A DNA stretch of 64,000 bases from Desulfoluna sp. (lineage in GTDB: Bacteria; Desulfobacterota; Desulfobacteria; Desulfobacterales; Desulfolunaceae), in assembly GCF_030145185.1 (NCBI RefSeq), contig NZ_JAQYWB010000001.1, positions 1 through 64,000 of the forward strand, in the 5' to 3' direction. The notes below the pieces were generated by a model. It had not been told where the DNA came from and ran no database searches. It worked only from the letters and a program-made list of their open reading frames with translations. This document shows positions 1 through 64,000 of the stretch, one piece after another. Positions within the stretch are counted from its first letter, which is position 1, and every line of letters begins with the position of its first letter. The position numbers and the translations under genes were made by a program.

Positions 1-126
1 GAAAAGCGCAGGGTACCGGCAATCCGGCCGGGCCCACAAAGACAGAAACAAAGGAAACCTCTCCGCCAGGAGAAGGCGGCCCGAAAACATCCATTTTGGT
101 GTCCGAACCCACCCCGCACCATAAAA

Positions 127-163
127 AAAACGGCGCGCAGCTTCTAAAGCCACGCGCCGTTTT
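127..163 (-). terminator. Intrinsic terminator after the first gene
   Basis: An 11-bp inverted repeat (127-137 with 153-163, core ACGGCGCG/CGCGCCGT) is flanked by A and T runs, so it can work on either strand. It lies about 60 bp past the stop of the minus-strand gene that begins at 730. Confidence 0.8.
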
Positions 164-223
164 AAAAAGTACCCAAGCGAAGGCACCCTGTTACAGGTCA
201 GCCCTCACCCGATTTCATCTTAC

Positions 224-730
224 TTAGTCCGTTTCCTCCACCGCTACCTCTTCACCCAGCAGCTCTTGGGGAAACGCCTGCTCGTCCGTGGAGGCGATCA
301 CTGGTTTCCCAGCTTTGTAGACCCCCCGACGGATGACCTGGACATAACCAAACTTGTCCCGGCTGTAGATAAAAACCATGTTACGGACCTTTTTCTCGTT
401 AAATCCGGTCCCATCAATGAGTTCCTTTAAGGTAAACTCTTTGTCCGGGTTGCTCTGAAGCAATTCCATCATTTTGAGATAATCCGCTCGGTACGTCCGT
501 TTTGCCGGCTTGTTTTTTTCTTTGGATGAGCTGGAGGAAGCCCTCCTTTTCCCACCTCCCGGCAATTTACGCTCCATACGTGCCAACTGGCGACTCAGAC
601 TCCTCATCTGGTCTTCAAGCCGGTCAACCTGCCTTTGAAGTTTGTTGTAATGTACCCTTGGAACAAAATCCCCCCGCATGGTTTCAATCACATGCGAAAA
701 TGCACTTTCAAGATCGTATCCTGCTGCCAT
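224..730 (-). CDS. Hypothetical protein with coiled coil and winged-helix-like C-terminus
   Basis: This 168-residue protein is not one I can name. Residues 25-55 form a heptad-like helix (LQRQVDRLEDQMRSLSRQLA) typical of a coiled coil. A low-complexity Ser/Lys linker follows (RRASSSSSKEK, about 60-75). Residues 82-145 look like a small helix-turn-helix or winged-helix fold, with 'FTLKELIDGTGFNEKKVRNMVFIYSR' split across helix, turn and helix, then a short strand rich in V, I and R. The C-terminus is acidic. The ATG at 730 has a GGAG box nine bases upstream. The gene stands alone with its own terminator. A DNA-binding or regulatory role is inference from shape only. Confidence 0.7.
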   Translation of the reverse strand: MAAGYDLESAFSHVIETMRGDFVPRVHYNKLQRQVDRLEDQMRSLSRQLARMERKLPGGGKRRASSSSSKEKNKPAKRTYRADYLKMMELLQSNPDKEFTLKELIDGTGFNEKKVRNMVFIYSRDKFGYVQVIRRGVYKAGKPVIASTDEQAFPQELLGEEVAVEETD

Positions 731-1111
731 TGACGAATCTCCAAACCTTTCCCGTTAATATTTTAACAACCCACAGGTAAAGATGATAATTAGAAATCCT
801 TACCTGGTCAAGAATTTTATTACCTAATTCATTTCTTAATGAACATTGAAAACAATTTATACCGCATGTTTATTCTCAATGTTTAATGGACTTGGAACAC
901 AAGACACAATACCTAACACTACACAAAACGGTTGCTAAGCAGTTTTTCTTCCACAAATATCACAAAGTATTACACGCTTTTCGCGATGTGATAAAGAACA
1001 CACCTGAAAAGACGAAAAAGAATAAAAACCGAGACCGACGACATCTTAAATAAACTGTTAATTCAATGGCTTTTCCAGAATAAACAAAATGAGCATCGCC
1101 GATCAAATCGC
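731..1111. other. AT-rich intergenic region without a gene
   Basis: About 380 bp separate the start of the first gene from the nadC terminator. The stretch is AT-rich with no sustained reading frame. It should contain the promoter of the gene starting at 730, but I see no convincing -35/-10 pair on the minus strand. Confidence 0.5.
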
Positions 1112-1151
1112 AACAAAAAACCCCGGTGCATAAGCAAAGGGGCTTTTAGAA
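1112..1151 (-). terminator. Terminator after nadC
   Basis: On the minus strand an AGCCCC stem pairs with GGGGTT across an A/T-rich loop and is followed by a run of T, a short intrinsic terminator just beyond the nadC stop. Confidence 0.6.
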
Positions 1152-1171
1152 ATAAAAATAAGCTCAGAGTA

Positions 1172-1996
1172 TTACATCCGCATGCTGATGTCCACGGAAC
1201 GCGCCTGATGAGTCAGGGCCCCGGAGGAGATCACATCCACCCCCGACTCCGCATACCCTCGAAGATTCTCCTCGGTAATATTCCCGGAGACCTCCGTAAG
1301 AGCGCGGCCGTTGACAATCAAGACAGCCTTCGCCACATCCGCCATACCCATATTATCCAGCATGATCACATCCGCACAGGCGTCTATGGCCTCGGCCAGC
1401 TCATCAAAATTGCTGACCTCCACCTCGACCTTCACCAGATGAGAAATGGACCGGCGAACCGTCGCAACGGCCTCCTTAATCCCACCGGAAACCGCGATAT
1501 GGTTGTCTTTGATCATCACCCCGTCGTACAGGGCCATGCGATGGTTGAAGGCACCTCCGATACGAACGGCCTCTTTTTCAAGCACTCGCCACCCCGGCGT
1601 GGTCTTTCGGGTATCCACCAACCGAACAGGGAGCCCCTGGACCATCTTGGCATACCGGCTCACATGGGTGGCGATGCCGGAGAGACGCTGCAAAAAGTTA
1701 AGGGCCGTCCGCTCCCCCTTGAGGAGAGTCCTCAAGGGTCCTGCCACCTTCAGGATGACGTCTCCTTTGTTTACCCAGGAGCCGTCACAGGCCAGAACGT
1801 CCACCCGGCAGGTGGCGTCCAAAAAGGTAAAGCAGGCCGCTGCAGTGGCCGTGCCAGCCACCATGAGCGCCTCTTTTGCCACGAGCACCCCCTCTCCCAT
1901 CTCCCCTTCGGGGATCAGAAAGTCAGTGGTGATATCTCCAGAGCCGATATCCTCGGCAAGGGCCAGACGAATCAGTTGTTCTGTCATCATATTCAT
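1172..1996 (-). CDS. nadC: Nicotinate-nucleotide pyrophosphorylase (carboxylating)
   Basis: Quinolinate phosphoribosyltransferase converts quinolinate and PRPP to nicotinate mononucleotide, CO2 and PPi in cytosolic de novo NAD synthesis. The 274-residue protein has the family signatures: RTALNFLQRLSGIATH, the Arg/Lys-rich 'DTRKTTPGWR' active-site segment, the 'AVRIGGAFNHR' helix and 'KDNHI'. Length matches the family (about 280). The reading frame stays open upstream to 2059, but I chose the ATG at 1996 because GGGAGAGA lies six bases before it and the extension has no homology-like content. It follows valS on the same strand by 63 bp, with a stem-loop between, so the two are probably co-transcribed. 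nadA and nadB are not in the window. Confidence 0.95.
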   Translation of the reverse strand: MNMMTEQLIRLALAEDIGSGDITTDFLIPEGEMGEGVLVAKEALMVAGTATAAACFTFLDATCRVDVLACDGSWVNKGDVILKVAGPLRTLLKGERTALNFLQRLSGIATHVSRYAKMVQGLPVRLVDTRKTTPGWRVLEKEAVRIGGAFNHRMALYDGVMIKDNHIAVSGGIKEAVATVRRSISHLVKVEVEVSNFDELAEAIDACADVIMLDNMGMADVAKAVLIVNGRALTEVSGNITEENLRGYAESGVDVISSGALTHQARSVDISMRM

Positions 1997-2016
1997 AGGC
2001 TGTCTCTCCCCTTTGC

Positions 2017-2047
2017 GGCAGGTTGCCCCCAGGAGGGGCAACCTGCC
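2017..2047 (-). promoter_or_regulatory. 13-bp stem-loop in the valS-nadC junction
   Basis: A perfect 13-bp inverted repeat (GGCAGGTTGCCCC at 2017-2029 with its complement at 2035-2047, 5-nt loop) starts about 12 bases after the valS stop. No T run follows on the minus strand. It is more likely an RNA-stability or processing element than a strong terminator. Confidence 0.6.
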
Positions 2048-2059
2048 ACAACAAGGCAT

Positions 2060-4723
2060 TTACCCTTCCTGAACATCCTTGAGTTTCTGAAGGTTAAGCA
2101 CCAGCTTGTCACGCTTGTCTTTGGCCTCCTCGTACTGAGCCTGGAACTTAGCAACCACCTCAGCAGGAGCCTTGGCGATGAAACTCTGGTTGCCCAGCTT
2201 TCCTTCGACGCCCGCCACCTCTTTTTCGATTTTAGCGATCCCCTTGCCAAGACGCTCGATCTCCCTGTCGAAGTCCACGACCCCTTCAAGGAAAACAAAG
2301 ACAACGGCGCCTTCGACGATGGCTGTTGCGACGCCTTTAGGCCGTTCCCCCGAGACTTTGACTTCGCAGGAACCCAGACGTGAGAGGGTCATGATCGTCC
2401 CTTTTTCACGTTCCACAAGGTCTGCCACATCCTGGGTCTCCGCATGCACTTCAACGGTCAACTCCATGGAGGGGGCGATGTTCATTTCTGAACGGATATT
2501 TCGAAGCCCTGAGATCACCTCGATAACCGTCTCCATCTCCTTCTCAGCGGTGGCATTGGCTCCGTGAGCGGCAAACTCAGCACAATCGGGCCAGGAAGCC
2601 GTCATGATGGACCCTTCCGTTCCGGGCAGTTTGCTGTAAATCTCTTCGGAGACAAAGGGAACGATGGGATGAAGCAGAATCAAGGTATCGTGGAGCACGC
2701 GATACAGGACGGAACGCGTAGACGCCATGGCGGCATCCCCCGTTTTCCCATAAAGCGCAGGCTTGGAGGCTTCCAGGTACCAGTCGCAGAAGCTGTGCCA
2801 CACAAAGGTATAGAGGGTTGCGGCGGCTTCGTTGAATTTGTACGTATCGATGGCCTCGGCCACTTTCTCGGTGGTCTCGGCGAGACGTGCAAGAATCCAG
2901 CGATCTGCCAGGCTGATATTGGCGTAATCGATCTTGGGGTAAGGCGTCTCAAGGTGCATGAAAGAGAAACGCGCCGCGTTCCAGATCTTGTTGATAAAGT
3001 GACGGTACCCTTCCACACGAGCCAGGGACATCTTCACGTCCCGTCCCTGGGCGGCAAAGGCCGTGAGGGTGAAGCGAAAGGCGTCGGTCCCGTACTCGTC
3101 GCTGACGGTGAGGGGATCGATGACGTTGCCTTTGGACTTGCTCATCTTCTTGCCCTCTTCATCTCGAACCAGGGCATGAATGTAAACATCTTTGAAGGGG
3201 ACTTCATCCATCACGTAGATGCCCATCATCATCATGCGCGCCACCCAGAAAAAGAGGATGTCAAAACCGGTCACCAGCGCTGCTGTGGGATAAAAGGTTT
3301 TAAGAAGCTCCGTTTTTTCGGGCCACCCCATGGTGGAAAAAGGCCAGAGGGCCGAACTGAACCAGGTATCCAGAACGTCGGAATCCTGGGTCAGATGATG
3401 GCCGCCGCAGCCGGGACAGACGGTGGGGTCTGTCGCCTCCACAATGTCCATGCCGCAGTCGTCACAAGTCCAGACAGGAATACGATGTCCCCACCAGATC
3501 TGACGGGAAATACACCAGTCACGGATATTGTACATCCACTCGTAATAGGTCTTGGTCCAGTGCTCGGGGATGATCCGCGTTTTCCCCTCTTCCACTGCGG
3601 CAATGGCTTTATCTGCCAGGGGCTTAACCTTAACGAACCACTGCCGGGAGAAGTTGGGTTCGATGGCGGTCTTACACCGGTAGCAGTGTCCAACGCTGTG
3701 TTTGTGCTCTTCGATTTTTACAAGAAGCCCCGCCTCTTCAAGGGCCTTAACCGCCTCAATGCGGCAAGCTTCCCGGGTCATCCCTTCAAAACGACCGGCC
3801 CCTTCGTTCATCAGCCCGTCGTCGGTCATCACCTTGAGGGTTTCAAGGTTATGCTTCTTGCCCAGCTCAAAGTCATTGGGGTCATGGGCAGGCGTGACCT
3901 TAAGAGCACCGGTACCAAAGGCCATCTCCACATAGCTGTCTTTGATGATGGGGATGATCCGATCTGTCAGGGGAAGCTTCACATGGGTAGCGCTGATTCC
4001 CTGATAGCGTTCGTCTTCCGGGTTCACGGCCACGGCGGTGTCACCAAACAATGTCTCAGGGCGGGTGGTGGCCACCACAAAATGACCGGTTCCGTCGGCA
4101 AAGGGGTATTTGATGTGATAAAGCTTTCCGTCTACCTCTTCGTGCTCCACCTCAAGATCTGCCAGAGCGGTGTTGCAGCGGGGACACCAGTTGATAATGT
4201 AGTTGCCGCGGTAGATAAGATCCTTTTTATAAAGATCGACAAACACCTTTCGAACCGCATCCGAGAGCCCTGAATCCATGGTAAAACGCTCACGATCCCA
4301 GTCGCAGGAGGCCCCCATCCGCTTGAGCTGATTGATGATGGCACTGCCGGACTCTTCCTTCCACTGCCACACTTCATCGATAAAAGCGTCTCGGCCGACC
4401 TCATGACGGGTCTTGCCTTCGGCCGCCAGCTTTTTTTCCACCACGTTCTGGGTGGCGATGCCCGCATGATCGGTACCGGGCATCCAAAGGACGTTGTCCC
4501 CTTTAAGGCGTCTGTAGCGGCAAAGAATATCCTGAAGGGTGTTGTTCAGGGCATGTCCCATGTGGAGGACACCGGTGACGTTGGGCGGAGGGATCACAAT
4601 GGAATAAGGCTTCTTATCGCTTGTCTCCTCCGCTGAAAAGAGCCCCTCTTCAACCCAGTACGCATAGCAGCGTTTCTCTACTTCATGGGGCTCATACCCC
4701 TTAGCCAGCAATTCTTTGCTCAT
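2060..4723 (-). CDS. valS: Valyl-tRNA synthetase
   Basis: A class Ia aminoacyl-tRNA synthetase that charges tRNA-Val and edits Thr-tRNA-Val. The 887-residue protein carries the HIGH-type motif in PPPNVTGVLHMGHALN (about residue 45-60), the CP1 editing region (GTGHFVVATTRPETLFGDTA), zinc-like WCPRC and CPGCGG clusters, the KMSKS loop (GKKMSKSKGNVIDP, about residue 530), the anticodon-binding domain, and a C-terminal coiled coil (about residues 815-885). Length is normal. An in-frame TTG at 4729 is possible, but the ATG at 4723 has GAGG at good spacing and gives the usual MSKEL start. Transcription probably continues into nadC. Confidence 0.97.
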   Translation of the reverse strand: MSKELLAKGYEPHEVEKRCYAYWVEEGLFSAEETSDKKPYSIVIPPPNVTGVLHMGHALNNTLQDILCRYRRLKGDNVLWMPGTDHAGIATQNVVEKKLAAEGKTRHEVGRDAFIDEVWQWKEESGSAIINQLKRMGASCDWDRERFTMDSGLSDAVRKVFVDLYKKDLIYRGNYIINWCPRCNTALADLEVEHEEVDGKLYHIKYPFADGTGHFVVATTRPETLFGDTAVAVNPEDERYQGISATHVKLPLTDRIIPIIKDSYVEMAFGTGALKVTPAHDPNDFELGKKHNLETLKVMTDDGLMNEGAGRFEGMTREACRIEAVKALEEAGLLVKIEEHKHSVGHCYRCKTAIEPNFSRQWFVKVKPLADKAIAAVEEGKTRIIPEHWTKTYYEWMYNIRDWCISRQIWWGHRIPVWTCDDCGMDIVEATDPTVCPGCGGHHLTQDSDVLDTWFSSALWPFSTMGWPEKTELLKTFYPTAALVTGFDILFFWVARMMMMGIYVMDEVPFKDVYIHALVRDEEGKKMSKSKGNVIDPLTVSDEYGTDAFRFTLTAFAAQGRDVKMSLARVEGYRHFINKIWNAARFSFMHLETPYPKIDYANISLADRWILARLAETTEKVAEAIDTYKFNEAAATLYTFVWHSFCDWYLEASKPALYGKTGDAAMASTRSVLYRVLHDTLILLHPIVPFVSEEIYSKLPGTEGSIMTASWPDCAEFAAHGANATAEKEMETVIEVISGLRNIRSEMNIAPSMELTVEVHAETQDVADLVEREKGTIMTLSRLGSCEVKVSGERPKGVATAIVEGAVVFVFLEGVVDFDREIERLGKGIAKIEKEVAGVEGKLGNQSFIAKAPAEVVAKFQAQYEEAKDKRDKLVLNLQKLKDVQEG

Positions 4724-4901
4724 AATCAAACCTCATATGTTAATAGGCGCGCACCCTTTGACGCTCTACATGAACAAGGGCACCCTACCTGTCTGTTCTG
4801 GATGCAGACACCGGGGCAAAATGCCCGAAGGTATCGGAACCACGCAATAAACCGAAAATAATTTCAGCAAACGGCCCACGTTTGTGAAACCATCCAAAAA
4901 G

Positions 4902-4932
4902 AAAAACTGGAAATTATTAAATAATCTCCAGT
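4902..4932 (-). terminator. Terminator after the acidic repeat gene
   Basis: On the minus strand ACTGGA (4927-4932) pairs with TCCAGT (4906-4911), with further A/T pairing inside, and is followed by TTTTTC. It lies 35 bp past the stop at 4967. Confidence 0.6.
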
Positions 4933-4966
4933 CTTCTTGCAACCATTTATTAACAACCGGGTTGAA

Positions 4967-6934
4967 TCAGGAAAAATTTTCCCGGATCATCTTTTTCATT
5001 TTTTCAATGTCATCCGAAAGATTCTTGCCGATAGCGTCCACGATCAGCTCTTCGATTCGCTCTTTGAACATCGTCCGCACCACACGTTCGACCACCCGTT
5101 CCAGCTGAGCCTCGGAAATATCTGCCAGGCCTTCCATGGAAACAGGAACGGGGGCATCCTCGTCTTCGGGAACAGGATCCGGGTCATTGATCTCCGACAG
5201 ATCAAAGGTCCCCTCAGGAAACCCCGGAGGACGTCTTTCAGGCTTCGGCGTGTCGGATAACATATCCGGCATGGCCTGTGCCGTCCCCCCCTGTTCATCG
5301 ACCATCTCTGAAAGATCCAGCACCAGCGAATCACCCTTGCTGTTTTCGTCGACTGTCATCGACAGGTCATCCTCGGGCATGTCAAGGTCCAGAAGGAGAT
5401 CCTCGTCCTCGGACAGGACGATCGTCTCATCGGGGAGCTCTTCAAGGAGGCCGTCATCGTCCAGGGCCTCAGGTGCCAGCGCCGCTTCGTCCTCAAGAGG
5501 CAGGCCAATATCCAGGAGAAGATCCTCGTCCTCAGACAGGACAATCGTCTCATCGGGGAGCTCTTCAAGGAGGCCGTCATCATCCAGAGCATCAGGTGAC
5601 AGCGCCGCTTCGTCCTCAATGGGCAGGCCAATATCCAGGAGAAGATCCTCGTCCTCAGACAGGACAATCGTCTCATCGGGGAGCTCTTCAAGGAGGCCGT
5701 CATCGTCCAGAGCATCAGGTGACAGCGTCGCTTCGTCCTCCAGGGGCATGCCGAGGTCCAGAAGAAAATCTTCGTCCTCGGACAAAACAAGCGTCTCATC
5801 GGGAAGCTCTTCAAGAAGACCGTCGCCCTGAGAGTCAGGTGCCATGACCGCTTCGTCCTCCAGGGGCATGCCGAGGTCCAGGAGGATATCCTCGTCCTCG
5901 GACAAAACAATCGTTTTATCGGGGAGCTCTTCAAGAAAGCCCTCATCCATCAGGGACTCCAGCGGAACGCCCCCATCGTCACCCTCGGCCAGGAGGAGAT
6001 CGATATCGACAAACCCATCATCTGCACGGGTCGTTGCCGCTACATCCAAGGGGATATCACCGGCATTGACCTCATCCCGCTCGGCCAGCCCCAAGTCGTC
6101 CAGGTTAAAGGATAACTCCAAGGTCTCCTCATTGTCAGGAAAAGAATCTTCCTCCAGAAGAGAAGAGATCTCCGTCAAATTGTGAGGATCTGTCTTCGGG
6201 GTATCTTGTCCATCAAGCCCCCCTGGTGCATCCCACTCACCCAGGGAAACCCCATCGTTTTCAGATGTCTCGCCAAGCAGACCGGCCATTTCTGTCAGGT
6301 CAAGGGTCTCTTCCCCGAGGTCTGGAGCCTCCAGGGGCTCATCCAGAAGACCCGCCATCTCACTCAAATCAATGGTCTCCTCCCCAAGATCCGGGGCTTC
6401 CAGGGGCTCATCCAGCAGGCCCGCCATCTCACTCAAATCGATGGTCTCCTCCCCAAGATCCGGGGTTTCCAGGGACTCATCAAGCAGGCCCGCCATCTCA
6501 CTCAAATCGATGGTCTCCTCCCCAAGATCTGGAGTTTCCAGGGACTCATCAAGCAGGCCCGCCATCTCACTCAAATCAAGGGTCTCCTCCCCAAGATCTG
6601 GAGCTTCCAGGGACTCATCAAGCAGACCTGCCATCTCACTTAGATCCAGGGTCTCATCCCCAAGGGGGATCGCATCGCCCCCCGCAAACACCTCTGTCTC
6701 CATCGAAGGATTGGCACCCTCATCAGGAGTTTCCTCAAAAAGCGCCTCTTCCGATAAGTCAATACACAGGTCGTCGTCGATCCCTTCCAGGCCATCCCCT
6801 TCCAGAAGATCACCGTTCCCATCCACCATCTCCGTCAGCTCAATAAACTCATCATCGTCATCATCAATCCATTCTTTATCGGGAGCAGCTGGAGGCATTT
6901 TATTCAATGAATCTTTTCTAGTGGAGTCGGTCAT
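4967..6934 (-). CDS. Highly acidic two-family tandem-repeat protein
   Basis: I do not recognise this 655-residue protein. It is extremely Asp/Glu-rich. After an acidic N-terminus with DDDDDEFIELTEMV, six copies of a 23-residue unit run through about residues 80-225 (core EETIDLSEMAGLLDE). A less regular spacer follows. Five copies of a ~41-residue unit come next (core LPDETIVLSEDEDLLLDIGL, about residues 330-530). A non-repeated C-terminus ends in an amphipathic, basic/acidic helix (about residues 600-655, with LERVVERVVRTMF). No signal peptide or membrane segment is visible. The ATG at 6934 sits nine bases after AGGAG; an ATG at 6943 abuts the same box and is too close. Repeats of LSEM and LSED suggest short interaction motifs on a flexible scaffold, which is inference. 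The high DNA identity between repeats implies recent expansion. Confidence 0.85.
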   Translation of the reverse strand: MTDSTRKDSLNKMPPAAPDKEWIDDDDDEFIELTEMVDGNGDLLEGDGLEGIDDDLCIDLSEEALFEETPDEGANPSMETEVFAGGDAIPLGDETLDLSEMAGLLDESLEAPDLGEETLDLSEMAGLLDESLETPDLGEETIDLSEMAGLLDESLETPDLGEETIDLSEMAGLLDEPLEAPDLGEETIDLSEMAGLLDEPLEAPDLGEETLDLTEMAGLLGETSENDGVSLGEWDAPGGLDGQDTPKTDPHNLTEISSLLEEDSFPDNEETLELSFNLDDLGLAERDEVNAGDIPLDVAATTRADDGFVDIDLLLAEGDDGGVPLESLMDEGFLEELPDKTIVLSEDEDILLDLGMPLEDEAVMAPDSQGDGLLEELPDETLVLSEDEDFLLDLGMPLEDEATLSPDALDDDGLLEELPDETIVLSEDEDLLLDIGLPIEDEAALSPDALDDDGLLEELPDETIVLSEDEDLLLDIGLPLEDEAALAPEALDDDGLLEELPDETIVLSEDEDLLLDLDMPEDDLSMTVDENSKGDSLVLDLSEMVDEQGGTAQAMPDMLSDTPKPERRPPGFPEGTFDLSEINDPDPVPEDEDAPVPVSMEGLADISEAQLERVVERVVRTMFKERIEELIVDAIGKNLSDDIEKMKKMIRENFS

Positions 6935-7275
6935 AGTTTGCATCTCCTGGAGGTGAGTAAGCAACACGTTGTTTATTGCAACACCATGATATTATTGATG
7001 AATTGCTTAGCCTTATCACGGTACCACACCGAAAATAGCGTGTCAAGAGCCTTATGAGGCATTCAAAGCCCCAGTACACAGAGCTTTTAGACCCCATCCC
7101 TCACCGGAGCCAGCCTCTTTTCCCTCTCTCCCTTCGACACCGCGGCAGACCCACCGACAGCCGTGTCTCCCTATTGACCCCGCGACAAAGTATGTTAAAA
7201 TAAATATCTAATATCAAAACACCCCTCAACCAAACGGCCCCATCTTCCAAACCGTTTCCCCACCCAGGAGAGACC
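6935..7275. other. Divergent intergenic region
   Basis: This 340-bp stretch separates the minus-strand acidic repeat gene from the plus-strand gene at 7276 and must hold both promoters. It becomes AT-rich after 7185 (TTAAAATAAATATCTAATATC). I cannot assign a defined -35/-10 pair. Confidence 0.4.
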
Positions 7276-7704
7276 ATGAAAGAATCCGCCAGTCCTCACC
7301 TTAAAGTCCAAGAGCTCTGCGACTGTTATGCAGAGACCGATCCATTAAAAGAAATGTCGACGGTCATCCGCGAACCCGCGGAGGAAGAGACCGCTCTCAA
7401 ATGGATTGCCCTGGCCATTCTCCACGGCATCAACAGCAACGCCGAGAAAATCAGTCTATTAAAGGAGGCCTCGGGAAAGGTGGAGGTCCGGGCAAAATAC
7501 AGAACCGCGCAACTCCCAACTCCGGGAGCAGAGACAGGGGCTCGCATCATGGAGCTCACCCGAGCCATCACCCACCTGGAAACCGAAAAAGGAAAAACAG
7601 CCCTGGCCCTTGGCTTCAGAGGAAACAGCGTGGAATTAAAAGTCAAAATAAAAAAAGAAGGCGACCAGGAAACGGTCTCCTTCATCTTTCCAGAAAATGA
7701 ATAA
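7276..7704 (+). CDS. Hypothetical protein, 142 residues
   Basis: I do not recognise this gene, but it looks real: AGGAGA lies seven bases before the ATG, codon use resembles the neighbours, and the product is mixed alpha/beta rather than low complexity. Residues 1-60 look mostly helical and acidic (LCDCYAETDPLKEMSTVI). Residues 70-142 contain several likely strands (KVEVRAKY, NSVELKVKIKK, ETVSFIFPE). No signal peptide or membrane helix is present. It is monocistronic between the acidic repeat gene and a mobile repeat element, so context gives no function. Confidence 0.7.
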   Translation: MKESASPHLKVQELCDCYAETDPLKEMSTVIREPAEEETALKWIALAILHGINSNAEKISLLKEASGKVEVRAKYRTAQLPTPGAETGARIMELTRAITHLETEKGKTALALGFRGNSVELKVKIKKEGDQETVSFIFPENE

Positions 7705-7821
7705 ACGAAAACGCAGGACGTCCCCTTCTCAATAATGGCAGAGCGAATCCGAGAGACAGGTCCCACCTCGAGCGAGAAAAAATTGTCAAACACCGGGATG
7801 TTATGCCTGGGGTCAGCCGAA

Positions 7822-8066
7822 CCCGGATATTTCATGAAAAAACAATCAGAACCAAGAAATAATCATTAATTACAGTTCTTTGCAGTAGTATTTTCGGCCG
7901 TTTCAAAAATGCAAAATGTAATCCACGGTATTCTGTCTGATTTTCTCACCCTTCGGGCGAGCCGGGTGCACTCATCTGCCGCGTTATCAGAGCTTTGAGG
8001 TAACCCACTACATCTCCAGCTCTGATGCCTTGCCTATGAGCGCACCCAACTCGTGAAATGTCCGGG
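7822..8066 (+). mobile_element. MITE-like element, copy 1 (245 bp)
   Basis: The element begins CCCGGATATTTCATGA and ends TCGTGAAATGTCCGGG, which are near-perfect inverted repeats. The interior closely matches the element at 40822-41067 through most of its length, including CACCCTTCGGGCGAGCCGGG and AGCTCTGATGCC. The right half holds an internal inverted repeat (GGGTGCACTCAT against ATGAGCGCACCC). There is no coding capacity. The structure fits a non-autonomous miniature inverted-repeat element. Confidence 0.8.
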
Positions 8067-8348
8067 CTAAAACGTGTCAGAACGTCTTGATAAGGAAGAA
8101 CCATTGACATGTTGCCTCTTTTTAACTACCTATAGCATAAACAACGTACAGCTTGCCTTACATCGATATCGACAACAACCACAGAACCTCTGACAGAACA
8201 TCACCCTACACCCAAAAAACAGGCAACTCGACACCTTCACTGCACCAGAGGGCCACCATCAAAGAATCTGCGCCACCCTGACGACACGTACCCGGCCTCA
8301 CTCCGGTGAACGCCCTGCCCATCCACGCTGAGAAAGTAAGGAGACGCC
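8067..8348. other. Leader region of the aminotransferase gene
   Basis: Between the MITE-like element and the aminotransferase start. A TTGACA occurs near 8105, but I cannot place a matching -10 hexamer at normal spacing. No gene is supported here. Confidence 0.35.
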
Positions 8349-9443
8349 ATGCAGTTTATCGATCTCAGAGCCCAGTACCGCCAGATTGAATCGGATGTGA
8401 ACGAAAAAATCCATGCTGTGCTGAAGCACGGCCAGTACATCAACGGTCCCGAGGTCCGTGTGCTTGAAGACCGCCTCGCCGACTTCGTGGGCACCCCATA
8501 CTGCATCGGTACCGCCAGCGGAACGGATGCCCTTCTTATCGCCATGATGGCCCTGGGAATCAAACCGGGGGATGAAGTGATCACCTCACCCTTCACCTTT
8601 ATCGAAACGGCTGAAACCATTTCCCTGTTGGGTGCCGTTCCGGTGTTTGTGGACATTGAACCCGATACCTGCAACATCAATCCCCACCTTATCGAAGCGG
8701 CTATCAGCCAAAAGACAAAGGCCATCCTGGCTGCAAGCTTAGATGGCCAGTGTGCCGACTTTGATGCCATCAATGCCATCGCGGACACGCACGGGCTCCC
8801 CGTCATCGAAGACGCAGCCCAGAGCTTTGGGGCCACCTTCAACGGAAAAAAATCCTGCAACCTCACCACCATCGGCTGCACCTCCTTCTGCCCCTCCAAA
8901 CCCCTGGGCTGTGATGGAGACGGCGGGGCCTGTTTTACTCAGGACGAGGCGCTGGCAACACGCATGCGTGAGATTCGGGAGCATGGCCGGGACCGGCGTT
9001 ACCACCCCCCTGGCCTGGGAATCAACGGACGGCTCGACAGCCTGCAGGCCGCGATCCTCCTGGCCAAAATGACCCTTTTCCCGGATGAAATCGAGAAACG
9101 TCAGGCCATCGGTAAAAAATACACGAAAGCCCTGACAGACGAGCGCATTACGGCACCGGTGATTCGGCCCGACAACACCTCCGTCTTCGCCCAGTTCACC
9201 ATTCAGATTAAAAACCGCGACGCCCTGCAGCTGCACCTTGAGGCCAAAGGCATCCCCACCGCCATACCCTGCCCGATCCCCCTGCATCGTCAGCCGGTCT
9301 TTTACCAGCCCGAGGCCCACCTTCCCGTCAGCGACACCGTGGCGACCCGTGTCCTCAGCCTGCCCATGCACCCCTACCTGGCCGACGCACAGCTTGAACG
9401 GATTACAACGGCCATAAAAGACGCCTTAGAAAGGCCCCAGTGA
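8349..9443 (+). CDS. DegT/DnrJ/EryC1/StrS-family PLP sugar aminotransferase
   Basis: A fold-type I, PLP-dependent aminotransferase acting on a nucleotide-linked keto-sugar. The 364-residue protein has the family start FIDLRAQY, the GTASGTDAL cofactor-phosphate loop (about 55-63), VIEDAAQSFGA with the pyridine-binding Asp (about 154), and FCPSKPLGCDGDGG with the Schiff-base Lys near 184. It ends with the usual LPMHPYL segment. Overall it resembles WbpE/GnnB-type 3-aminotransferases. AAGGAG precedes the ATG. It lies about 190 bp before lpxB on the same strand. This suggests, but does not prove, a role in making a 2,3-diamino sugar for lipid A (GnnB-like) or for surface polysaccharide. The partner oxidoreductase (GnnA/WbpB type) is not in the window. 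Confidence 0.9.
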   Translation: MQFIDLRAQYRQIESDVNEKIHAVLKHGQYINGPEVRVLEDRLADFVGTPYCIGTASGTDALLIAMMALGIKPGDEVITSPFTFIETAETISLLGAVPVFVDIEPDTCNINPHLIEAAISQKTKAILAASLDGQCADFDAINAIADTHGLPVIEDAAQSFGATFNGKKSCNLTTIGCTSFCPSKPLGCDGDGGACFTQDEALATRMREIREHGRDRRYHPPGLGINGRLDSLQAAILLAKMTLFPDEIEKRQAIGKKYTKALTDERITAPVIRPDNTSVFAQFTIQIKNRDALQLHLEAKGIPTAIPCPIPLHRQPVFYQPEAHLPVSDTVATRVLSLPMHPYLADAQLERITTAIKDALERPQ

Positions 9444-9601
9444 TCACCGGGATCACAACAGAAAGCCGCGACGGCGCGCTGGCAAAAAAGGCAACCCTGG
9501 CCCTTGACCTTGCCTTAAAAATCAACGAAGATCTGACCCAACGTCAAAACAACGCCGGAGCCCGATACAATCAAAGGGACCCCGGTCTTCCAATACTCTG
9601 A
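9440..9601 (+). CDS. Possible small ORF between aminotransferase and lpxB
   Basis: A GTG overlapping the aminotransferase stop (GTGA) opens a 53-codon frame, beginning V/M-ITGITTESRDGAL and ending GLPIL. It fills most of the gap to lpxB and has an unremarkable, protein-like composition (ALAKKATLALDLALK looks helical). I recognise no family. It could be a translated small protein, the relic of a longer gene once present between the two neighbours, or chance. Confidence 0.3.
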   Translation: MITGITTESRDGALAKKATLALDLALKINEDLTQRQNNAGARYNQRDPGLPIL

Positions 9602-9636
9602 AAAGAGGGTCCTCACCGACCCGCAAAGGCAAGGTT

Positions 9637-10734
9637 GTGAAACTTTTTATCGTTGCAGGTGAACCCTCCGGTGACATGCATGCCACCGAGCTGGTTCACG
9701 CCCTTAAAAACGCATCCCCTGACATTGATGTCTACTCCGCAGGTGGCCCCGGACTGGCCGCCTGCTCAACCCAGGTGGCGGATCTCGCCAGTCTTGCCGT
9801 CACCGGATTCTTTGAGGTCTTAAGTTACCTGCCCACGATTATCCGCATTTTTAATCAGATCGCAGCAAAAATCGAAGAGATTGATCCCGACGTGGTGATC
9901 TTCACCGACTACCCCGACTTCAACTTCCGCATGGCCAAACGCGTGGCCAAGCCGGGCCGTAAGCTCGTCTACTTCATCAGCCCCCAGCTCTGGGCCTGGC
10001 GAAAAGGGCGTCTTAAACTGATCAAAAAATACATCGACAAGATGCTGGTGCTCTTTCCCTTCGAAGAGGGCTTCTACAGAGAAAATGGGGTGGAAGCCGC
10101 CTTTGTGGGCAACCCTCTGGTGAACACCATCCCCGCCATGAAGGAGGAGACCCGGGGCGTCCAGGGCCCGCATCGTATCCTGCTCCTGCCCGGTTCCCGG
10201 AGCAAAGAGGTCAAATCTAACCTGGCCACCATGTGCGAAGCCAAAAAAAAGATGGGGGGTAAAATCGAGGCCCGGTTCTCCGTCCTGAAACACCCCAGCC
10301 TCGACCCGGCTCTCTTTGCCTGTGCCGAGGAGGCGAATATCCGCGTGTTTGAAGGCAACCCCCATGACGAATTCCAGCAGGTAGACCTGGCCATCGCCTG
10401 CTCCGGTACCGTCACCTTCGAGCTGGCTCTCTCCGGGGTTCCCACGGTGGTCCTCTACCGCATGAACCCCGTCACCTACCATGTGGCCAAGCGCCTGGTG
10501 AAGGTGGATGCCATCTCCATTCCCAACCTCATCTTAAAGGCCCATGTCTTCCCCGAGCTGATCCAGGAAGCCGCCTCCCCCGAAGGCCTCGCAGACGAGG
10601 TGCTCGCGATCTTGAATGATCCCGCCCGCCTCACCCACATCCGAAAAGAGCTGGCCCGCTTCCGCACCCTCGTCAAAGCCTTTGATGCGGATTACGCAGC
10701 AAAAGAGATTTTTTCTCTCATCGATTCCAAATAA
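9637..10734 (+). CDS. lpxB: Lipid-A-disaccharide synthase
   Basis: A GT19-family glycosyltransferase that joins UDP-2,3-diacylglucosamine and lipid X to form the lipid A disaccharide on the inner face of the inner membrane. The 365-residue protein starts with the hallmark GEPSGD (residues 8-13). It also has PDVVIFTDYPDFNFRMAK, the YFISPQLWAWRKGR segment, LLLPGSR, and the C-terminal SGTVTFELALSGVPTVVLYR nucleotide-binding loop. Length is normal for the family. The start is a GTG with AAGG upstream; the next ATG would lose the N-terminal strand and the GEPSGD motif. It shows that the organism makes lipopolysaccharide or lipo-oligosaccharide, and it is probably transcribed with the aminotransferase upstream. 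Confidence 0.96.
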   Translation: MKLFIVAGEPSGDMHATELVHALKNASPDIDVYSAGGPGLAACSTQVADLASLAVTGFFEVLSYLPTIIRIFNQIAAKIEEIDPDVVIFTDYPDFNFRMAKRVAKPGRKLVYFISPQLWAWRKGRLKLIKKYIDKMLVLFPFEEGFYRENGVEAAFVGNPLVNTIPAMKEETRGVQGPHRILLLPGSRSKEVKSNLATMCEAKKKMGGKIEARFSVLKHPSLDPALFACAEEANIRVFEGNPHDEFQQVDLAIACSGTVTFELALSGVPTVVLYRMNPVTYHVAKRLVKVDAISIPNLILKAHVFPELIQEAASPEGLADEVLAILNDPARLTHIRKELARFRTLVKAFDADYAAKEIFSLIDSK

Positions 10735-10735
10735 A

Positions 10736-10955
10736 AATTGTAACTATTCAGTGTATGCCTCCGGCGGCCCTGCCGGGGGCTAAACTTTTGAAAAGTTTAA
10801 CAAACAGGTCTTAAATAAATATTTCAAATTTGCATCACCCCAAATACGGATGTGATTTGATCCGAGGAACGAGGGGCAAAGCGCATTCGTAACCAGCTTT
10901 CAAGGTGGCACACCTTGCCGCCGGAGGCTTTTTTTAGAGCTGAATAGTTACAATT
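10736..10955. repeat. REP-like element framed by 16-bp perfect inverted repeats
   Basis: AATTGTAACTATTCAG (10736-10751) is exactly complementary to 10940-10955. Inside lies a full copy of the window's REP-like element (10757-10936), which starts GCCTCCGGCGG and ends CCGCCGGAGGC. The same interior recurs, split by a tandem array, at 53411-53838. The outer 16-bp repeat is not seen elsewhere in the window. Confidence 0.75.
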
Positions 10956-10989
10956 AAAAAAGCCTGTGCATCTCTGCACAGGCTTTTTT
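10956..10989. terminator. Bidirectional terminator between lpxB and panB
   Basis: AAAAAAGCCTGTGCA (10956-10970) pairs with TGCACAGGCTTTTTT (10975-10989) around a TCTC loop. Poly-A and poly-T flanks allow termination of both convergent genes. Confidence 0.9.
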
Positions 10990-11041
10990 GATAATCACAG
11001 GGCCTCGGTACCATAGGGTACCGAAAGCCATTTTTTTCGTT

Positions 11042-11830
11042 CTACTCGTAGCAATGTTCCGGTGCAGGGAACTCGCCCCCTTTCACCTCATCGATAAAGC
11101 CTTTGATCCCCTTTCTCGCCTCGTCACCCAGGTGGGTGTACTTCTTGACGAACTTGGGCACATGACCAGAGTTGATGCCCAGCATGTCGTGCATCACGAG
11201 AATCTGGCCGTCACAATCAGGGCCGGCACCTATACCGATGGTGGGGATGGAAAGGGCCGCCGTGATGGATTTGGCGATATGACTGGGGATACCCTCCAGA
11301 ACCACGGAGAAGGCACCGGCCTCCTGAACGGCCAGGGCGTCGGCCATCAGACGGTCTTCATCACGCTGCACCCTGAAGCCCCCCATCTGGTGGACCGACT
11401 GCGGGGTCAGGCCGATGTGAGCCTGCACGGGGATACCCGCAGAGGAAATTTTGTTTATCACATCACAAACCGAGGCACCGCCCTCAAGCTTTACAGCAGA
11501 CGCGTCCGTCTCCTTGAGAAAACGTCCGGCATTTTTCACCGCATCTTCCACACTGGCCTGGTAGGCCATAAAGGGCATATCCCCCACCACCATGGTGCGT
11601 TTGCATGCCCGTGCGACAATACGGGTGTGATAGATCATCTCATCCATAGTGACATGAAGGGTGCTGTTGCCCCCTTGAATCACCATGCCCAGAGAATCAC
11701 CCACAAGAATCATGTCCACCCCCGACTCATCCATGAGGGTAGCAAAGGGAAAATCATAAGCCGTCATGGCCGTGATCTTCTCCCCTTCCTTCTTCCTTTT
11801 GTAAAGCGTTGTGACGGTAACCTTTTTCAT
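11042..11830 (-). CDS. panB: 3-methyl-2-oxobutanoate hydroxymethyltransferase
   Basis: This enzyme transfers the hydroxymethyl group of 5,10-methylene-tetrahydrofolate to 2-oxoisovalerate, giving ketopantoate for pantothenate and CoA synthesis. The 262-residue decameric-type TIM barrel has [27 protein letters not shown] (split across strand 1-2), the metal-binding VGDS Asp, [23 protein letters not shown] and the [17 protein letters not shown] segment. Length is typical. GGAAGGTG precedes the ATG. Only 16 bp separate it from the upstream thyX, so they form an operon of two methylene-THF consumers. This is a sensible pairing beside the tetrahydrofolate and CoA-dependent acetyl-CoA pathway genes. 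Confidence 0.96.
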
Positions 11831-11846
11831 GACACCTTCCCTTATG

Positions 11847-13262
11847 TTATTGCATATTGGAAAAAAGTTGTTTCATTTCAACTTGTTTACCGCAACTCAT
11901 TTTGCCTTCCGGACACACACCGTCCATAAAGCATCCCGGTCCCACCTTCCCAAAAAGAACCGGAGAAATCCCCCGCACGGCGGAAAGCATCCCCACGGCG
12001 TAATTTCGAATCTCCCACTGCGCACGATCACAGCAGCGCAGTTTGAGAAAATGATAAAGCTCTCGGCCGTTCATGGTGGTCACCACGTCCATCACGTTGC
12101 CGCTGAGGTAAAGATATACGAGATCCTCTTCCATCACGCCGGCGTCACGAAAGGCCTCGTAAAGGTCCATGCTCTTTTCAAAACAGCCCATGTAGATCTC
12201 TTTGGCTGCTTCATTTTCGGTGACCGTTTCAGGCAACACGCAGGTTCGGCTCTTGCCGAATTCGGTAAAAGAGGGTACCAGCAGAGATTGAATGCGATGT
12301 CGCGCCAGGTGCGTCAGGCAGGACAGGCTCATGTCATTCAAACGAAAGGTAACGTTGACCTGCTCCAATTCCCGTTTGCGACGATCGGAGGTGACAATCT
12401 CGATCACCTGGGAGGCCAGCCCATCGTTGTCTCGTAGCAACGTAAGGGCATCGGAAGAGGAGCACCCGGCGTGGGACGCAAGGGCAGAAACAGCCACCAT
12501 CAGATCGGGCTCTCCAGAGTGGGTCAAAAGTTCCACCAGCGCGCCCTCCCCTTCAGGGCGGCGCGAAAGGCCTGTGCCTGTGACCAGAGCCCGGAGTCGG
12601 CTCTCTTTATCCTCCCGCCCTTTCTCCACCTTGGCGAGGTCATCAAACACATCGGGAAGAATCTCTCGAGCCTGGGCAAGGAGGCTCTCGCCGATCTGCC
12701 TGATTTCCGGATAAGCGGCCCCCCGACCCTGAAGTGAGGAATGAAGGATATGAAGCAGCTCCCGGGCATTCACCGTACAATAAATATGGCTTCGCAGGCA
12801 GTAGGGGAGCACAAAACGGGCATCTTCCTTGGGAATACCGGCTTCCAGCAGTTTGTGATAATCATCGAACAACGCTTTGGAAAGGGCCTCGAAGCGATCC
12901 CTGATGGAGGCGTCGGCTTCCCCCCCCTCTTTCAAACGGAATTCGGGAAGCAAACCGCCCATCTCGGAATAATCCACGTAACGGCGCGACTTGATGGTGT
13001 AGGCGGCCAGGCGGAATTCGATCAAAAACTGCTCAAAAAAAGCGGAAACATTCTCAAAGGCGATATTAAAGACGGCATGCTCCGTAATGGTCACATGCCC
13101 CAGGGCCACGACCCTCTTAATCAGCGGGCCGATATTGGTACGATCCGTGTTCTCATAGATCTCTGTGGCCGCCCCTTTGGTGGATGAAATACGCGCGGCA
13201 GAAGCGCAAATGCGTTCGGGTTCCGGTGTAAAGGCAAGTATGACTGCTCTTGCTTTTTCCAT
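11847..13262 (-). CDS. thyX: Double-length FAD-dependent thymidylate synthase (ThyX family)
   Basis: Flavin-dependent thymidylate synthases methylate dUMP with methylene-THF. This 471-residue protein is about twice the usual ~230 residues and contains two ThyX-like halves. The N-terminal half has [17 protein letters not shown], then [17 protein letters not shown], where the RHR of the family motif is replaced by EFR but the Ser-Arg-Arg-Tyr part is kept. It then has NARELLHIL and PEIR. The C-terminal half has [12 protein letters not shown], keeping RHR, then [12 protein letters not shown] and AQWEIR. The two halves therefore carry complementary parts of the motif and may form one composite site, which is inference. 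I chose the ATG at 13262; GAGGAG lies 12 bases upstream. A long upstream open frame has no ThyX content. It is followed at 16 bp by panB. Confidence 0.85.
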
Positions 13263-13573
13263 ATGGATGTTCTGCTCCTCAATAATGGATAATAAAGGGG
13301 GGAGTGGGGGTTCCCCTCCGCCTGAAAAAGGCCCGGCCACTGCAAGCCTGAGCCCTCTCTCTTTTTCGGGAATCCACCCCCGTGGGTGAAGGCCGACCTC
13401 TCCTGCCGCCCATGTCGGGTCGTCTTGACCGCAGCCTGAAAGTGCCGCCCCCATGCAATGGAAGAGACGCTCTAAGAATCAATCAGGGCCATCGCTTTTA
13501 CGTATATTCCCGGGACCGGGCAGGGATGTCTACATGACATATAATAAAGCTGGAAGCCAGGGCAAGGGGTAAA
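13263..13573. other. GC-rich leader upstream of thyX
   Basis: This 310-bp, gene-free stretch on the thyX side has several short GC stems (for example GGAGGGG near 13310 and CCACCCCCGTGGGTG near 13374). I could not match it to a known riboswitch. It may be a structured 5' leader of the thyX-panB message. Confidence 0.35.
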
Positions 13574-13602
13574 AAAACGGGATGCTGTCAACATCCCGTT
13601 TT
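13574..13602 (-). terminator. Terminator after cooC (minus-strand copy)
   Basis: AAAACGGGATG (13574-13584) pairs with CATCCCGTTTT (13592-13602) across a 7-nt loop. Poly-A on the left becomes poly-T on the minus strand. It ends the RACo-cooC transcript. Confidence 0.85.
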
Positions 13603-13665
13603 CACAATATCATATCAAATACACATCTCTTCCGGGCGGTCCGGCACGTATCGATCCGCCGGAGA

Positions 13666-14430
13666 TCAGGAGACCGTGGCCAAAACCTTCTCCATGACAC
13701 CATTGACGGCCTGCGCCGATGGCGCATCATCGGAAAGGTCCAGCATGGAACGCCTCTCCATATCCAAAGCGCCTAACTGAGGATCATCGGGGATGGTGCC
13801 TACGATCTCGACCCCGATCTCCTTGACTTCGGCCAGAAAGGTTTCGTTCAAGGTCTCAGGTGCCCGGGTCACCACCAGCCCCTTGTGCCTCACGTCGAGC
13901 TTCAGGTCATCGAGCATGTCATGAATTCTCTTGACCGCACGCAGCCCCCTTAAAGAGTAATCGGTGACCAGAAGCAGATAATCCACCCGACCACTGGTGC
14001 GGCGACTCAAATGCTCCATCCCCGCTTCGTTGTCCACCACCATATATTTGTAGTTGGAAGCCAACTCCTCGGTGAACCGATTCAGGATATTGTTCACCAT
14101 GCAGTAGCACCCCTGCCCCTCCTGGCGTCCCATCACAAGAAGGTCAAAATCTCGTTTCTCGATAATCACCTGATTGATGAGAAGTTCCAGGTAATTCACC
14201 TTGTCCATACCCGACGGAACGCCCTGGGGGTCTTTCATAAAGCCTTCACGAATATCCCCAACGGTCTTTTCTACCTCAATCCCTAAGGTCTCCCCGAGGT
14301 TGCTGTTGGGATCCGCATCGACAGCCAGTACCGGTGAGATACCGTTGGCCGCAAGGTACCGCACCACTTGAGACGCTGTGGTGGTTTTTCCGGTACCGCC
14401 CTTACCTGCAACTGCTATTACTTTTCCCAT
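13666..14430 (-). CDS. cooC: CooC-type nickel-insertion ATPase (copy 1)
   Basis: A MinD/NifH-family ATPase that, in CooC/AcsF proteins, delivers or locks Ni in the C-cluster of CO dehydrogenase or the A-cluster of acetyl-CoA synthase. The 254-residue protein starts with the deviant Walker A loop AGKGGTGKTT (residues 8-17). Its DADPNSNLGE Switch-I segment follows, then GQGCYC with the Cys-x-Cys pair at 108/110 that binds metal in characterised CooC proteins. VVDNEAGMEHLSRR is the Walker B/Switch II region. The ATG at 14430 has GAGG six bases upstream; the frame extends four codons further to a TTG without support. It lies 56 bp after the corrinoid activator gene. The plus-strand acs operon ends with a second, divergent cooC at 28342. 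Confidence 0.9.
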   Translation of the reverse strand: MGKVIAVAGKGGTGKTTTASQVVRYLAANGISPVLAVDADPNSNLGETLGIEVEKTVGDIREGFMKDPQGVPSGMDKVNYLELLINQVIIEKRDFDLLVMGRQEGQGCYCMVNNILNRFTEELASNYKYMVVDNEAGMEHLSRRTSGRVDYLLLVTDYSLRGLRAVKRIHDMLDDLKLDVRHKGLVVTRAPETLNETFLAEVKEIGVEIVGTIPDDPQLGALDMERRSMLDLSDDAPSAQAVNGVMEKVLATVS

Positions 14431-14486
14431 AGTCATCCTCAATCAGGGGTCCTGTTTAACAAATATCATCAGCGACTCATCACACC

Positions 14487-16421
14487 CTACCTATGACACA
14501 GCCTCGCCTTAAGACGCGGAAACAGATTCAGATCGGTATGAGGCAAAAAGAGCGCTGCAATATAATGGTCCATATACGAAGGGGTCTCTGAGAGTTCAAA
14601 GTTAGTCATCATACGCACCACCTGCACGACATCCTGCCGCAAGGTATTGGTCAGGGCGCTCATCTTTGCACCCATCAGGGACCCATTGCCGATAAAGGTG
14701 ACCTTGTCCGTGTCGATCTCTGGAAGGAAGCCGATGGTAAAGGCGCGATCCAGGTCGATGTAGCTGCCGAAGCCTCCAGCCAGAATAATCTCTTCAATGT
14801 CAGAGATTGAAAGCCCAACTTCATTTAACAGGGTTTCACAGCCGCTGTAAACAGCCCCCTTGGCCCGGATCAGGTTATCAATGTCGGGCTCCGTTAAGCT
14901 GATATCCCGTCCGATATCGGTATCATCGGCCCAGACAAGCACATATTCGGTGATGCCTTCATTTTCCCGGAGCCGGGGGGTGTGAATGTCCGTATTAAAT
15001 TTTCCGCGGCTGTCGATGAGTTTATTTTCAAAAAACACCGCCACCGCTGTAATCAGGCCCGTCCCGCATATCCCCCGGGGACGAACTCCCCCCACGGTGC
15101 GCAGCATCGGCTCCCAGGAGACAGGATCAATGGAAAAATCCTCAATGGCCCCGGGGGCTGCCCTCATGCCGAATTTAATCCCTCCGCCCTCAAAGGCGGG
15201 ACCCGCAGAGCAGGCCGTGCAAGCCAGCCACTCGTTGTTGCCGACGACAATCTCAGCATTGGTCCCGATATCGATGAAAAGAGTCAGCTTCTCGCTTCGA
15301 TACAGACCACTGCCCATCACCCCCGCCACAATATCTCCCCCCACATAGCTGGAGATAAGAGGATAGATTAGGGCTGTGGTGTGCTCAGCAAGAGCGAGGC
15401 CGATGCTTTGGGCTAAAAGGGGAGGATAAACATTGGCGGCTGGAACATAGGGTGCCCGGCGGATATTACGGGGATCCACGGCCAGCAGAAGCTGTGTCAT
15501 GGTGGTGTTACCGGCGATGGCGATGGTCGACACCTCCTCCATATCCACGCCGCTTCGCTCAAGAATCCGGCCCACAATGTCGTTGATGGTCTCCACCACG
15601 ACCTGTCGAAGCCGCTCCAGCCCTCCCTCCTTTTCAGCATAAATAATACGGGAGATGACATCCTCCCCGTAACTGACCTGCCCGTTGACCTTACCATACT
15701 GTTCTATAACCGAGGCATCCTTCAGGTCAAAGAGCTGTCCGTAAACGGTGGTGGTGCCGATATCCAGGGCGATGGCATAGTTAAAGGCCGTGCGATCCCC
15801 GGGTTGAATATTGATAATGCGGGACTTGTTGCCATCCTTTACCGGTCGCTCCAGAGTCACTGTGGCCTTGAACCCACCGTCACGCAGAACTTTGGGCATT
15901 TTCCGGATCACCGAGAAATCGATATCCAGTCCATTTTCACCCTTCACTTTTTTTAAATACTCAAACAGGCGGGTCACATCGGCACAGTGGTCCGATGCGT
16001 CAGGAGGAGGCAATTCCACATACACCTTCTCCATGGGAGGTATGAACAACCCTTCTTCCTTCAGGGCCTCAAAATCCATTTTGCGAATGTGCGCAGTGGT
16101 TCTCGGGGTCGCCTGGGGCAATTCGCCCCCCAGAAGTGCTGATGATTCCAGGGGGATACGCACCGTCAAATGATCCCGCACTTCCGTCTTGCAGGCAAAC
16201 CGCCACCCGCCTTCATACTCTTCCTGCGTCAATTTATCGCTTTGTTCACAGGCTGACACCCCCTGCTCCACCACCACACGACACTTTCCGCACACACCGC
16301 CCCCGCCACAGGATGCATTGATATGCACACCGGCATCCATGGCCGCCGAAAGGAGAGACTCCCCGGCAACGACCTCAATGGAGACATCATGGGGAATAAA
16401 GTGAACCGTAAATTTTTCCAT
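14487..16421 (-). CDS. RACo-type reductive activator of corrinoid protein
   Basis: An ATP-dependent activator that returns inactive Co(II) corrinoid protein to the Co(I) state. The 644-residue protein begins with a plant-type [2Fe-2S] ferredoxin domain: CGGGGVCGKC gives Cys38, Cys44 and Cys47, with Cys77 in RFACKTE. A linker and middle domain follow. From about residue 230 it has a large ASKHA-fold ATPase domain with ALDIGTTTVYGQLFDL, AIAGNTTMTQLLLAVDP, LFIDIGTNAEIVVG and ILAGGFGSYIDL. The architecture matches RACo/DUF4445 proteins, about 630 residues long. The ATG at 16421 follows GGGAGAGAG closely. It shares an operon with cooC copy 1 and faces the acs operon, so its likely client is the AcsC/AcsD corrinoid protein; it could instead serve another methyltransferase. 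Confidence 0.9.
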   Translation of the reverse strand: MEKFTVHFIPHDVSIEVVAGESLLSAAMDAGVHINASCGGGGVCGKCRVVVEQGVSACEQSDKLTQEEYEGGWRFACKTEVRDHLTVRIPLESSALLGGELPQATPRTTAHIRKMDFEALKEEGLFIPPMEKVYVELPPPDASDHCADVTRLFEYLKKVKGENGLDIDFSVIRKMPKVLRDGGFKATVTLERPVKDGNKSRIINIQPGDRTAFNYAIALDIGTTTVYGQLFDLKDASVIEQYGKVNGQVSYGEDVISRIIYAEKEGGLERLRQVVVETINDIVGRILERSGVDMEEVSTIAIAGNTTMTQLLLAVDPRNIRRAPYVPAANVYPPLLAQSIGLALAEHTTALIYPLISSYVGGDIVAGVMGSGLYRSEKLTLFIDIGTNAEIVVGNNEWLACTACSAGPAFEGGGIKFGMRAAPGAIEDFSIDPVSWEPMLRTVGGVRPRGICGTGLITAVAVFFENKLIDSRGKFNTDIHTPRLRENEGITEYVLVWADDTDIGRDISLTEPDIDNLIRAKGAVYSGCETLLNEVGLSISDIEEIILAGGFGSYIDLDRAFTIGFLPEIDTDKVTFIGNGSLMGAKMSALTNTLRQDVVQVVRMMTNFELSETPSYMDHYIAALFLPHTDLNLFPRLKARLCHR

Positions 16422-16560
16422 ACTCTCTCCCAAATGGATTATCACCAGCACCCGCTTAAAAAAGGGGTTCGATTAGCAAAAGGGGGACATAAATCAGATT
16501 CGCAGGTGCCATGGTAGCCCACAAACGTTAAGCAATCCAGCATTTACTCTTTGAAGATAA

Positions 16561-16587
16561 AAAAAGGCCGGCAAGCCGGCCTTTTTT
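16561..16587 (-). terminator. Terminator after fhs
   Basis: AAAAAGGCCGGC pairs with GCCGGCCTTTTT almost without a loop (AA), with A and T flanks on both sides. It separates fhs from the RACo-type gene. Confidence 0.85.
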
Positions 16588-16615
16588 CTCAAATTAAAAC
16601 GTCAGGCAACGTCCA

Positions 16616-18391
16616 TTAGAAAATGCCCTGAACCTTTCCTGTGTCCACATCGACATCGACCCTTCGGAAAGAGGGATTGGATGCGGTCCCCGGCATCAGA
16701 CTGATGGCCCCTGCGACGGGCACGATAAATCCGCCCCCTCCGTAGGTAAGCACTTCCCGGATCTGAAGTCGCCACCCCTCAGGAACCCCTTTAAGCGCAG
16801 GGTTGTCAGACAAAGACAGGTGGGTCTTGACCATGCAGAGGCCCAACTTAGCCAGCTCGGGATCGGCCTGAATCCGCTTGAGGGCGGCCAGGGCAGCCGC
16901 TGTGAAATCGACGCCGTCGGCACCATACACCTCGGTGGCGATCAGCTCGATGCGCTCTTTAACCGGCATATCAAGCTCGTAGAGGAATTTAAAGTCTGTC
17001 GGCTCTTCACAGGCCTCGATAACCGCATCGGCAAGGTCCAGAGCGCCGTCCCCACCCAATTCCCAATGATGAGACACTGCAAATTTAGCGCCTTCGGCCT
17101 CAACCAGTTCACGAACCTTATCCCGTTCACCCTCGGTGTCAGAAATAAAGGCGTTCAGGCAAACCACGGGGCTGATACCGGCCTTACGAACGTTGCGTAT
17201 ATGATGAATAAGGTTGCCGCACCCTTTTGCCACCCAGTCGATGCTTTCTTCACCGTACTCCTTGGGCAGGGGCTTCCCAGGTACGGGAACCGGGGCGCCA
17301 CCGTGACACTTAAGGGCACGAATGGTGGCCACAATCACCGCTGCGTCAGGAACCAAGCCACTGTAACGGCACTTGAGGTTCCAGAATTTTTCAAAACCGA
17401 TATCGGCTCCGAAACCGGACTCCGTCACATGGTATTCAGCAAGTTTGAGACCCACCTGATCGGCGATGATGGAGCTCTGGCCGATGGCAATGTTGGCAAA
17501 GGGACCTGCGTGTACAAGCACAGGCTGCCCTTCAAGGGTCTGCATCAGGTTGGGGTTCAGGGCATCAACCATCCAGGCGGTCATAGCCCCGGCCACTTCA
17601 AGGTCCTCGGTCGTTACGGGGTTGCCCTTCTTATCATAAGCCACCACGATTTTCCCCATGCGCTCACGCATGTCTTTTAGGCTGGTGGAGACGGAAAGAA
17701 TCGCCATCACTTCGGAGGAGACGGCGATGCCGAACTTAGAGCGCATCATGAACCCGTCACGCTTGCCGTTCACGCCGTCCATGCCAATGATAATATTTCG
17801 AAGGGATTGGCAGCAGAAATCGATGACCCAGCCCATTTCGACATTGGTGGGATCGACATCCAGACGACGCATCTTGGTGAGGCGGTCCAGCTGCTCATCG
17901 TTGTAGTTCCGCTCATGCTGCATGCGGGAGGTCAGCGCAACCATCGCCAGGTTATGTGCGTTCATGATGGCGTTGATGTCCCCGGTAAATCCGAGGGAAA
18001 AGGGGGTCAAAGGAATGCACTGTGCCAGGCCACCACCCGCGGCAGAACCTTTAATGTTCATGGTAGGGCCACCGGAAGGCTGGCGGATCGCGGCAGACAC
18101 TCGCTTCCCTCGTTTACCCAGCCCCTGAACAAGACCCATGGTAGAGGTGGATTTGCCCTCTCCAAGAGGCGTCGGGGTGATCGCGGTGACATCAATGTAC
18201 TTCCCATTGGGCTTGTCATGAAGCCGATCAAGCACCTGTCGGTAGTCAATTTTTCCGATGTAATGCCCCTGGGGAAGAAGCTCGTCTTTGGTGAGGCCGA
18301 ATTCCTCTGCCACCTCGTAGATGGTCTTCATCGTTTTTTCGGCGTCCTGAGCAATTTCCCAATCAGCGTGCTTCTTTGGATCTAAAGCCAT
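16616..18391 (-). CDS. fhs: Formate-tetrahydrofolate ligase
   Basis: ATP-dependent formation of 10-formyl-THF from formate, the entry step of the methyl branch of the Wood-Ljungdahl pathway; the reverse direction serves acetate oxidizers. The 591-residue protein has the ATP loop [17 protein letters not shown] (about 70-86), [48 protein letters not shown], and PGKPLPKEY. Length is slightly above the usual ~556 because of a longer N-terminus. AAGGAG precedes the ATG by seven bases. It is transcribed away from the acs operon out of a shared 0.9-kb region. The folD and metF-type genes that would complete the branch are not in the window. Confidence 0.97.
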
Positions 18392-19323
18392 TCATTACTC
18401 CTTTTCAAGAAGTGGCCCACAAAAAGAGCCGGTAGCATGTTGATGAAAACAAATTCCCTGTTCTGTACGTACCTATGTCTCCCTCTCTTGCAAAACAAGA
18501 GCAGGAAATATGCCGGTTGTTCAGATTTGCGCAACCTGATAATATGCAACTGATCCAAGTCAAGATAGATCTTTCACAGCATTGCGCCGTACATTTATCC
18601 CCTTCACGAACAAATTACGCAGGGGCAGGTCCCCCTGTTCTTGTTTTCACTACTTTTTTGGCAACTCTTCTTCGCTTCCCCCGGAAGAAACCATCATCAT
18701 GTCGCATAACGTCAGTATTGATTATAAACAACGTTTTGGGTAGTTATGTCAACAAAACGAATTCCCTTCTATCCTTATACAGATTATTCGAAACTATGTC
18801 TCAATCCCCAAAACCAGTCAAGTCCTTTTTCACCATGATTAGTATTTTTGATGTTACTCACCAATGGCAATTGACATTATCACCGTCCCCACTGCACAAC
18901 ACCCTGTGTCTTCGACTTTTTCTGCCCCATTTCAGCACAATGATCCGAGTAAGATACACATGTTTTGCACCTGTCACGCGTTGACAATAAGCTCAGATTA
19001 CTTCTCAAAGATCATTCGAATAAAAATATTTCGAATCATATGATTTTTAATATTGACAGCCTCCAAGGCAGTTGTTAGAAATTTCTTGTTTTGTCTATCC
19101 AATAATTTAACATTCATTATCGTCACAGGGGCTTAATCGCCTGGATAGTAAACTCAGCACATGACGCCGCCAGACGTCATCCTTCATCTCACCGTTCTTT
19201 TATATTTTACGAAAATAACTTCCATGAAACGGCCGACGGTCGTTTGAGTCCGAATTGACGTAAGACCGCATAAAAATGGACACCTTCATCCATATCTAAA
19301 TAGTCAACGACAAGGAGGTAACA
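18392..19323. promoter_or_regulatory. Long divergent regulatory region between fhs and acsD
   Basis: This 930-bp, AT-rich stretch has no convincing gene. It must hold the promoters of fhs (leftwards) and of the acs operon (rightwards). A TTGACA at 19054-19059 followed 16 bp later by TTAGAA is a weak candidate promoter for acsD. ATGACGCCGCCAGACGTCAT near 19159-19178 is a hyphenated palindrome that could be an operator. No cobalamin or tetrahydrofolate riboswitch signature was recognised. Confidence 0.45.
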
Positions 19324-20871
19324 TTGGGTTTCGAAATCGTAAAAGAGTCCTATGCAGGACGCATCAGGGAAATTTCCATCGGGGCAGGCGACAAGGCAGT
19401 CTCTGTCGGTGGTGCCTCATGCTATCCCTTTTACCAATTTGAAGGGGAAATGCCACACAAACCCAAAATCGCCATGGAAATCTGGGACATGGCACCCGAC
19501 GACTGGCCCGAAGCATGCCTGGCTCCGTTTAAAGATGTCGTGAACGACCCCGCGGCCTGGGCAAAACTCTGTGTTGAAAAATATGGCGCAGAGCTCATCG
19601 TCCTCCAACTGAAAAGCATCGACCCCAATGACAAGGACGCCAGCCCGGCAGAAGCCGCCGAGATGGTAAAAAAAGTGGCCTCTGCCATTGACGTCCCCTT
19701 AATCATCTGGGGATGTGCTAACCCCATCAAAGATGAAGAAGTTCTGAAAGTCGTGGCCGAAGAGTGCCAGGAATTTTCACTCACCATGGGTCCCGTAGAG
19801 GATTCCAACCACAAAGGAATCGGCGCGTCAGCCATGGGATATGGTCACGCCCTGATCTCCTCATCCCCCATTGACGTCAACCTTGCAAAGCAGGTCAATA
19901 TTCTCCTGGAAAACCTGGGCATGCCCATGGACAGGGTCATTGTTGACCCCACCTCCGGCGGCCTCGGTTACGGTCTGGAGTACTCCTACTCTGTCATGGA
20001 ACGTCTCCGCATGGCCGCCATGCAACAGGGAGATGACAAACTTCAGTACCCCATCATCAACAACCTCGGAAATGAAATCTGGAAATGCAAGGAAGCCAAG
20101 CAGAGCGTAGAAGAAGCGCCTCTTCTCGGGGACCCTGAAAAACGCGGCATCCTCATGGAAGCCGTCTGCGCTGTTTCCTACCTTGTTTCAGGGGGAGACA
20201 TTCTCGTCATGCGTCACCCGGAAGCCATCCGCCTGGTCCGATCCTTCATCGACCTGATGATCGACGGAGGCATGGCCACCGATGTCGCAGCCATCTCCAA
20301 GCAACTCGCTGATGTCGCGGTGGACTTTACAGCTCTGGCTCCCACCCCGGACACCACCATCGTTGAAGATAAAAAAGCCGCTCCAGCCGCAAAAAAAGAG
20401 GCCCCAAAAGCAGCTGCCGCCCCTGCCCCCAAGGCAGAAGTGAAGCCTGCGGCCGCGCCCAAAGAGGCTCCCCCTGCGCCAGCCAAGGCTGAAGCACCCA
20501 AGGTAGACCCCGAAGCGCAGGCCAAAGCAGAGGCAGAGGCCAAAGCCAAGGCAGAGGCAGACGCCAAAGCCAAGGCAGAAGCGGACGCCAAAGCCAAGGC
20601 AGACGCAGAAGCCAAGGCCAAAGCAGACGCAGAGGCCAAGGCTAAAGCAGATGCAGAAACCAAGAAACAAGCTGAAGCCGATGCTCAGACCAAGCGGGAA
20701 GAGGAAGAGCAAGCCATTCGGGCAGAGCGGGCAAAAGCCAAGGACGAAATGGCCCATGCCCATAGCCATTCTGGTGCGACCGAACGGACGCTCACGGCCG
20801 CTGCGGACCAGAAGAGCCAGCTTGACAAGATCATCGATCGTCTCAACATGATCCATCGTCGCGTGGCGTAA
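19324..20871 (+). CDS. acsD: Corrinoid/iron-sulfur protein small subunit with long Ala/Lys-rich C-terminal tail
   Basis: Small (delta) subunit of the corrinoid protein that carries the methyl group between methyl-THF methyltransferase and acetyl-CoA synthase. Residues 1-335 form the expected TIM-barrel domain (IREISIGAGDKAVSVGGAS, MEIWDMAPDDWP, VDPTSGGLGYGLEYSYSVMER, GGDILVMRHPEA). The family normally ends near residue 310-330. Here about 175 further residues follow. First is a Pro/Ala/Lys linker, then AKAEADAKAKADA-type repeats (about 395-455), then an acidic/basic helix, then a His-containing patch (HAHSHSG) and a final amphipathic helix. Start is TTG, with AAGGAGGT at ideal spacing. It is the first gene of the acs operon. 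The tail resembles TolA-like or linker helices; its function is unknown. Confidence 0.93.
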   Translation: MGFEIVKESYAGRIREISIGAGDKAVSVGGASCYPFYQFEGEMPHKPKIAMEIWDMAPDDWPEACLAPFKDVVNDPAAWAKLCVEKYGAELIVLQLKSIDPNDKDASPAEAAEMVKKVASAIDVPLIIWGCANPIKDEEVLKVVAEECQEFSLTMGPVEDSNHKGIGASAMGYGHALISSSPIDVNLAKQVNILLENLGMPMDRVIVDPTSGGLGYGLEYSYSVMERLRMAAMQQGDDKLQYPIINNLGNEIWKCKEAKQSVEEAPLLGDPEKRGILMEAVCAVSYLVSGGDILVMRHPEAIRLVRSFIDLMIDGGMATDVAAISKQLADVAVDFTALAPTPDTTIVEDKKAAPAAKKEAPKAAAAPAPKAEVKPAAAPKEAPPAPAKAEAPKVDPEAQAKAEAEAKAKAEADAKAKAEADAKAKADAEAKAKADAEAKAKADAETKKQAEADAQTKREEEEQAIRAERAKAKDEMAHAHSHSGATERTLTAAADQKSQLDKIIDRLNMIHRRVA

Positions 20872-20893
20872 GCCTTATGAACTTGACGAAGCC

Positions 20894-20916
20894 GCATCGA
20901 AGCGAACTTCGGATGC
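20894..20916 (+). promoter_or_regulatory. Intercistronic stem-loop acsD-acsA
   Basis: GCATCGAAG and CTTCGGATGC form a hairpin with one bulge and a CGAA loop in the 85-bp gap between acsD and acsA. There is no T run, so RNA processing or stability is likelier than termination. Confidence 0.5.
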
Positions 20917-20956
20917 AAGGCAATGGACGACCATACAACAAGAGGAGGAACCTCTG

Positions 20957-22975
20957 ATGGCAGACGAAAAGAAGTCAAAGGAATTAAAGCTGGCAGATCC
21001 GCTCGAAGCTTCCATAGATCCGGCCACTCAGCAAATGATCAAAAGAGCTCAGGAGCTCGGCGTCGAAACCGTGTTTGACCGAGCACAAAACATGAAGCCC
21101 TGTAACATTGGCGTTCAAGGAACCTGCTGTAAAAACTGTGCCATGGGTCCCTGCCGCCTCCCCCTCCCCAAAGGGGGAATTGAAGGCGAAGACACCCGCA
21201 AAGGCCTCTGCGGTGCCACAGCCAACACCATCGCAGCACGTAACTTTAGCCGCATGGTCGCCGGCGGAGCAGCCGCCCACTCCGATCATGGACGCGGCGT
21301 GGCCGAAGTGTTTCTCTCTGTGGCACGAAAAGAGACGGATGCCTACCACATCAAAGACTACCACAAGCTCCTTTCCATCGCCCCGCACTTTGGCGTGGAC
21401 ATCACGGTGACCGTGGACGGCGAAGTCAAAGATCGGGACATGGACGAAATCGCTCTGGAAGTGGCAGAAAAAGCCATGAACGAGTGGGGCAAATCTGACG
21501 GTGAATGCCTCTACTTGCAGCGCGCTCCTGAAGCCATGTACAATCGCTGGAAAGAGTTGGGCGTCCTTCCCCGAAACGTGGACCGCGAAATTGTTGAAAT
21601 CATGCACCGCACCCACATAGGCGTGGATCAGGACTACAAAAACTTGATCAAACAAGCCACCCGGGCGGCCCTGGCCGACGGTTGGGTCGGTTCCATGATT
21701 GCCACGGATCTCCAGGATGTCATGTTCGGAACGCCCAATCCCGTGCAGTCTGAAGTCAACCTGGGCGTCATGAAGGCCGACCATGTCAACCTCATTGTCC
21801 ACGGCCATGAGCCGATTCTCTCGGAGATGATCGTTGCGGCCTGCCAATCCAAGGAGATGATCGACTACGCAGCCACCAAAGGCGCCAAGGGGATTCAACT
21901 CAGCGGGATCTGCTGTACCGCCAACGAACTCGCCCAACGCCACGGCGTACCGATTGTGGGCAACTTCCTCCAACAGGAGCTGGCCATCATCACCGGGGCC
22001 TGCGACGCCATGGTTGTGGATGTTCAGTGTATCTTCCAGAACCTGGCCAACGTGGCCAAATGTTTCCACACCAAGCTGATTACCACCCACCCCATCGCCC
22101 GCATGGAGCAAAACAACGTTCTTCATATCGAATTTGACGAACACCATGCCATGGACGATGCCAAACGTATTGTCAAGCTGGCCATCGATAACTTCGAGAA
22201 CCGTAAATCTGAAGTCATGATTCCGTCTCAAAAGGAAAACCAGGTGGTTGGGTTTGGCGTGGAATCCATCGAGTACAACCTCGGCGGGACCTTCCGCGGC
22301 TCTTACTACACCTTAAATGACAACATCATCAACGGTCGCATTCGCGGTATCGCTGGGGTTGTGGGCTGCAACAACGCCCGAACCAAGCACAACAACGACC
22401 ACATCGCCGTCATCAAAGAGCTCATCAAAAACGACGTCATCGTCCTCACCACCGGCTGCAGCGCCATCGCAGCAGGCATGGCAGGTCTTCTCACTCCAGA
22501 ATGTGCCTCCGTCTATTGTGGCCCTGGCCTTGCCGAAGTCTGTGAAACGGTGGGGATTCCTCCGGTCCTGCACATGGGTTCCTGCGTCGACAACTCCCGT
22601 ATCCTTCTGGCCGCCACGGAAGTGGTCAAAGCCGGCGGACTCGGCAAGTCAATCAAGGACATCCCCGTGGCCGGCAGCGCCCCGGAATGGATGAGTGAAA
22701 AAGCCATCTCCATCGGTCATTACTTCGTCGTCTCCGGCGTATACACGGTCTTCGGCGTCACTCTGCCCGTGGACGGTGCGCCCGTCTTCAGAGACCACCT
22801 TTACAACGAACTGGAAGATTTATACGGCGGGATGTGGGACTGCGAGCCCGATCCCATCAAACACGCTCACAAGATGATCGCCCATATTGATAAAAAACGT
22901 AAGGAACTGGGCATCGACAAAGCAAGGGATCGTGTCCTCATGGACATGGCCGCTCGTCAGGCCATCGACGTTTGA
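20957..22975 (+). CDS. acsA: Carbon monoxide dehydrogenase catalytic subunit
   Basis: Ni-Fe CO dehydrogenase of the CODH/ACS complex, which reduces CO2 to CO for acetyl-CoA synthesis or runs in reverse during acetate oxidation. The 672-residue protein has the N-terminal cluster ligands in CNIGVQGTCCKNCAMGPC (Cys49, 57, 58, 61, 66) and LCGATANTIAARN. Its C-cluster region has HGHEPILSEM, SGICCTANEL, GVVGCNNARTKHNN, TTGCSAIAAG and HMGSCVDNSRIL. Length matches bacterial AcsA/CooS (about 630-675). AAGAGGAGG precedes the ATG. It sits second in the operon, with the acetyl-CoA synthase subunit next. CooC proteins encoded at 13666 and 28342 are probable maturation partners. Confidence 0.98.
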   Translation: MADEKKSKELKLADPLEASIDPATQQMIKRAQELGVETVFDRAQNMKPCNIGVQGTCCKNCAMGPCRLPLPKGGIEGEDTRKGLCGATANTIAARNFSRMVAGGAAAHSDHGRGVAEVFLSVARKETDAYHIKDYHKLLSIAPHFGVDITVTVDGEVKDRDMDEIALEVAEKAMNEWGKSDGECLYLQRAPEAMYNRWKELGVLPRNVDREIVEIMHRTHIGVDQDYKNLIKQATRAALADGWVGSMIATDLQDVMFGTPNPVQSEVNLGVMKADHVNLIVHGHEPILSEMIVAACQSKEMIDYAATKGAKGIQLSGICCTANELAQRHGVPIVGNFLQQELAIITGACDAMVVDVQCIFQNLANVAKCFHTKLITTHPIARMEQNNVLHIEFDEHHAMDDAKRIVKLAIDNFENRKSEVMIPSQKENQVVGFGVESIEYNLGGTFRGSYYTLNDNIINGRIRGIAGVVGCNNARTKHNNDHIAVIKELIKNDVIVLTTGCSAIAAGMAGLLTPECASVYCGPGLAEVCETVGIPPVLHMGSCVDNSRILLAATEVVKAGGLGKSIKDIPVAGSAPEWMSEKAISIGHYFVVSGVYTVFGVTLPVDGAPVFRDHLYNELEDLYGGMWDCEPDPIKHAHKMIAHIDKKRKELGIDKARDRVLMDMAARQAIDV

Positions 22976-22980
22976 CGTGT

Positions 22981-23002
22981 CGGTGACCGACAGGTCACCG
23001 TC
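22981..23002 (+). promoter_or_regulatory. Intercistronic stem-loop acsA-acsB
   Basis: CGGTGAC and GTCACCG pair around CGACAG just after the acsA stop. No T run follows. Confidence 0.5.
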
Positions 23003-23053
23003 CACATGCTTGATCATCTAACTTAAGAATATCCTCAACGAAGGAGGAAGAGC

Positions 23054-25267
23054 ATGTCCAAATTAGTTGCATTTGCTGCCATCCAGGGTGGCTATAAAGT
23101 AATCTCTCAGGTGGAAGGGCAATACCAAAAAGCCCTCGAAACCTTCGACGCCAGCACCAAGATAAGCTTTGGCAACACGGCCTACTACCTGCCGGTTATT
23201 TATTCTCTTCTGGGTATCAAAGTTGAAACCCTGGAAGACCTGAAAAAGCCCCTGGCTTTTGCCCGTGGCCTTCTGCCTCCCCATGTCAAGGGCAAGAACA
23301 ACCTTCCCTACCTCGGCCCTCTCCTTGACGCCGGCATGGCCGCCATCTTCGGCTACGAAATCATGGAAGCCCTGCGTATCCTGAACGAGCCCGATTTCTA
23401 TACCTTTACGGAAGATCCCGATGTGGAATCCGGGAAAATATGGGTCGGTCCTGCCGACGACACCATCCTGCGAAAACGTGGCGTGGAATTCGTGGACGGC
23501 AGCGCCCCTGGCTTTGCCGCCATCGTCGGAGCCGCTCCTACCCCTGAAATCGCCAAGAATATTGTGGAAGACTACCAGAAGAAGAGTCTTTATATCTTCT
23601 GCGCCGCCAACCACAACAACACCAGCGTTATTCAACAGCTGGTGGATCAAGATATTCAGGTGGGCTGGAACACCCGTATCGTGCCCTTCGGACCGGACAT
23701 CTCCTCGGCTGTTTTTGCCCTTGGCTTCGCCAACCGGGCAGCCATGACTTTTGGTGGGGTCCAGCCTGGTGACCATCGCAAAATGCTCATGTACAACAAA
23801 GAACGTATTTTTGCCTTTGTCAACGCGTTGGGCGACATCGGCACCGAGTGGGGCGTAGCGGCTGCCGGTTGCGTCAACTGGGGTTTTCCGACCCTTGCTG
23901 ACACCGACATCCCCGAGATTCTCCCCACCGGTATCTGTACCTACGAGCACGTGGTGGCCAACGTCCCCCACGATGAAATCTGCCAGAAATCCGTTGAAGT
24001 TCGAGGCCTCAAGGTGTCTATCTCCGACATTGAAATTCCGTGCGCCTTTGGCCCCGCCTTTGAGGGCGAGCGTGTGCGCGGCGGCGATTTGCACAGCCAG
24101 ATGGGTGGCGGCAAAACCCAGTGTACCGAGCTGGTAAAACGCGCCGAGATGAGTGAGATCGAAGACGGAAAGGTCATTATCGTCGGCAAGGACATCCCGG
24201 ACCTGAAGGAAGGCGAGACCCTGCCTCTGGGGATCTTCATCCAGATCGCCGGACGTGAATTCCAGGAGGATTTCGAGCCCATTTTGGAGCGTCAGATCCA
24301 CCACCTGGTCAACTACATTCAAGGCATCATGCACATCGGCCAGCGTGATATTTCCTGGGTTCGCGTCGGCAAAAATGCCGTGGACAAGGGATTTACCCTG
24401 AAGGACATCGGTGTGGTCCTCCATGCCAAATTTCATCAGGAATTCCAAAAGATTGTCGATAAAGTACAGGTCACCCTTTACACCCAGAAAGAGGACGTGG
24501 CCAAGCTGACTAAGACGGCCCGTGCCGAGTACAAGACCCGTGACGAGCGCGTGGACAAGATGACCGACGAAGACGTGGAGACCTACTACTCCTGCTCTCT
24601 CTGTCAGTCCTTTGCCCCCAACCACGTCTGTACGGTCAGCCCCGAGCGAACCGGCCTCTGTGGCGCCTACAACTGGATGGATTGTCGGGCTGCCTTTGAG
24701 ATCAACCCCACCGGTCCCAACCAGCCCATTGAGAAAGGCGAATGCCTTGATCCGGTCCTGGGTCAGTGGAAAGGGGTCAACGACTTCGTCTTCAAAGCCT
24801 CACGCGGAGCCGTGACCCACTACAACTTCTACTCCCTGGTTGTCGATCCCATGACCACCTGTGGATGTTGTGAGTGTATCGCCGCCATGCTCCCCAGCTG
24901 CAACGGGATCATGACCGTAAACCGCGAATTTGCAGGGGAAACCCCCTCGGGCATGAAGTTTACCACGCTGGCCGGTGTCATGGGCGGCGGCGCTTCCTCC
25001 CCCGGTTTTGTCGGGCACTCCAAGTACAACATCACCCAGAGAAAATTTATCAAGGGCGATGGAGGACTGCTTCGCATGGTCTGGATGCCCAAGATGTTGA
25101 AAGAAGAGATCAAAGATCGCATTGATAAGTACGGAGAAGAAACCGGTTATCCGGATTTTTACAACATGATTGCCGACGAAACCGTGGGGACCACAGAAGA
25201 GGAGATTATGCCCTTCCTCGAAGAAAAAGGTCACCCTGCCCTGTCCATGGACTCACTTATTGGTTAA
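23054..25267 (+). CDS. acsB: CO-methylating acetyl-CoA synthase
   Basis: The alpha subunit of the CODH/ACS complex assembles acetyl-CoA from CO, the corrinoid-bound methyl group and CoA at its Ni-containing A-cluster. The 737-residue protein has the three-domain bacterial layout: an N-terminal CODH-binding domain with the CO-channel region, a middle CoA-binding domain, and the C-terminal A-cluster domain. The metal ligands are visible: CSLCQSFAPNHVC followed by GLCGAYNW (about residues 514-540), and CGC within TTCGCCECIA (about residue 600), the Cys-Gly-Cys that holds the distal nickel. Length is typical (about 730). AAGGAGGAAGAGC precedes the ATG. It is translated after acsA and before the corrinoid large-subunit gene. 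Confidence 0.98.
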   Translation: MSKLVAFAAIQGGYKVISQVEGQYQKALETFDASTKISFGNTAYYLPVIYSLLGIKVETLEDLKKPLAFARGLLPPHVKGKNNLPYLGPLLDAGMAAIFGYEIMEALRILNEPDFYTFTEDPDVESGKIWVGPADDTILRKRGVEFVDGSAPGFAAIVGAAPTPEIAKNIVEDYQKKSLYIFCAANHNNTSVIQQLVDQDIQVGWNTRIVPFGPDISSAVFALGFANRAAMTFGGVQPGDHRKMLMYNKERIFAFVNALGDIGTEWGVAAAGCVNWGFPTLADTDIPEILPTGICTYEHVVANVPHDEICQKSVEVRGLKVSISDIEIPCAFGPAFEGERVRGGDLHSQMGGGKTQCTELVKRAEMSEIEDGKVIIVGKDIPDLKEGETLPLGIFIQIAGREFQEDFEPILERQIHHLVNYIQGIMHIGQRDISWVRVGKNAVDKGFTLKDIGVVLHAKFHQEFQKIVDKVQVTLYTQKEDVAKLTKTARAEYKTRDERVDKMTDEDVETYYSCSLCQSFAPNHVCTVSPERTGLCGAYNWMDCRAAFEINPTGPNQPIEKGECLDPVLGQWKGVNDFVFKASRGAVTHYNFYSLVVDPMTTCGCCECIAAMLPSCNGIMTVNREFAGETPSGMKFTTLAGVMGGGASSPGFVGHSKYNITQRKFIKGDGGLLRMVWMPKMLKEEIKDRIDKYGEETGYPDFYNMIADETVGTTEEEIMPFLEEKGHPALSMDSLIG

Positions 25268-25276
25268 TGCGTTCGT

Positions 25277-25306
25277 ACCCGGGGGGCCGCCCTGCCCCCC
25301 GGGTCA
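25277..25306 (+). promoter_or_regulatory. Intercistronic stem-loop acsB-acsC
   Basis: ACCCGGGGGG and CCCCCCGGGT form a 10-bp GC-rich stem around an 8-nt loop. No T run follows, so it may act as an RNA stabilizer or polymerase pause rather than a strong terminator. Confidence 0.6.
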
Positions 25307-25366
25307 CTCATTATCCATACACAATTGAGTGCATCCTCGTTACAGGACTCAGACAAGGAGATACAC

Positions 25367-26719
25367 ATGGCTCTTACCGGTATTCAGATATTCAAACTTC
25401 TGCCCAAAACAAACTGCAAAGAGTGCGGGGTGCCCACCTGTCTAGCCTTTGCCATGAACCTTGCCTCCGGCAAGGCAGAGCTGGACAATTGTCCCTATGT
25501 TTCGGACGAAGCCCGGGAAAAACTCGCCGAAGCTTCGGCTCCCCCCATCCGCCCCGTAAAAATCGGACAAGGTGTTCGGAAAGCCACCGCGGGCGGTGAA
25601 ACAGTGATGTACCGTCACGAAAAAACCTTCTACAGCCCCACCCTCCTGGCGGCCACCGTCGCGTCCTCCATCAGTGAGGCCGACCTCGCAGAACGCCTCA
25701 AGGGTTGGAATGCCTTTCAGTATGAACGCGTAGGCCTCAACCTTCGCCCGGAACTCGTCGCAGTCAAAGACGTCGACGGCAATGCTGAAAATTTTGCAAG
25801 GGTAGCGAAACTAATCGCCGAGACATCGGAATTCAACCTCATTCTCATGAGTGAAAATCCCGATGTGATCAAAGCAGGCGTGGAGACCTCAGGGTTCAAA
25901 CGCCCCCTTATCTATGCGGCGACAGAAAGCACCCTTGATGCCTTGGGTGCGATCGCCAAAGATGCGGATCTTCCCATCGCCGTCAAAGCCGACAGCGTGG
26001 AAGCCCTGATCCCCCTCACGGAAAAGCTCAACGAAATGGGGATCAAGGACATCGTCATCGATTCGGGCAGCCGTGAACTCAAGGAGGCCTTTAAAGATCA
26101 GGTGGCCATTCGCCGCGCGGCCCTTAAGGGCGGTAATCGCGCCCTGGGATTCCCCACCATCACTTTTCCCAGTGACATGGCTGGAAACCCCGACATGGAA
26201 GCCCTCATCGCCGGGACGTTTATCGCCAAATACGGCGGCATTGTGGTTCTCTCCGAGTTTAACACCGAGACCCTTTTCCCGCTGCTGCTTGAGCGACTCA
26301 ACATCTTCACCGATCCGCAGCGACCCATGATGGTCACCGAAGGAATCTACGAAATCGGCAACCCCGATGAAAACTCCCCGGTCATGGTCACCACCAACTT
26401 CGCTCTGACGTACTTCATCGTCTCCGGCGAAGCCGAAGGCAGCCGCGTACCCTGCTGGCTCCTGATCAAAGATGCCGAGGGGCTTTCTGTTCTGACCGCC
26501 TGGGCTGCCGGTAAATTCAGCGGCGATGATGTGGGAACCTTTGTCAAGAAGAGCGGTATCTCCGACAAGGTAAAACACAACGAGCTGGTGATTCCCGGCT
26601 ACGCCGCTGCCATCGCAGGGGACGTGGAAGAGGAACTTCCCGGCTGGACCATCACCGTCGGTCCACGTGAAGCGGCGCACCTGCCGGCCTTCCTGAAGGC
26701 CAAAGTAGGAGCGGCCTGA
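25367..26719 (+). CDS. acsC: Corrinoid/iron-sulfur protein large subunit
   Basis: Gamma subunit of the corrinoid/iron-sulfur protein, which binds a [4Fe-4S] cluster and the B12-type cofactor that carries the methyl group. The 450-residue protein starts with the cluster domain: CKECGVPTC gives Cys17, Cys20 and Cys25, with Cys42 in DNCPY, matching the known C-x2-C-x4-C-x16-C pattern. A TIM-barrel middle domain follows, and a C-terminal corrinoid-binding domain (from about residue 320, with VMVTTNFALTYFIVSGE and LPGWTITVGPREAAHLPAFL). The ATG at 25367 has AAGGAG seven bases upstream; the frame is open 14 codons further with no ribosome-binding support. Its small-subunit partner acsD is four genes apart at the head of the operon. 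Confidence 0.97.
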   Translation: MALTGIQIFKLLPKTNCKECGVPTCLAFAMNLASGKAELDNCPYVSDEAREKLAEASAPPIRPVKIGQGVRKATAGGETVMYRHEKTFYSPTLLAATVASSISEADLAERLKGWNAFQYERVGLNLRPELVAVKDVDGNAENFARVAKLIAETSEFNLILMSENPDVIKAGVETSGFKRPLIYAATESTLDALGAIAKDADLPIAVKADSVEALIPLTEKLNEMGIKDIVIDSGSRELKEAFKDQVAIRRAALKGGNRALGFPTITFPSDMAGNPDMEALIAGTFIAKYGGIVVLSEFNTETLFPLLLERLNIFTDPQRPMMVTEGIYEIGNPDENSPVMVTTNFALTYFIVSGEAEGSRVPCWLLIKDAEGLSVLTAWAAGKFSGDDVGTFVKKSGISDKVKHNELVIPGYAAAIAGDVEEELPGWTITVGPREAAHLPAFLKAKVGAA

Positions 26720-26732
26720 TAAATAGTTGCTG

Positions 26733-26773
26733 ATAAAGCCCGCCCCGGCCTCCACCGGGTCGGGCTTATTTTC
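26733..26773 (+). terminator. Terminator-like stem-loop between acsC and acsE
   Basis: ATAAAGCCCG...CCGG pairs with CCGG...CGGGCTTAT and is followed by TTTTCC. This is close to an intrinsic terminator, so it may reduce readthrough into acsE or act as an attenuator. Confidence 0.6.
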
Positions 26774-26827
26774 CAACACGAGTCTTTTCGATTCCTGCAA
26801 TATCAACCACCATCCGGAGGGAATTTT

Positions 26828-27715
26828 ATGAGTTTTCAAGTCATCGGAGAAAGCTTAAACGTTATCGGCAAAGAGATTGGGCGCGCATTCAAAGAAAAAG
26901 ATCCCAAGCCGATTCAAGAAGAGGCCCTCTTTCAGAAATCCAAGGGTGTAGATTGGATCGACATCAACCTCGGTCCGGCTAAAAAAAATGGCGTGGATCT
27001 GATGCCCTGGATTGTTGAAACGGTTCAAGAAGTCGTGGACGACATCCCCCTGGTCTTGGATACGTCCAATATCGATGCCATAGCCGCCGCCCTTCCCAAA
27101 TGCAAACTCCCGCCCATGATCAACTCCATCATGGCCGTTCCCGAACGCTATGAGCGCATGATTCCGCTGGCCGCCGAAAGTGGCGCCAACTTCTGCGCCC
27201 TCATGTGGGGACCGGATGGCCTGCCCAGGGACGAAAACGAGCGCGCAGCCCTTTGCGTGGAGTTGGTGTATGCAGCCAATGAAGCTGGGATTCCCAACGA
27301 AAAAATCTGGGTCGACGGCATTGTCACGCCCGTTAACATCCAGCAGCCCCAGGCCGTCAGCCTTCTCAACTTCATGGAAATGCTTCAGGACATTGCCCCC
27401 GGCGCCCGCAGCACCTGTGGCGTCTCCAACATCTCCAACGGTGTACCCGATCACCTTCGCCATATCATCAACATTACCTTTACCACCATGCTCAGCATCA
27501 AAGGGATGGCTTCTTTTATAGCCGATGCCAAAGATGTTGCCACCATGGAACTGGCCAAAGGCAAGCGACCCGATATCTTTGAAGTGATCCAGAACACCAT
27601 GGATGGCAACACCCCTGATATGGCATCCCTGAATGATGAGCTGCGTGGCTACGTGAAGACCTGTAACGTCATTCTCGGACAAACCCTCTTCTCCGATTCC
27701 TGGCTTGAAGTCTAA
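26828..27715 (+). CDS. acsE: Methyl-THF:corrinoid/iron-sulfur protein methyltransferase
   Basis: Transfers the methyl group of 5-methyl-THF to the cob(I)amide of AcsC/AcsD. The 295-residue protein is a pterin-binding TIM barrel. It has VIGESLNVIGKEIGRAF, GVDWIDINLGPA, LVLDTSNIDAIAAALP, MWGPDGLPRDENERA, IWVDGIVTPVNIQQPQA and the GVSNISNGVPDHLR segment with the conserved Asn/Asp pterin contacts. The family is usually about 262 residues, so this one is slightly long at the C-terminus. GGAGGGAA precedes the ATG. It follows acsC by 108 bp across a terminator-like hairpin and is the last structural gene of the pathway cluster before a strong terminator. Confidence 0.96.
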   Translation: MSFQVIGESLNVIGKEIGRAFKEKDPKPIQEEALFQKSKGVDWIDINLGPAKKNGVDLMPWIVETVQEVVDDIPLVLDTSNIDAIAAALPKCKLPPMINSIMAVPERYERMIPLAAESGANFCALMWGPDGLPRDENERAALCVELVYAANEAGIPNEKIWVDGIVTPVNIQQPQAVSLLNFMEMLQDIAPGARSTCGVSNISNGVPDHLRHIINITFTTMLSIKGMASFIADAKDVATMELAKGKRPDIFEVIQNTMDGNTPDMASLNDELRGYVKTCNVILGQTLFSDSWLEV

Positions 27716-27821
27716 CGGCACGGGGGCATCCCGAGAAATTCAACAGGCCGAAATCGCAGCATTCTGGCGATCAAGCTGCTTGATTACGTCTCGACAGAAC
27801 CCCCCAGCATTCCATTAACCG

Positions 27822-27848
27822 AAAGCCCCGCAGACTCTGCGGGGCTTT
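27822..27848 (+). terminator. Terminator after acsE
   Basis: AAAGCCCCGCAG pairs with CTGCGGGGCTTT with a 3-nt loop and is followed by TTTC, a strong intrinsic terminator. Confidence 0.85.
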
Positions 27849-27890
27849 TCGCATCTTCCCGATACGACGGAAAGAAACAGGTGGCCCCCC

Positions 27891-28187
27891 ATGGACAAAC
27901 AAAAAAACGACAGTGACTGGATCTATCTTTTTGTCAACAACCCCGGCAAAGATGAGTCATTTGCAGGATTGTTCGATGAAGAATTGGGCATCCGTTTTAT
28001 TCCTGCATTTTACGAAAAAGAGAGCGCTCTGATATGCTCAGGACGCTTTATGGACCGCCACGCCACTTATGAAGTCCAGGCCATCCACAAAGATGACCTC
28101 AAACACTACGCCACTGAAAACGATGTCCTTATCTTCATCCTGGACAAAGCAGGCTCCATACTTGAAAAAATCATGCCGAAAACGTGA
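27891..28187 (+). CDS. Hypothetical protein, 98 residues
   Basis: I cannot name this small protein. It is acidic, cytosolic-looking and mixed alpha/beta, with IYLFVNNPGKDESFAGLFDE near the start, GIRFIPAFYEKESALI in the middle and NDVLIFILDKAGSILEKIM at the end. A good AGGTGG site lies six bases before the ATG. It stands between the acs operon terminator and the second cooC on the same strand, so a role linked to CODH maturation is possible but unsupported. Confidence 0.7.
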   Translation: MDKQKNDSDWIYLFVNNPGKDESFAGLFDEELGIRFIPAFYEKESALICSGRFMDRHATYEVQAIHKDDLKHYATENDVLIFILDKAGSILEKIMPKT

Positions 28188-28281
28188 GAATACTTGCAGT
28201 AATCCTGCATATGGCCGATAGTTAGTCAATTAAACTGGAGCTTAACGGGCAAGCACTCCGGTACAGGCCCGGCATCATGTC

Positions 28282-28297
28282 CCATGAAATATCCGGG
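28282..28297. repeat. Solo end of the MITE-like element
   Basis: CCATGAAATATCCGGGG matches the terminal inverted repeat of the 245-bp element, but no interior or opposite end is present. It lies 45 bp before the second cooC start. Confidence 0.45.
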
Positions 28298-28341
28298 GTC
28301 GCCCCTTTACGCGAGCGAGCCCCTTTACAGGAGAACATTCT

Positions 28342-29115
28342 GTGAGTTTGAAACTGGCTTTTGGAGGCAAAGGAGGAGTGGGAAAAACAACCTTGACCGC
28401 TCTAATTGCACGCATCATCGCCTGTGAGGGAAAAAAGGTCATCGCCATCGACGCCGACCCCGTCTCCAACCTGGCATCGGCCCTGGGCATTTCCGAGGAG
28501 ACCCCTATCACGCCCATCGCCCAACTCTCCGACCTCATTGCCGAGCGCACCGGGGCCACCCCCGGCACCATGGGGGGATTTTTCACCCTGAATCCCAAAG
28601 TCGACGATATCCCCGACCGATTTTCCCTGGAACGGGACGGCGTCAAGTTGCTGGTCATGGGCACCGTCCAGAAAGGGGGCTCCGGCTGCATATGCCCGGA
28701 GAGCACTATCTTAAAAGCGCTGATGCTGCACCTTGTGCTGCAACGTGATGAAGTGGTGATCATGGACATGGAGGCAGGGGTGGAACATCTGGGCCGGGCC
28801 ACCACCTCATCGGTAAACGCCCTGGTCACCGTCGTCAACCCCGGCAAACGAAGCAGGGTCGCGGCCCTTCAAATCAGAAAATTGGCCGAAGAGTTGGGGA
28901 TTAAGCGCGTACTGGTTATCGGAAACCGTGTCCGCAACCCGCAAGACCAACAGATGATTATCGATAGCCTAAGCGATTTTGAAATTCTGGGTTTTGTTCC
29001 GGAACTGGATGAAATAGCAGAATCCGATCGTTTGGGGACGCGCCCTTACGACGACCTCGAAACCGTCCCGGTCGCCGTACGAGAAATTGCGCAAAAACTG
29101 GCACATCTCGAATAA
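28342..29115 (+). CDS. cooC: CooC-type nickel-insertion ATPase (copy 2)
   Basis: Second MinD/NifH-family CODH accessory ATPase, 257 residues. Visible are the deviant Walker A loop GGKGGVGKTT (residues 8-17), DADPVSNLASALG, the GSGCICPE segment with metal-binding Cys116 and Cys118, and VIMDMEAGVEHLGRA. The start is GTG, with CAGGAG eight bases upstream. It is clearly diverged from copy 1 at 13666: it has a longer middle region (ERTGATPGTMGGFF). The two may therefore serve different sites, for instance the CODH C-cluster and the ACS A-cluster. That division of labour is inference. It ends at a bidirectional terminator. Confidence 0.9.
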   Translation: MSLKLAFGGKGGVGKTTLTALIARIIACEGKKVIAIDADPVSNLASALGISEETPITPIAQLSDLIAERTGATPGTMGGFFTLNPKVDDIPDRFSLERDGVKLLVMGTVQKGGSGCICPESTILKALMLHLVLQRDEVVIMDMEAGVEHLGRATTSSVNALVTVVNPGKRSRVAALQIRKLAEELGIKRVLVIGNRVRNPQDQQMIIDSLSDFEILGFVPELDEIAESDRLGTRPYDDLETVPVAVREIAQKLAHLE

Positions 29116-29158
29116 AAAAAAGCGCCCCCCTCAAAGATGAGGAGGGCGCCTTGTTTTC
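29114..29158. terminator. Bidirectional terminator between cooC and the selenoprotein gene
   Basis: GCGCCCCCCTC (29122-29132) and GAGGAGGGCGC (29139-29149) pair with one mismatch. A run of A on the left gives poly-T for the minus-strand gene; TTGTTTTC follows on the plus strand. Confidence 0.8.
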
Positions 29159-29174
29159 GTTGGTCTCGACTGGA

Positions 29175-29489
29175 TCAGGAGCAGCAGGAACCTGTCGTGC
29201 TGCAGCTTCCGCATGCCGACTCAAGCTTAAGGCTTGAGGTCACTTTAAAGCCGATCTCAAGGAAATCAACTTTCACAGGCTGAGCCTGAGCAAGGAACTC
29301 CTTGTCAACGACATAAATATACCCATCAATCTCAAATTTTTCATCAGTGTCTTTAGACTCATCCAGAGCCATAGCAAGGGAAGGACCCCCTCAGCCACCG
29401 GAGTTGAGAAAAATACGAATGGGCATCACTTCCCTGCCCTTAAAATACTCTGCAATCTGTTGCGTTGCAGCTGCAGTCACCTCTAACAT
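29175..29489 (-). CDS. HesB/IscA-like selenoprotein (in-frame TGA as selenocysteine)
   Basis: Reading through an in-frame TGA at 29391-29393 joins two segments into one 104-residue protein of the HesB-like family. The N-terminal part starts MLEVTAAATQQIAEYF and runs to PIRIFLNSGG. Codon 33 is TGA, placed where IscA/HesB proteins have a metal-binding Cys. The frame then continues GPSLAMALDESKD...FEIDGYIYVV, with a Cys-rich end (ACGSCSTTGSCCS). The ATG at 29489 has GGAGGT close upstream. The sequence directly after the TGA (GGGGGTCC...GGAT) could form a SECIS-type hairpin, which I could not fold. HesB-like selenoproteins are known from deltaproteobacteria. The role, perhaps redox or Fe-S related, is not established. 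selA, selB and selC are not in the window. Confidence 0.85.
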
Positions 29490-29791
29490 GGGACCTCCAT
29501 AGAACCTGTAAATATATAAGGAAAATGAAACTTTCGTTTCGTCTCTCAGGCTTCGCACAATGTAAACATTCGATTTCCCCTTGTCAATAAAGAAAAGCTA
29601 TGTGAAAGCCCATCTCCATAAGGTTTTACCAATATCGGTTTTAAGGCACTGCCCGTCAAGCCATTTCATTATTCGCCCCGCTTTTCTCAGGGCCTGGCTG
29701 CGCCTTGCGAGGCTTCCGGACCATGCGAAATAAGACCGCGGCACCGGTATGAACCTCTCCCCTTAACCCTCGATCAGGAGCTTAAAAACTC
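29490..29791. other. Intergenic region before ndk
   Basis: About 300 bp with no gene. It separates the divergent selenoprotein and ndk genes and should contain their promoters; none is clear enough to call. Confidence 0.4.
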
Positions 29792-30208
29792 ATGGAACAG
29801 ACCCTTTCCATCATCAAACCCGACGGCGTAAAAAAAAATATCATCGGTGAGGTGATCCGTCGTTTTGAATCAAACGGCCTCTCCGTCAAAGCCATGCGCA
29901 TGCTGCAGATGACCCGAGAGGAAGCCGAAGGGTTCTACGCAGTCCACAAGGAACGCCCTTTCTTTAACAGCCTCACAGACTTCATGTGTTCCGGCCCCGT
30001 GGTGGTCATGATCCTTGAAGGGCAAGAGGCCATCGCTTTGAACCGCAAAATCATGGGGGCCACCGACTTTAAAGAGGCGGAGGCGGGTACCATCCGAAAA
30101 GATTTTGCGTCCTCCATCGAAAGCAACGTGGTCCACGGCTCCGACGCACCGGAAACAGCCGCCACCGAAATCGCCTACTTCTTCTCATCCCTTGACATCA
30201 TGGCCTGA
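29792..30208 (+). CDS. ndk: Nucleoside diphosphate kinase
   Basis: Transfers the gamma phosphate of ATP to nucleoside diphosphates through a phosphohistidine. The 138-residue protein has the N-terminal [13 protein letters not shown], the KERPFF substrate loop, and [12 protein letters not shown] with the catalytic His115. Length and motif spacing are normal for bacterial Ndk. AGGAG lies 12 bases before the ATG. It is followed by a strong terminator, so it is probably monocistronic. Confidence 0.97.
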
Positions 30209-30246
30209 TTCCATCATATTTTCCTCGATTAAACGGAAAGCACCCC

Positions 30247-30282
30247 CGAGAGCACCGAATCATCCGGTGCTCTCGTTTTTTT
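30247..30282 (+). terminator. Terminator after ndk
   Basis: CGAGAGCACCG (30247-30257) pairs with CGGTGCTCTCG (30265-30275) and is followed by seven T residues. Confidence 0.9.
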
Positions 30283-30318
30283 ATTTCCCGATTCAACCAT
30301 GAGATACCAGACAAGACT

Positions 30319-31053
30319 ATGAGCCTCTCCCCGATCCCAACCCAACAGATTTCCATCATCCTGGTACGCCCCCGCTACCCTGAAAACATCGGGTCTGCGG
30401 CGCGAGCCATGATGAACATGGGCTTTTCCGAGTTGATTCTCGTAAACCCCTTAGAACCGGACCAGGAACGCATGCGAAAAACAGCCACCCACCATGCGGC
30501 CGGAATCATCGACACCCTCACCATTCATGACAGCCTGGAAGAAGTTCTCAAGCCCTATACCTTTGTGGCCGCCACCACTACCCGCAAGGGGAAAAAACGA
30601 CAGGGCCTGATCAGCCCCCATGGCCTGGTGGAACGCGTGGGCACCCTCTCCCCGGAGGATAAGGTAGCCATTCTCTTCGGCTCGGAGGACAAGGGCCTTA
30701 CCAACGAGGAACTCCGCTTTGCCGACGCCCTGGTCACCATCTCCACCCTGGATTTTTCATCCATCAACCTGGCCCAGGCGGTGATGATCCTCTGCTACGA
30801 ACTGTCTCGGACCCCGCCTTCGGAAAATAAAAATGCCTTAAGGCTGGCCAATAAAAAAGAGATTGGCAAGATGTTTGACGCCGTAGAGGCCCTCCTTTGC
30901 GCCATCGACCTGCACAACCCGGAAAACCCCGACCACTGGCCCGCCCGCTTTCGAAAGCTTCTGACCCGGGCCGGACTCCGTGCGGGAGATACCGCCCTGG
31001 TCCTGGATTTTATTGGAAAAACGATAAAGAAGTTAAAAGGGGCTGAAGGCTGA
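30319..31053 (+). CDS. trmJ: TrmJ-type tRNA 2'-O-methyltransferase (SPOUT/TrmH family)
   Basis: A SAM-dependent RNA ribose methyltransferase with the trefoil-knot fold; TrmJ modifies position 32 of several tRNAs. The 244-residue protein has SIILVRPRYPENIGSAARAM at the N-terminus (motif 1), ILFGSEDKGLTNEEL in the middle (motif 2) and SSINLAQAVMILCYEL (motif 3 of the knot). A C-terminal helical extension typical of TrmJ follows (about residues 170-244). The extension favours TrmJ over plain TrmL. The ribosome-binding site is weak. The stop codon lies inside a run of GGCTGAA heptamers, so slippage there would change the last residues. Confidence 0.9.
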   Translation: MSLSPIPTQQISIILVRPRYPENIGSAARAMMNMGFSELILVNPLEPDQERMRKTATHHAAGIIDTLTIHDSLEEVLKPYTFVAATTTRKGKKRQGLISPHGLVERVGTLSPEDKVAILFGSEDKGLTNEELRFADALVTISTLDFSSINLAQAVMILCYELSRTPPSENKNALRLANKKEIGKMFDAVEALLCAIDLHNPENPDHWPARFRKLLTRAGLRAGDTALVLDFIGKTIKKLKGAEG

Positions 31054-31075
31054 AGGCTGAAGGCTGAAGGCTGAA
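31041..31075. repeat. Five-unit heptanucleotide repeat at the trmJ 3' end
   Basis: GGCTGAA is repeated exactly five times. The trmJ stop codon TGA falls in the second unit. Because 7 is not a multiple of 3, unit gain or loss upstream of the stop would alter the C-terminus. Confidence 0.9.
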
Positions 31076-31077
31076 GG

Positions 31078-31116
31078 AAAATGGCCATGATTCTTAAACA
31101 GAATCATGGCCATTTG
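31078..31116. terminator. Stem-loop between convergent trmJ and lepA
   Basis: ATGGCCATGATTCT (31081-31094) pairs perfectly with AGAATCATGGCCAT (31100-31113), with A residues before and T residues after. It can end both transcripts. Confidence 0.75.
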
Positions 31117-31157
31117 TAGGTTCATACCCACCCCGTATTCAGGAAGTCGGGTTTTCT

Positions 31158-32951
31158 TTAATCGTCGGACTTAAGCACGGCGAGAAAAGCGGACTGAGGA
31201 ATCTCTACCTGGCCCACCATCTTCATCCGTTTTTTCCCTTTTTTCTGCTTCTCCAGAAGCTTTCGTTTCCGGCTGATATCCCCGCCATAACATTTTGCAG
31301 TGACGTCTTTGCGGTAGGCGGAGATGGTCTCCCGAGATACGACTTTGGCGCCGATGGCCCCTTGTATCGCCACCTTGAACATCTGACGGGGAATCTCCTC
31401 TTTAAGCTTCGCGCAGGCAATTCTCCCCCGGGAGACGGAACGGTCCTTGTGAACCAGCTGAGCCAAGGCGTCCACCTTCTCCCCGTTGATGAGAAAATCA
31501 AGCTTGACCAAATCGGTCTCCTTGTACCCGACGAGCTCGTAATCGAAGGAGCCATAGCCCTGAGTGATGCTCTTCAGCTTGTCATAGAAATCGTAGACCA
31601 CCTCGGCCAGGGGAAGTTCAAAGACCATCTCCATGCGGCTGTTGGTGAGGTACTGGTAGTTGACGCTCATACCGCGTCGATCCAGGCACAGCTTCATGAC
31701 CGCCCCCATGTACCGTTCCGGCACAATGATAGCCGCCTTGATAAAGGGCTCGCTGGTCCGCTTGATAGTGGTCGGGTCCGGATATAGAGCCGGGTTATCG
31801 ATAATCTCTTCGGCACCGGTATGAAATTCCACCTCATACTGTACGGAAGGCGCCGTCAGAATTAACGAAAGCCCATATTCCCGTTCCAGGCGCTCCTGGA
31901 CCACCTCGAGGTGAAGCAAGCCAAGAAAACCGCAACGAAAGCCAAAGCCAAGGGCTGCAGAGGAGTCTTTTTCATAGATCAGGGAGGCATCGTTCAATTT
32001 AAGCTTCTCCATGGCCACGATCAACTCTTCGTAATCGTCCGAGGCCACGGGGTAGATTGACGAAAAGACCACGGGTGTGGGGTCCTTAAAGCCAGCCACA
32101 ATCGTCTCACACTCACGCCTGAGGTGAGTGATGGTGTCACCGCAACGGGTATCGCTCACCGTCTTGATGCCCGCAATCAGGTACCCCACTTCACCGGCGG
32201 AGATCACCTTTCTGGGAACCCGCACAATCTGAAAAACACCGACCTCTTCGACCTTATAGGATGCGTCGTTACTCATAAACTTGATGGTGTCGCCCGCCTT
32301 AATCGTTCCGTCAAATACCCGGAAATGAACAACGGTCCCTCGATACGGATCATAATGTGAATCAAAAATCACCGCCTTAAGAGGCGCATCGGGATCCCCT
32401 TCCGGAGGGGGAAGCAATGTCACGGCAGCTTCAAGCACATCCACAATCCCAATGCCGTTTTTTGCTGAGGTCAAAATTGCGGCCTGAGAATCCAACCCGA
32501 GATCCTCGTCAATCTGCCCCTTCACCCAGTCGACCTCGGCACTCGGAAGATCGATCTTATTGATGACAGGGATGATCTCCAGGTCATGCTCCATGGCAAG
32601 GTAGAGGTTGGCCAGGGTCTGGGCTTCCACCCCCTGACTGGCATCGACAATAAGCAGAGCACCCTCACAGGAGGCCAAAGCACGTGACACCTCGTAGGTG
32701 AAATCCACATGACCGGGGGTGTCAATGAGGTTCAGCACATACTCGTTTCCATCCTTGGCTTTGTATGGAAGGGACACCGTCTGGCTTTTGATGGTGATTC
32801 CCCGCTCTCGTTCGATGTCCATGGTGTCCAGGATCTGATCTTTAAAATCACGATCTGAAATAATGCCGGTCTCCTGAATCAGACGATCCGACAAGGTGGA
32901 TTTTCCATGGTCAATATGGGCGATGATGCTGAAGTTACGAATATGTTTCAT
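31158..32951 (-). CDS. lepA: Elongation factor 4 (back-translocating GTPase)
   Basis: A ribosome-associated translational GTPase that acts under stress and in initiation. The 597-residue protein has the G1 loop [15 protein letters not shown], the switch region [29 protein letters not shown] (G3), NKIDLPSA (G4) and a [10 protein letters not shown]5 segment. It also has EF-G-like domains and the LepA-specific C-terminus ([24 protein letters not shown]). Length is normal (about 599). The frame is open for 29 codons upstream, but [16 protein letters not shown] is the conserved start. The ribosome-binding site is weak and distant (AGGAG, about 16 bases). No downstream partner is co-transcribed. 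Confidence 0.97.
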
Positions 32952-33415
32952 GCCGTTTCGACTGCTGCTCCTGAGAGATTCTCCATTGGCAGGTCCCCTG
33001 CCCCGCCGAGAAAACGACGGACAGAGTTTCAGACACAAACCAAATGAATACTGTGAAATTTCAGATGTATGAAAGAAATGCGACGGTCTATGTGGGTTGA
33101 CATAACCAAACCGAACCGCTATAGTTTCCCAATAAAAACATCATTAATTATCAAATAGATTTTTGCCCTGTCAAGCCAAGGGTCGTTCACCTACCCGGCG
33201 GACCTTGCCTAAAGCCTTGCCAACAGGCTGTCTCCATGGATCCTTCCCTGCATTATTTCTGTAAGAGCAGGCACAATGGCAAGACTTCATGACGGTTCCA
33301 CGGTTCATGGTGTCTTTTACTGCCGACCGTTGCTCCGCCAGCCGCACACACGGTTAAAAACAGCCACTCGTTGCACGTTAGAACGACTGCCACTCACCCT
33401 TTGCCCCAGGTTGCC
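32952..33415. other. Divergent intergenic region lepA/GGDEF gene
   Basis: About 460 bp with no supported gene. It contains the good plus-strand promoter at 33097-33125 and is otherwise featureless to me. Confidence 0.5.
33097..33125 (+). promoter_or_regulatory. Sigma-70-type promoter candidate
   Basis: TTGACA (33097-33102), a 17-bp spacer, and TATAGT (33120-33125) make a near-consensus promoter about 290 bp upstream of the GGDEF response-regulator start. A long leader or a small undetected transcript would follow. Confidence 0.5.
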
Positions 33416-34333
33416 ATGCGCTCAATAGCCATCGTTGATGAAGACAAAAGCGTTCGGGATTCCGTGGCCGACTACCTTACCCTTGCAGGGTTTGAGGTCA
33501 TCGCCTTTGCCTCAGCAAACGAGGCCCTCACCCACCTTGCGTCCACCCCCATGGATATCGTGATCACCGATATCCCCCTGAAAGGGACCAGCGGGTTTGA
33601 GCTCACCGATACCATCAAAAAAAACTTCGCCGCCGATGTCATCATCCTCACGGGATACAGCACCGGCTACTCCTACGAGGAAGCGATCAACAAAGGGGCC
33701 AGTGACTTTGTCTTCAAACCAGTCCGCTTTGAAGAGCTGCTGCTGCGTATCAAACGGGTACTCCATGAACGACGCCTGACAAGCGAACGCAACGAGATGC
33801 TCAACCGACTCAAACGAATGGCCGTCACCGACCCGCTCACCCGGCTCTTTAACCTCCGCTACTTCTACAATCAACTCGAAAAAGAGATCGAGCGATTTAA
33901 CCGCTACAACCGCCCCCTGGCCCTGATGCTTCTCGATATTGACAATTTTAAAATTTTCAACGATACCTATGGTCACCTTGAGGGAGACCGCATCCTGGTA
34001 AACCTGGGTAAAGTGATCCGGGAGTGCCTGAGGACCATGGATTCTGGCTACCGCTTCGGCGGAGAAGAGTTTACCGTAATTCTTCCTGAGACCACCATCA
34101 ATGAAGGAATTGTGGTGGCGGAAAGAATTCAGAAGGCCATGAGAGACAGCTCTTTCTCTCCCGCCTCGGCACCCGAACCCGTCATCACGACACTCAGCAT
34201 TGGGCTTACCGAATACGCCTCAGGGGAACCCTTGAGAGAATTTGTCCGCAGAGCGGACCAAGCCATGTACCTCTCTAAAGCGAGGGGAAAAGATCTCATT
34301 TCCCTGCTGAACAAGGACAACACCACCGAATAA
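33416..34333 (+). CDS. Response regulator with GGDEF diguanylate cyclase domain
   Basis: A two-component output protein predicted to make cyclic di-GMP. The 305-residue protein has a receiver domain at residues 1-120: acidic D8/D10, phospho-acceptor Asp52 in VITDIPLKG, LTGYS, and Lys in FKPVRF. After a short helix comes a GGDEF domain from about 135. It has DPLTRLFNLRYF, MLLDIDNFKIFNDTYGHLEGD and the intact active site GGEEF (about 213-217). The RTMD inhibitory site sits five residues before it, so the enzyme should be active and feedback-inhibited. ATG at 33416 is chosen because MRSIAIVDED fits the receiver start; the frame opens earlier at a TTG with no site. It has no adjacent histidine kinase. 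It could feed the c-di-GMP riboswitches at 49.4-49.8 kb. Confidence 0.93.
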   Translation: MRSIAIVDEDKSVRDSVADYLTLAGFEVIAFASANEALTHLASTPMDIVITDIPLKGTSGFELTDTIKKNFAADVIILTGYSTGYSYEEAINKGASDFVFKPVRFEELLLRIKRVLHERRLTSERNEMLNRLKRMAVTDPLTRLFNLRYFYNQLEKEIERFNRYNRPLALMLLDIDNFKIFNDTYGHLEGDRILVNLGKVIRECLRTMDSGYRFGGEEFTVILPETTINEGIVVAERIQKAMRDSSFSPASAPEPVITTLSIGLTEYASGEPLREFVRRADQAMYLSKARGKDLISLLNKDNTTE

Positions 34334-34346
34334 AACAGCTGAAATT

Positions 34347-34380
34347 GCCTCCGGCGGCCCTGCCGGGGCCAAACTTTTGA
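34347..34380. repeat. Partial REP-like element
   Basis: GCCTCCGGCGGCCCTGCCGG followed by CCAAACTTTTGA matches the left end of the elements at 10757 and 53411. It lies just after the GGDEF gene stop. Confidence 0.7.
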
Positions 34381-34431
34381 CACTGATTTACCTTGCAACA
34401 CATGGCAAGACGATATGACCCAGGAACCTGC

Positions 34432-34875
34432 ATGATTACTGTTGAACCTCTTTCCCATCCAACCCCTGAAGAAAAATCACGCATTCTCTCCATCTATCAC
34501 CAGCAAAAATGGTGGCCGGAAACCCTGTCGGACCCAGAACGAATCGGCCAGATGATCCGAGGAAGCCACTGTTACGTGGTGGCCAGGGACAAACGGGAGA
34601 TCATTGGCATTGGCCGGGCCTTGAGTGACGGAGTGGGAGACGCTTATCTCCACGACATCACCGTGGTAAAAAGCCACAGGCGTCAGGGAGTCGGTCGGCA
34701 GATCGTCGCAATGCTGATGGAGAGACTTGAAAAAGACGGCATCACCTGGATGGGTCTTATTGCGGAAAAAGGCTCCCCCGCCCTCTACCGAAAATTTGGT
34801 TTCACGGCCCTTGAAGGCGCCATTCCCATGTTTCGATTCGAAACAGACCCCACTGAAACTTCCTTCACCTCTTAA
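34432..34875 (+). CDS. GNAT-family N-acetyltransferase
   Basis: An acetyl-CoA-dependent transferase of unknown substrate, 147 residues. The GNAT fold is visible: YVVARDKREIIGIGRALSDG (strands 2-3), AYLHDITVVKSHRRQGVGRQIVAMLMERL with the R-R-Q-G-V-G acetyl-CoA pyrophosphate loop, and SPALYRKFGFTAL near the end. The ATG at 34432 has AGGA seven bases upstream; the frame extends 13 codons further without support. Only nine bases separate its stop from the next gene, so the two form a pair. Confidence 0.88.
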   Translation: MITVEPLSHPTPEEKSRILSIYHQQKWWPETLSDPERIGQMIRGSHCYVVARDKREIIGIGRALSDGVGDAYLHDITVVKSHRRQGVGRQIVAMLMERLEKDGITWMGLIAEKGSPALYRKFGFTALEGAIPMFRFETDPTETSFTS

Positions 34876-34884
34876 GAAGAAGCC

Positions 34885-35823
34885 ATGACAAAATTACACG
34901 ACATCTGCGACCTGACCCCCCTCCTGCCCGAACACCACGCCAGGCTCGCGCCCAGTTTTAAAGGACAAACCAACCCCTTGTGCGGTTACTCCCTCGAGGC
35001 ACTCATCATCTGGAAAACCCACGTCTATTACCCGGCTTTTGCCATGGATCAAGAGGATGCCATCATGGCCCGCCTCTTCCCGGTGACCCCCCAAAAGAGT
35101 TACCTGATCCTTCCGATTCCAAACGGCACCGCCCGGTCTCCGGAAAACCTGGCCAAGCTATGCCGAACGCATCGCCTCTCCCAGGTCTGTTTTGTCGATG
35201 AACGTTATCTGCACGCCTGGGACAGGGAAACCATCGAACAGCATTTTCTCCTTGAAGAGCAAACCGACTACGAAGATTATGTCTACCTAAAAGAGGACCT
35301 GGCAGAGCTGAAAGGAAATAAATTCAGCAAGAAAAGGAACCTCATCAATCAATTTTTGCGGGAATATGTGGAAACGGGTCGGGTGGGCGTCGAGGCCCTT
35401 ACCCAGAAGAATGCTGAAGAATGCAAGTCACTCCTGGCCTATTGGTGGAGCCTGAGGACCCCCGAGGCCCATACCGATGAAGATGCCTTAGGAGAAAAGG
35501 TGGCCTGTACCCACGCGCTGGATCTTGTCGGAACCCTTAAAGGGTTAAGAGGCATCCTGCTTCGAATCGATGGCAAGGTCAAAGCCTTCGGAATGGCGAG
35601 TAACCTCACAGAAGAGATGGGGGACTTCAATTTTGAAAAAGCCGACCCCGCCGTCAAAGGGCTGTATCAATTTTTCGATCGACAATGCGCCAGGATGCTC
35701 TTTCCCGACACCCCTCTCATCAACAAGGAATGCGACATGGACGACCCCGGGCTTCGCCATGCCAAGCGATCCTACCACCCCCACCGGAGATTCAAGTCCT
35801 ACACCCTTCGACTCAAAATGTAA
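34885..35823 (+). CDS. DUF2156-family protein (GNAT-like, lysyltransferase-related)
   Basis: The 312-residue protein matches the DUF2156 pattern: a double GNAT-like fold with DYVYLKEDLAELKGNKFSKK and KRNLINQFLREY in the middle, and a C-terminal part containing NKECDMDDPGLRHAKRSYHP. DUF2156 is the catalytic domain of phosphatidylglycerol lysyltransferases such as MprF, but stand-alone versions like this have no assigned substrate. There is no membrane segment, so it should be cytosolic or peripheral. AAGAAG precedes the ATG. It follows the GNAT gene by nine bases, which suggests a joint acyl- or aminoacyl-transfer function (inference). Confidence 0.85.
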   Translation: MTKLHDICDLTPLLPEHHARLAPSFKGQTNPLCGYSLEALIIWKTHVYYPAFAMDQEDAIMARLFPVTPQKSYLILPIPNGTARSPENLAKLCRTHRLSQVCFVDERYLHAWDRETIEQHFLLEEQTDYEDYVYLKEDLAELKGNKFSKKRNLINQFLREYVETGRVGVEALTQKNAEECKSLLAYWWSLRTPEAHTDEDALGEKVACTHALDLVGTLKGLRGILLRIDGKVKAFGMASNLTEEMGDFNFEKADPAVKGLYQFFDRQCARMLFPDTPLINKECDMDDPGLRHAKRSYHPHRRFKSYTLRLKM

Positions 35824-35935
35824 AAACTGACGACTGATGGTCAAGGCTTTGGTATAATGAAGAACAGGGTACCCGAAATCGCCCCCCGGGTGCCCAAAAT
35901 GCTGATAACTCCGTCATCATGGAGTGTTTGAGATC

Positions 35936-36460
35936 ATGCCCATCGTCAGAACCATCAAACGCTGGCTTCGAAACCTCTTCAGAAAAGAGCGGCGGAAAGA
36001 CCTCCTCTCCGGCGTCAGCGCCACGCCGGACTTTCCCGATCCAACCTCACTGATCACATGGATACTCATGAGCTACCGGCATCGTATCGACCGGTACGCC
36101 TGCTTCTCCCTCGAATATATTCAAGACCCATTCATCTGCATCCAGTATGATAAACCCGTGAAAATTTTCGTCCGGTACAGCCCGCCTTTTTCACCGACAG
36201 AGCGATTGAAAGCCATTGGCCTTCCTCTTCCGGATGGATTCTCACTGGCCGAATGGAAACGCCACGACCACTTCATCCTCACAGGTCCCTGGCTCCCCCC
36301 CGGAGAGATGGCCACCTTTCTTAACAGCCTCTTTCAAAAACTCTACCGCGCCAAAAAGGGCTATGTCATGGCCGCATGGACCGATATTTACCCCACCACG
36401 AAGGTCCCCCATCACCCAACGCAAAAAAAAGCGTTACGGCAGGACAAAGCAAACCCGTAA
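35936..36460 (+). CDS. Hypothetical protein, ~174 residues
   Basis: I do not recognise a family. The N-terminus is strongly basic (RTIKRWLRNLFRKERRKD, residues 5-22) and could bind membrane or nucleic acid. The rest is alpha/beta with YACFSLEYIQDPFICIQYD and VRYSPPFSPTERLKAIGLPLPDGF. No signal peptide is visible. ATG at 35936 is preferred; a GTG four codons upstream shares the same GGAG site and is an alternative. Its stop codon lies within the arm of a terminator hairpin. Confidence 0.65.
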   Translation: MPIVRTIKRWLRNLFRKERRKDLLSGVSATPDFPDPTSLITWILMSYRHRIDRYACFSLEYIQDPFICIQYDKPVKIFVRYSPPFSPTERLKAIGLPLPDGFSLAEWKRHDHFILTGPWLPPGEMATFLNSLFQKLYRAKKGYVMAAWTDIYPTTKVPHHPTQKKALRQDKANP

Positions 36461-36468
36461 CGCTTTTT
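36425..36468 (+). terminator. Terminator overlapping the preceding stop codon
   Basis: AAAAAAGCGTTACGG (36425-36439) pairs with CCGTAACGCTTTTTT (36454-36468). The stop TAA of the gene ending at 36460 is in the right arm. A and T runs make it usable for the convergent gene as well. Confidence 0.85.
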
Positions 36469-36483
36469 TCATCATCACCTTAT

Positions 36484-36717
36484 TCACGCATCTCGACTAC
36501 CGGATGTCCTGACCTCATTCCAGTCGTAAAGCAAATTGTCCAATTCGGTAAAGACCTCGTCAAGGTCGGCGTATGATCCCTTGCACTCGGCAATCAGCTC
36601 ATTCTGATGGTAGGCCCGGACCAGTGAATCGTCATGGGCCGTGGTACCCAGTTCAATGCGAACGCCGTTCACGATGGCTTCGGCAACCTGAACAAACTTC
36701 GGTTCGGAAATAAGCAT
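36484..36717 (-). CDS. Small hypothetical protein, 77 residues
   Basis: A small acidic protein starting MLISEPKFVQVAEAIVNGV and ending in a helix (DLDEVFTELDNLLYDW). I cannot name it. AAGGAGG lies close before the ATG at 36717, which decides the start; the frame is open upstream but contains no protein-like extension. It sits between a terminator and the cold-shock gene on the same strand. Confidence 0.7.
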   Translation of the reverse strand: MLISEPKFVQVAEAIVNGVRIELGTTAHDDSLVRAYHQNELIAECKGSYADLDEVFTELDNLLYDWNEVRTSGSRDA

Positions 36718-36910
36718 GGTGTCCTCCTTGTTATCAACGTGGCAACGGAACAGACATCTTCCAGGGGATCCGGTTTTTCTAAAGCCCGTCATTCCCAAGA
36801 GCCGGTATCCCTTCAGTAAATGAATAGCAAACAACATGCCAACCCCGCAACACCTAAGCGGTGGGGAAAAAAATAACCCCGCCTCCCCCCTGAAACCATC
36901 GGACAAAAAA

Positions 36911-36946
36911 AAAGCGCGACCCCTTGTGAACAAGGAATCGCGCTTT
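36911..36946 (-). terminator. Terminator after the cold-shock gene
   Basis: AAAGCGCGA and TCGCGCTTT pair, with a CCTTGT/ACAAGG inner stem. Poly-A to the left gives poly-T on the minus strand. Confidence 0.8.
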
Positions 36947-36971
36947 ATAAAATCGACGTGTCAAGCAGAAG

Positions 36972-37172
36972 CTACTGAACGGTTACGTTCACAGCCGCAG
37001 GACCTTTTTGACCCTGCTCAACATCGAAGGTGACTCGGTCGCCTTCGTTAAGGGTTTTGAAACCGGATGCATTGATACCTGAATGGTGAACGAATACATC
37101 AGGTCCATTTTCCTGCTCAATAAAACCATAACCCTTCTGCTCATTAAACCATTTTACAATACCGTTTGCCAT
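36972..37172 (-). CDS. Cold-shock-domain protein (CspA family)
   Basis: A 66-residue single OB-fold RNA chaperone. RNP1 (KGYGFIEQE) and RNP2 (DVFVHHSGI) are intact, with the usual [11 protein letters not shown] start and a hydrophobic C-terminal strand. ATG at 37172 has GAGGAG nine bases upstream; the frame is open 12 codons further but [10 protein letters not shown] is the conserved start. About 600 bp of upstream non-coding sequence could include the long structured leader usual for csp genes. Confidence 0.95.
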
Positions 37173-37801
37173 GGTGACGATCTCCTCATCATTGTTCTGG
37201 GTTTTCATGCATTCTCATTCCTAAGGTAGATGTCACGATGACACATTTTTCTTTATTCCTGAGAGCGCAGCCAGCCCCCCTCCCTCGGGTCACGATGACC
37301 TTTTCAGCGGGGAAGCTTTAAAAAATATTATGCCTGTGTTACTCACATGCAATGTACTGATACATTCTCACACTCTTGGCTGCAAATCAATCTAAAAACA
37401 TCTCCTCAATTCGAAATTTTATACCCCATGAAAGTCACTCAGTGAACCGCGTCTCTTCCCAACGTCAACGTCTCGCCGTTTAGAGCCACAATCCCCGGAG
37501 ACAAAGGAATCATGACCCATTCGTATGGCCTGTAGAGACACACACCACGGACAGGGAACCCACCCGATTAAGGCCCTGCCTCCGGGGCTCTCAATTGCTC
37601 ATCTGCTATACGCGAAAAAAACGGCACAACCGAAGCCGAATTGTGCTATAATAGACTTGTTTTTCGGTTGCACCCCCTGCCAAGAAGTAATCTGACTCTC
37701 CCCACCCCTGCCTGACAACCCACGCTCCTTGCAACCCTCCACCGCATAAACCCTTCAAGTACGATCAGGCGGTTTTTTAGACCGCCCAAGGAAGGTCACA
37801 T
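37173..37801. other. Intergenic region csp/usp
   Basis: About 630 bp with no supported gene. TATAAT occurs at 37647-37652 within TTGTGCTATAATAGACTTG and is a plausible -10 for the usp gene; no good -35 pairs with it. GCACAACCGAA and TTCGGTTGCAC near 37624-37672 form an imperfect inverted repeat around that hexamer. Confidence 0.45.
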
Positions 37802-38239
37802 ATGAACAGCCCCAAAGTCCTTTGGACCACCGATTTTTCACGAAGAGCCGAAAAGGCACTCCCCTTTATCACCTCCCTGATTCGTGAAAAGGGCGCCGAT
37901 GTCCATATCCTCTACGTCATTCCGGATATCGCCCGCCATGAACCCTGGTACGGTGAATACGATGAGCGCCATATCCAGCGCCTGACCCGGCGAGAAGAAC
38001 AGTCCGCCACAAAACGCCTCCACCAGCTCTGCACCAAATACCTCGACGGATGCGCCCTCTTCACCCGCCACACGGCCGTGGGAGAACCCGCCGAAGAGAT
38101 CTTAAAACTCATTAAAGCCGAACAGATAGACATGGTGGTTATGGCCGATCACCCTTCCCACATCCCAGACATCGGTGAACGTACGCTCGAAAAGGTCAAA
38201 CGCATGGCCTCCATCCCCGTGGAGGTGATCGCCACCTGA
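37802..38239 (+). CDS. Universal stress protein (UspA family)
   Basis: A 145-residue alpha/beta Rossmann-like protein with KVLWTTDFSRRAEKALPFI at the start, DVHILYVIPD, GEPAEEILKLIKAEQIDMVVMAD and the final IPVEVIAT strand. The usual ATP-binding G-x2-G-x9-G-(S/T) stretch is degenerate here (DHPSHIPDIGERTLEKV), so nucleotide binding is uncertain. AAGGAAGGT precedes the ATG. It is monocistronic and is followed by a repeat-rich, gene-poor region. Confidence 0.9.
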   Translation: MNSPKVLWTTDFSRRAEKALPFITSLIREKGADVHILYVIPDIARHEPWYGEYDERHIQRLTRREEQSATKRLHQLCTKYLDGCALFTRHTAVGEPAEEILKLIKAEQIDMVVMADHPSHIPDIGERTLEKVKRMASIPVEVIAT

Positions 38240-38261
38240 AACGGCAAAAAAAAGGAAACGC

Positions 38262-38318
38262 GCCTCCGGCGGCAAGGTGTGCCACCTTGAAAGCGGGTTT
38301 GCGAATGCGCTTTGTTTG
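38262..38318. repeat. REP-like half element after usp
   Basis: GCCTCCGGCGGCAAGGTG followed by CACCTTGAAAGCGGG and GCGAATGCGCTTTG. It matches the right half of the element at 10757, inverted, and begins 22 bp after the usp stop. Confidence 0.75.
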
Positions 38319-38330
38319 CCGTCACCCTAA

Positions 38331-38573
38331 CCCGGATATTTCACGAGTCGAGTGCACTCATATTCAAGGCATCAGAGCTGCAGATGTAGTGGTTTACCTC
38401 AAGGCACTGATAACAAAGAAGATGGATGCACTCGACTCGCCCGAAGGGTTAGAAAATCGAGAAGAAAACGTGAATTACATTTTGTATTTTACAAATATCT
38501 AAATTTTTCACAGTAACAGGCTGTAATAACGTCTTATTGCTACACAGGATCATTTCCTCATGAAATATCCGGG
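38331..38573 (-). mobile_element. MITE-like element, copy 2 (243 bp, inverted)
   Basis: It starts CCCGGATATTTCACGA and ends TCATGAAATATCCGGG. The interior matches copies 1 and 4 in reverse orientation (GTAGTGGTTTACCTCAA and GATGCACTCGACTCGCCCG), with more divergence in the other half. No coding capacity. Confidence 0.8.
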
Positions 38574-39410
38574 CTAAGCATCTCAGGTTCATCACGACAC
38601 CCTTCAACCTACTCATAGGCTCTGCCTGGAGGCGTGCTGTACAAGGCTCTGCCTTGCCGGTGTGGGAAACGAAAAACCGGGTGATGGAATACATCTGCTG
38701 AAGCGACATCCCCAGGAAGACCGAGCCCCCAGGAGAGCATTCCCAGGCAGAGCCTGGAAAAAAGGAAAGATGTCACGCCTCGGGCCCCTTCGACATCCCC
38801 GATTTTTTGGAATACACAAAAAACGTCTCCCCCCATCCGCTCTTTTCTCTTCACCTCTACGAATAACCATAATGTCGGCCCACATTTGTCGAGAAGTTGA
38901 AGAGAACGGGGCCACAGAACAGGAACACTGCCAGAGTTTTGGCAATGGAGTGGCGGCACCACGCCCCCCTCCCGGGCGCGCCGTGCTCCGCCGCGGCTTT
39001 TTTAGTCGGGGGCTTGGCCCCCGTCCGAACTACCTTAACAACCAAAACGTGCCTCGCATCCGTTGTCACATCCCAACAAGCGACGCCCTCCCAGCGGTAT
39101 CGCTTTTTTGCGGGGGGCTTGGTCCCGGCCAGTGTGACCCTAAAATGTCCATGATTAAACACAGCCCAATCTTTCTATCCCCCTCCTGCCACCCCTGTGG
39201 ATGACATTTCCCCATGCAACCTCACGTCATCTGGTGTATAAGTTTTTGTAAATTTTGCCGAAGGGGTTTAGCCAGCATTACCACCAGAGGGATTTTTTAA
39301 ATAAATACATTTGTTTGAGTTAAAACTTGCTAAACGACGGTCACATGCGCTTGTGACACAGGCTGCATGCCCTCAAACTCAACGCAAATGCGGACGCGAT
39401 ACGGCATGAG
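38574..39410. other. Gene-free, repeat-like GC-rich stretch
   Basis: I see no supported gene. AGGCTCTGCCTGGAGGC near 38619 and CCCAGGCAGAGCCTGG near 38743 form an inverted pair. GGGGGCTTGGCCCCCG near 39009 and GGGGGGCTTGGTCCCGG near 39113 repeat with about 100 bp spacing. A plus-strand open frame covers much of the stretch but has low-complexity, non-protein-like content. Confidence 0.45.
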
Positions 39411-39555
39411 CCCGGATATTTCATGAGAAAACGACCAAGACGAGCAATAGCATTGTCATTACAAATGGTTACCAAGGTAAGATATAGGCATTTTAAAAAT
39501 GCAAAATATAATTCACCGTTTTCTACTCGCTTTTCCCACGCTTCGGGTTCGGTTG
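39411..39555 (+). mobile_element. MITE-like element, copy 3 (truncated)
   Basis: The left end CCCGGATATTTCATGA and about 130 bp of the interior (through the CCCACGCTTCGGG motif) match copies 1 and 4. The right half and right inverted repeat are missing. Confidence 0.65.
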
Positions 39556-39591
39556 GTGGAAATAAATAATGATACAGGTTGCCCCCCTGAA

Positions 39592-39680
39592 TACCCTTGG
39601 GATTTGACCCGAGGAACGAGGGGCAAAGCCCAGAGGTAAACTGCTTTCAAGGTGGCTCACCTTGCCGCCGGAGGCTTTTT
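39592..39680. repeat. REP-like half element left of racD
   Basis: GATTTGACCCGAGGAACGAG runs to TTGCCGCCGGAGGC. It is the inverted counterpart of the copy at 40455-40540, so the two flank the racemase gene. Confidence 0.8.
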
Positions 39681-39722
39681 TGCTTTTACAAATATAACCA
39701 TTTACAGGAGTTGTAGTAACCG

Positions 39723-40430
39723 ATGTCTTCAAAAACTTTAGGCATTGTCGGCGGCATGGGACCGCTGGCCACCGCCATGCTCTTTGAGAAAGTCACCACC
39801 CTGACCCGTGTTTCAAAGGATCAGGACCACATCCGGGTCCTCATCGACAGCAACCCGATGATACCCGACCGCACCGCCCACATCGTGGCAGATGGAGAAG
39901 ACCCCCGCCCCGCGCTTACCGCCACGGCAACACACCTTCAAACCATGGGCGCCGACTTTCTCATCATGCCCTGCAACACCGCCCACTACTTCTACGATGA
40001 CATCACAAAAGACCTGACCATCCCCTTCCTCCACATGGTCAACGAAACCGCCGCCTACATCGGCACCCATTTTCCCGATACGCAAAACGTCGGCGTCCTC
40101 GCCACCGAAGGCACCTGTCAGGCCGGAGTCTACGATAAGGCATTAACCCAGCAAGGGCTCACCCCCCTTACCCCAGATGCCCCCATGCAGAAACACGTCA
40201 CCGATCTCATCTACGGCATAAAAGCTGGAGAAAAAATACCCATCGATGGCTTCATGCAAGCCGTCGCATCCCTTAAAACCCAAGGCGCCACCTGCTTCGT
40301 CCTCGGCTGCACCGAGCTCTCCGTCGCCCAGAAGCTCTATGGCTTTTCCGGCCCCTTCGTGGACCCCTTAACCGTCATCGCCGAAGCCGCCATCCGGTTT
40401 GCCGGAAAACAAAGCGTGTCCGTGATATAA
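39723..40430 (+). CDS. racD: Aspartate/glutamate racemase family protein
   Basis: A cofactor-independent amino-acid racemase using two cysteines. The 235-residue protein begins LGIVGGMGPLATAMLF, the hallmark of aspartate racemases. It has the first catalytic Cys in MPCNTAH (Cys84), the second in VLGCTELS (about 196), and DSNPMIPDRT substrate-loop residues. The aspartate racemase subfamily is favoured over glutamate racemase MurI because of the GGMGPLAT start. The ribosome-binding site is CAGGAG, about 14 bases upstream. It is the only gene in a 4.6-kb repeat-rich stretch and is flanked by inverted REP-like copies, so it may have moved as a cassette (inference). Confidence 0.92.
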   Translation: MSSKTLGIVGGMGPLATAMLFEKVTTLTRVSKDQDHIRVLIDSNPMIPDRTAHIVADGEDPRPALTATATHLQTMGADFLIMPCNTAHYFYDDITKDLTIPFLHMVNETAAYIGTHFPDTQNVGVLATEGTCQAGVYDKALTQQGLTPLTPDAPMQKHVTDLIYGIKAGEKIPIDGFMQAVASLKTQGATCFVLGCTELSVAQKLYGFSGPFVDPLTVIAEAAIRFAGKQSVSVI

Positions 40431-40454
40431 AAAAGGGAAAAAAAAGAAAAAAAA

Positions 40455-40540
40455 GCCTCCGGCGGCAAGGTGGGCCACCTTGAAAGCGGGTTACCGCTGG
40501 GCTTTGCCCCTCGTTCCTCGGGTCAAATCCCAGCGGTATT
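40455..40540. repeat. REP-like half element right of racD
   Basis: GCCTCCGGCGGCAAGGTG runs to CCTCGTTCCTCGGGTCAAATC, complementary to the copy at 39592-39680 over about 80 bp. Confidence 0.8.
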
Positions 40541-41311
40541 TTGGCGAATCACTGTATGATATCTCCCGGCAGAATCGGTTCACCCCGCGCCCGATGGACG
40601 CGGCACGACCTTTGCCCCTCTTTGGTCTATCCGCCCACAGTGCCGGGGCTGTGAGGGTAGGGTGCGCTTGCGCACCGCGGATTAACGGTACCTGTCAATA
40701 AAACCCACGCCAGGCTCTCCCCCACGTTGCCCAGAAATAACAAAAGATGTTGGTTTTCATGCAAATGATGCGCAACCACACCCGACAGTATAACGCATTG
40801 CCAATGGTGTCAGGGCTGTAACCCGGATATTTCATGAGAAAACAATCAGGACTAAGGAATAAATAGGTAATTACAGTTCTTTGCAGTCATATTTTCAGCC
40901 GTTTCAAAAATGCAAAATGTAATCCACGGTATTCTGTTTGATTTTCTCACCCTTCGGGCGAGCCGGGTGCACTCATCTGTCTCGTTATCAGAGCTTTGAG
41001 GTAAACCACTACATCTTCAGATCTGATGCCTTGCACATGAGCGCACCCAACTCGTGAAATATCCGGGATCAGGGTGGGTGCGCTGGCGCACAACGGGTTT
41101 GATATCACATGGGGATTTCCATCAGACGTAGAGATGGACTTGATATGAGGGGTCCGGCACAACACCAAAAACCCGGTAGGCTTGGAGAAGCCCCTTTTTT
41201 CAGGTGCTCAGGGGGTGTGGGAGGCAGTTCAATACTAAAGCCACATCACATAAGATACTGAATTAGCCATAATTTTAAATTTTGTCAGATGTGTAGGCTT
41301 GACCCCTTTTC
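40541..41311. repeat. Decayed tandem unit 1 (interrupted by a MITE-like element)
   Basis: The first of three diverged direct units. It begins TTGGCGAATCACTGTATGAT, contains GGTAGGGTGCGCTTGCGCACC and TTGATATCACATGGGG, and ends with TTTGTCAGATGTGTAGGCTT. The element at 40822-41067 splits it. No open gene remains. Confidence 0.65.
40822..41067 (+). mobile_element. MITE-like element, copy 4 (246 bp)
   Basis: Complete copy: CCCGGATATTTCATGA at the left, TCGTGAAATATCCGGG at the right, with the interior nearly the same as copy 1. It interrupts tandem unit 1 at a point where unit 3 has an uninterrupted GGGCTGTAAGGTAGGGTG. Confidence 0.85.
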
Positions 41312-41773
41312 TTGGCGAGCCACTGTATGATATCTCCCGGCAGAATCGGTTCACCCCGCGCCCGATGGACGCGGCACTCCCTTTGACCATCTTTGGTCAA
41401 TCCGCCCACAGTGCCGGGGCTGTGAGGGTAGGGTGCGCTTGCGCACCGCGGATTAACCGCAACGGTCATAAATGCCCATAAACGGATATCCCCTACGCCG
41501 CCAAGGATTAGCTAAAGACGTTGGTTTCCCAGAGGAATGGCGCGATAGAGCACACTTTGTTGGATATCACATGGGGTTGCCATCAGACGAAGAGGTGATC
41601 TTAATATGAAGTCCGACACAACATCAATAACCCAGTCGGCATGAATAAGCCCTGTTTCAGGTGTGCAGGGGGTGTGGGAGGCAGTTCAACGGTAAAACCA
41701 TTCCCAATAAGTCGCTGAATTGGCGATAATTTTAGGGTTTGTCAGATGTGTAGGCTTGACCCCTTCTTTTCCC
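41312..41773. repeat. Decayed tandem unit 2
   Basis: It repeats unit 1 from TTGGCGAGCCACTGTATGAT to GTCAGATGTGTAGGCTTGAC. One frame around 41478-41608 still reads as protein-like (GYPLRRQGLAKDVGFPEEW and on to VGYHMGLPSDEE) before a stop, suggesting a decayed gene. I do not recognise it. Confidence 0.6.
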
Positions 41774-42138
41774 TGGCAAGACGCGTTGCCAACGGTGTGG
41801 GGGCTGTAAGGTAGGGTGTGCTTGCGCACCGCGGATCAACCGCAACGGTCATGAAAACCCATGCCCGGATATCCCTTACGCCGCCCAGGAGCAGCGAAAA
41901 AACTGATTTTACAGGCAAATTTGTTTGATATCACATGGGGGATTTCCATCAGACGAAGAGATGGACTGGATATGAGGGTCCGGCACAACACCAAAAACCC
42001 GGTCGGCATGAAGAATTCCCTGTTTTCAGGTATGCAGAGGGTATGGGAAGTAGTTCAACAATAAAGCCATATTCAATAAGCCGCTGAATTGACGATAATT
42101 TTAGGTTTTGTCAGATGTGTAGGCTTGAGCCCTTCTTA
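41774..42138. repeat. Decayed tandem unit 3
   Basis: It lacks the first ~110 bp of the unit but matches from GTAGGGTGTGCTTGCGCACC through GATATCACATGGGGG to TGTCAGATGTGTAGGCTTGA. Indels relative to unit 2 shift the protein-like frame, consistent with pseudogene decay. Confidence 0.6.
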
Positions 42139-42842
42139 CAGCCTTGACAGCTACGTTCTCCAGAGGTCAAGGGCGACAGAAGGTCTAAGGAGAAATATGA
42201 TACTTCGTATCCTATAAACACTGGGGTGGTGTGGTAGCCCACATAGGGGTTGGAATAAAACCACCAGGTCTGATTGGCACCGCATCACCCCTTTGTTTTT
42301 GCTCTTTTTATTTCGATCTGCCCATGCCGCGAACCAATAAGGGGTTGGTTAAAAACCACTAGGTCTGTCATTTATTTTTGGACACGGTATGGCACTGGAT
42401 GATTTCTGGGGCGCAAATGCGCCAAAGGCCGCAGGCGATGCGTAGCTTCTCCTGCACTGCCTTAATCCCGATGGGTGACTGGTGCCGATTGCCTCTGCAA
42501 CCGATTTATTGAAACTTCAGGAGCAGAATCCGATATAAAAAAAGCACTTTGCAACTACCTTTATTGGTGACTCAAACAAAAAGACTGAAAAGTTCAACTT
42601 TTCGGAGAAGAGGGTGTTTTTTCTCTTTACAAGATATTAAATGGGTGACCTCTTCTTTCGGTTTTCACAGGGAATTGAATAGTTGTCAGAGGTGGTACAC
42701 TTTTGACGACCGAAAATGATACATTTCCTCACGACCATTGACACTTATTAAATGGATGATCCATTTCTTCCGAAAAAAAGCTCCACCCATAATTATGAAT
42801 GAAGCTTTAACAACTGATGTTTTAGTTGGTTTTCAACAAGGA
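42139..42842. other. Gene-free AT-rich stretch
   Basis: No supported gene. A short direct repeat, AGGGGTTGG-(a/t)-TAAAA-CCAC-AGGTCTG, occurs near 42247 and 42341. A possible IS end is listed separately at 42683-42744. Confidence 0.45.
42683..42744. mobile_element. Possible solo end of an IS21-type element
   Basis: TGTCAGAGGTGGTACACTTT begins two degenerate direct repeats about 25 bp apart (TGGTACACTTTTGACGACC and TGATACATTTCCTCACGACC), followed by ATTGACA. Repeated terminal motifs of this sort resemble IS21-family ends. No istA/istB genes are present. Confidence 0.3.
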
Positions 42843-43430
42843 TTAGGGTGCGGGTGGGGCACCATACGCTATTGCACCGATCATGATATTTCCTTGAACA
42901 GTTGTGGTTCCTCCCTGCTGATATTGGGTACCCAGAATTCCTTCATTGACAAAGGACATATCCTTTGATTTAAGCCCATTACCCAAAGATATTTGTGTTG
43001 CTGTAGCTTTAGGCTTAACAATAGTAGCATCAACACCAATGTCAACGACACTTTCACCTATGGCACCAGCAACAGTAAAATCATTTACATCTTTTGCCTC
43101 AATCGTCAAAGTGGCCATGATGAAGGTATCAACTTGGTCTACTTGCTTCATGCGGATAGCTGTTCGGGTGGTCCCATCAGCATTTATATTTTCCCACGCC
43201 GTCGAATTTCCGGTCTTGGTTATCATCATGTAGTCACCACCAGTATTGATAGCATCACCAGCATCATCACCATCGGTCACATACGCACCAGTAAATGTAC
43301 CACCAACAACAATCTGCACCCCCTCCTGAGCCGTAATCTCATTCAGCCCTTCGTCCGAGATAGACTTCATATCTGCATACACAGACATGGGAAGCAGAAC
43401 CAACAAAGCAACCAAAAGAATCTTTTTCAT
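42843..43430 (-). CDS. Secreted protein with N-terminal ITAQ and C-terminal LGT signatures
   Basis: A 195-residue exported protein of the family described at 43808 and 49823. Residues 1-19 are a clear signal peptide (KKILLVALLVLLPMSVYA). Next comes the signature SISDEGLNEITAQEGVQI, where the relatives have ITGQ. The middle is Gly/Thr/Asp-rich beta sequence. The C-terminal motif is GILGTQYQQGGTTTVQGNIM, matching the LGT-x-Y-x2-G-x-T-x-V-x-G pattern at 43808. AGGAGG lies eight bases before the ATG. It is transcribed divergently from 43808. A beta-rich extracellular or outer-membrane-attached protein is likely. The I-T-G-Q start recalls proteins annotated DUF6160/FilA-like, but I cannot confirm the family. 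Confidence 0.8.
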   Translation of the reverse strand: MKKILLVALLVLLPMSVYADMKSISDEGLNEITAQEGVQIVVGGTFTGAYVTDGDDAGDAINTGGDYMMITKTGNSTAWENINADGTTRTAIRMKQVDQVDTFIMATLTIEAKDVNDFTVAGAIGESVVDIGVDATIVKPKATATQISLGNGLKSKDMSFVNEGILGTQYQQGGTTTVQGNIMIGAIAYGAPPAP

Positions 43431-43807
43431 AAATCCACCCTCCTAAAAGTAAATTGAGTAACGAATCATCCGCCGATGCATCATGACGGATTCTGTTGTG
43501 ACTTATCTCCTGCACATGAGAGTCCCACCCGGAGGCAGGATAACTGCCACAACGCCACGTTTATTCTATGTACTTCAAAATAAACAAGGTTCACTTTCTA
43601 AAATAGTTATCTGTCACTTAACACCTACTGTCAACTTTTTTTTGAATGTTTATGGACATCTACCCTGACAGAGCCCACCCCTCATGTTTCCCTTGACCCC
43701 CCCATATCCTTCTGCTAACGTTTCTTCTATGGCATAAACGATGTTCACTTAATCCAAATCAGCTCACCACCACAATCATGGCAATCAAGCCAGGGGAGGA
43801 GAGAAGC
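43431..43807. promoter_or_regulatory. Divergent promoter region of two secreted-protein genes
   Basis: About 375 bp between the two divergently transcribed members of the ITGQ/LGT group. A weak plus-strand promoter candidate is TTGACC (43693-43698) followed 17 bp later by TAACGT. No c-di-GMP riboswitch core (GGGACGGAAAG type) is seen here on either strand. Confidence 0.4.
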
Positions 43808-44710
43808 ATGACATGCCGAGTGCTCAGAATCGTTGTTGTGTGGATTACCTTTCTGCTGCTGAATACTTCGGTGGCTCTGGCCATTGAATCCCTCACCAAC
43901 CATGCCATGGACGGCATCACGGGCCAGGCGGTAGTGGAGCAATCCAATGAAGCCCGCGAAACGACCTACTCCGTTCAGACAGAGACCATGGCTCATGACG
44001 ATATCCTCCGCATGGCCCTTCCCAAACAGAGCATGTCCCCCTCCACCTCAAGTAGCGCCGACACCCATTCTGTAATTATCGATTTTCTCGGGATTGAGGG
44101 GGATGCACGAAGGGGCATTGACGCCAAAGATTTCCACGGCGACGTAGAAGTAGGAAATATTTTTTACAGGGATGAGGACACCCTTACGTATGTTCATCTT
44201 CACGGAACATTTCTCGGCGAATTTACAGTGCCCTCAACCTACGCGGATAAAGTCACGCGGTTTAAAACCATCCTGGCTTCGAAAGATCGTATCAAGGGGG
44301 CCAACCTCGAGGGACATTACCTTCTCAGTTATCAGGGAAATCTCTATACAAAGAATGACCTCTCCGACAAGGCCTCCTTTTTAATCTATCCCAACCGCCA
44401 AGTCCAGACGGTCGGAAAAACCGGTGACGTCCCTCTGAACCTGCTTATTCCACATGGAGAAAAAGAGAACACAGAGTGGCGATTATTCACCACCATCCCT
44501 GCCAAAACAAACTTTGTACAAATAGACATCAACCGCCTGATCACCACACACAACGCAGCATACACAGTCAAACTGTCAAACAATGCCAAAGGGCTCAACG
44601 CCGGGGATATCGGGGCATCACCAGAAGACCACACCGGTGTGCTCGGCACGCTCTACTTTGCCGGCGAAACACTGGTCGAAGGCGGCACAATGGTAATCAC
44701 CGTACAATAG
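43808..44710 (+). CDS. Secreted protein with ITGQ start and LGT beta end
   Basis: A 300-residue exported protein. After a signal peptide (about residues 1-27, ending SVALA) comes the signature SLTNHAMDGITGQAVVEQ. The rest is beta-rich: VIIDFLGIEGDARRG, DTLTYVHLHGTFLGEFTV, GHYLLSYQGNLY. The end is GVLGTLYFAGETLVEGGTMV followed by ITVQ, clearly parallel to the ends of the proteins at 42843 and 49823. The ATG at 43808 follows GGAGGAGAG; the frame extends ten codons upstream without support. It heads the run towards the C39 peptidase and barrel genes. I infer a surface-exposed or fibre-type subunit or substrate, not an enzyme. Confidence 0.8.
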   Translation: MTCRVLRIVVVWITFLLLNTSVALAIESLTNHAMDGITGQAVVEQSNEARETTYSVQTETMAHDDILRMALPKQSMSPSTSSSADTHSVIIDFLGIEGDARRGIDAKDFHGDVEVGNIFYRDEDTLTYVHLHGTFLGEFTVPSTYADKVTRFKTILASKDRIKGANLEGHYLLSYQGNLYTKNDLSDKASFLIYPNRQVQTVGKTGDVPLNLLIPHGEKENTEWRLFTTIPAKTNFVQIDINRLITTHNAAYTVKLSNNAKGLNAGDIGASPEDHTGVLGTLYFAGETLVEGGTMVITVQ

Positions 44711-45064
44711 CCTGTAATAAAAAACATGCCGCCTTTATTAAAAGAACCACTTTTCCCATTTTCTTATTTGAAACCATATAAAACGACTTCGCCTGACCAT
44801 CAGGCATCACCAACAGGAAATAATGCTTTACACTTTTTTTTCCACCTGATAAAAACATTGTTTACGAACAGAAGTAATCGTCACCATAGAAAGCTAAGGT
44901 ATCGAACAGTGAATTGCTTCTGAACCCTATGACTCAGACTGTCAGGGGAGGGCTACTGGATGTGTCTCCCAAAGCCTTGAGCGCCAGACACGCATCAACA
45001 AACGGCCTCTACCTCTCGGAATGACCCAAAACAAGTCACCCTTTTCTTCCTTAAGGATGGACGC
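44711..45064. other. Intergenic region before the C39-type gene
   Basis: About 350 bp with no gene and no clear terminator or promoter. It is AT-rich in its first 200 bp. Confidence 0.4.
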
Positions 45065-45814
45065 ATGCATATTCTCGCCGCTTTTCTTATCGGTATCGGG
45101 TTTTTTTCCATCTACCATCCTCTCGACAAGGTCCCGGAGAATCAGGTAACCGTCCTCGACCTGGAAAAACCCCAGTTTGCGGTCGGGCATCCCATTGAGC
45201 CCCTGTCCGAGATCGAAAAGCGACGTATCATCAAGCAAAACTACGACTACAGCTGTGGGTCTGCAGCGCTGGCCACCCTGCTCAAATTCCATATGGGTGA
45301 AGATTTTACCGAGCAACAGGTAATCTGGGGCCTTCTGAAATACGGTGATGTCGAGCGCATTCAGGAAAGACGGGCATTTTCTCTTCTGGACATGAAAAAA
45401 TTTGTCAGTGTTCTGGGCTATGAGGCCAACGGATACACCGCAAAAATGGAAGATCTCTCCGCCTCGGAATACTGGCCCTGCATCGTGCCCATCAAGTTCT
45501 TCGGGTACCGTCACTTTGTGGTGGTGAAAGGCATTCACAAAGGGCATGTCTTCGTGGCGGACCCCTGGCGCGGCCACAGCAGCTACACTGTGCCCCAGTT
45601 TCAAAAGATCTGGTATAAAAACGTGATGTTTATCGTGTCGGACAAAGACTCTCGCCCCTTGGGAAATCTGACTCTGATTCGTGACGATCTGCGTTTTATT
45701 GATGAAGAGATCACCCGGTTTGCCCTTTTTCAACAGGACATGGTCGAAAAACAGGTCGACACCCAGCGGATCCTGAATGAATCCAGCGGGGACACCCTCT
45801 ACTTCAGAAATTAA
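45065..45814 (+). CDS. C39-type (FapD-like) cysteine peptidase
   Basis: A 249-residue papain-like peptidase of the C39 type. The N-terminus is a hydrophobic signal or anchor (ILAAFLIGIGFFSIY), so it acts at or beyond the inner membrane. The catalytic residues are visible: Cys64 in QNYDYSCGSAALATLL, His150 in FGYRHFVVV and Asp166 in VADPWRG. A C-terminal tail of about 70 residues follows. C39 peptidases cleave double-glycine leaders in ABC exporters, but stand-alone versions occur as FapD in the Pseudomonas amyloid operon. The next gene encodes a coiled-coil/barrel protein like FapF, which supports that comparison. AAGGA lies nine bases before the ATG. Confidence 0.87.
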   Translation: MHILAAFLIGIGFFSIYHPLDKVPENQVTVLDLEKPQFAVGHPIEPLSEIEKRRIIKQNYDYSCGSAALATLLKFHMGEDFTEQQVIWGLLKYGDVERIQERRAFSLLDMKKFVSVLGYEANGYTAKMEDLSASEYWPCIVPIKFFGYRHFVVVKGIHKGHVFVADPWRGHSSYTVPQFQKIWYKNVMFIVSDKDSRPLGNLTLIRDDLRFIDEEITRFALFQQDMVEKQVDTQRILNESSGDTLYFRN

Positions 45815-45907
45815 TTCGTTTTGTATGATTTTAACTCAGCACGACAGGTAGGTTTGGTTCCCCCAACGCCCCCAGCGTGTTCACCCCTGATCAAGGAGAC
45901 GGTTGTG

Positions 45908-46990
45908 ATGAGAAGAGCCGGCATACTGCTTATATGGATCGTTGCCATGGGAGTCTTTTTTCTCCCGGCGTTTACCTGGGCAGAGGAGCCCACCGGCAAG
46001 GATCAGGCATCCCTCGAATCCATTGTCACAGAACTCGAACAGCTGAGAAGCGAGCTGGCCGCCATCAAGCAGGCGGCCCAGATCCGTGACCAACTCGAAT
46101 CCACCAGTGAGGAAAAGACCGAAGAGAGCGAACGGATTCTCACGGCCGTCGGCCAGGAGTATGTCCTCCGCAGGGAGGGCTCTCTGGGCGTCACCTACGG
46201 GGCCAGCTACTCCTACAACTCGTCCGATGTCCTTGAAAATGCAAAGACCCAGCTCACGGTGGACCACACCAGCAACCACAGCCTCAGCAACAGCGTCAGC
46301 GTACAATACGGCCTGCGCAACTATCTCACCGTCAATGGGTCGATCCCCTTCCTCTACAAATGGGACCAGCAGTCCACCTCCTCGGAACGCAACGCCACCG
46401 ACATCGGCGACATCAGCTTCGGGTGCCAATGGCAGCCTGTGCCCACCTCAACGGGAAAGGCCTCTTACATTGTCAACACCTCCCTGATCATCCCATCGGG
46501 CACCAGCCCCTACAAAATCGATGTCGACGATGCCCTCTCCACAGGATCCGGTTTCTACTCCGCCCTGGCGGAGCTCTCCATCAGCAAACCCATCGACCCC
46601 ATCATGGCCTTCGGCAGCCTTTCGTACCGCTACACCCATGAAATCACAGGGCTCAACCAGGTACGAAACGGTCCCAATGACGCCTCGGCCTTAAAAGAGG
46701 TCTCTCCGGGAGACACCATCGGCGGTTCCATGGGCATCGCCTATGCTCTCTCCTATCAGGTGACCCTCCACTTAAGTTGCCAGTACTCACATACCACAAG
46801 CTACGAGTTTGACTGGCATGGCGGAGAGAGCAACAAAACCGGCAGTTCAACGGCAGCCTCCATGAACATTGGTACCGGCTGGAAACTCTCCCCCGAAAGT
46901 TCCATGAACATTACATTGGGCGTCGGCCTCACGGACGCGACCTCTGATTTTACGCTGTCATTTTCCATGCCCTTTAACTTTACGATGTAA
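45908..46990 (+). CDS. Outer-membrane barrel protein with N-terminal coiled coil (FapF-like)
   Basis: A 360-residue outer-membrane protein. Residues 1-26 are a signal peptide ending in FTWAEE. Residues 30-75 form a coiled coil (LESIVTELEQLRSELAAIKQ). From about 90 on, alternating strands with aromatic girdles suggest a barrel of about 12 strands: GVTYGASYSYNSSD, YGLRNYLTVNGSIPF, YIVNTSLIIPSG, FGSLSYRYTHEI. The last strand ends FSMPFNFTM. The coiled-coil-plus-barrel layout is that of FapF, the pore for amyloid subunits, and resembles Phenol_MetA_deg-type 'transporters'. The ATG at 45908 follows AAGGAGA; the frame is open further upstream without a signal peptide. It lies 93 bp after the C39 peptidase gene. 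Confidence 0.82.
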   Translation: MRRAGILLIWIVAMGVFFLPAFTWAEEPTGKDQASLESIVTELEQLRSELAAIKQAAQIRDQLESTSEEKTEESERILTAVGQEYVLRREGSLGVTYGASYSYNSSDVLENAKTQLTVDHTSNHSLSNSVSVQYGLRNYLTVNGSIPFLYKWDQQSTSSERNATDIGDISFGCQWQPVPTSTGKASYIVNTSLIIPSGTSPYKIDVDDALSTGSGFYSALAELSISKPIDPIMAFGSLSYRYTHEITGLNQVRNGPNDASALKEVSPGDTIGGSMGIAYALSYQVTLHLSCQYSHTTSYEFDWHGGESNKTGSSTAASMNIGTGWKLSPESSMNITLGVGLTDATSDFTLSFSMPFNFTM

Positions 46991-47092
46991 GGCGTTCAAA
47001 GGTTCCAGTAAAAAAATCCCGTTTCCTTCTACTGACGACATAAGGAAGCCATCTGCTTAAACGAACCCGGCCCCAGAGCCTTTAAGGAAACC

Positions 47093-48853
47093 ATGATGAG
47101 AAGAGCTGTGAACACCTTGCGCATGCGATGGCACTTACCGTCTGTTTCAACTCTGGCGATACTCTGCCTTCTGATCTCAGCCCCTCAACAGGCCGGGGCC
47201 ATGTTTGTGGAGCAAATGGCGGTCTCCACCCGGGCCATCGCCCTGGGAAATGCCTGCACCGCAGACCCTCCAGGCATCATGAGTGTTCACTACAACCCGG
47301 CAGGACTCTCCAGGCTCCCCGACCAGGCCTTCAGCCAGGGCCTGACCCTTCCCTTTATCTTTCAAGAGATCAGCCTGACCGCCGATCCGGACATGGAGCC
47401 GTTTATGGATGGTTCCAGCCCGAACCCGGTAAATTTACCCAATGGAAACGGAGCCTCAGAAGCGTCCAAGGTGGACCCCCTGGCCGGAACCTCCGGGACC
47501 AGCGGCCCATCCATGTATGTTCCGATCCTGAATGACACGATCCCCTTTCTGGCCGGCCCGACCTTAGGTATTTCATCGCGCAAACAAGACTCCAGATGGA
47601 CCTTTGCCTACGCCAACTACTCACCCTTCGCCGTGGGCCTCACCCAGGAAGGCGAGGACAACCCCGCACGCTATCAGGCCAAGGCCCTGGGCCAGCAACA
47701 CCTGATCTACGCCGCGCCGGCCTTAAGCTACCAGGTCAACGACAAACTCGCCCTGGGATTTTCTGTGGGCATGGGCCAGACCGCCACCTACGCCACCCTC
47801 GACATGCGCATGCCCAACCAAATGACGGCCCTGACCAAGGTCCTCGGTGACGCCACCAAGGATCTCAACATCCCCATCATCAGTCAGATGACCCTGCCCC
47901 CCCCCTGGTTTGGTGGGGGCGTCGGGCCTTACGACAAAGTGGCCCAGCTCAGCATCACCATGCGAGACGACTTCTCGCCCAACTATAACCTGGGGGTGCT
48001 TTACGAACCCTGGGGTTGGCTCTCCCTGGGCATCACCTACCAGAGCGAGATCAATGTCGAACAGGTGGGAAACTGGGAGGTTCAGTACTCCAAACAATTC
48101 AAGGCCATGATCGACTGGCTCGGCCAGGGCAACATCTTGCCTGTTACGGCCGCCATGCTCAACCTCCCCACCAATGGAGAAAACCAAGCCGGTTACGTCA
48201 CCAACAACATGACCATCCCGCAGCGCGTCCAGGCCGGGATCGCCTTAAAGCCCACGAAATATTTCCAGCTCCTCTTCGATGTGAACTGGGTGGACTGGTC
48301 GGTTCTTGCTCAAGATAAATTTTCCTTTGACCGCCAGGCTGATTTTTTGCGCTTTGCCACCCTCATGGGTTACACTGGTGGGCCGGATACCATGATCATT
48401 CAACGCGATTTTGAAGACACCATCAGCTGGGCCACAGGCCTCGAAATTTTTCCCACGGACTGGCTCACCTGGCGTTTCGGGTATGAATGGCGCCCCACCT
48501 CCGTGCAGGAAGAGCTCTATGATGCCATGTACGCCGTACCAGATATGCACAACTTCGGCACCGGGTTCGGCATTAAAACCAAAAGCAATGTCGTTATCGA
48601 TGTCTCTTTCGCCTATCTTATCGGTGAGACGATGGAGATTCCCAATAACGGCAGTACCAACATGAACTCCACCGACTTCAATAAACCTGTCTACAACCCT
48701 TACGCAGGCCTGGACTTCAAAGAGGAGATGACCGCCTACATTGTCTCAGTCAATGTCCGTATGCCCATCCATGTCATGAAGGAGCATATGCACCATCAGG
48801 CAGAAATGGTGAAAAGTGCCTATCACTTCCTCAACCCCTTTGACGGAGAATAG
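47093..48853 (+). CDS. OMPP1/FadL/TodX-family outer-membrane protein
   Basis: A 586-residue barrel of the family that takes up long-chain fatty acids or other hydrophobic compounds. The signal peptide ends near residue 38 (QQAGA). Next is the family's plug region: VEQMAVSTRAIALGNACTAD and SVHYNPAGLSRL, like the 'NPAG' of FadL. Many amphipathic strands follow (WTFAYANYSPF, YNLGVLYEPWGWLSLGITYQ, WLTWRFGYEWRPTS, VVIDVSFAYLIG). It is longer than E. coli FadL (about 446 residues), mainly through loops. AAGGAAACC precedes the ATG; a second ATG follows directly. It comes 102 bp after the barrel/coiled-coil gene and may belong to the same transcript. Confidence 0.9.
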   Translation: MMRRAVNTLRMRWHLPSVSTLAILCLLISAPQQAGAMFVEQMAVSTRAIALGNACTADPPGIMSVHYNPAGLSRLPDQAFSQGLTLPFIFQEISLTADPDMEPFMDGSSPNPVNLPNGNGASEASKVDPLAGTSGTSGPSMYVPILNDTIPFLAGPTLGISSRKQDSRWTFAYANYSPFAVGLTQEGEDNPARYQAKALGQQHLIYAAPALSYQVNDKLALGFSVGMGQTATYATLDMRMPNQMTALTKVLGDATKDLNIPIISQMTLPPPWFGGGVGPYDKVAQLSITMRDDFSPNYNLGVLYEPWGWLSLGITYQSEINVEQVGNWEVQYSKQFKAMIDWLGQGNILPVTAAMLNLPTNGENQAGYVTNNMTIPQRVQAGIALKPTKYFQLLFDVNWVDWSVLAQDKFSFDRQADFLRFATLMGYTGGPDTMIIQRDFEDTISWATGLEIFPTDWLTWRFGYEWRPTSVQEELYDAMYAVPDMHNFGTGFGIKTKSNVVIDVSFAYLIGETMEIPNNGSTNMNSTDFNKPVYNPYAGLDFKEEMTAYIVSVNVRMPIHVMKEHMHHQAEMVKSAYHFLNPFDGE

Positions 48854-49435
48854 GCCAGGAGCCATCCCTTCCCGGCAAACAGTCAAAGCCAAGCGGACTC
48901 CACCCCCTCGACTCTCAGCGTCCAAGCCTGACATGCCCTCCCGATCCGAGACCTCTTTCACGTCAGGCCCGCACGGCACCTTGCCAGTGCCGTGATCCGC
49001 AATCCCGACCACCTGTTCACTTTACCGATAAAACGCCCTTTTTTTTGCCCCTCGCCCCACCCCGGATCCCTTCCCCACCCGATGCGCCATCCATGCAGAA
49101 CATCCCCTGATCCGCCCGGTTCCCGCCTGCCTTCCAACCCAGCCATCCTTCACGAAACTCTTCCCGCAAACCTGGCATCCTTTTTGTATTAAATTTAATC
49201 AGAGACAAAACAGATATAACCTGAAATTCAAGCACACGGCTGACATCACGATCACACCGGCAAGTCTCTAAAAAAATGCAGGTTTTTTATCTAAACTTCC
49301 ATGTATGATATGTCGAAATATAGAGATAGCAGGGGACTATACCCATCATCTCTCCCCCACCCGACCTATCGTTCTTTGACAATGAAAACCCATCCCACGA
49401 CGTAAGCGTTGAGGTGGGTAAAAGAGAGGCTAAGC
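48854..49435. other. Leader region upstream of the riboswitch array
   Basis: About 580 bp with no supported gene. TGGCATCCTTTTTGTATT at 49168-49185 resembles a sigma-54 site with one mismatch at the -12 element. TTGACA occurs at 49376-49381 without a good -10. ACCCATCC and AGGTGGGT near 49388 and 49412 can pair imperfectly just before the first aptamer. Confidence 0.4.
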
Positions 49436-49510
49436 GTACAACGCCAAACCGGGGGTAACCCCGGGACGGAAAGTCACGGGTCCATCATCCATGGACAGCC
49501 GAACCGCCCG
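49436..49510 (+). promoter_or_regulatory. Cyclic-di-GMP-I (GEMM) riboswitch aptamer 1
   Basis: CCAAACC leads into the P1b stem CCGGGG/CCCCGG with a GTAA (GNRA) tetraloop (49449-49464). Then come the conserved GGGACGGAAAGTCACGGGTCC core, a short variable arm, and the 3' receptor strand GGACAGCCGAACCGCC (49493-49508). The order matches the GEMM-I consensus. Its receptor strand is the most diverged of the three. Confidence 0.85.
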
Positions 49511-49536
49511 CGCACCTGTGCGGGATTTACATAACC

Positions 49537-49645
49537 ATGCCAAACCGGGGGCAACCCCGAGACGGAAAGCCACGGGTCCAAAACAGGGGTCATCCATCTC
49601 CAAAGACAGGAGAGGCTCCTTTTTATTGGACAGCCGGGCCGCCTC
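49537..49645 (+). promoter_or_regulatory. Cyclic-di-GMP-I (GEMM) riboswitch aptamer 2
   Basis: CCAAACC, the stem CGGGG/CCCC(G) with a GCAA tetraloop (49551-49554), the core GACGGAAAGCCACGGGTCC, a long variable arm, and GGACAGCCGGGCCGCC (49628-49643). The arm contains AGGAG-AGG-CTCCT followed by TTTTATT (49608-49626), a terminator-like hairpin. Confidence 0.85.
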
Positions 49646-49649
49646 CCAA

Positions 49650-49797
49650 CATACCAAACCAGGGGCAACCCTGGGACGGAAAGCCACGGGTCCAGAAGAG
49701 ACGGAAAGGACCTCCCACGGCACGACCTGACACCTGTCAGCAAAACCTGCCAACGGAGATCTTTACCTGACACCCACGGGACAGCCGGGTTACCTGC
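49650..49797 (+). promoter_or_regulatory. Cyclic-di-GMP-I (GEMM) riboswitch aptamer 3
   Basis: CCAAACC, stem CCAGGG/CCCTGG with a GCAA loop (49659-49674), core GGGACGGAAAGCCACGGGTCC, a variable arm of about 80 nt, and GGACAGCCGGGTTACC (49779-49794). It ends 26 bases before the ATG at 49823. A small CTGCC/GGCAG hairpin without T run follows, so control of translation is more likely than termination. Confidence 0.85.
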
Positions 49798-49822
49798 CGA
49801 AAAGGCAGAAAAGGGGAATACC

Positions 49823-50272
49823 ATGAAAAAGCAGTATATGATCGTCACCTTGATATGTTCACTGGTTGTTTTATCCGGCGCTGTCAGTTCCCAGGCCCAG
49901 ATTGTTCCCATGAGTGATTCACAATTAGCTGGAATCACTGGGCAGGCAGGTTTTTCTCCCCAGGGAAGCTATAGCGATTTACAACGAAACGCCGGAACAA
50001 ACAACATGCACCTCGGAGGACTTGGCGCCGCCCTGCATCTGTCAGACGCCTCGTACCAGATCGAAAGAACCGGTGAAGTCAGCGCTATTCGAATGGCCGC
50101 AAACGGAACCTCCTACTCCTTTGAGATTAAAAATCCAGGCCTGACGCTTCGAAATTTTCAGACCCGTCTTCACATCGGCAATCAACCAGGCACCGGGAAT
50201 AGTCTTGGCACGGTCTCCGTAGAACATATCCGGGTAACCACCCATGGGACGGTACGCATCACCGTCAAATAA
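49823..50272 (+). CDS. Small secreted ITGQ protein under riboswitch control
   Basis: A 149-residue exported protein. The signal peptide is clear (MIVTLICSLVVLSGAVSSQA, cleavage near residue 25). It is followed by VPMSDSQLAGITGQAGFS, the family signature in its cleanest form. The mature chain is short and beta-rich (TSYSFEIKNPGLTLRNFQTR) and ends SLGTVSVEHIRVTTHGTVRI then TVK, matching the LGT...G...I end of the proteins at 42843 and 43808. GGGGAA precedes the ATG. It lies directly behind three c-di-GMP-I aptamers, so its expression should respond to c-di-GMP. Function is unknown. A secreted matrix or fibre component is the best guess from context. Confidence 0.85.
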   Translation: MKKQYMIVTLICSLVVLSGAVSSQAQIVPMSDSQLAGITGQAGFSPQGSYSDLQRNAGTNNMHLGGLGAALHLSDASYQIERTGEVSAIRMAANGTSYSFEIKNPGLTLRNFQTRLHIGNQPGTGNSLGTVSVEHIRVTTHGTVRITVK

Positions 50273-50297
50273 CGGGTCGTCCCGGCCCCTCTTTTAC

Positions 50298-50331
50298 CCA
50301 CCTCGCCGCTTACGGCCCGAAGGCGAGGTGG
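50298..50331 (+). promoter_or_regulatory. Stem-loop after the ITGQ gene
   Basis: CCACCTCGCC and GGCGAGGTGG pair perfectly around a 14-nt loop 25 bp after the stop. A residues rather than T follow on the plus strand, so it is not a standard intrinsic terminator. Confidence 0.5.
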
Positions 50332-50349
50332 AAAAAATATTAAAAAAAA

Positions 50350-50440
50350 GCCTCCGGCGGCAAGGTGAGCAACCTTGAAAGCGAATTTGCGAATGCACCT
50401 CGGGCTGCGTATCTTGAGGCTGAAATGCATCCGCATTCGC
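50350..50440. repeat. REP-like element left of the propeller gene
   Basis: GCCTCCGGCGGCAAGGTG, then GCGAATTTGCGAATGC and GAAATGCATCCGCATTCGC. The right half is complementary to 53286-53340, on the other side of the gene at 50806. Confidence 0.75.
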
Positions 50441-50805
50441 CCGGAGACTAAAGTTGCCGGTTTATCGGACGTTAAGCGGTGCGCACGGCGCACCCTACCT
50501 TTCACATCGACACGGTTGCCAAAGGACAGGCCCTTTATACGGTTTCCTTCCTCATCGCCCCTGCAGCATCGGTGCGTGACGATTGGGTGGCATGCTCTGA
50601 ATAATTACCAAATAAATTAACTAAAATAGCTACCTGCCTCCGTCATTGCGCATCCCCACCCACGAAGCGCCCCAACCAACCTCACTCCCCCACACAAACC
50701 CATTTGACCCACGACATCTGCGTCATGTTGACTTCAAGGAAGAACTCCATTACATTGCAATAAACAATGTTAGCTACGCAATACTTCCAACACTCGGGAG
50801 GTCTC
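50441..50805. other. Intergenic region before the propeller gene
   Basis: No supported gene. GGTGCGCACGGCGCACC near 50477 is a near-palindrome. No clear promoter or riboswitch core is seen. Confidence 0.4.
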
Positions 50806-53136
50806 ATGACCAAACAGCGCGCTCTCACCCTGCTTCTGTCGCTCCTTCTGCTTCCCGCTCTCACGTGGGCAGATACCTTCTCCACCATGGGCACACGCTG
50901 GCCCTCGGGTTTAAAGAAGACTCTGACCGGCAACACCGCCACCCTCTTTGCAGCCAATGGGGACATTCTATCGGCCTATTCAAAAGAACCTTTTGAACTG
51001 AAGGCTCAAATTGAACTCCATGCCCCGGAAGGCATTATTGCCATTGATTATATGAAAATCGAGGAGATGGTGGGTATCCCAGACCGGCACTATGTGATTG
51101 CCTCCTGCGGCAGCGGGGGCCTTCAGGTTGTGGAGTTTGAGGGGTCGTCCTTTTCGCTGTCCCCGGATGCCATCGTCGACGAATCCACCACCGTCAAGCC
51201 CGACACACCCAGTCCCACCCCTCTGAGCATCAAAAACAGCGTAGGTTTCACAGCCGAAAGCGCGCACCTCATCGCCGCCATTGACGATAATTTCGGCTAT
51301 CGCGTCTTTCAGTTTACCACCACGCCCACACTGGTCGAGGTTACCCAGCAGATGCTCTCCGACAAAACCTACACGATGCTGGTGGATCTGGCCCGATGGG
51401 AAAACTCGGTACCGGGAGAAAACGACTACATCCTCACCGTGGCCAAAAACAGAGAGATAGGGCTTCTCAACATACAGAAAACCAGCCTCGGAGAATGGGT
51501 CATCAAGGGCCTGGACAAGGCGACCCTCACCATCCCAAGCGTTCCGTCCACCGAACTTCTCTACATGAGCTCCCTCACCTTAAGGGTCGCAGGGAATAAG
51601 GCCCATGTCATCGAAAACTCCCTGGGGAACTTTTTCACATTCAGGGTGAATACCGCCCCGCCCTATCTGACACAGATCTATCCCTTGCCAGACACGGAAG
51701 GGGTCGCCCTGGGCTACCCCCTGGATCTCGCGCCCCAGGGGGACCATGCCTGCTTCGCCACCCTCATGGAAAAAAATGGCCACCTGCCCGGGGTTCAGGT
51801 CATGCAACTCTCCGACAAAGCCATTGTCGGGACCTATGAACAATCGGGTGCCGGCGCCCTCCACCGGAGCTCAGAGACACCGTTCCTCTTTCTCATGGAT
51901 CTCAAAAACGGCCTGTCCAAAATTAATGTCTCGATCACGGAGAACCCGGAGCGCGTCGGTGACCCCCTGCCCACCCCCTTTGCCGTGGCAGATCTGCTGG
52001 CCAGAGAAACGTATCTCTTTATGGTGGATGATCTTGAAAGCTGGACCGACTCGAAGGGGAAAATCCACTCCGGCGGATTCCGCGTCATGGACATCGCCAA
52101 CGCCACCCAGCCCAAGAGGCTCTTCTTTATGCCAACCGAAGGGCAGGCCTGTGATCTCGCCGTGGATGGCAATTTTTACCGGCTCTTCGTCGCTGACACG
52201 GAAAAAGGGGTACAGTGCTACTCCCTAAACAGCAACCTGATTCCTGAAGGCAAAACAGCCCACGACTTTGGAGGAGAAGGACAAATCCCCGTTCCTTCCT
52301 CAGAAGCCCCCTGCCACCTTCAGACCCTTTCGGCAGATGCCATCGGCGGAAACGCTCTGAAAGTCGTCACCACCTACAAAAATATCAATAACGTTAACAC
52401 CGGTTTTCTGCATATTCTCACCGAGGCCAACACCCTGGTTTCCGTCAAGCTACCCACCGATGATACAAACCCAACCATCGATCTCACCCCAAGTTCAAGC
52501 ATACATCTTCCCGATGAGCCTCAAGCCATTCACCCGTTTCTGAGGGACTATGTCCTTACGGCCTGCGGCTCTGAAGGCCTTCAGGTCGTGGACCTCTTCT
52601 CAAACCCGGATACCCCCGGGACGCTCTCCCCTGTCATCGAGGCCTTCCACACCGTCGGCCTGTCGAATACCGTGAGCGTCTCTTCAGACGGAAGCCGATA
52701 TGCCTATATCGCCGATGACACAGCTGGCATTGTCGCCTTTGATCTCTTTTCCGACCCCAACACACCGGCCGTCATCAACCTCCGCCAGACAAGCCAGTAC
52801 ACCCTTGAAAAAGGCAAATTCACCGATCTCTTTGTCACCGACAACAACAACCTCTATGCCATCACGGATCAACCCATCGACAACATCCTGATTTTTGACA
52901 TCTCCGATCCATCGATCATCCGCCTCCATGCCTGTGAGACCTCCCTGGGAAATCCCACGGCCATCATCGCGGCCACCACCGGTGGACTCGAACTGGATCA
53001 GCCATCCCTTCGCGCCGCCTATGTCGCCGACGGCCAGGGAGGGCTGGCCATCCGCCAGGCCACGGATGACGACAACTCCCAGGTCCAGACCTGGAAGGAC
53101 GATGCCACCACCTGTTTCATCAACACCCTCCACTGA
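50806..53136 (+). CDS. Secreted LVIVD-type/beta-propeller protein
   Basis: A 776-residue exported protein. Residues 1-23 are a signal peptide (LTLLLSLLLLPALTWA). The mature part is built of repeated blade-like segments. They have the pattern 'yvi-ACG-S-GL-Q-VVD' (HYVIASCGSGGLQVVEF, VLTACGSEGLQVVDLFSNP), 'YAYIADDTAGIVAFDL', 'RAAYVADGQGGLAIRQ' and 'FRVMDIANATQPKRLF'. These match the LVIVD repeat family of surface beta-propellers. I count at least six such segments. No membrane anchor or sorting signal is visible at the C-terminus. ATG at 50806 follows GGAGGT at five bases. A binding or scaffolding role outside the cell is inferred. Inverted REP-like copies flank the gene. Confidence 0.82.
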   Translation: MTKQRALTLLLSLLLLPALTWADTFSTMGTRWPSGLKKTLTGNTATLFAANGDILSAYSKEPFELKAQIELHAPEGIIAIDYMKIEEMVGIPDRHYVIASCGSGGLQVVEFEGSSFSLSPDAIVDESTTVKPDTPSPTPLSIKNSVGFTAESAHLIAAIDDNFGYRVFQFTTTPTLVEVTQQMLSDKTYTMLVDLARWENSVPGENDYILTVAKNREIGLLNIQKTSLGEWVIKGLDKATLTIPSVPSTELLYMSSLTLRVAGNKAHVIENSLGNFFTFRVNTAPPYLTQIYPLPDTEGVALGYPLDLAPQGDHACFATLMEKNGHLPGVQVMQLSDKAIVGTYEQSGAGALHRSSETPFLFLMDLKNGLSKINVSITENPERVGDPLPTPFAVADLLARETYLFMVDDLESWTDSKGKIHSGGFRVMDIANATQPKRLFFMPTEGQACDLAVDGNFYRLFVADTEKGVQCYSLNSNLIPEGKTAHDFGGEGQIPVPSSEAPCHLQTLSADAIGGNALKVVTTYKNINNVNTGFLHILTEANTLVSVKLPTDDTNPTIDLTPSSSIHLPDEPQAIHPFLRDYVLTACGSEGLQVVDLFSNPDTPGTLSPVIEAFHTVGLSNTVSVSSDGSRYAYIADDTAGIVAFDLFSDPNTPAVINLRQTSQYTLEKGKFTDLFVTDNNNLYAITDQPIDNILIFDISDPSIIRLHACETSLGNPTAIIAATTGGLELDQPSLRAAYVADGQGGLAIRQATDDDNSQVQTWKDDATTCFINTLH

Positions 53137-53285
53137 GCCCCCTCCATCACCCGGGGAGGCTCTTTCCAAAGAGAATCCCCGGGTTCGTCCGAAATGTATT
53201 CCGGTTAAAGTCAACGGCTGAGTTTGATTCTGCCCACCTACAGCTCATGCACCTGCGACGCACTGTGCGTTTCCTTGCACGTCAC

Positions 53286-53395
53286 GCGAATGCGGATGCA
53301 TTTCAGCCTGGAGTGACGACTCCCGATGCGCATTCGCCAACCCGCTTTCGAGGTGGTTTTTGCTACAGTGGCTTCGCCACCTCGCCACCGGAGGC
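53286..53395. repeat. REP-like element right of the propeller gene
   Basis: GCGAATGCGGATGCATTTCA ... CATTCGCCAACCCGCTTTC ... CCACCGGAGGC. It is the inverted partner of 50350-50440, with a small extra stem (GTGGCTTCGCCAC). Confidence 0.75.
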
Positions 53396-53410
53396 AGCCA
53401 GGTTAAAAAT

Positions 53411-53523
53411 GCCTCCGGCGGCCCTGCCGGGGGCCAAACTTTTGAAAAGTTTGATAAACAGGTCTTAAAAAATAATCTCAGGTAAATCTAAAGCCCAAGG
53501 CGAATGTGATTTGACCCGAGGAA
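53411..53523. repeat. Left part of a split REP-like element
   Basis: GCCTCCGGCGGCCCTGCCGG through AAACTTTTGAAAAGTTT and GTGATTTGACCCGAGGAA. It matches the left ~115 bp of the intact element at 10757-10936. Confidence 0.8.
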
Positions 53524-53700
53524 TCCGCCTACGCAAAAGCCTCCGGCGTGACAAGTCCGCCTGCGCAAAAGCCTCCGGCGTGACAAGTCCGCCTGCGCAA
53601 AAGCCTCCGGCGTGACAAGTCCGCCTGCGCAAAAGCCTCCGGCGTGACAAGGCCGCCGACACAAAAGCCTCCGGCGTGACAAGGCCGCCTACGCCCATGT
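53524..53700. repeat. 32-bp tandem repeat array
   Basis: Five full units and one partial with an exact 32-bp period (starts at 53524, 53556, 53588, 53620, 53652, 53684). Each holds AAAAGCCTCCGGCGTGACAAG. The first four are nearly identical; the last carry substitutions. There are no spacers. A looser derivative continues to about 53782. Confidence 0.9.
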
Positions 53701-53782
53701 CAATGCGTCACCATCCGAACAACGCCGATGGGCTACGGCGCGACAAGCGATCCGTCTTCGCCTGCGGCTACGCCGTGACATG

Positions 53783-53838
53783 GGGGCAAAGCGCATTTGC
53801 AACCTGCTTTCAAGGTGGCACACCTTGCCGCCGGAGGC
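53783..53838. repeat. Right part of the split REP-like element
   Basis: GGGGCAAAGCGCATTTGCAA through TTGCCGCCGGAGGC, matching the right end of the element at 10757-10936 from the point where the left part stops. Confidence 0.8.
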
Positions 53839-54050
53839 ACGTTTTTGCCCCGAACTTTAACCATAGAAGGCATTGCTTTTTGTCCGTTTATTCTTTCCTT
53901 GCCCCCTTCCAAAAATAGCGTACCCTTTCAGGGTGCGAATGATTCTTGACACCATTCGTGAACGCGTGTTATTTCCGTGGGGTAACCTACGGACTGCACA
54001 AGAGATTTCCCGGAAGCCACCGCATCCCCTTCACCCGCCGGACAGATGCC

Positions 54051-55397
54051 ATGAACCGATCTCTTCCCCTACTGACCCTGCTTCTCCTTTTCGCATGGAG
54101 CCTCCCTTGTCCATCTTCGGCAGGCTCTGAAAAGCTCACCCTCGCGGCCTGCATGAAAAAAGCCCTTCCCTATGCAGACACCATCCAACTGGCCGAAGAA
54201 TCTCTCTATGCCGCAGAACAGGATCGACTCCGAGCCCGCGCGGTGCTTGTCCCCAGTGTGGAACTCACAGGGCGCCTCAGCGGAAACAGCACAGACCTTA
54301 AAGGGGCTTCCGCCCCTCCGAATCGCATCAAGGAAAAAAGCTACGGTTCCTTTGCAGGCATCGGGCTCCAATACACCTTTTACCTCAACGGCCGTGAGTT
54401 GATCGTTTACAAAGCCACCGGGGAGTTGGTGGAAAAAGCGAGCATGGAACTTCAAACGGCCACACAGGACTACCTGTTGCAGGTGGCCGCGGCCTTCATC
54501 GGATGTCTTCGAAGCCAGAAAGGGCTGGCCATTGCCGAAGCAAACCTTTCACGGCTCACCTCCCACCGGGAGGCCGTGGTCCGGCGAATCCAGGCCGGGC
54601 GCCTTGTCACCACAGAACGATTCCGATCAGACGCCGACCTCGCCGGTGGGCGCGCCCGGTTGACCAACGCGCAAAACCAACGCACTCTGAGCCGGCGGAG
54701 CCTTCAGCGCCTGGTCCCCCTGCCCGATGATTTTCAACTCGCCGAACCTGAAAAAATATCCACCGTTGAATCCCTGCCCCTTCGAGAATGCCAGGTCCTG
54801 GCCGAAAAAAATCGCCCAGAACTCAAAGCACTGCTCCTGGCCTCCCAGGTGGCGGATAAAGAGGTCTCGGTGGCAAAGAGCACCTACTGGCCCAGGCTCA
54901 CCCTCGAAGGAGCCGCCGGAAAGGGGGAGCAGCGCGTGGAAGGAAGCTATGACTCAAGGGAGGCTGATTTCGATCTGGACACCACCCAATACAGCGCAAG
55001 CCTCACCCTGACCCTTCCCCTGTTAGATGGCGGACTTCGGCGCGCCGACATCCGAAAAAGCCTCTCCGACAAGCGATCCGTGGACCACAGGAGGCGTCAA
55101 CAAACCAAAAAAATCCGTCTGGCCGTGGAACGGGCCTGGTATGATCACGACAACGAATCTCAACGAGTCCGCGCCCTCACGGAGAGCCTCACCTACTCCC
55201 GGCAATTCCTCACGGCTGTCACCCGGCAATTTGAAGAGGGCCTGGCGGAAAGCCTCGACCTGATCGACGCCAACACGCGCCTTGTCGAAGCTGAAAATCA
55301 ACTCGCCGACGCACGCTTCACCCTGCACCTGGCCGCCATCCGCCTCAGGCACGCCTCAGGTCTGCACCTGTTTTCGACCTTCACCCGTGATCCATGA
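54051..55397 (+). CDS. TolC-family outer-membrane efflux protein
   Basis: Outer-membrane channel of a tripartite pump, 448 residues. The signal peptide is residues 1-24 (LPLLTLLLLFAWSLPCPSSAG). Two homologous halves of long helices with TolC-type heptads follow: ADTIQLAEESLYAAEQDRLRAR in the first and LKALLLASQVADKEVSVAKS in the second. Barrel strands (GIGLQYTFYLNGREL, ASLTLTLPLLDGG) alternate with them. It lacks a lipobox at the signal-peptide cleavage site. ATG at 54051 is chosen because it starts the signal peptide, although its ribosome-binding site is poor; the frame opens earlier at 53946. The adaptor and RND genes follow on the same strand, giving a complete export operon. Confidence 0.92.
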   Translation: MNRSLPLLTLLLLFAWSLPCPSSAGSEKLTLAACMKKALPYADTIQLAEESLYAAEQDRLRARAVLVPSVELTGRLSGNSTDLKGASAPPNRIKEKSYGSFAGIGLQYTFYLNGRELIVYKATGELVEKASMELQTATQDYLLQVAAAFIGCLRSQKGLAIAEANLSRLTSHREAVVRRIQAGRLVTTERFRSDADLAGGRARLTNAQNQRTLSRRSLQRLVPLPDDFQLAEPEKISTVESLPLRECQVLAEKNRPELKALLLASQVADKEVSVAKSTYWPRLTLEGAAGKGEQRVEGSYDSREADFDLDTTQYSASLTLTLPLLDGGLRRADIRKSLSDKRSVDHRRRQQTKKIRLAVERAWYDHDNESQRVRALTESLTYSRQFLTAVTRQFEEGLAESLDLIDANTRLVEAENQLADARFTLHLAAIRLRHASGLHLFSTFTRDP

Positions 55398-55494
55398 CAC
55401 CGCGGAACATCCACACCGCCATCTATTTCACTATAGAAACAAGGGATGACGGATAGGCCCCGTAAACGTCGCTTCAGGACAAAGAGAGCTGCCC

Positions 55495-56637
55495 ATGACC
55501 CCAAAACTGTCCCCCCCATGCCCTGAAAAATCGGTGATAAGAATCTGCCTGTCCTGGTGGCCGGTGCTTGTGCTTTTTCTCATCCTTGTTCTCCTTTACC
55601 TCATGAGCGTCCTCAAAACAGAGGCCGTGGCCAAAGCCCGCCGAAGCCAACGAAAAGAAGGCCCTCCCCCCATCAATGTAGTCACACTGACTCTCGCACC
55701 GGCCCTCATCAAAGAGAGGATCACCCTTCCCGGTGAAATCCGTGCCAACCGACAACTCGCCGTCCCCTCCGAAGTGTCGGCCGTTTTCTTGAAAAAAACG
55801 CGTCACGAGGGACATTTCATTCAACAGGGTGAGACCCTGGCGCAACTCGATACCTCCCGTTACTCGGCCCGACTTCAGGCAGAAAAGGCTTTATTCATTG
55901 CCGCCCAGGCCTCGTCCAGGCGGCTGAAAAACCTGAACCTCACCCAATTGGCCACCCCTTCAGATCTGGATCACGCCGCGGCCAACCTTGAACAAGCGCG
56001 CAACGCACTGACCGCTGCACGCCTTGACCTTTCGAAATGCGAGATCAAAGCCCCCTTTTCCGGGTACCTCGACGCCTACCTGGTGGAAAAAGGAGACTTT
56101 GTTACCCCGGGGACCCTGCTGTGCCGGCTGGTGGAGCTCGACCCGGTAAAAATACGCGTGGGTATTCCGGAATCAAAGGTCACAAAGGTCCGCACCGCCG
56201 CCGCGTTCTCCGTCTTTGTGGATGCCCTGGGCGACTCGCCCCTCCCCGGAGGCCGCGTCTTCCATCTGGCCAGAGCCACCGACAACAAAGCCAGGCTTTA
56301 CAATCTGGACCTTCTCTTCCCCAATAAAAAAGGACGCATGGCCCCTGGCATGTTCGCCCGGGTGGAGCTGGTCACGCAGATTCAGAGCCAGGCCCTCATC
56401 GTGCCCCTGTACGCCATCATCGCACGAAAAAACGGCCCCATTGTGTTCATCGAGGAGGGAGGAAAAGCGGTCATGCGAGAGGTTCAGACGGGCATTCAGG
56501 AAGGGTGGAGGGTGGAAGTAACCCAGGGCCTGACGGCGGGAGATCACGTCATCGTCGTGGGGCAGCGTTCGGTAAGTGAGGGTCGCAAGATGACCGTGGT
56601 CCGCCACACCGAAACGCCTGGGGAGCTGCATCCATGA
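55495..56637 (+). CDS. RND-type periplasmic adaptor (HlyD/MFP family)
   Basis: Membrane-fusion protein linking the RND pump to the TolC-type channel. The 380-residue chain has an N-terminal membrane anchor (about residues 18-37, VLVLFLILVLLYLMSVL). A lipoyl-like half motif follows (GEIRANRQLAVPSEVSAVF), then a helical hairpin (about 120-180) and the second lipoyl half (CEIKAPFSGYLDAYLVEKGD). Beta-barrel and membrane-proximal domains come last (LVELDPVKIRVGIPES, ITAGDHVIVVGQ-like end). GAGAG precedes the ATG. Its stop overlaps the RND start in ATGA, so the two are translationally coupled. Confidence 0.93.
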   Translation: MTPKLSPPCPEKSVIRICLSWWPVLVLFLILVLLYLMSVLKTEAVAKARRSQRKEGPPPINVVTLTLAPALIKERITLPGEIRANRQLAVPSEVSAVFLKKTRHEGHFIQQGETLAQLDTSRYSARLQAEKALFIAAQASSRRLKNLNLTQLATPSDLDHAAANLEQARNALTAARLDLSKCEIKAPFSGYLDAYLVEKGDFVTPGTLLCRLVELDPVKIRVGIPESKVTKVRTAAAFSVFVDALGDSPLPGGRVFHLARATDNKARLYNLDLLFPNKKGRMAPGMFARVELVTQIQSQALIVPLYAIIARKNGPIVFIEEGGKAVMREVQTGIQEGWRVEVTQGLTAGDHVIVVGQRSVSEGRKMTVVRHTETPGELHP

Positions 56638-59600
56638 TCATTTCAGATACGGCCGTTAAGAATCGTATCAGCGTTCTGGTTCTGGCCGTCATCATCCTTC
56701 TGGTGGGCAGCTACGCCTACTCGGTGCTTCCCCGGGAGGATGAACCCGACATCACCATCCCTTACGTCTTCGTGGCCACCGTCTACAAAGGCGTGGCCTC
56801 AGAGGATATTGAAACCGCCATCACCATTCCCATTGAAAAAAAGCTCAAAGGCCTGGAAGGCGTCAAGAAGATCAGCTCCGTCAGCTCCGAGGGGCTAAGC
56901 GAAATCAACATCGAGTTTATTCCGGGTACCGACATCGACGAGGTGCTGCGCAAGGTCAAAGACAAGGTCGATGAGGCTCAAAGAGACCTGCCGTCTGACA
57001 TGGAAGAAGACCCTTCCGTCTTTGAAGTTAACATCTCGGAGATGCCCATCGTCGTGTACTCCATCAGCGGCCCCCAGGGGAGCACCGCCCTGAAACGCCT
57101 GGCTGACGACTTAAAGGAGGACCTGGAGTCCGTGGCAGGGGTTCTGGAGGTCACGGTCACCGGCGGCCAGGAGCGGGAAATTCTTATCGAGGTAGACCCG
57201 GAAAAACTCGCCGGGTACCGCATCCCCATCACCGACTTCTCCCAAGCCGTCAGCCGGGAAAACACCAACACCTCCGGAGGCGCCCTCAACATGGGAGATG
57301 GCCGCTACCTGCTCCGGGTCCCCGGTGAGTTTGACTCGCCGGATGAACTTTTCGGCCTGGTGGTCAAACACCACAACGGAAAGCCGGTCTACTTAAAAGA
57401 GCTGGCCCGGGTCCTCGACACCTTTAAGGAGGAGGACAGCCGCGCACGGCTCAACGGACATGAAGCCGTCAATATTTCCGTAAAAAAACGCAGCGGCGAA
57501 AACATCCTGGCCATCTGTGAAGAGCTGGATCGCCTGGTGGCTCATCACCAGAAGGGCTGGGCAGAGACCACACGCATCACCAAGCTGATGAACAAGGAAA
57601 AAAACATCCGTGTCATGGTGGCGGATTTAGAAAACAACATCCTGTCTGGCCTCATTCTGGTGGTGGGGGTTCTTTTTTTTGCCCTTGGATTCCGCAACGC
57701 CCTCCTCGTGGGCATGGCCATCCCCTTCTCCATGCTCATCAGCTTCATCATCCTTCACGCCCTGGGCATCACCTTGAACATGGTGGTCCTCTTCTCCCTG
57801 ACCCTGGCCCTGGGTATGCTGGTGGACAACGCCATCGTCGTTATGGAAAATATCTATCGATTCATGGAGCAGGGAGCCTCACGCCCCCACGCGGCCATGA
57901 AGGCCTCCTCGGAGGTGGCCTATCCCGTCATTGGCTCCACCCTCACCACCGTGGCCGCGTTCTTTCCCCTGCTCTTCTGGCCGGGTATCATGGGCGAATT
58001 CATGCGCTACCTCCCCTTGACCCTGATCATTACCCTCTCATCCAGCCTTTTCGTGGCCCTCGTCATCAACCCAGCGCTGGCCGCCTCCATCATGCGTGTT
58101 AAAACACCTGGCCCCTCACCCCGTCCCAAAGACGCCCCAGCCCCCCCAGCCCTTGAAACCCCGGTTGAAATCAAAGGCAGGGTCCTCGCGACGTATGCGT
58201 CGATACTTCAGGTCGCCCTGAGGCATCGATTCAAAGTGGTCGCGGGCGCCTTTTTGTCCCTGTTTATCCTCTATTTTTTCTGGCTCCTTGTCGTGGGTAT
58301 TGAAACGCCCGTAGAATTTTTCCCGTCAGTGGATCCGCAAAATGTCTACGTGAACATCGACCCTCCCGAAGGGGCCAACCTGGATTACTGTGATCGCATG
58401 GTCCGGCAAGTCGAGATGAGCCTCGCTACGGGCACAAACGCCCCGCCCCTGGAAGAGCCCTACCGTGCCGCCCTGGCCCTGCAGCAGCACAGGGACCGAA
58501 AAGGACGCCCCTTCATGGCCCCAAGCGATTTCAACAACGTGGAGCACATCTACGCCAACAGTGTGCATCGATTCGGAAGCAACCTGTTTGCCCAGAACTC
58601 CCCCAACCATCTGGGGGTGCAGTTTGTGGACTATGACATGCGGACGAGCCCCTCCGGAGAAGCCATTCAACGCTTTCGGCAGCGCGTCAAACGCATCGCC
58701 GGGGCACGCATCACCGTACAAAAAGAGGAAGGCGGCCCCCCCACCGGGGCGCCCATCAATATCGAAATTGCAGGCGATGATTTCCCCACCCTGGGACGCC
58801 TGGGCACCGAAGTCCAAAAAATCATTGCCACCATCCCCGGCATCGAGGATGTCCGGGACGATTACAGCACCAACATCCCCACCGTTCGCATTCGTATCGA
58901 TCGAAAACAGGCCGCCCTGGTTGGCCTCTCCACGGGCACCCTCGGAGCGGCTTTAAAAACAGCTTACAACGGCACCAAAATCTCCACCTACCGCGAAGCA
59001 GGCGATGACTACGACATCACCGTTCGCATGTCTAAAAAATTCCGCAATGCCCCGGAAACCCTGGACGCCCTCCTGATCCCTGCAGAAAACGATGTCCTTA
59101 TCCCTTTATCGGCCATCTCCCGGATTGACTACGCCGGAAGCTTAGGGGACATCACCCGTATCAACCACAACCGGGTCGTCACGGTCAAAGCCAACGTCGA
59201 TGATCAGATCAAACCGGGCACCGTGCTGCGCATGGAAGCCGAGGCCCTTCTCCAGGTCTTTCCCTTGCCTGAGGGGTACACCCTGGCCTTTACCGGGGAG
59301 AACGAAGAGGAGCAAAATGCCAAGTTATTTCTCTCCAGAGCTTTTCTGGTGGCCATTCTCCTGATTTTTCTCGTTCTCGTCACCCTCTTCAATTCAGTGG
59401 CGCAACCCATCATCATCTTAACCTCGGTAATCCTCTCCCTCGGGGGAGTCTTTCTCGGCCTTGCCCTCATGAACTACCCCTTTGGCATCATCATGTCCGG
59501 GGTCGGGGTCATCTCCCTTGCCGGGGTGGTGGTCAATAACGCCATTGTCCTCATCGATTACACCAACAAACTCCGGGAAGCGGGCATGGAGACAGGGGAC

Positions 59601-59864
59601 GCGATCATCGCCGCCGGCGCCACGCGCCTCCGGCCCGTCATGCTCACCGCTGTGACCACCGTCCTCGGACTTCTCCCCATGGTCACCGGGATCTCCATCA
59701 ACTTCCGGGAACTCTCCATCTCCACCCTCAGCGAGACCTCCCAGTACTGGAAATCCATGTCCATCGTCGTGATCTTCGGCCTGATCATCGCCACAGGCCT
59801 CACCCTCCTTGTCGTCCCCACCCTCTACAGCCTCCTGGCCTCCTCTCGAAACGACGTGCCCTGA
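56634..59864 (+). CDS. RND-family efflux transporter, inner-membrane subunit
   Basis: A 1076-residue HAE1/AcrB-type proton-driven pump. It has the usual duplicated layout: one transmembrane segment (FVSVLVLAVI-like, residues 11-30), a large periplasmic porter/docking domain, transmembrane segments 2-6 (about 335-490), a second half with another large periplasmic domain (about 555-870), and segments 8-12. GMLVDNAIVVMENI (about residue 392) is the TM4 motif. It reads Asp-Asn where AcrB has Asp-Asp, and NNAIVLIDYTNK is the counterpart in TM10. The substrate is not predictable. The gene overlaps the adaptor gene by four bases and ends the three-gene export operon at a terminator. Confidence 0.95.
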   Translation: MIISDTAVKNRISVLVLAVIILLVGSYAYSVLPREDEPDITIPYVFVATVYKGVASEDIETAITIPIEKKLKGLEGVKKISSVSSEGLSEINIEFIPGTDIDEVLRKVKDKVDEAQRDLPSDMEEDPSVFEVNISEMPIVVYSISGPQGSTALKRLADDLKEDLESVAGVLEVTVTGGQEREILIEVDPEKLAGYRIPITDFSQAVSRENTNTSGGALNMGDGRYLLRVPGEFDSPDELFGLVVKHHNGKPVYLKELARVLDTFKEEDSRARLNGHEAVNISVKKRSGENILAICEELDRLVAHHQKGWAETTRITKLMNKEKNIRVMVADLENNILSGLILVVGVLFFALGFRNALLVGMAIPFSMLISFIILHALGITLNMVVLFSLTLALGMLVDNAIVVMENIYRFMEQGASRPHAAMKASSEVAYPVIGSTLTTVAAFFPLLFWPGIMGEFMRYLPLTLIITLSSSLFVALVINPALAASIMRVKTPGPSPRPKDAPAPPALETPVEIKGRVLATYASILQVALRHRFKVVAGAFLSLFILYFFWLLVVGIETPVEFFPSVDPQNVYVNIDPPEGANLDYCDRMVRQVEMSLATGTNAPPLEEPYRAALALQQHRDRKGRPFMAPSDFNNVEHIYANSVHRFGSNLFAQNSPNHLGVQFVDYDMRTSPSGEAIQRFRQRVKRIAGARITVQKEEGGPPTGAPINIEIAGDDFPTLGRLGTEVQKIIATIPGIEDVRDDYSTNIPTVRIRIDRKQAALVGLSTGTLGAALKTAYNGTKISTYREAGDDYDITVRMSKKFRNAPETLDALLIPAENDVLIPLSAISRIDYAGSLGDITRINHNRVVTVKANVDDQIKPGTVLRMEAEALLQVFPLPEGYTLAFTGENEEEQNAKLFLSRAFLVAILLIFLVLVTLFNSVAQPIIILTSVILSLGGVFLGLALMNYPFGIIMSGVGVISLAGVVVNNAIVLIDYTNKLREAGMETGDAIIAAGATRLRPVMLTAVTTVLGLLPMVTGISINFRELSISTLSETSQYWKSMSIVVIFGLIIATGLTLLVVPTLYSLLASSRNDVP

Positions 59865-59883
59865 AACCTGAAAAGTTAAAACA

Positions 59884-59924
59884 AAAAAGGCCGCGACATA
59901 ACGTCACGGCCCTTCTTTTAAAAA
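59884..59924. terminator. Terminator between the RND gene and sbcB
   Basis: AAGGCCGCGAC and GTCACGGCCCTT pair with small mismatches, with A residues before and T residues after. The convergent genes on both sides can use it. Confidence 0.75.
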
Positions 59925-60000
59925 AAATCAACCACCAGATTTGCGTCTCTGAAACAAACACCCTCGCAGGAGGTGTCAGATCTAAGCACGCTCCCCTGCG

Positions 60001-61419
60001 TTAAAAATTACTGGACAGATACCCTTCCAATTCATCGAGCAGACGCCCCTGCTCGTCATCTAAGGGGACATCGCTGCGGACCCGGGCGATTTCTTCCCTG
60101 GCCGCGTCAGGGGTCAGGCGGGCATCGCCCCGGAAATCCATCATGGGGGATTCCTCGTCCTGGGGATGCACCCTTGCCATATAGGCTTCAAAGGCTTCGA
60201 ACACCTCTTCGTCTGAGAATTCGGGGTAGTTACGGAAAAGCACGCGGGCCGCGAGCTGCCGAACCTGACCGGGAGCCATGGCCTGCATGGCTTCAGCCAT
60301 CGCCTCGGGGCCGGCCCGGTGAAACTTGGCGCAAAACGCTTCTTCGGCCTTGGAGAGAAAGCCGTTCTGGTAAAGGGAGGTGTCCACATCCAGATTCGGA
60401 ACCTCCGGATAACGAAACTCTCGATGATACCGGACAATGCGCGCAAACTCATCCGGGTGGGCCTCCAGCCAGGCAAGGTTTGCCTCCACCCGGGCCAGGC
60501 GCTCGGCAGAAAGGCGCCCGACAAAGCGCTCCAGGGGCGGCAGGATCACTTGGGGTTCCCCCAGGCGCTTACGAAGGACCCAGGCCCGTTTTTCGATCTC
60601 TTCGTCCCCCTGGATCAGATTCTCGGCATCCAACCGCAGCCAAAGGGTCTGATTCTTGTAGGAGACAGACTCTCCCAGCGAAAGAACCGGTGCCTGATAA
60701 AACGACTCGGCACCGAACCGGCTGCCCGTCATGATCCCCCAGGTGTGCTGTCCCGCCGATGAGACATGTTTCGGCGGCAGCTTACCCAGGCGAAGCCCAT
60801 CCTCTTTCTTGTTAAAATAGCCCGTGACATACGCCCACATCTTTCCCTCAGCGGCAAACCGCTTGGCCAGGGCCAGGGTGGCCTCCACATCGACCATGGC
60901 ATCATGGGCCTGCCCTTCAGCCAGGGCATTGGCCTCACTGAGTTTTTCAAGCTTCAAGGTGGTTTGTCCGTCTTCCCGCCTTGGCCAGATCAACGTATCG
61001 GGCATGTACAGATGGTACAGAACCGCAATGGGCAGAAGATCCATACGGGAACAGCCATTGGCCCACTGGTGCGTATAGGGAGAAAGCAGGTTGCGATGAA
61101 AAGAAAACCGAAGGAACTCGTCATCAAAGCCAAGGGTGTTGTACCCGAGGGAAATCGTCCCCTCCCGGTTCATCAACGCGTGGATATGCCTGACCGCCTC
61201 ATATTCACAAATGCCCTCCATGGATGTCTCAATCCCGATGCGATGGGTGATGGAGGCCATGGGAGACGGAACCACATCGGGCCTGAGAGACACAGTAATA
61301 TTATACCGTTCCAGCTCATTGAGCTGCATATCCGTCCGAATAGCCGCAAACTGAAGGATCTGGTCAAAGGATTTATTCAAGCCGGTTGTTTCAAGATCGT
61401 AGAATAGATAGCTCTTCAT
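60001..61419 (-). CDS. sbcB: Exodeoxyribonuclease I
   Basis: Processive 3'-5' exonuclease on single-stranded DNA, used in mismatch repair and recombination. The 472-residue protein (E. coli SbcB has 475) starts with the DEDDh exonuclease domain. It has YDLETTGLN (Exo I, acidic D-x-E), GYNTLGFDDEFLRF (Exo II) and HDAMVDVEATLALAKRF (Exo III with the catalytic His and Asp). The SH3-like and C-terminal helical domains of the SbcB family follow (LRKRLGEPQVILPPLERFVG; YRNYPEFSDEEVF-like segment near 420). ATG at 61419 follows GGGGAG; the frame runs nine codons further without support. It is monocistronic. Confidence 0.95.
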   Translation of the reverse strand: MKSYLFYDLETTGLNKSFDQILQFAAIRTDMQLNELERYNITVSLRPDVVPSPMASITHRIGIETSMEGICEYEAVRHIHALMNREGTISLGYNTLGFDDEFLRFSFHRNLLSPYTHQWANGCSRMDLLPIAVLYHLYMPDTLIWPRREDGQTTLKLEKLSEANALAEGQAHDAMVDVEATLALAKRFAAEGKMWAYVTGYFNKKEDGLRLGKLPPKHVSSAGQHTWGIMTGSRFGAESFYQAPVLSLGESVSYKNQTLWLRLDAENLIQGDEEIEKRAWVLRKRLGEPQVILPPLERFVGRLSAERLARVEANLAWLEAHPDEFARIVRYHREFRYPEVPNLDVDTSLYQNGFLSKAEEAFCAKFHRAGPEAMAEAMQAMAPGQVRQLAARVLFRNYPEFSDEEVFEAFEAYMARVHPQDEESPMMDFRGDARLTPDAAREEIARVRSDVPLDDEQGRLLDELEGYLSSNF

Positions 61420-61711
61420 CAACTCCCCTTTGGATGGATACGACACCTTTTTCTATGGGCATCACAAAAAACGCCCCTCAAATACCCACCCTGCATGGCC
61501 TCATGACGCACCAAGACGGCGACAGGCACAAAGCGCGGTGGGCTGTGACTTTTACAGACGCATCATTTCATGTTTCGGCGAGGAACAAAAGGGGACCAGA
61601 CTCTCTGGCGGCCTGTTCCCCTTTTCATAACCTGTGACACCTGTTTTCATACACCGGGCAGTCGCCGATGTAAACCGGTATTGACGGCTCCCAACACGGC
61701 ATCCATGCCCC

Positions 61712-62797
61712 TCAACCTGCTTCCCGCCTGCAAACCATGTCATGGTTTGCTTCCTCCCGGACGGTGGCGACAATCTGTTTGAGATCCACCTCAAGCCCCA
61801 CGAACAGATCCGCCAGCCAGGGATCAAACTGCCGACCCGACCCTTCAGAGATCTCAGCCAAAGCGTCCTCCACAGACCACGCCTTCTTATAGGGTCGTTC
61901 AGAGACCAGGGCGTCAAAGACATCACAAACACAGACAATTCGCCCGTAAAGAGGAATCTCCTCCCCCTTCAACCCTTTGCAATACCCTGTTCCATCCCAC
62001 CTCTCATGATGGGTCAGGGCAATCGCCTCGGCGATGCGAAGCAGCCGCGACTTGCTGCCTGAAAGAAGCATCCCGCCAATTTCAGAATGCCGCTTCATCT
62101 CCCGCCACTCCTCGTCGGTCAGGGGACCCGGTTTCAAAAGGATGCAGTCAGAAATACCTATTTTCCCAGCGTCATGCATGGTGCTGGCCAGTGAAAGAAG
62201 ATCCACCTCTTCGTGGGGCAAACCCGCGGCACGCCCAAGAAGGCGACAATAAGCAGAGATGCGCTGCACATGCTGTCCCGTGCCCTCGTCCCGATACTCC
62301 GACGCAAGCCCCAGGCGATTAATAATCTCCAGCTGCGTTTCCTCCAGCTCCCGGGTCCGATCCCGGACCATATCTTCCAGCACGATATTCTGCTGCCTCA
62401 AGGCCTCTTGAGCTGAAACCAGAGTCAGGTGCGTCATCACCCGCGCTTTGACTTCCGAGATATCAAAGGGTTTGGTAATGTAATCCACCGCACCGAACTC
62501 AAAACCACGGGTTTTGTCTTCCGGCCGGTCCAGGGCCGTAATAAAAATAACAGGAATACCGGCTGTATCCGGTGCCTGTTTCAAGCGCTGACAGACCTCA
62601 AATCCATCGACGTCGGGCATCATCACATCCAGCAGAATCAAGTCCACCTCATTGCGCCGGACATACTCAAGAGCGCCCAGCCCGCTCATGGCCACCCCAA
62701 GTTTAAATGAATCTTTAAGAGCATGGATCAAGATATCAATATTGGCCTTGGTATCATCAACCAGCAACACTCTACGCTGCGTTAACGTGTCAGTCAT
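61712..62797 (-). CDS. Response regulator with HD-GYP-type domain
   Basis: A two-component output protein related to c-di-GMP phosphodiesterases of the RpfG type, 361 residues. The receiver domain (1-120) has VDD at 13-15, Asp57 in LILLDVMMPDVDG and Lys109 in ITKPFD. A coiled linker follows (about 125-165). The HD-GYP domain has MHDAGKIGI with the His-Asp pair at 208/209, KRHSEIGG, LTHHERWDGTGYCKGLKG and CDVFDALVSERPYKKAW. The GYP signature reads GYC (271-273), so activity should not be assumed, though the metal ligands are kept. Its ATG overlaps the last base of the upstream kinase stop (TAATG), so the pair is coupled. The kinase probably phosphorylates this protein. Confidence 0.92.
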   Translation of the reverse strand: MTDTLTQRRVLLVDDTKANIDILIHALKDSFKLGVAMSGLGALEYVRRNEVDLILLDVMMPDVDGFEVCQRLKQAPDTAGIPVIFITALDRPEDKTRGFEFGAVDYITKPFDISEVKARVMTHLTLVSAQEALRQQNIVLEDMVRDRTRELEETQLEIINRLGLASEYRDEGTGQHVQRISAYCRLLGRAAGLPHEEVDLLSLASTMHDAGKIGISDCILLKPGPLTDEEWREMKRHSEIGGMLLSGSKSRLLRIAEAIALTHHERWDGTGYCKGLKGEEIPLYGRIVCVCDVFDALVSERPYKKAWSVEDALAEISEGSGRQFDPWLADLFVGLEVDLKQIVATVREEANHDMVCRREAG

Positions 62798-64000
62798 TAC
62801 AGGCACCTGTTGCAATGTGTAAGAAGAAGATCACGAGCCGAGGCCGACGCCTCAAGAAGGGAGGCTTCCAAAGGAGACAGGAGATCCCTGCATCGCCCCC
62901 TGTCGCAGGCGATCGCTGCCTCTTTCATGGCCTCCGCCCCCGTCGCCACATGGATAACGCTGAGCTTCGTCGCCTCCTTACCCAGAAGGTGCAGGGCCTC
63001 TGCCATCTCTCCAAAGCTCTCACGATCCATGTGTTGACGCATCACAAGGCCGACATCGTCGTACGTCGCCAAAAATCGGAAGAGGGAATCACCATAAAGC
63101 CCCCACTCCCCTTGTGTCAACGCCAGCCCCTGGGAAATATTAATCCCCGGAAGCATGTACTGCGTGCCTATCGACTCAGAGACCGTGTGATGCGGCTGAA
63201 TCCCCATCGACGGCCCTTTGTATCGGAAAACATTCCGCCGGATGGCTGCAAAAAGTTCATTTCGATCAATGGGCTTGGGGACGTAGTCGTTCATCCCGGA
63301 AGCGAGACACCGTTCCCTGTCGCCATACATGGCGTGGGCCGTCATGGCAATAATGGGCAGGTCTTCTTTGCACAAGGTCTTTCGAATCTGCCGAGATGCC
63401 TCAAGACCATCCATTTCGGGCATCTGAACGTCCATTAAAACGGCATCGTACACCCCACCGATCCCCCGAATTTTTTCGAGGGCCTCCCGTCCATTTTCCG
63501 CCGTTGTGACCGTCATTCCGACGGATTTCAAAATTTCCACGGCCACCATTTGATTAATGGTGTTGTCTTCCACCAGCAGAAGATTCAACCCTGCAAATTC
63601 GTTGTCGGAAACCAAGCCCTGTGAGTCGTGAAAACGCCTCACCGCCTTGAACCCGAACAACTCCATCAGCGTATCAAAAAGAACCGACTGCTTGATGGGT
63701 TTCATCAAAAAACTATCGGCGCCCATTTTTTTGGCCCGTTCCACCTCCAGATCCCTGCCATAGGCACTGATGCAGATCACAGAAGGGGATGGCCCCTCGG
63801 TCTGGCTTTTCATGTGAGCCACCGCCTCGACCCCGTCCATTCCCGGCAGACGAATATCCATGATAACAAGGGCAAAAGGGTCCTTCAGTAAACTTCGCTG
63901 ATAATGGTGAAGTGCCTGCTCTGCCGTATGGGCCATCTCCGTCCGAAACCCGAAGTTTTCCATGTACCTTTTAAGGACCATCAAGGTCGATGGGTTGTCA
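62797..64000 (-). CDS. Hybrid sensor histidine kinase, C-terminal part (runs off the window)
   Basis: The frame is open to the window edge, so the N-terminal sensor and kinase domains are missing here. What remains is about 400 residues. First is a receiver domain beginning DNPSTLMVLKRYMENFG, with its acceptor Asp in LVIMDIRLPGMDG and a Lys in LMKPIKQS. A second receiver domain follows (LLLVEDNTINQMVAVEIL, AVLMDVQMPEMDG, IIAMTAHA, YVPKPI). A C-terminal Hpt-like helical region comes last, with ALHLLGKEATKLS, where His-x-Leu-Gly-Lys replaces the usual His-x-Leu-Lys-Gly. This is a phosphorelay kinase of the BarA/RpfC type. The HD-GYP regulator begins at its stop codon. Confidence 0.92.
   Translation of the reverse strand, partial: DNPSTLMVLKRYMENFGFRTEMAHTAEQALHHYQRSLLKDPFALVIMDIRLPGMDGVEAVAHMKSQTEGPSPSVICISAYGRDLEVERAKKMGADSFLMKPIKQSVLFDTLMELFGFKAVRRFHDSQGLVSDNEFAGLNLLLVEDNTINQMVAVEILKSVGMTVTTAENGREALEKIRGIGGVYDAVLMDVQMPEMDGLEASRQIRKTLCKEDLPIIAMTAHAMYGDRERCLASGMNDYVPKPIDRNELFAAIRRNVFRYKGPSMGIQPHHTVSESIGTQYMLPGINISQGLALTQGEWGLYGDSLFRFLATYDDVGLVMRQHMDRESFGEMAEALHLLGKEATKLSVIHVATGAEAMKEAAIACDRGRCRDLLSPLEASLLEASASARDLLLTHCNRCL

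What the first reader, a model, noticed from the sequence alone, without database searches (positions are those of the whole stretch)
49436..49797. Three consecutive cyclic-di-GMP-I riboswitch aptamers before one small secreted-protein gene
Three times in 360 bp the order CCAAACC, GC stem with GNRA tetraloop (GTAA, GCAA, GCAA), GACGGAAAG(T/C)CACGGGTCC and GGACAGCCG appears. This is the GEMM-I consensus. Tandem pairs are known; a triple array is unusual. The arms between core and receptor strand differ greatly in length (short, about 45 nt, about 80 nt), so the three may differ in affinity. The last ends 26 bases before the start codon.
Basis: partly seen in the sequence, partly recalled or inferred. 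Interest (0 to 1): 0.88.

Follow-up and report, generated by a model that had tools for sequence, protein, structure and literature searches.

The report
Riboswitch array inside rRNA-like frame
Three cyclic-di-GMP sensor RNAs really do sit in a row before a small secreted-protein gene, and related bacteria carry two to six of them inside a frame (a boxA-like signal in front, and complementary strands before the sensors and after the gene) that resembles how ribosomal RNA operons are built.

Summary
Confirmed: three c-di-GMP-I (GEMM-I) aptamers at 49433-49797 precede a DUF6160-type secreted-protein gene. A triple array alone is not new: a review counts 12 triplets and one in Bacillus thuringiensis was tested. 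Three things go beyond the finding. (1) Only 9 nt separate the last two aptamers; such arrays, with 2-6 aptamers, recur before DUF6160-type genes at 15 loci in 13 genomes of the phylum, in 10 of 15 downstream of FilC/FilD homologues. (2) All 15 carry a boxA-like element 285-723 nt before the ATG, and a leader strand that pairs with a trailer 0-27 nt after the stop codon; letters differ between lineages, pairing holds. boxA within 160 nt: 14 of 15 arrays, 0 of 49 single-aptamer places. Longest Watson-Crick leader/trailer run: 9-16 versus 4-8 bp. (3) Aptamer 3 has A where its D. limicola orthologue has G at the ligand-selecting position, though no Hypr cyclase was recognised. Best reading: a translational ON switch with its anti-Shine-Dalgarno between the last two aptamers, in an rRNA-operon-like frame. 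Function is inferred; nothing was measured.

The parts
49371..49381 (+). boxA-like element GTTCTTTGACA
   Evidence: 10 of 11 positions fit the gamma-proteobacterial boxA consensus GYTCTTTAANA quoted in PMC5725501. TCTTTGA[ACG]A lies within 160 nt upstream of the first aptamer in 14 of 15 arrays and at 0 of 49 places where the pattern finds a single aptamer; the 15th array has it further upstream.
49388..49419 (+). hairpin between boxA and leader strand
   Evidence: RNAfold -14.8 kcal/mol, z -2.9 against mononucleotide shuffles; a hairpin with z <= -2.0 at this place in 12 of 15 arrays.
49401..49431 (+). leader strand, complementary to the trailer
   Evidence: Duplex score 61 against a shuffle maximum of 26.5; core 13-mer 49416-49428 pairs 12 of 13.
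49433..49511 (+). c-di-GMP-I aptamer 1 (G20 at 49443)
   Evidence: RF01051, 50.6 bits.
49529..49646 (+). c-di-GMP-I aptamer 2 (G20 at 49539), long arm
   Evidence: RF01051, 49.2 bits.
49642..49647 (+). CCTCCC junction between aptamers 2 and 3: proposed anti-Shine-Dalgarno
   Evidence: CCTCC at the last junction in 13 of 15 arrays. Junction:start-region duplex mean -7.6 kcal/mol in the 14 arrays tested; 0 of 200 shuffles as strong.
49643..49797 (+). c-di-GMP-I-type aptamer 3 (A20 at 49653), about 80-nt arm
   Evidence: RF01051, 49.9 bits; A20 read. The hit overlaps the end of aptamer 2; one search gives 49654-49794.
49794..49808 (+). hairpin CTGCC-GAAAA-GGCAG just before the Shine-Dalgarno sequence
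   Evidence: Inner four pairs folded, outer C-G by eye. Other arrays and the three single-aptamer DUF6160 loci show a short stem with other letters here by eye; RNAfold draws such a stem in 6 of the 14 arrays folded and in the 3 singles.
49811..49817 (+). Shine-Dalgarno sequence AAGGGGA
   Evidence: Sequence, (by eye).
49823..50272 (+). 149-aa DUF6160-type secreted protein (regulated gene)
   Evidence: PF19657 E 1.2e-5, 25.9 bits (cut-off 27); all 18 proteins of alignment A3 match PF19657 at E <= 0.01. Signal peptide by eye.
50284..50314 (+). trailer strand, 11 nt after the stop codon
   Evidence: found by BLAST as the inverted partner of the leader, 50285-50314, E 1.1e-4.
43778..44710 (+). 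FilA-like secreted protein (context)
   Evidence: 'GITGQA' motif read by eye; no credible Pfam family and no NCBIfam family; homologues at the same place in L111-L114.
45065..45814 (+). FilB-like C39 peptidase (context)
   Evidence: NF050078 E 2.9e-59, PF03412 E 7.3e-18.
45821..46990 (+). FilC-like / FapF-like outer-membrane protein (context)
   Evidence: NF050079 E 6.4e-63, NF058560 E 2.4e-18.
47093..48853 (+). FilD-like FadL-family transporter (context)
   Evidence: NF050080 E 4.4e-90, PF03349 E 5.1e-48.

Best explanation
A c-di-GMP-responsive ON switch made of closely packed GEMM-I aptamers controls translation of a DUF6160-type secreted protein. SHOWN by sequence: three aptamers; 9 nt between the last two (from the last conserved C of aptamer 2 to position 20 of aptamer 3); a CCUCC-type junction complementary to the Shine-Dalgarno sequence; a boxA-like element, hairpin and leader strand in front; a complementary trailer just after the stop codon; and the same layout at 15 loci in 13 genomes. 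INFERRED: the protein is an extracellular subunit exported by the neighbouring fil/fap-like system. INFERRED: without ligand the junction pairs with the Shine-Dalgarno sequence (OFF); c-di-GMP folding of the two aptamers that flank and overlap the junction pulls it away (ON). INFERRED: the boxA-like element loads NusB/S10 onto RNA polymerase so that 285-723 nt of leader are transcribed without premature (Rho) termination, and holds the leader strand near the RNA exit channel, where it pairs with the trailer once the gene has been copied. That closes the two ends of the message and, in lineages with a U-run after the trailer, may help to end transcription.
For: Aptamers. Same layout in 15 loci, 13 genomes. 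The search of 389 genomes used an aptamer-junction pattern, not boxA, and its backward control gave 0. boxA within 160 nt in 14 of 15 arrays versus 0 of 49 single places, Fisher p 3e-13; in all 15 within 285-723 nt of the ATG. Leader/trailer: longest Watson-Crick run 9-16 in 15 arrays versus 4-8 in 29 singles with a complete ORF. Cognate 13-mers pair 12-13 of 13; swapped between five divergent arrays 4-12. Other sites as good in the 15 loci: 4 of 60,737 positions. Three DUF6160 loci with a single aptamer have no boxA in the leader read and no duplex above shuffles. Junction:start-region pairing: 0 of 200 shuffles as strong. fil gene context. boxA tethering and leader-trailer pairing in rRNA: PMC10250234.
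Against: No expression, binding or termination data. boxA is 10 of 11 against a gamma-proteobacterial consensus; the organism's own rRNA operons could not be read (searches found none). Taken alone, two duplexes do not beat their shuffles (G001_C79 24.5 vs 29; G132_C78 31 vs 31.5), others only just (G752 29.5 vs 28.5; G177 31 vs 30), and for G702 the top-scoring duplex was a different one. With G-U pairs allowed, arrays and singles overlap (11-21 vs 6-14). The hairpin is missing in 3 of 15. Of six arrays folded, RNAfold pairs the Shine-Dalgarno sequence with the junction clearly in G001_C79 (about 0.65), partly in the window (about 0.4) and D. limicola (about 0.25), and mainly elsewhere in the other three. 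No P1 pairing around the last pair stood out from shuffles. One tight four-aptamer array (G045, before a 392-aa protein) has no boxA. A CCUCC junction complements any Shine-Dalgarno sequence, so that pairing is partly generic.
Confidence: 0.55

Rival explanations
1. Ordinary tandem c-di-GMP-I riboswitches, as in B. thuringiensis: each aptamer has its own transcription terminator, giving a steeper response; boxA and the flanking repeats are incidental.
For: Published triple with three independent terminator platforms (passages). A terminator-like stem (49608-49620) lies in the arm of aptamer 2, and a GC hairpin follows aptamer 1 (by eye).
Against: Nine nt between aptamers 2 and 3 leave no room for a terminator. 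Tight spacing and a CCUCC junction recur. Terminator-like sites are only slightly above shuffles (5 vs mean 2.9, sd 1.7). boxA and leader/trailer are absent from the singles tested.
Confidence: 0.25
2. The leader/trailer repeats are ends of a mobile or duplicated cassette (terminal inverted repeats), not an RNA helix.
For: In the window they look like a 31-nt inverted repeat around array plus gene; arrays with similar genes occur twice in G001 and in G007.
Against: In the own genome the leader query finds itself, its partner and one weak 26-nt match (E 0.41), so it is not a dispersed repeat. fil genes lie upstream on the same strand in 10 of 15 arrays. The repeat letters change between lineages while pairing stays, and the place relative to boxA and stop codon is kept. 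No transposase was noticed, but none was searched for.
Confidence: 0.12
3. Mixed-signal array: aptamers 1 and 2 read c-di-GMP and aptamer 3 (A20) reads c-AMP-GMP, giving a two-input gate.
For: A20 at 49653. In another species an aptamer with the A at this position bound c-AMP-GMP markedly better than its G homologues in in-line probing (PMC9481103, passages), and an A20G change in a Geobacter aptamer switched selectivity to c-di-GMP (PMC6456294, passages). Other mixed arrays: G026 (G,A,G,G) and G045 (two A by pattern, two G by eye).
Against: None of the 28 GGDEF domains found has the Hypr serine: 27 have aspartate, 1 is degenerate. The D. limicola orthologue has G20, so this may be a recent change or decay.
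Confidence: 0.3

Closest known systems
Triple-tandem c-di-GMP-I riboswitch Bc3-5, B. thuringiensis (PMC4759541; passages)
   Same: Three GEMM-I aptamers in a row before one operon.
   Different: There each unit has its own terminator platform. Here the last pair is 9 nt apart and shares one start region, with boxA and a leader/trailer helix.
Tandem c-di-GMP-I collections: 347 doublets, 12 triplets (PMC9481103; passages)
   Same: Same aptamer class in tandem.
   Different: The passages seen name quadruplets only for glycine. Here 4, 5 and 6 c-di-GMP-I aptamers occur, and a c-AMP-GMP-type member beside c-di-GMP-I members in one leader; that combination is not in the review's Table 2 as shown.
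Adjacent-aptamer riboswitches, glycine type (PMC12452182; passages)
   Same: Spacing under 20 nt with one platform after the pair.
   Different: That survey finds c-di-GMP switches enriched as complete tandem units.
rRNA operon boxA / leader-trailer helix (PMC10250234; abstract and passages)
   Same: boxA in front, hairpins, and flanks that pair around the product.
   Different: Here the enclosed RNA is a riboswitch array plus an mRNA; the helix is shorter (longest uninterrupted run 11-21 bp with G-U; 31 nt with mismatches in the window); NusB binding and RNase III cutting are untested.
boxA before CRISPR arrays (PMC7862264; passages, citing Stringer et al., not read)
   Same: boxA (GTTCTTTAAAA there) before a long untranslated repeat array.
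   Different: Different array; no leader/trailer helix in the passages seen.
Fil / Fap secretion systems (NCBIfam FilB, FilC, FilD, FapD, FapF)
   Same: C39 peptidase, FilC/FapF-like protein and FadL-like protein next to a secreted protein.
   Different: All scores lie below the curated cut-offs. One literature search on FilA/FilB/DUF6160 listed nothing on this link.

Membership tests
c-di-GMP-I riboswitch (RF01051) | covariance score above the gathering cut-off (35) | tested here: met
   50.6, 49.2 and 42.0 bits; the whole-window scan printed 2 of the 3.
c-di-GMP-I riboswitch (RF01051) | ligand contacts G20, A47, C92 | tested here: inconclusive
   Aptamers 1 and 2 have all three; aptamer 3 has A20. 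Numbering recalled; it agrees with the UAU and GGC model consensus lines.
c-di-GMP-I riboswitch (RF01051) | binds c-di-GMP | not testable with these tools
   Needs in-line probing.
c-AMP-GMP (GEMM-Ib) riboswitch | A at position 20 (aptamer 3) | tested here: met
   A at 49653.
c-AMP-GMP (GEMM-Ib) riboswitch | a Hypr-type GGDEF (serine in place of aspartate) in the genome | tested here: not met
   0 of 28 GGDEF domains; other cGAMP synthases not searched; genome 96.92% complete.
tandem complete riboswitches (B. thuringiensis type) | own terminator after each aptamer | tested here: not met
   9 nt between aptamers 2 and 3; a terminator-like stem inside the arm of aptamer 2 and the longer gap after aptamer 1 remain open.
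adjacent-aptamer riboswitch | less than 20 nt between aptamers | tested here: met
   9 nt for aptamers 2 and 3; aptamers 1 and 2 are further apart.
boxA (NusB/S10 site) | match to GYTCTTTAANA | tested here: inconclusive
   10 of 11 (G at position 8); own rRNA boxA not readable.
boxA (NusB/S10 site) | binds NusB/S10 | not testable with these tools
   Needs a binding assay.
leader-trailer helix | complementary flanks whose pairing is kept while letters change | tested here: met
leader-trailer helix | RNase III processing | not testable with these tools
   Needs RNA mapping.
DUF6160 (PF19657) | score above the Pfam cut-off of 27 bits | tested here: not met
   25.9 bits, E 1.2e-5 for the window protein; all 18 proteins of A3 match at E <= 0.01. 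Called DUF6160-type only.
Fil pilus system (FilB, FilC, FilD) | score above the NCBIfam cut-offs | tested here: not met
   200.7 of 475, 213.4 of 630, 302.5 of 970 bits: homologous, not within the curated families.

The most novel reading that the evidence does not exclude
A protein-coding message built like a ribosomal RNA operon: a boxA-NusB tether keeps the leader strand at RNA polymerase while up to six c-di-GMP sensors and one gene are transcribed; the trailer then snaps onto the leader, closing the message into a loop and, where a U-run follows, ending the antiterminated transcription. The number of sensors expands and contracts inside this frame, and some sensors have changed ligand (c-AMP-GMP type), making mixed-signal arrays.
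Probability: 0.35. Interest if true: 0.88.

Novelty: new variant of a known kind. Interest (0 to 1): 0.74.

Why it matters
It would show the antitermination and end-pairing device known from rRNA being used for a riboswitch-controlled mRNA, and explain how bacteria can afford leaders with up to six untranslated sensors. It ties c-di-GMP to a fil/fap-like secretion system in sulfate reducers, and gives a natural series (1 to 6 aptamers, mixed position 20) for testing what added aptamers do.

Tried and rejected
Arm length as affinity tuner: not testable here. TTGACA in the boxA-like element as a sigma-70 -35 box: no -10 box at the right distance in the leaders that I checked by eye, and no sigma-70 hit on the + strand of 48850-50450. 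Shared P1 enclosing the last pair: upstream:downstream pairing not better than shuffles (38 of 200 as strong; upstream:junction 80 of 200). GGC or UAU ligand variants: those models score some aptamers higher, but in the window position 47 is A and 92 is C, so the labels were not adopted. Structure of the regulated protein: model pLDDT 63, pTM 0.37; no PDB match with E <= 0.001, so no fold is claimed. sigma-54-like sites: a candidate upstream of the window and D. limicola arrays only, 2 of 15. The looser junction pattern hit 19 of 395 genomes at 23 places; I count 24 backward-control hits in the same table, so most of these are chance; among its loci (L143-L165) only the window, G026 and G418 showed more than one aptamer core. 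Covariance scan of ten array loci: I count 25 separate aptamer hits at E <= 0.001 where the regular expression finds 34 (for example G016 5 of 6, G026 3 of 4, G752 1 of 3, G702 1 of 2), so some counts rest partly on the pattern; the arrays of G001, G007, G003 and the window were confirmed by the model. Of the 49 'single' places a few may be chance pattern matches; loci L033-L060 and L117-L142, and places within 170 nt of a locus start, were left out of that count.

Full report
OBSERVATION. The three aptamers are there. In the search of the own genome they score 50.6, 49.2 and 42.0 bits against RF01051 (cut-off 35). The plain window scan prints only the first and third; the sister model RF03167 picks up all three, below its own cut-off. 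The third hit ends at 49797 and the gene starts at 49823.

WHERE IT IS. The regulated protein (149 aa, signal peptide by eye) matches DUF6160 at E 1.2e-5, just under the cut-off; the other 17 proteins of alignment A3 match too, at E <= 0.01. Upstream lie homologues of FilB (C39 peptidase), FilC (also FapF-like) and FilD. Counting the window, FilC and FilD homologues lie upstream on the same strand in 10 of the 15 arrays described below (FilB too in 9; in G273 FilB was not found in the stretch held); in G752 they lie beside the array on the other strand; none was found for G418 (10 kb read) and G016 (a 5.9-kb contig); G001_C75 showed none in about 3 kb and G216 (about 3 kb) was not tested. The three single-aptamer loci have them too.

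A SERIES OF ARRAYS. In the window's family (8 genomes) two relatives hold arrays of five (G001:C75, G007:C122) and four (G001:C79, G007:C136) aptamers. D. limicola has two, plus a broken remnant of the first (by eye). D. spongiiphila, D. butyratoxydans and MAG.254 have one. A pattern for two closely spaced aptamers, without boxA in it, hit 12 of 389 genomes of the order, with 0 backward-control hits. A looser pattern over 395 genomes of the phylum added G418. In all: 15 arrays in 13 genomes, with 2 (3 loci), 3 (3), 4 (6), 5 (2) and 6 (1) aptamers. All 15 precede a short secreted protein of the DUF6160 type. These patterns see only aptamers with the CCAAACC type of core, so other kinds of tight array are missed; one was met by chance (G045).

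THE FRAME. Every array has a boxA-like element (consensus in PMC5725501: GYTCTTTAANA), 285-723 nt before the ATG: within 160 nt of the first aptamer in 14 of 15, and in G016 further upstream. Of 49 places where the pattern finds a single aptamer among the loci examined, 0 have it within 160 nt (Fisher p 3e-13). A hairpin follows in 12 of 15 (z -2.0 to -8.5); in G752, G273 and G702 the leader strand starts 0-4 nt after boxA instead. The leader strand is complementary to a trailer whose core lies 0-27 nt after the stop codon. The letters differ (GGGTAAAAGAGTA, GGAGGCAAAAAAC, GGGCAAAGAGTAA, TGCTGCCAGGGTA), but each pairs with its own trailer in 12-13 of 13 positions; between five divergent arrays swapped pairs reach 4-12. 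Longest Watson-Crick run: 9-16 bp in 15 arrays against 4-8 bp in the 29 singles with a complete ORF; with G-U pairs the ranges overlap (11-21 against 6-14, Mann-Whitney p 7e-8). The 15 loci hold 4 other sites as good in 60,737 positions. The 13-mers were chosen from the best duplexes, and one by one some duplexes do not beat shuffles (G001_C79, G132_C78), so the case rests on the set and the fixed place. A T-run of five or more lies within 14 nt after the trailer in 7 of 15 (my count); the window has none. In the window the complement extends to 31 nt with mismatches (score 61, shuffle maximum 26.5), and BLAST over the 8 genomes found it independently as an inverted partner; the only other match in the own genome is 26 nt at E 0.41. 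A pattern of boxA, spacer and GGTAAAAG-type strand hit the six family arrays and two other places in 8 genomes, with 0 in the backward control.

THE PLATFORM. The last two aptamers are separated by 6-10 nt in 14 of 15 arrays (in G418 the tight pair is the first two), and CCTCC stands at the last junction in 13 of 15 (G026 has CCCTC). It can pair with the Shine-Dalgarno region in all 14 loci tested (G418 left out); mean -7.6 kcal/mol against -5.5 with shuffled junctions, 0 of 200 shuffles as strong. G752 shows a matching change on both sides (CCUCCA with UGGAGG). Of six arrays folded with their leaders, this pairing is clear in G001_C79, partial in the window and D. limicola, and not favoured in G007_C136, G007_C122 and G001_C75. 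I read this as a translational ON switch; direction and ligand dependence are inferred.

POSITION 20. By the pattern, the 55 array aptamers have 53 G and 2 A (window aptamer 3; G026 aptamer 2); the 49 singles have 46 G, 2 A and 1 C. A at this place goes with c-AMP-GMP in tested RNAs (PMC9481103, PMC6456294; passages). No Hypr-type cyclase was seen among 28 GGDEF domains, so a ligand change is possible but unproven. The D. limicola orthologue has G.

HOW IT MAY WORK. In rRNA, boxA is thought to hold the leader at the polymerase so that the trailer pairs with it as it emerges (a published model described in PMC10250234). The same order of parts here suggests the same choreography: NusB/S10 loading for passage through a long untranslated structured leader, then closure of leader and trailer after the gene.

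KNOWN OR NEW. Doublets and triplets of c-di-GMP-I are known. In the listings of searches, and in the passages read, I saw no c-di-GMP-I array beyond three, no boxA-framed riboswitch and no leader-trailer helix around a riboswitch mRNA. I read passages, not whole papers; the library lacks most subscription papers; the two 2015 PNAS papers on c-AMP-GMP riboswitches were not read (one was tried and is not held).

Noticed in passing
L191 (G045:C102), minus strand, about 1439-1795: Four closely spaced GEMM-I aptamers before a 392-aa protein that looks like a lipase (by eye, name recalled), with mixed A and G at position 20 and no boxA: tight arrays also exist without the frame.
   Followed up: partly
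window 49597-49620: A terminator-like stem with a T-run lies inside the arm of aptamer 2; it could be an embedded expression platform that competes with the arm helix.
   Followed up: no
L062 and L063, minus strands: Single aptamers with A at position 20 before larger secreted proteins with a 'TGQAG' motif, possible c-AMP-GMP switches in two relatives.
   Followed up: no
L111, just upstream of the first intact aptamer: D. limicola keeps a broken remnant of a first aptamer, pointing to loss of an array unit (by eye).
   Followed up: partly
L112, L113, L114, upstream of the aptamer: The three single-aptamer DUF6160 loci have a sigma-54-like TGGCAC/A-N5-TTG site close upstream (by eye).
   Followed up: no
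window 50340-50440 and 53370-53900: GC-rich palindromic repeats (GCCTCCGGCGGCAAGGTG and similar) look like a dispersed repeat of this genome (by eye).
   Followed up: no
window 33821-34291: A GGDEF domain (346-aa open frame) lies in the same window, with aspartate at the Hypr position.
   Followed up: partly
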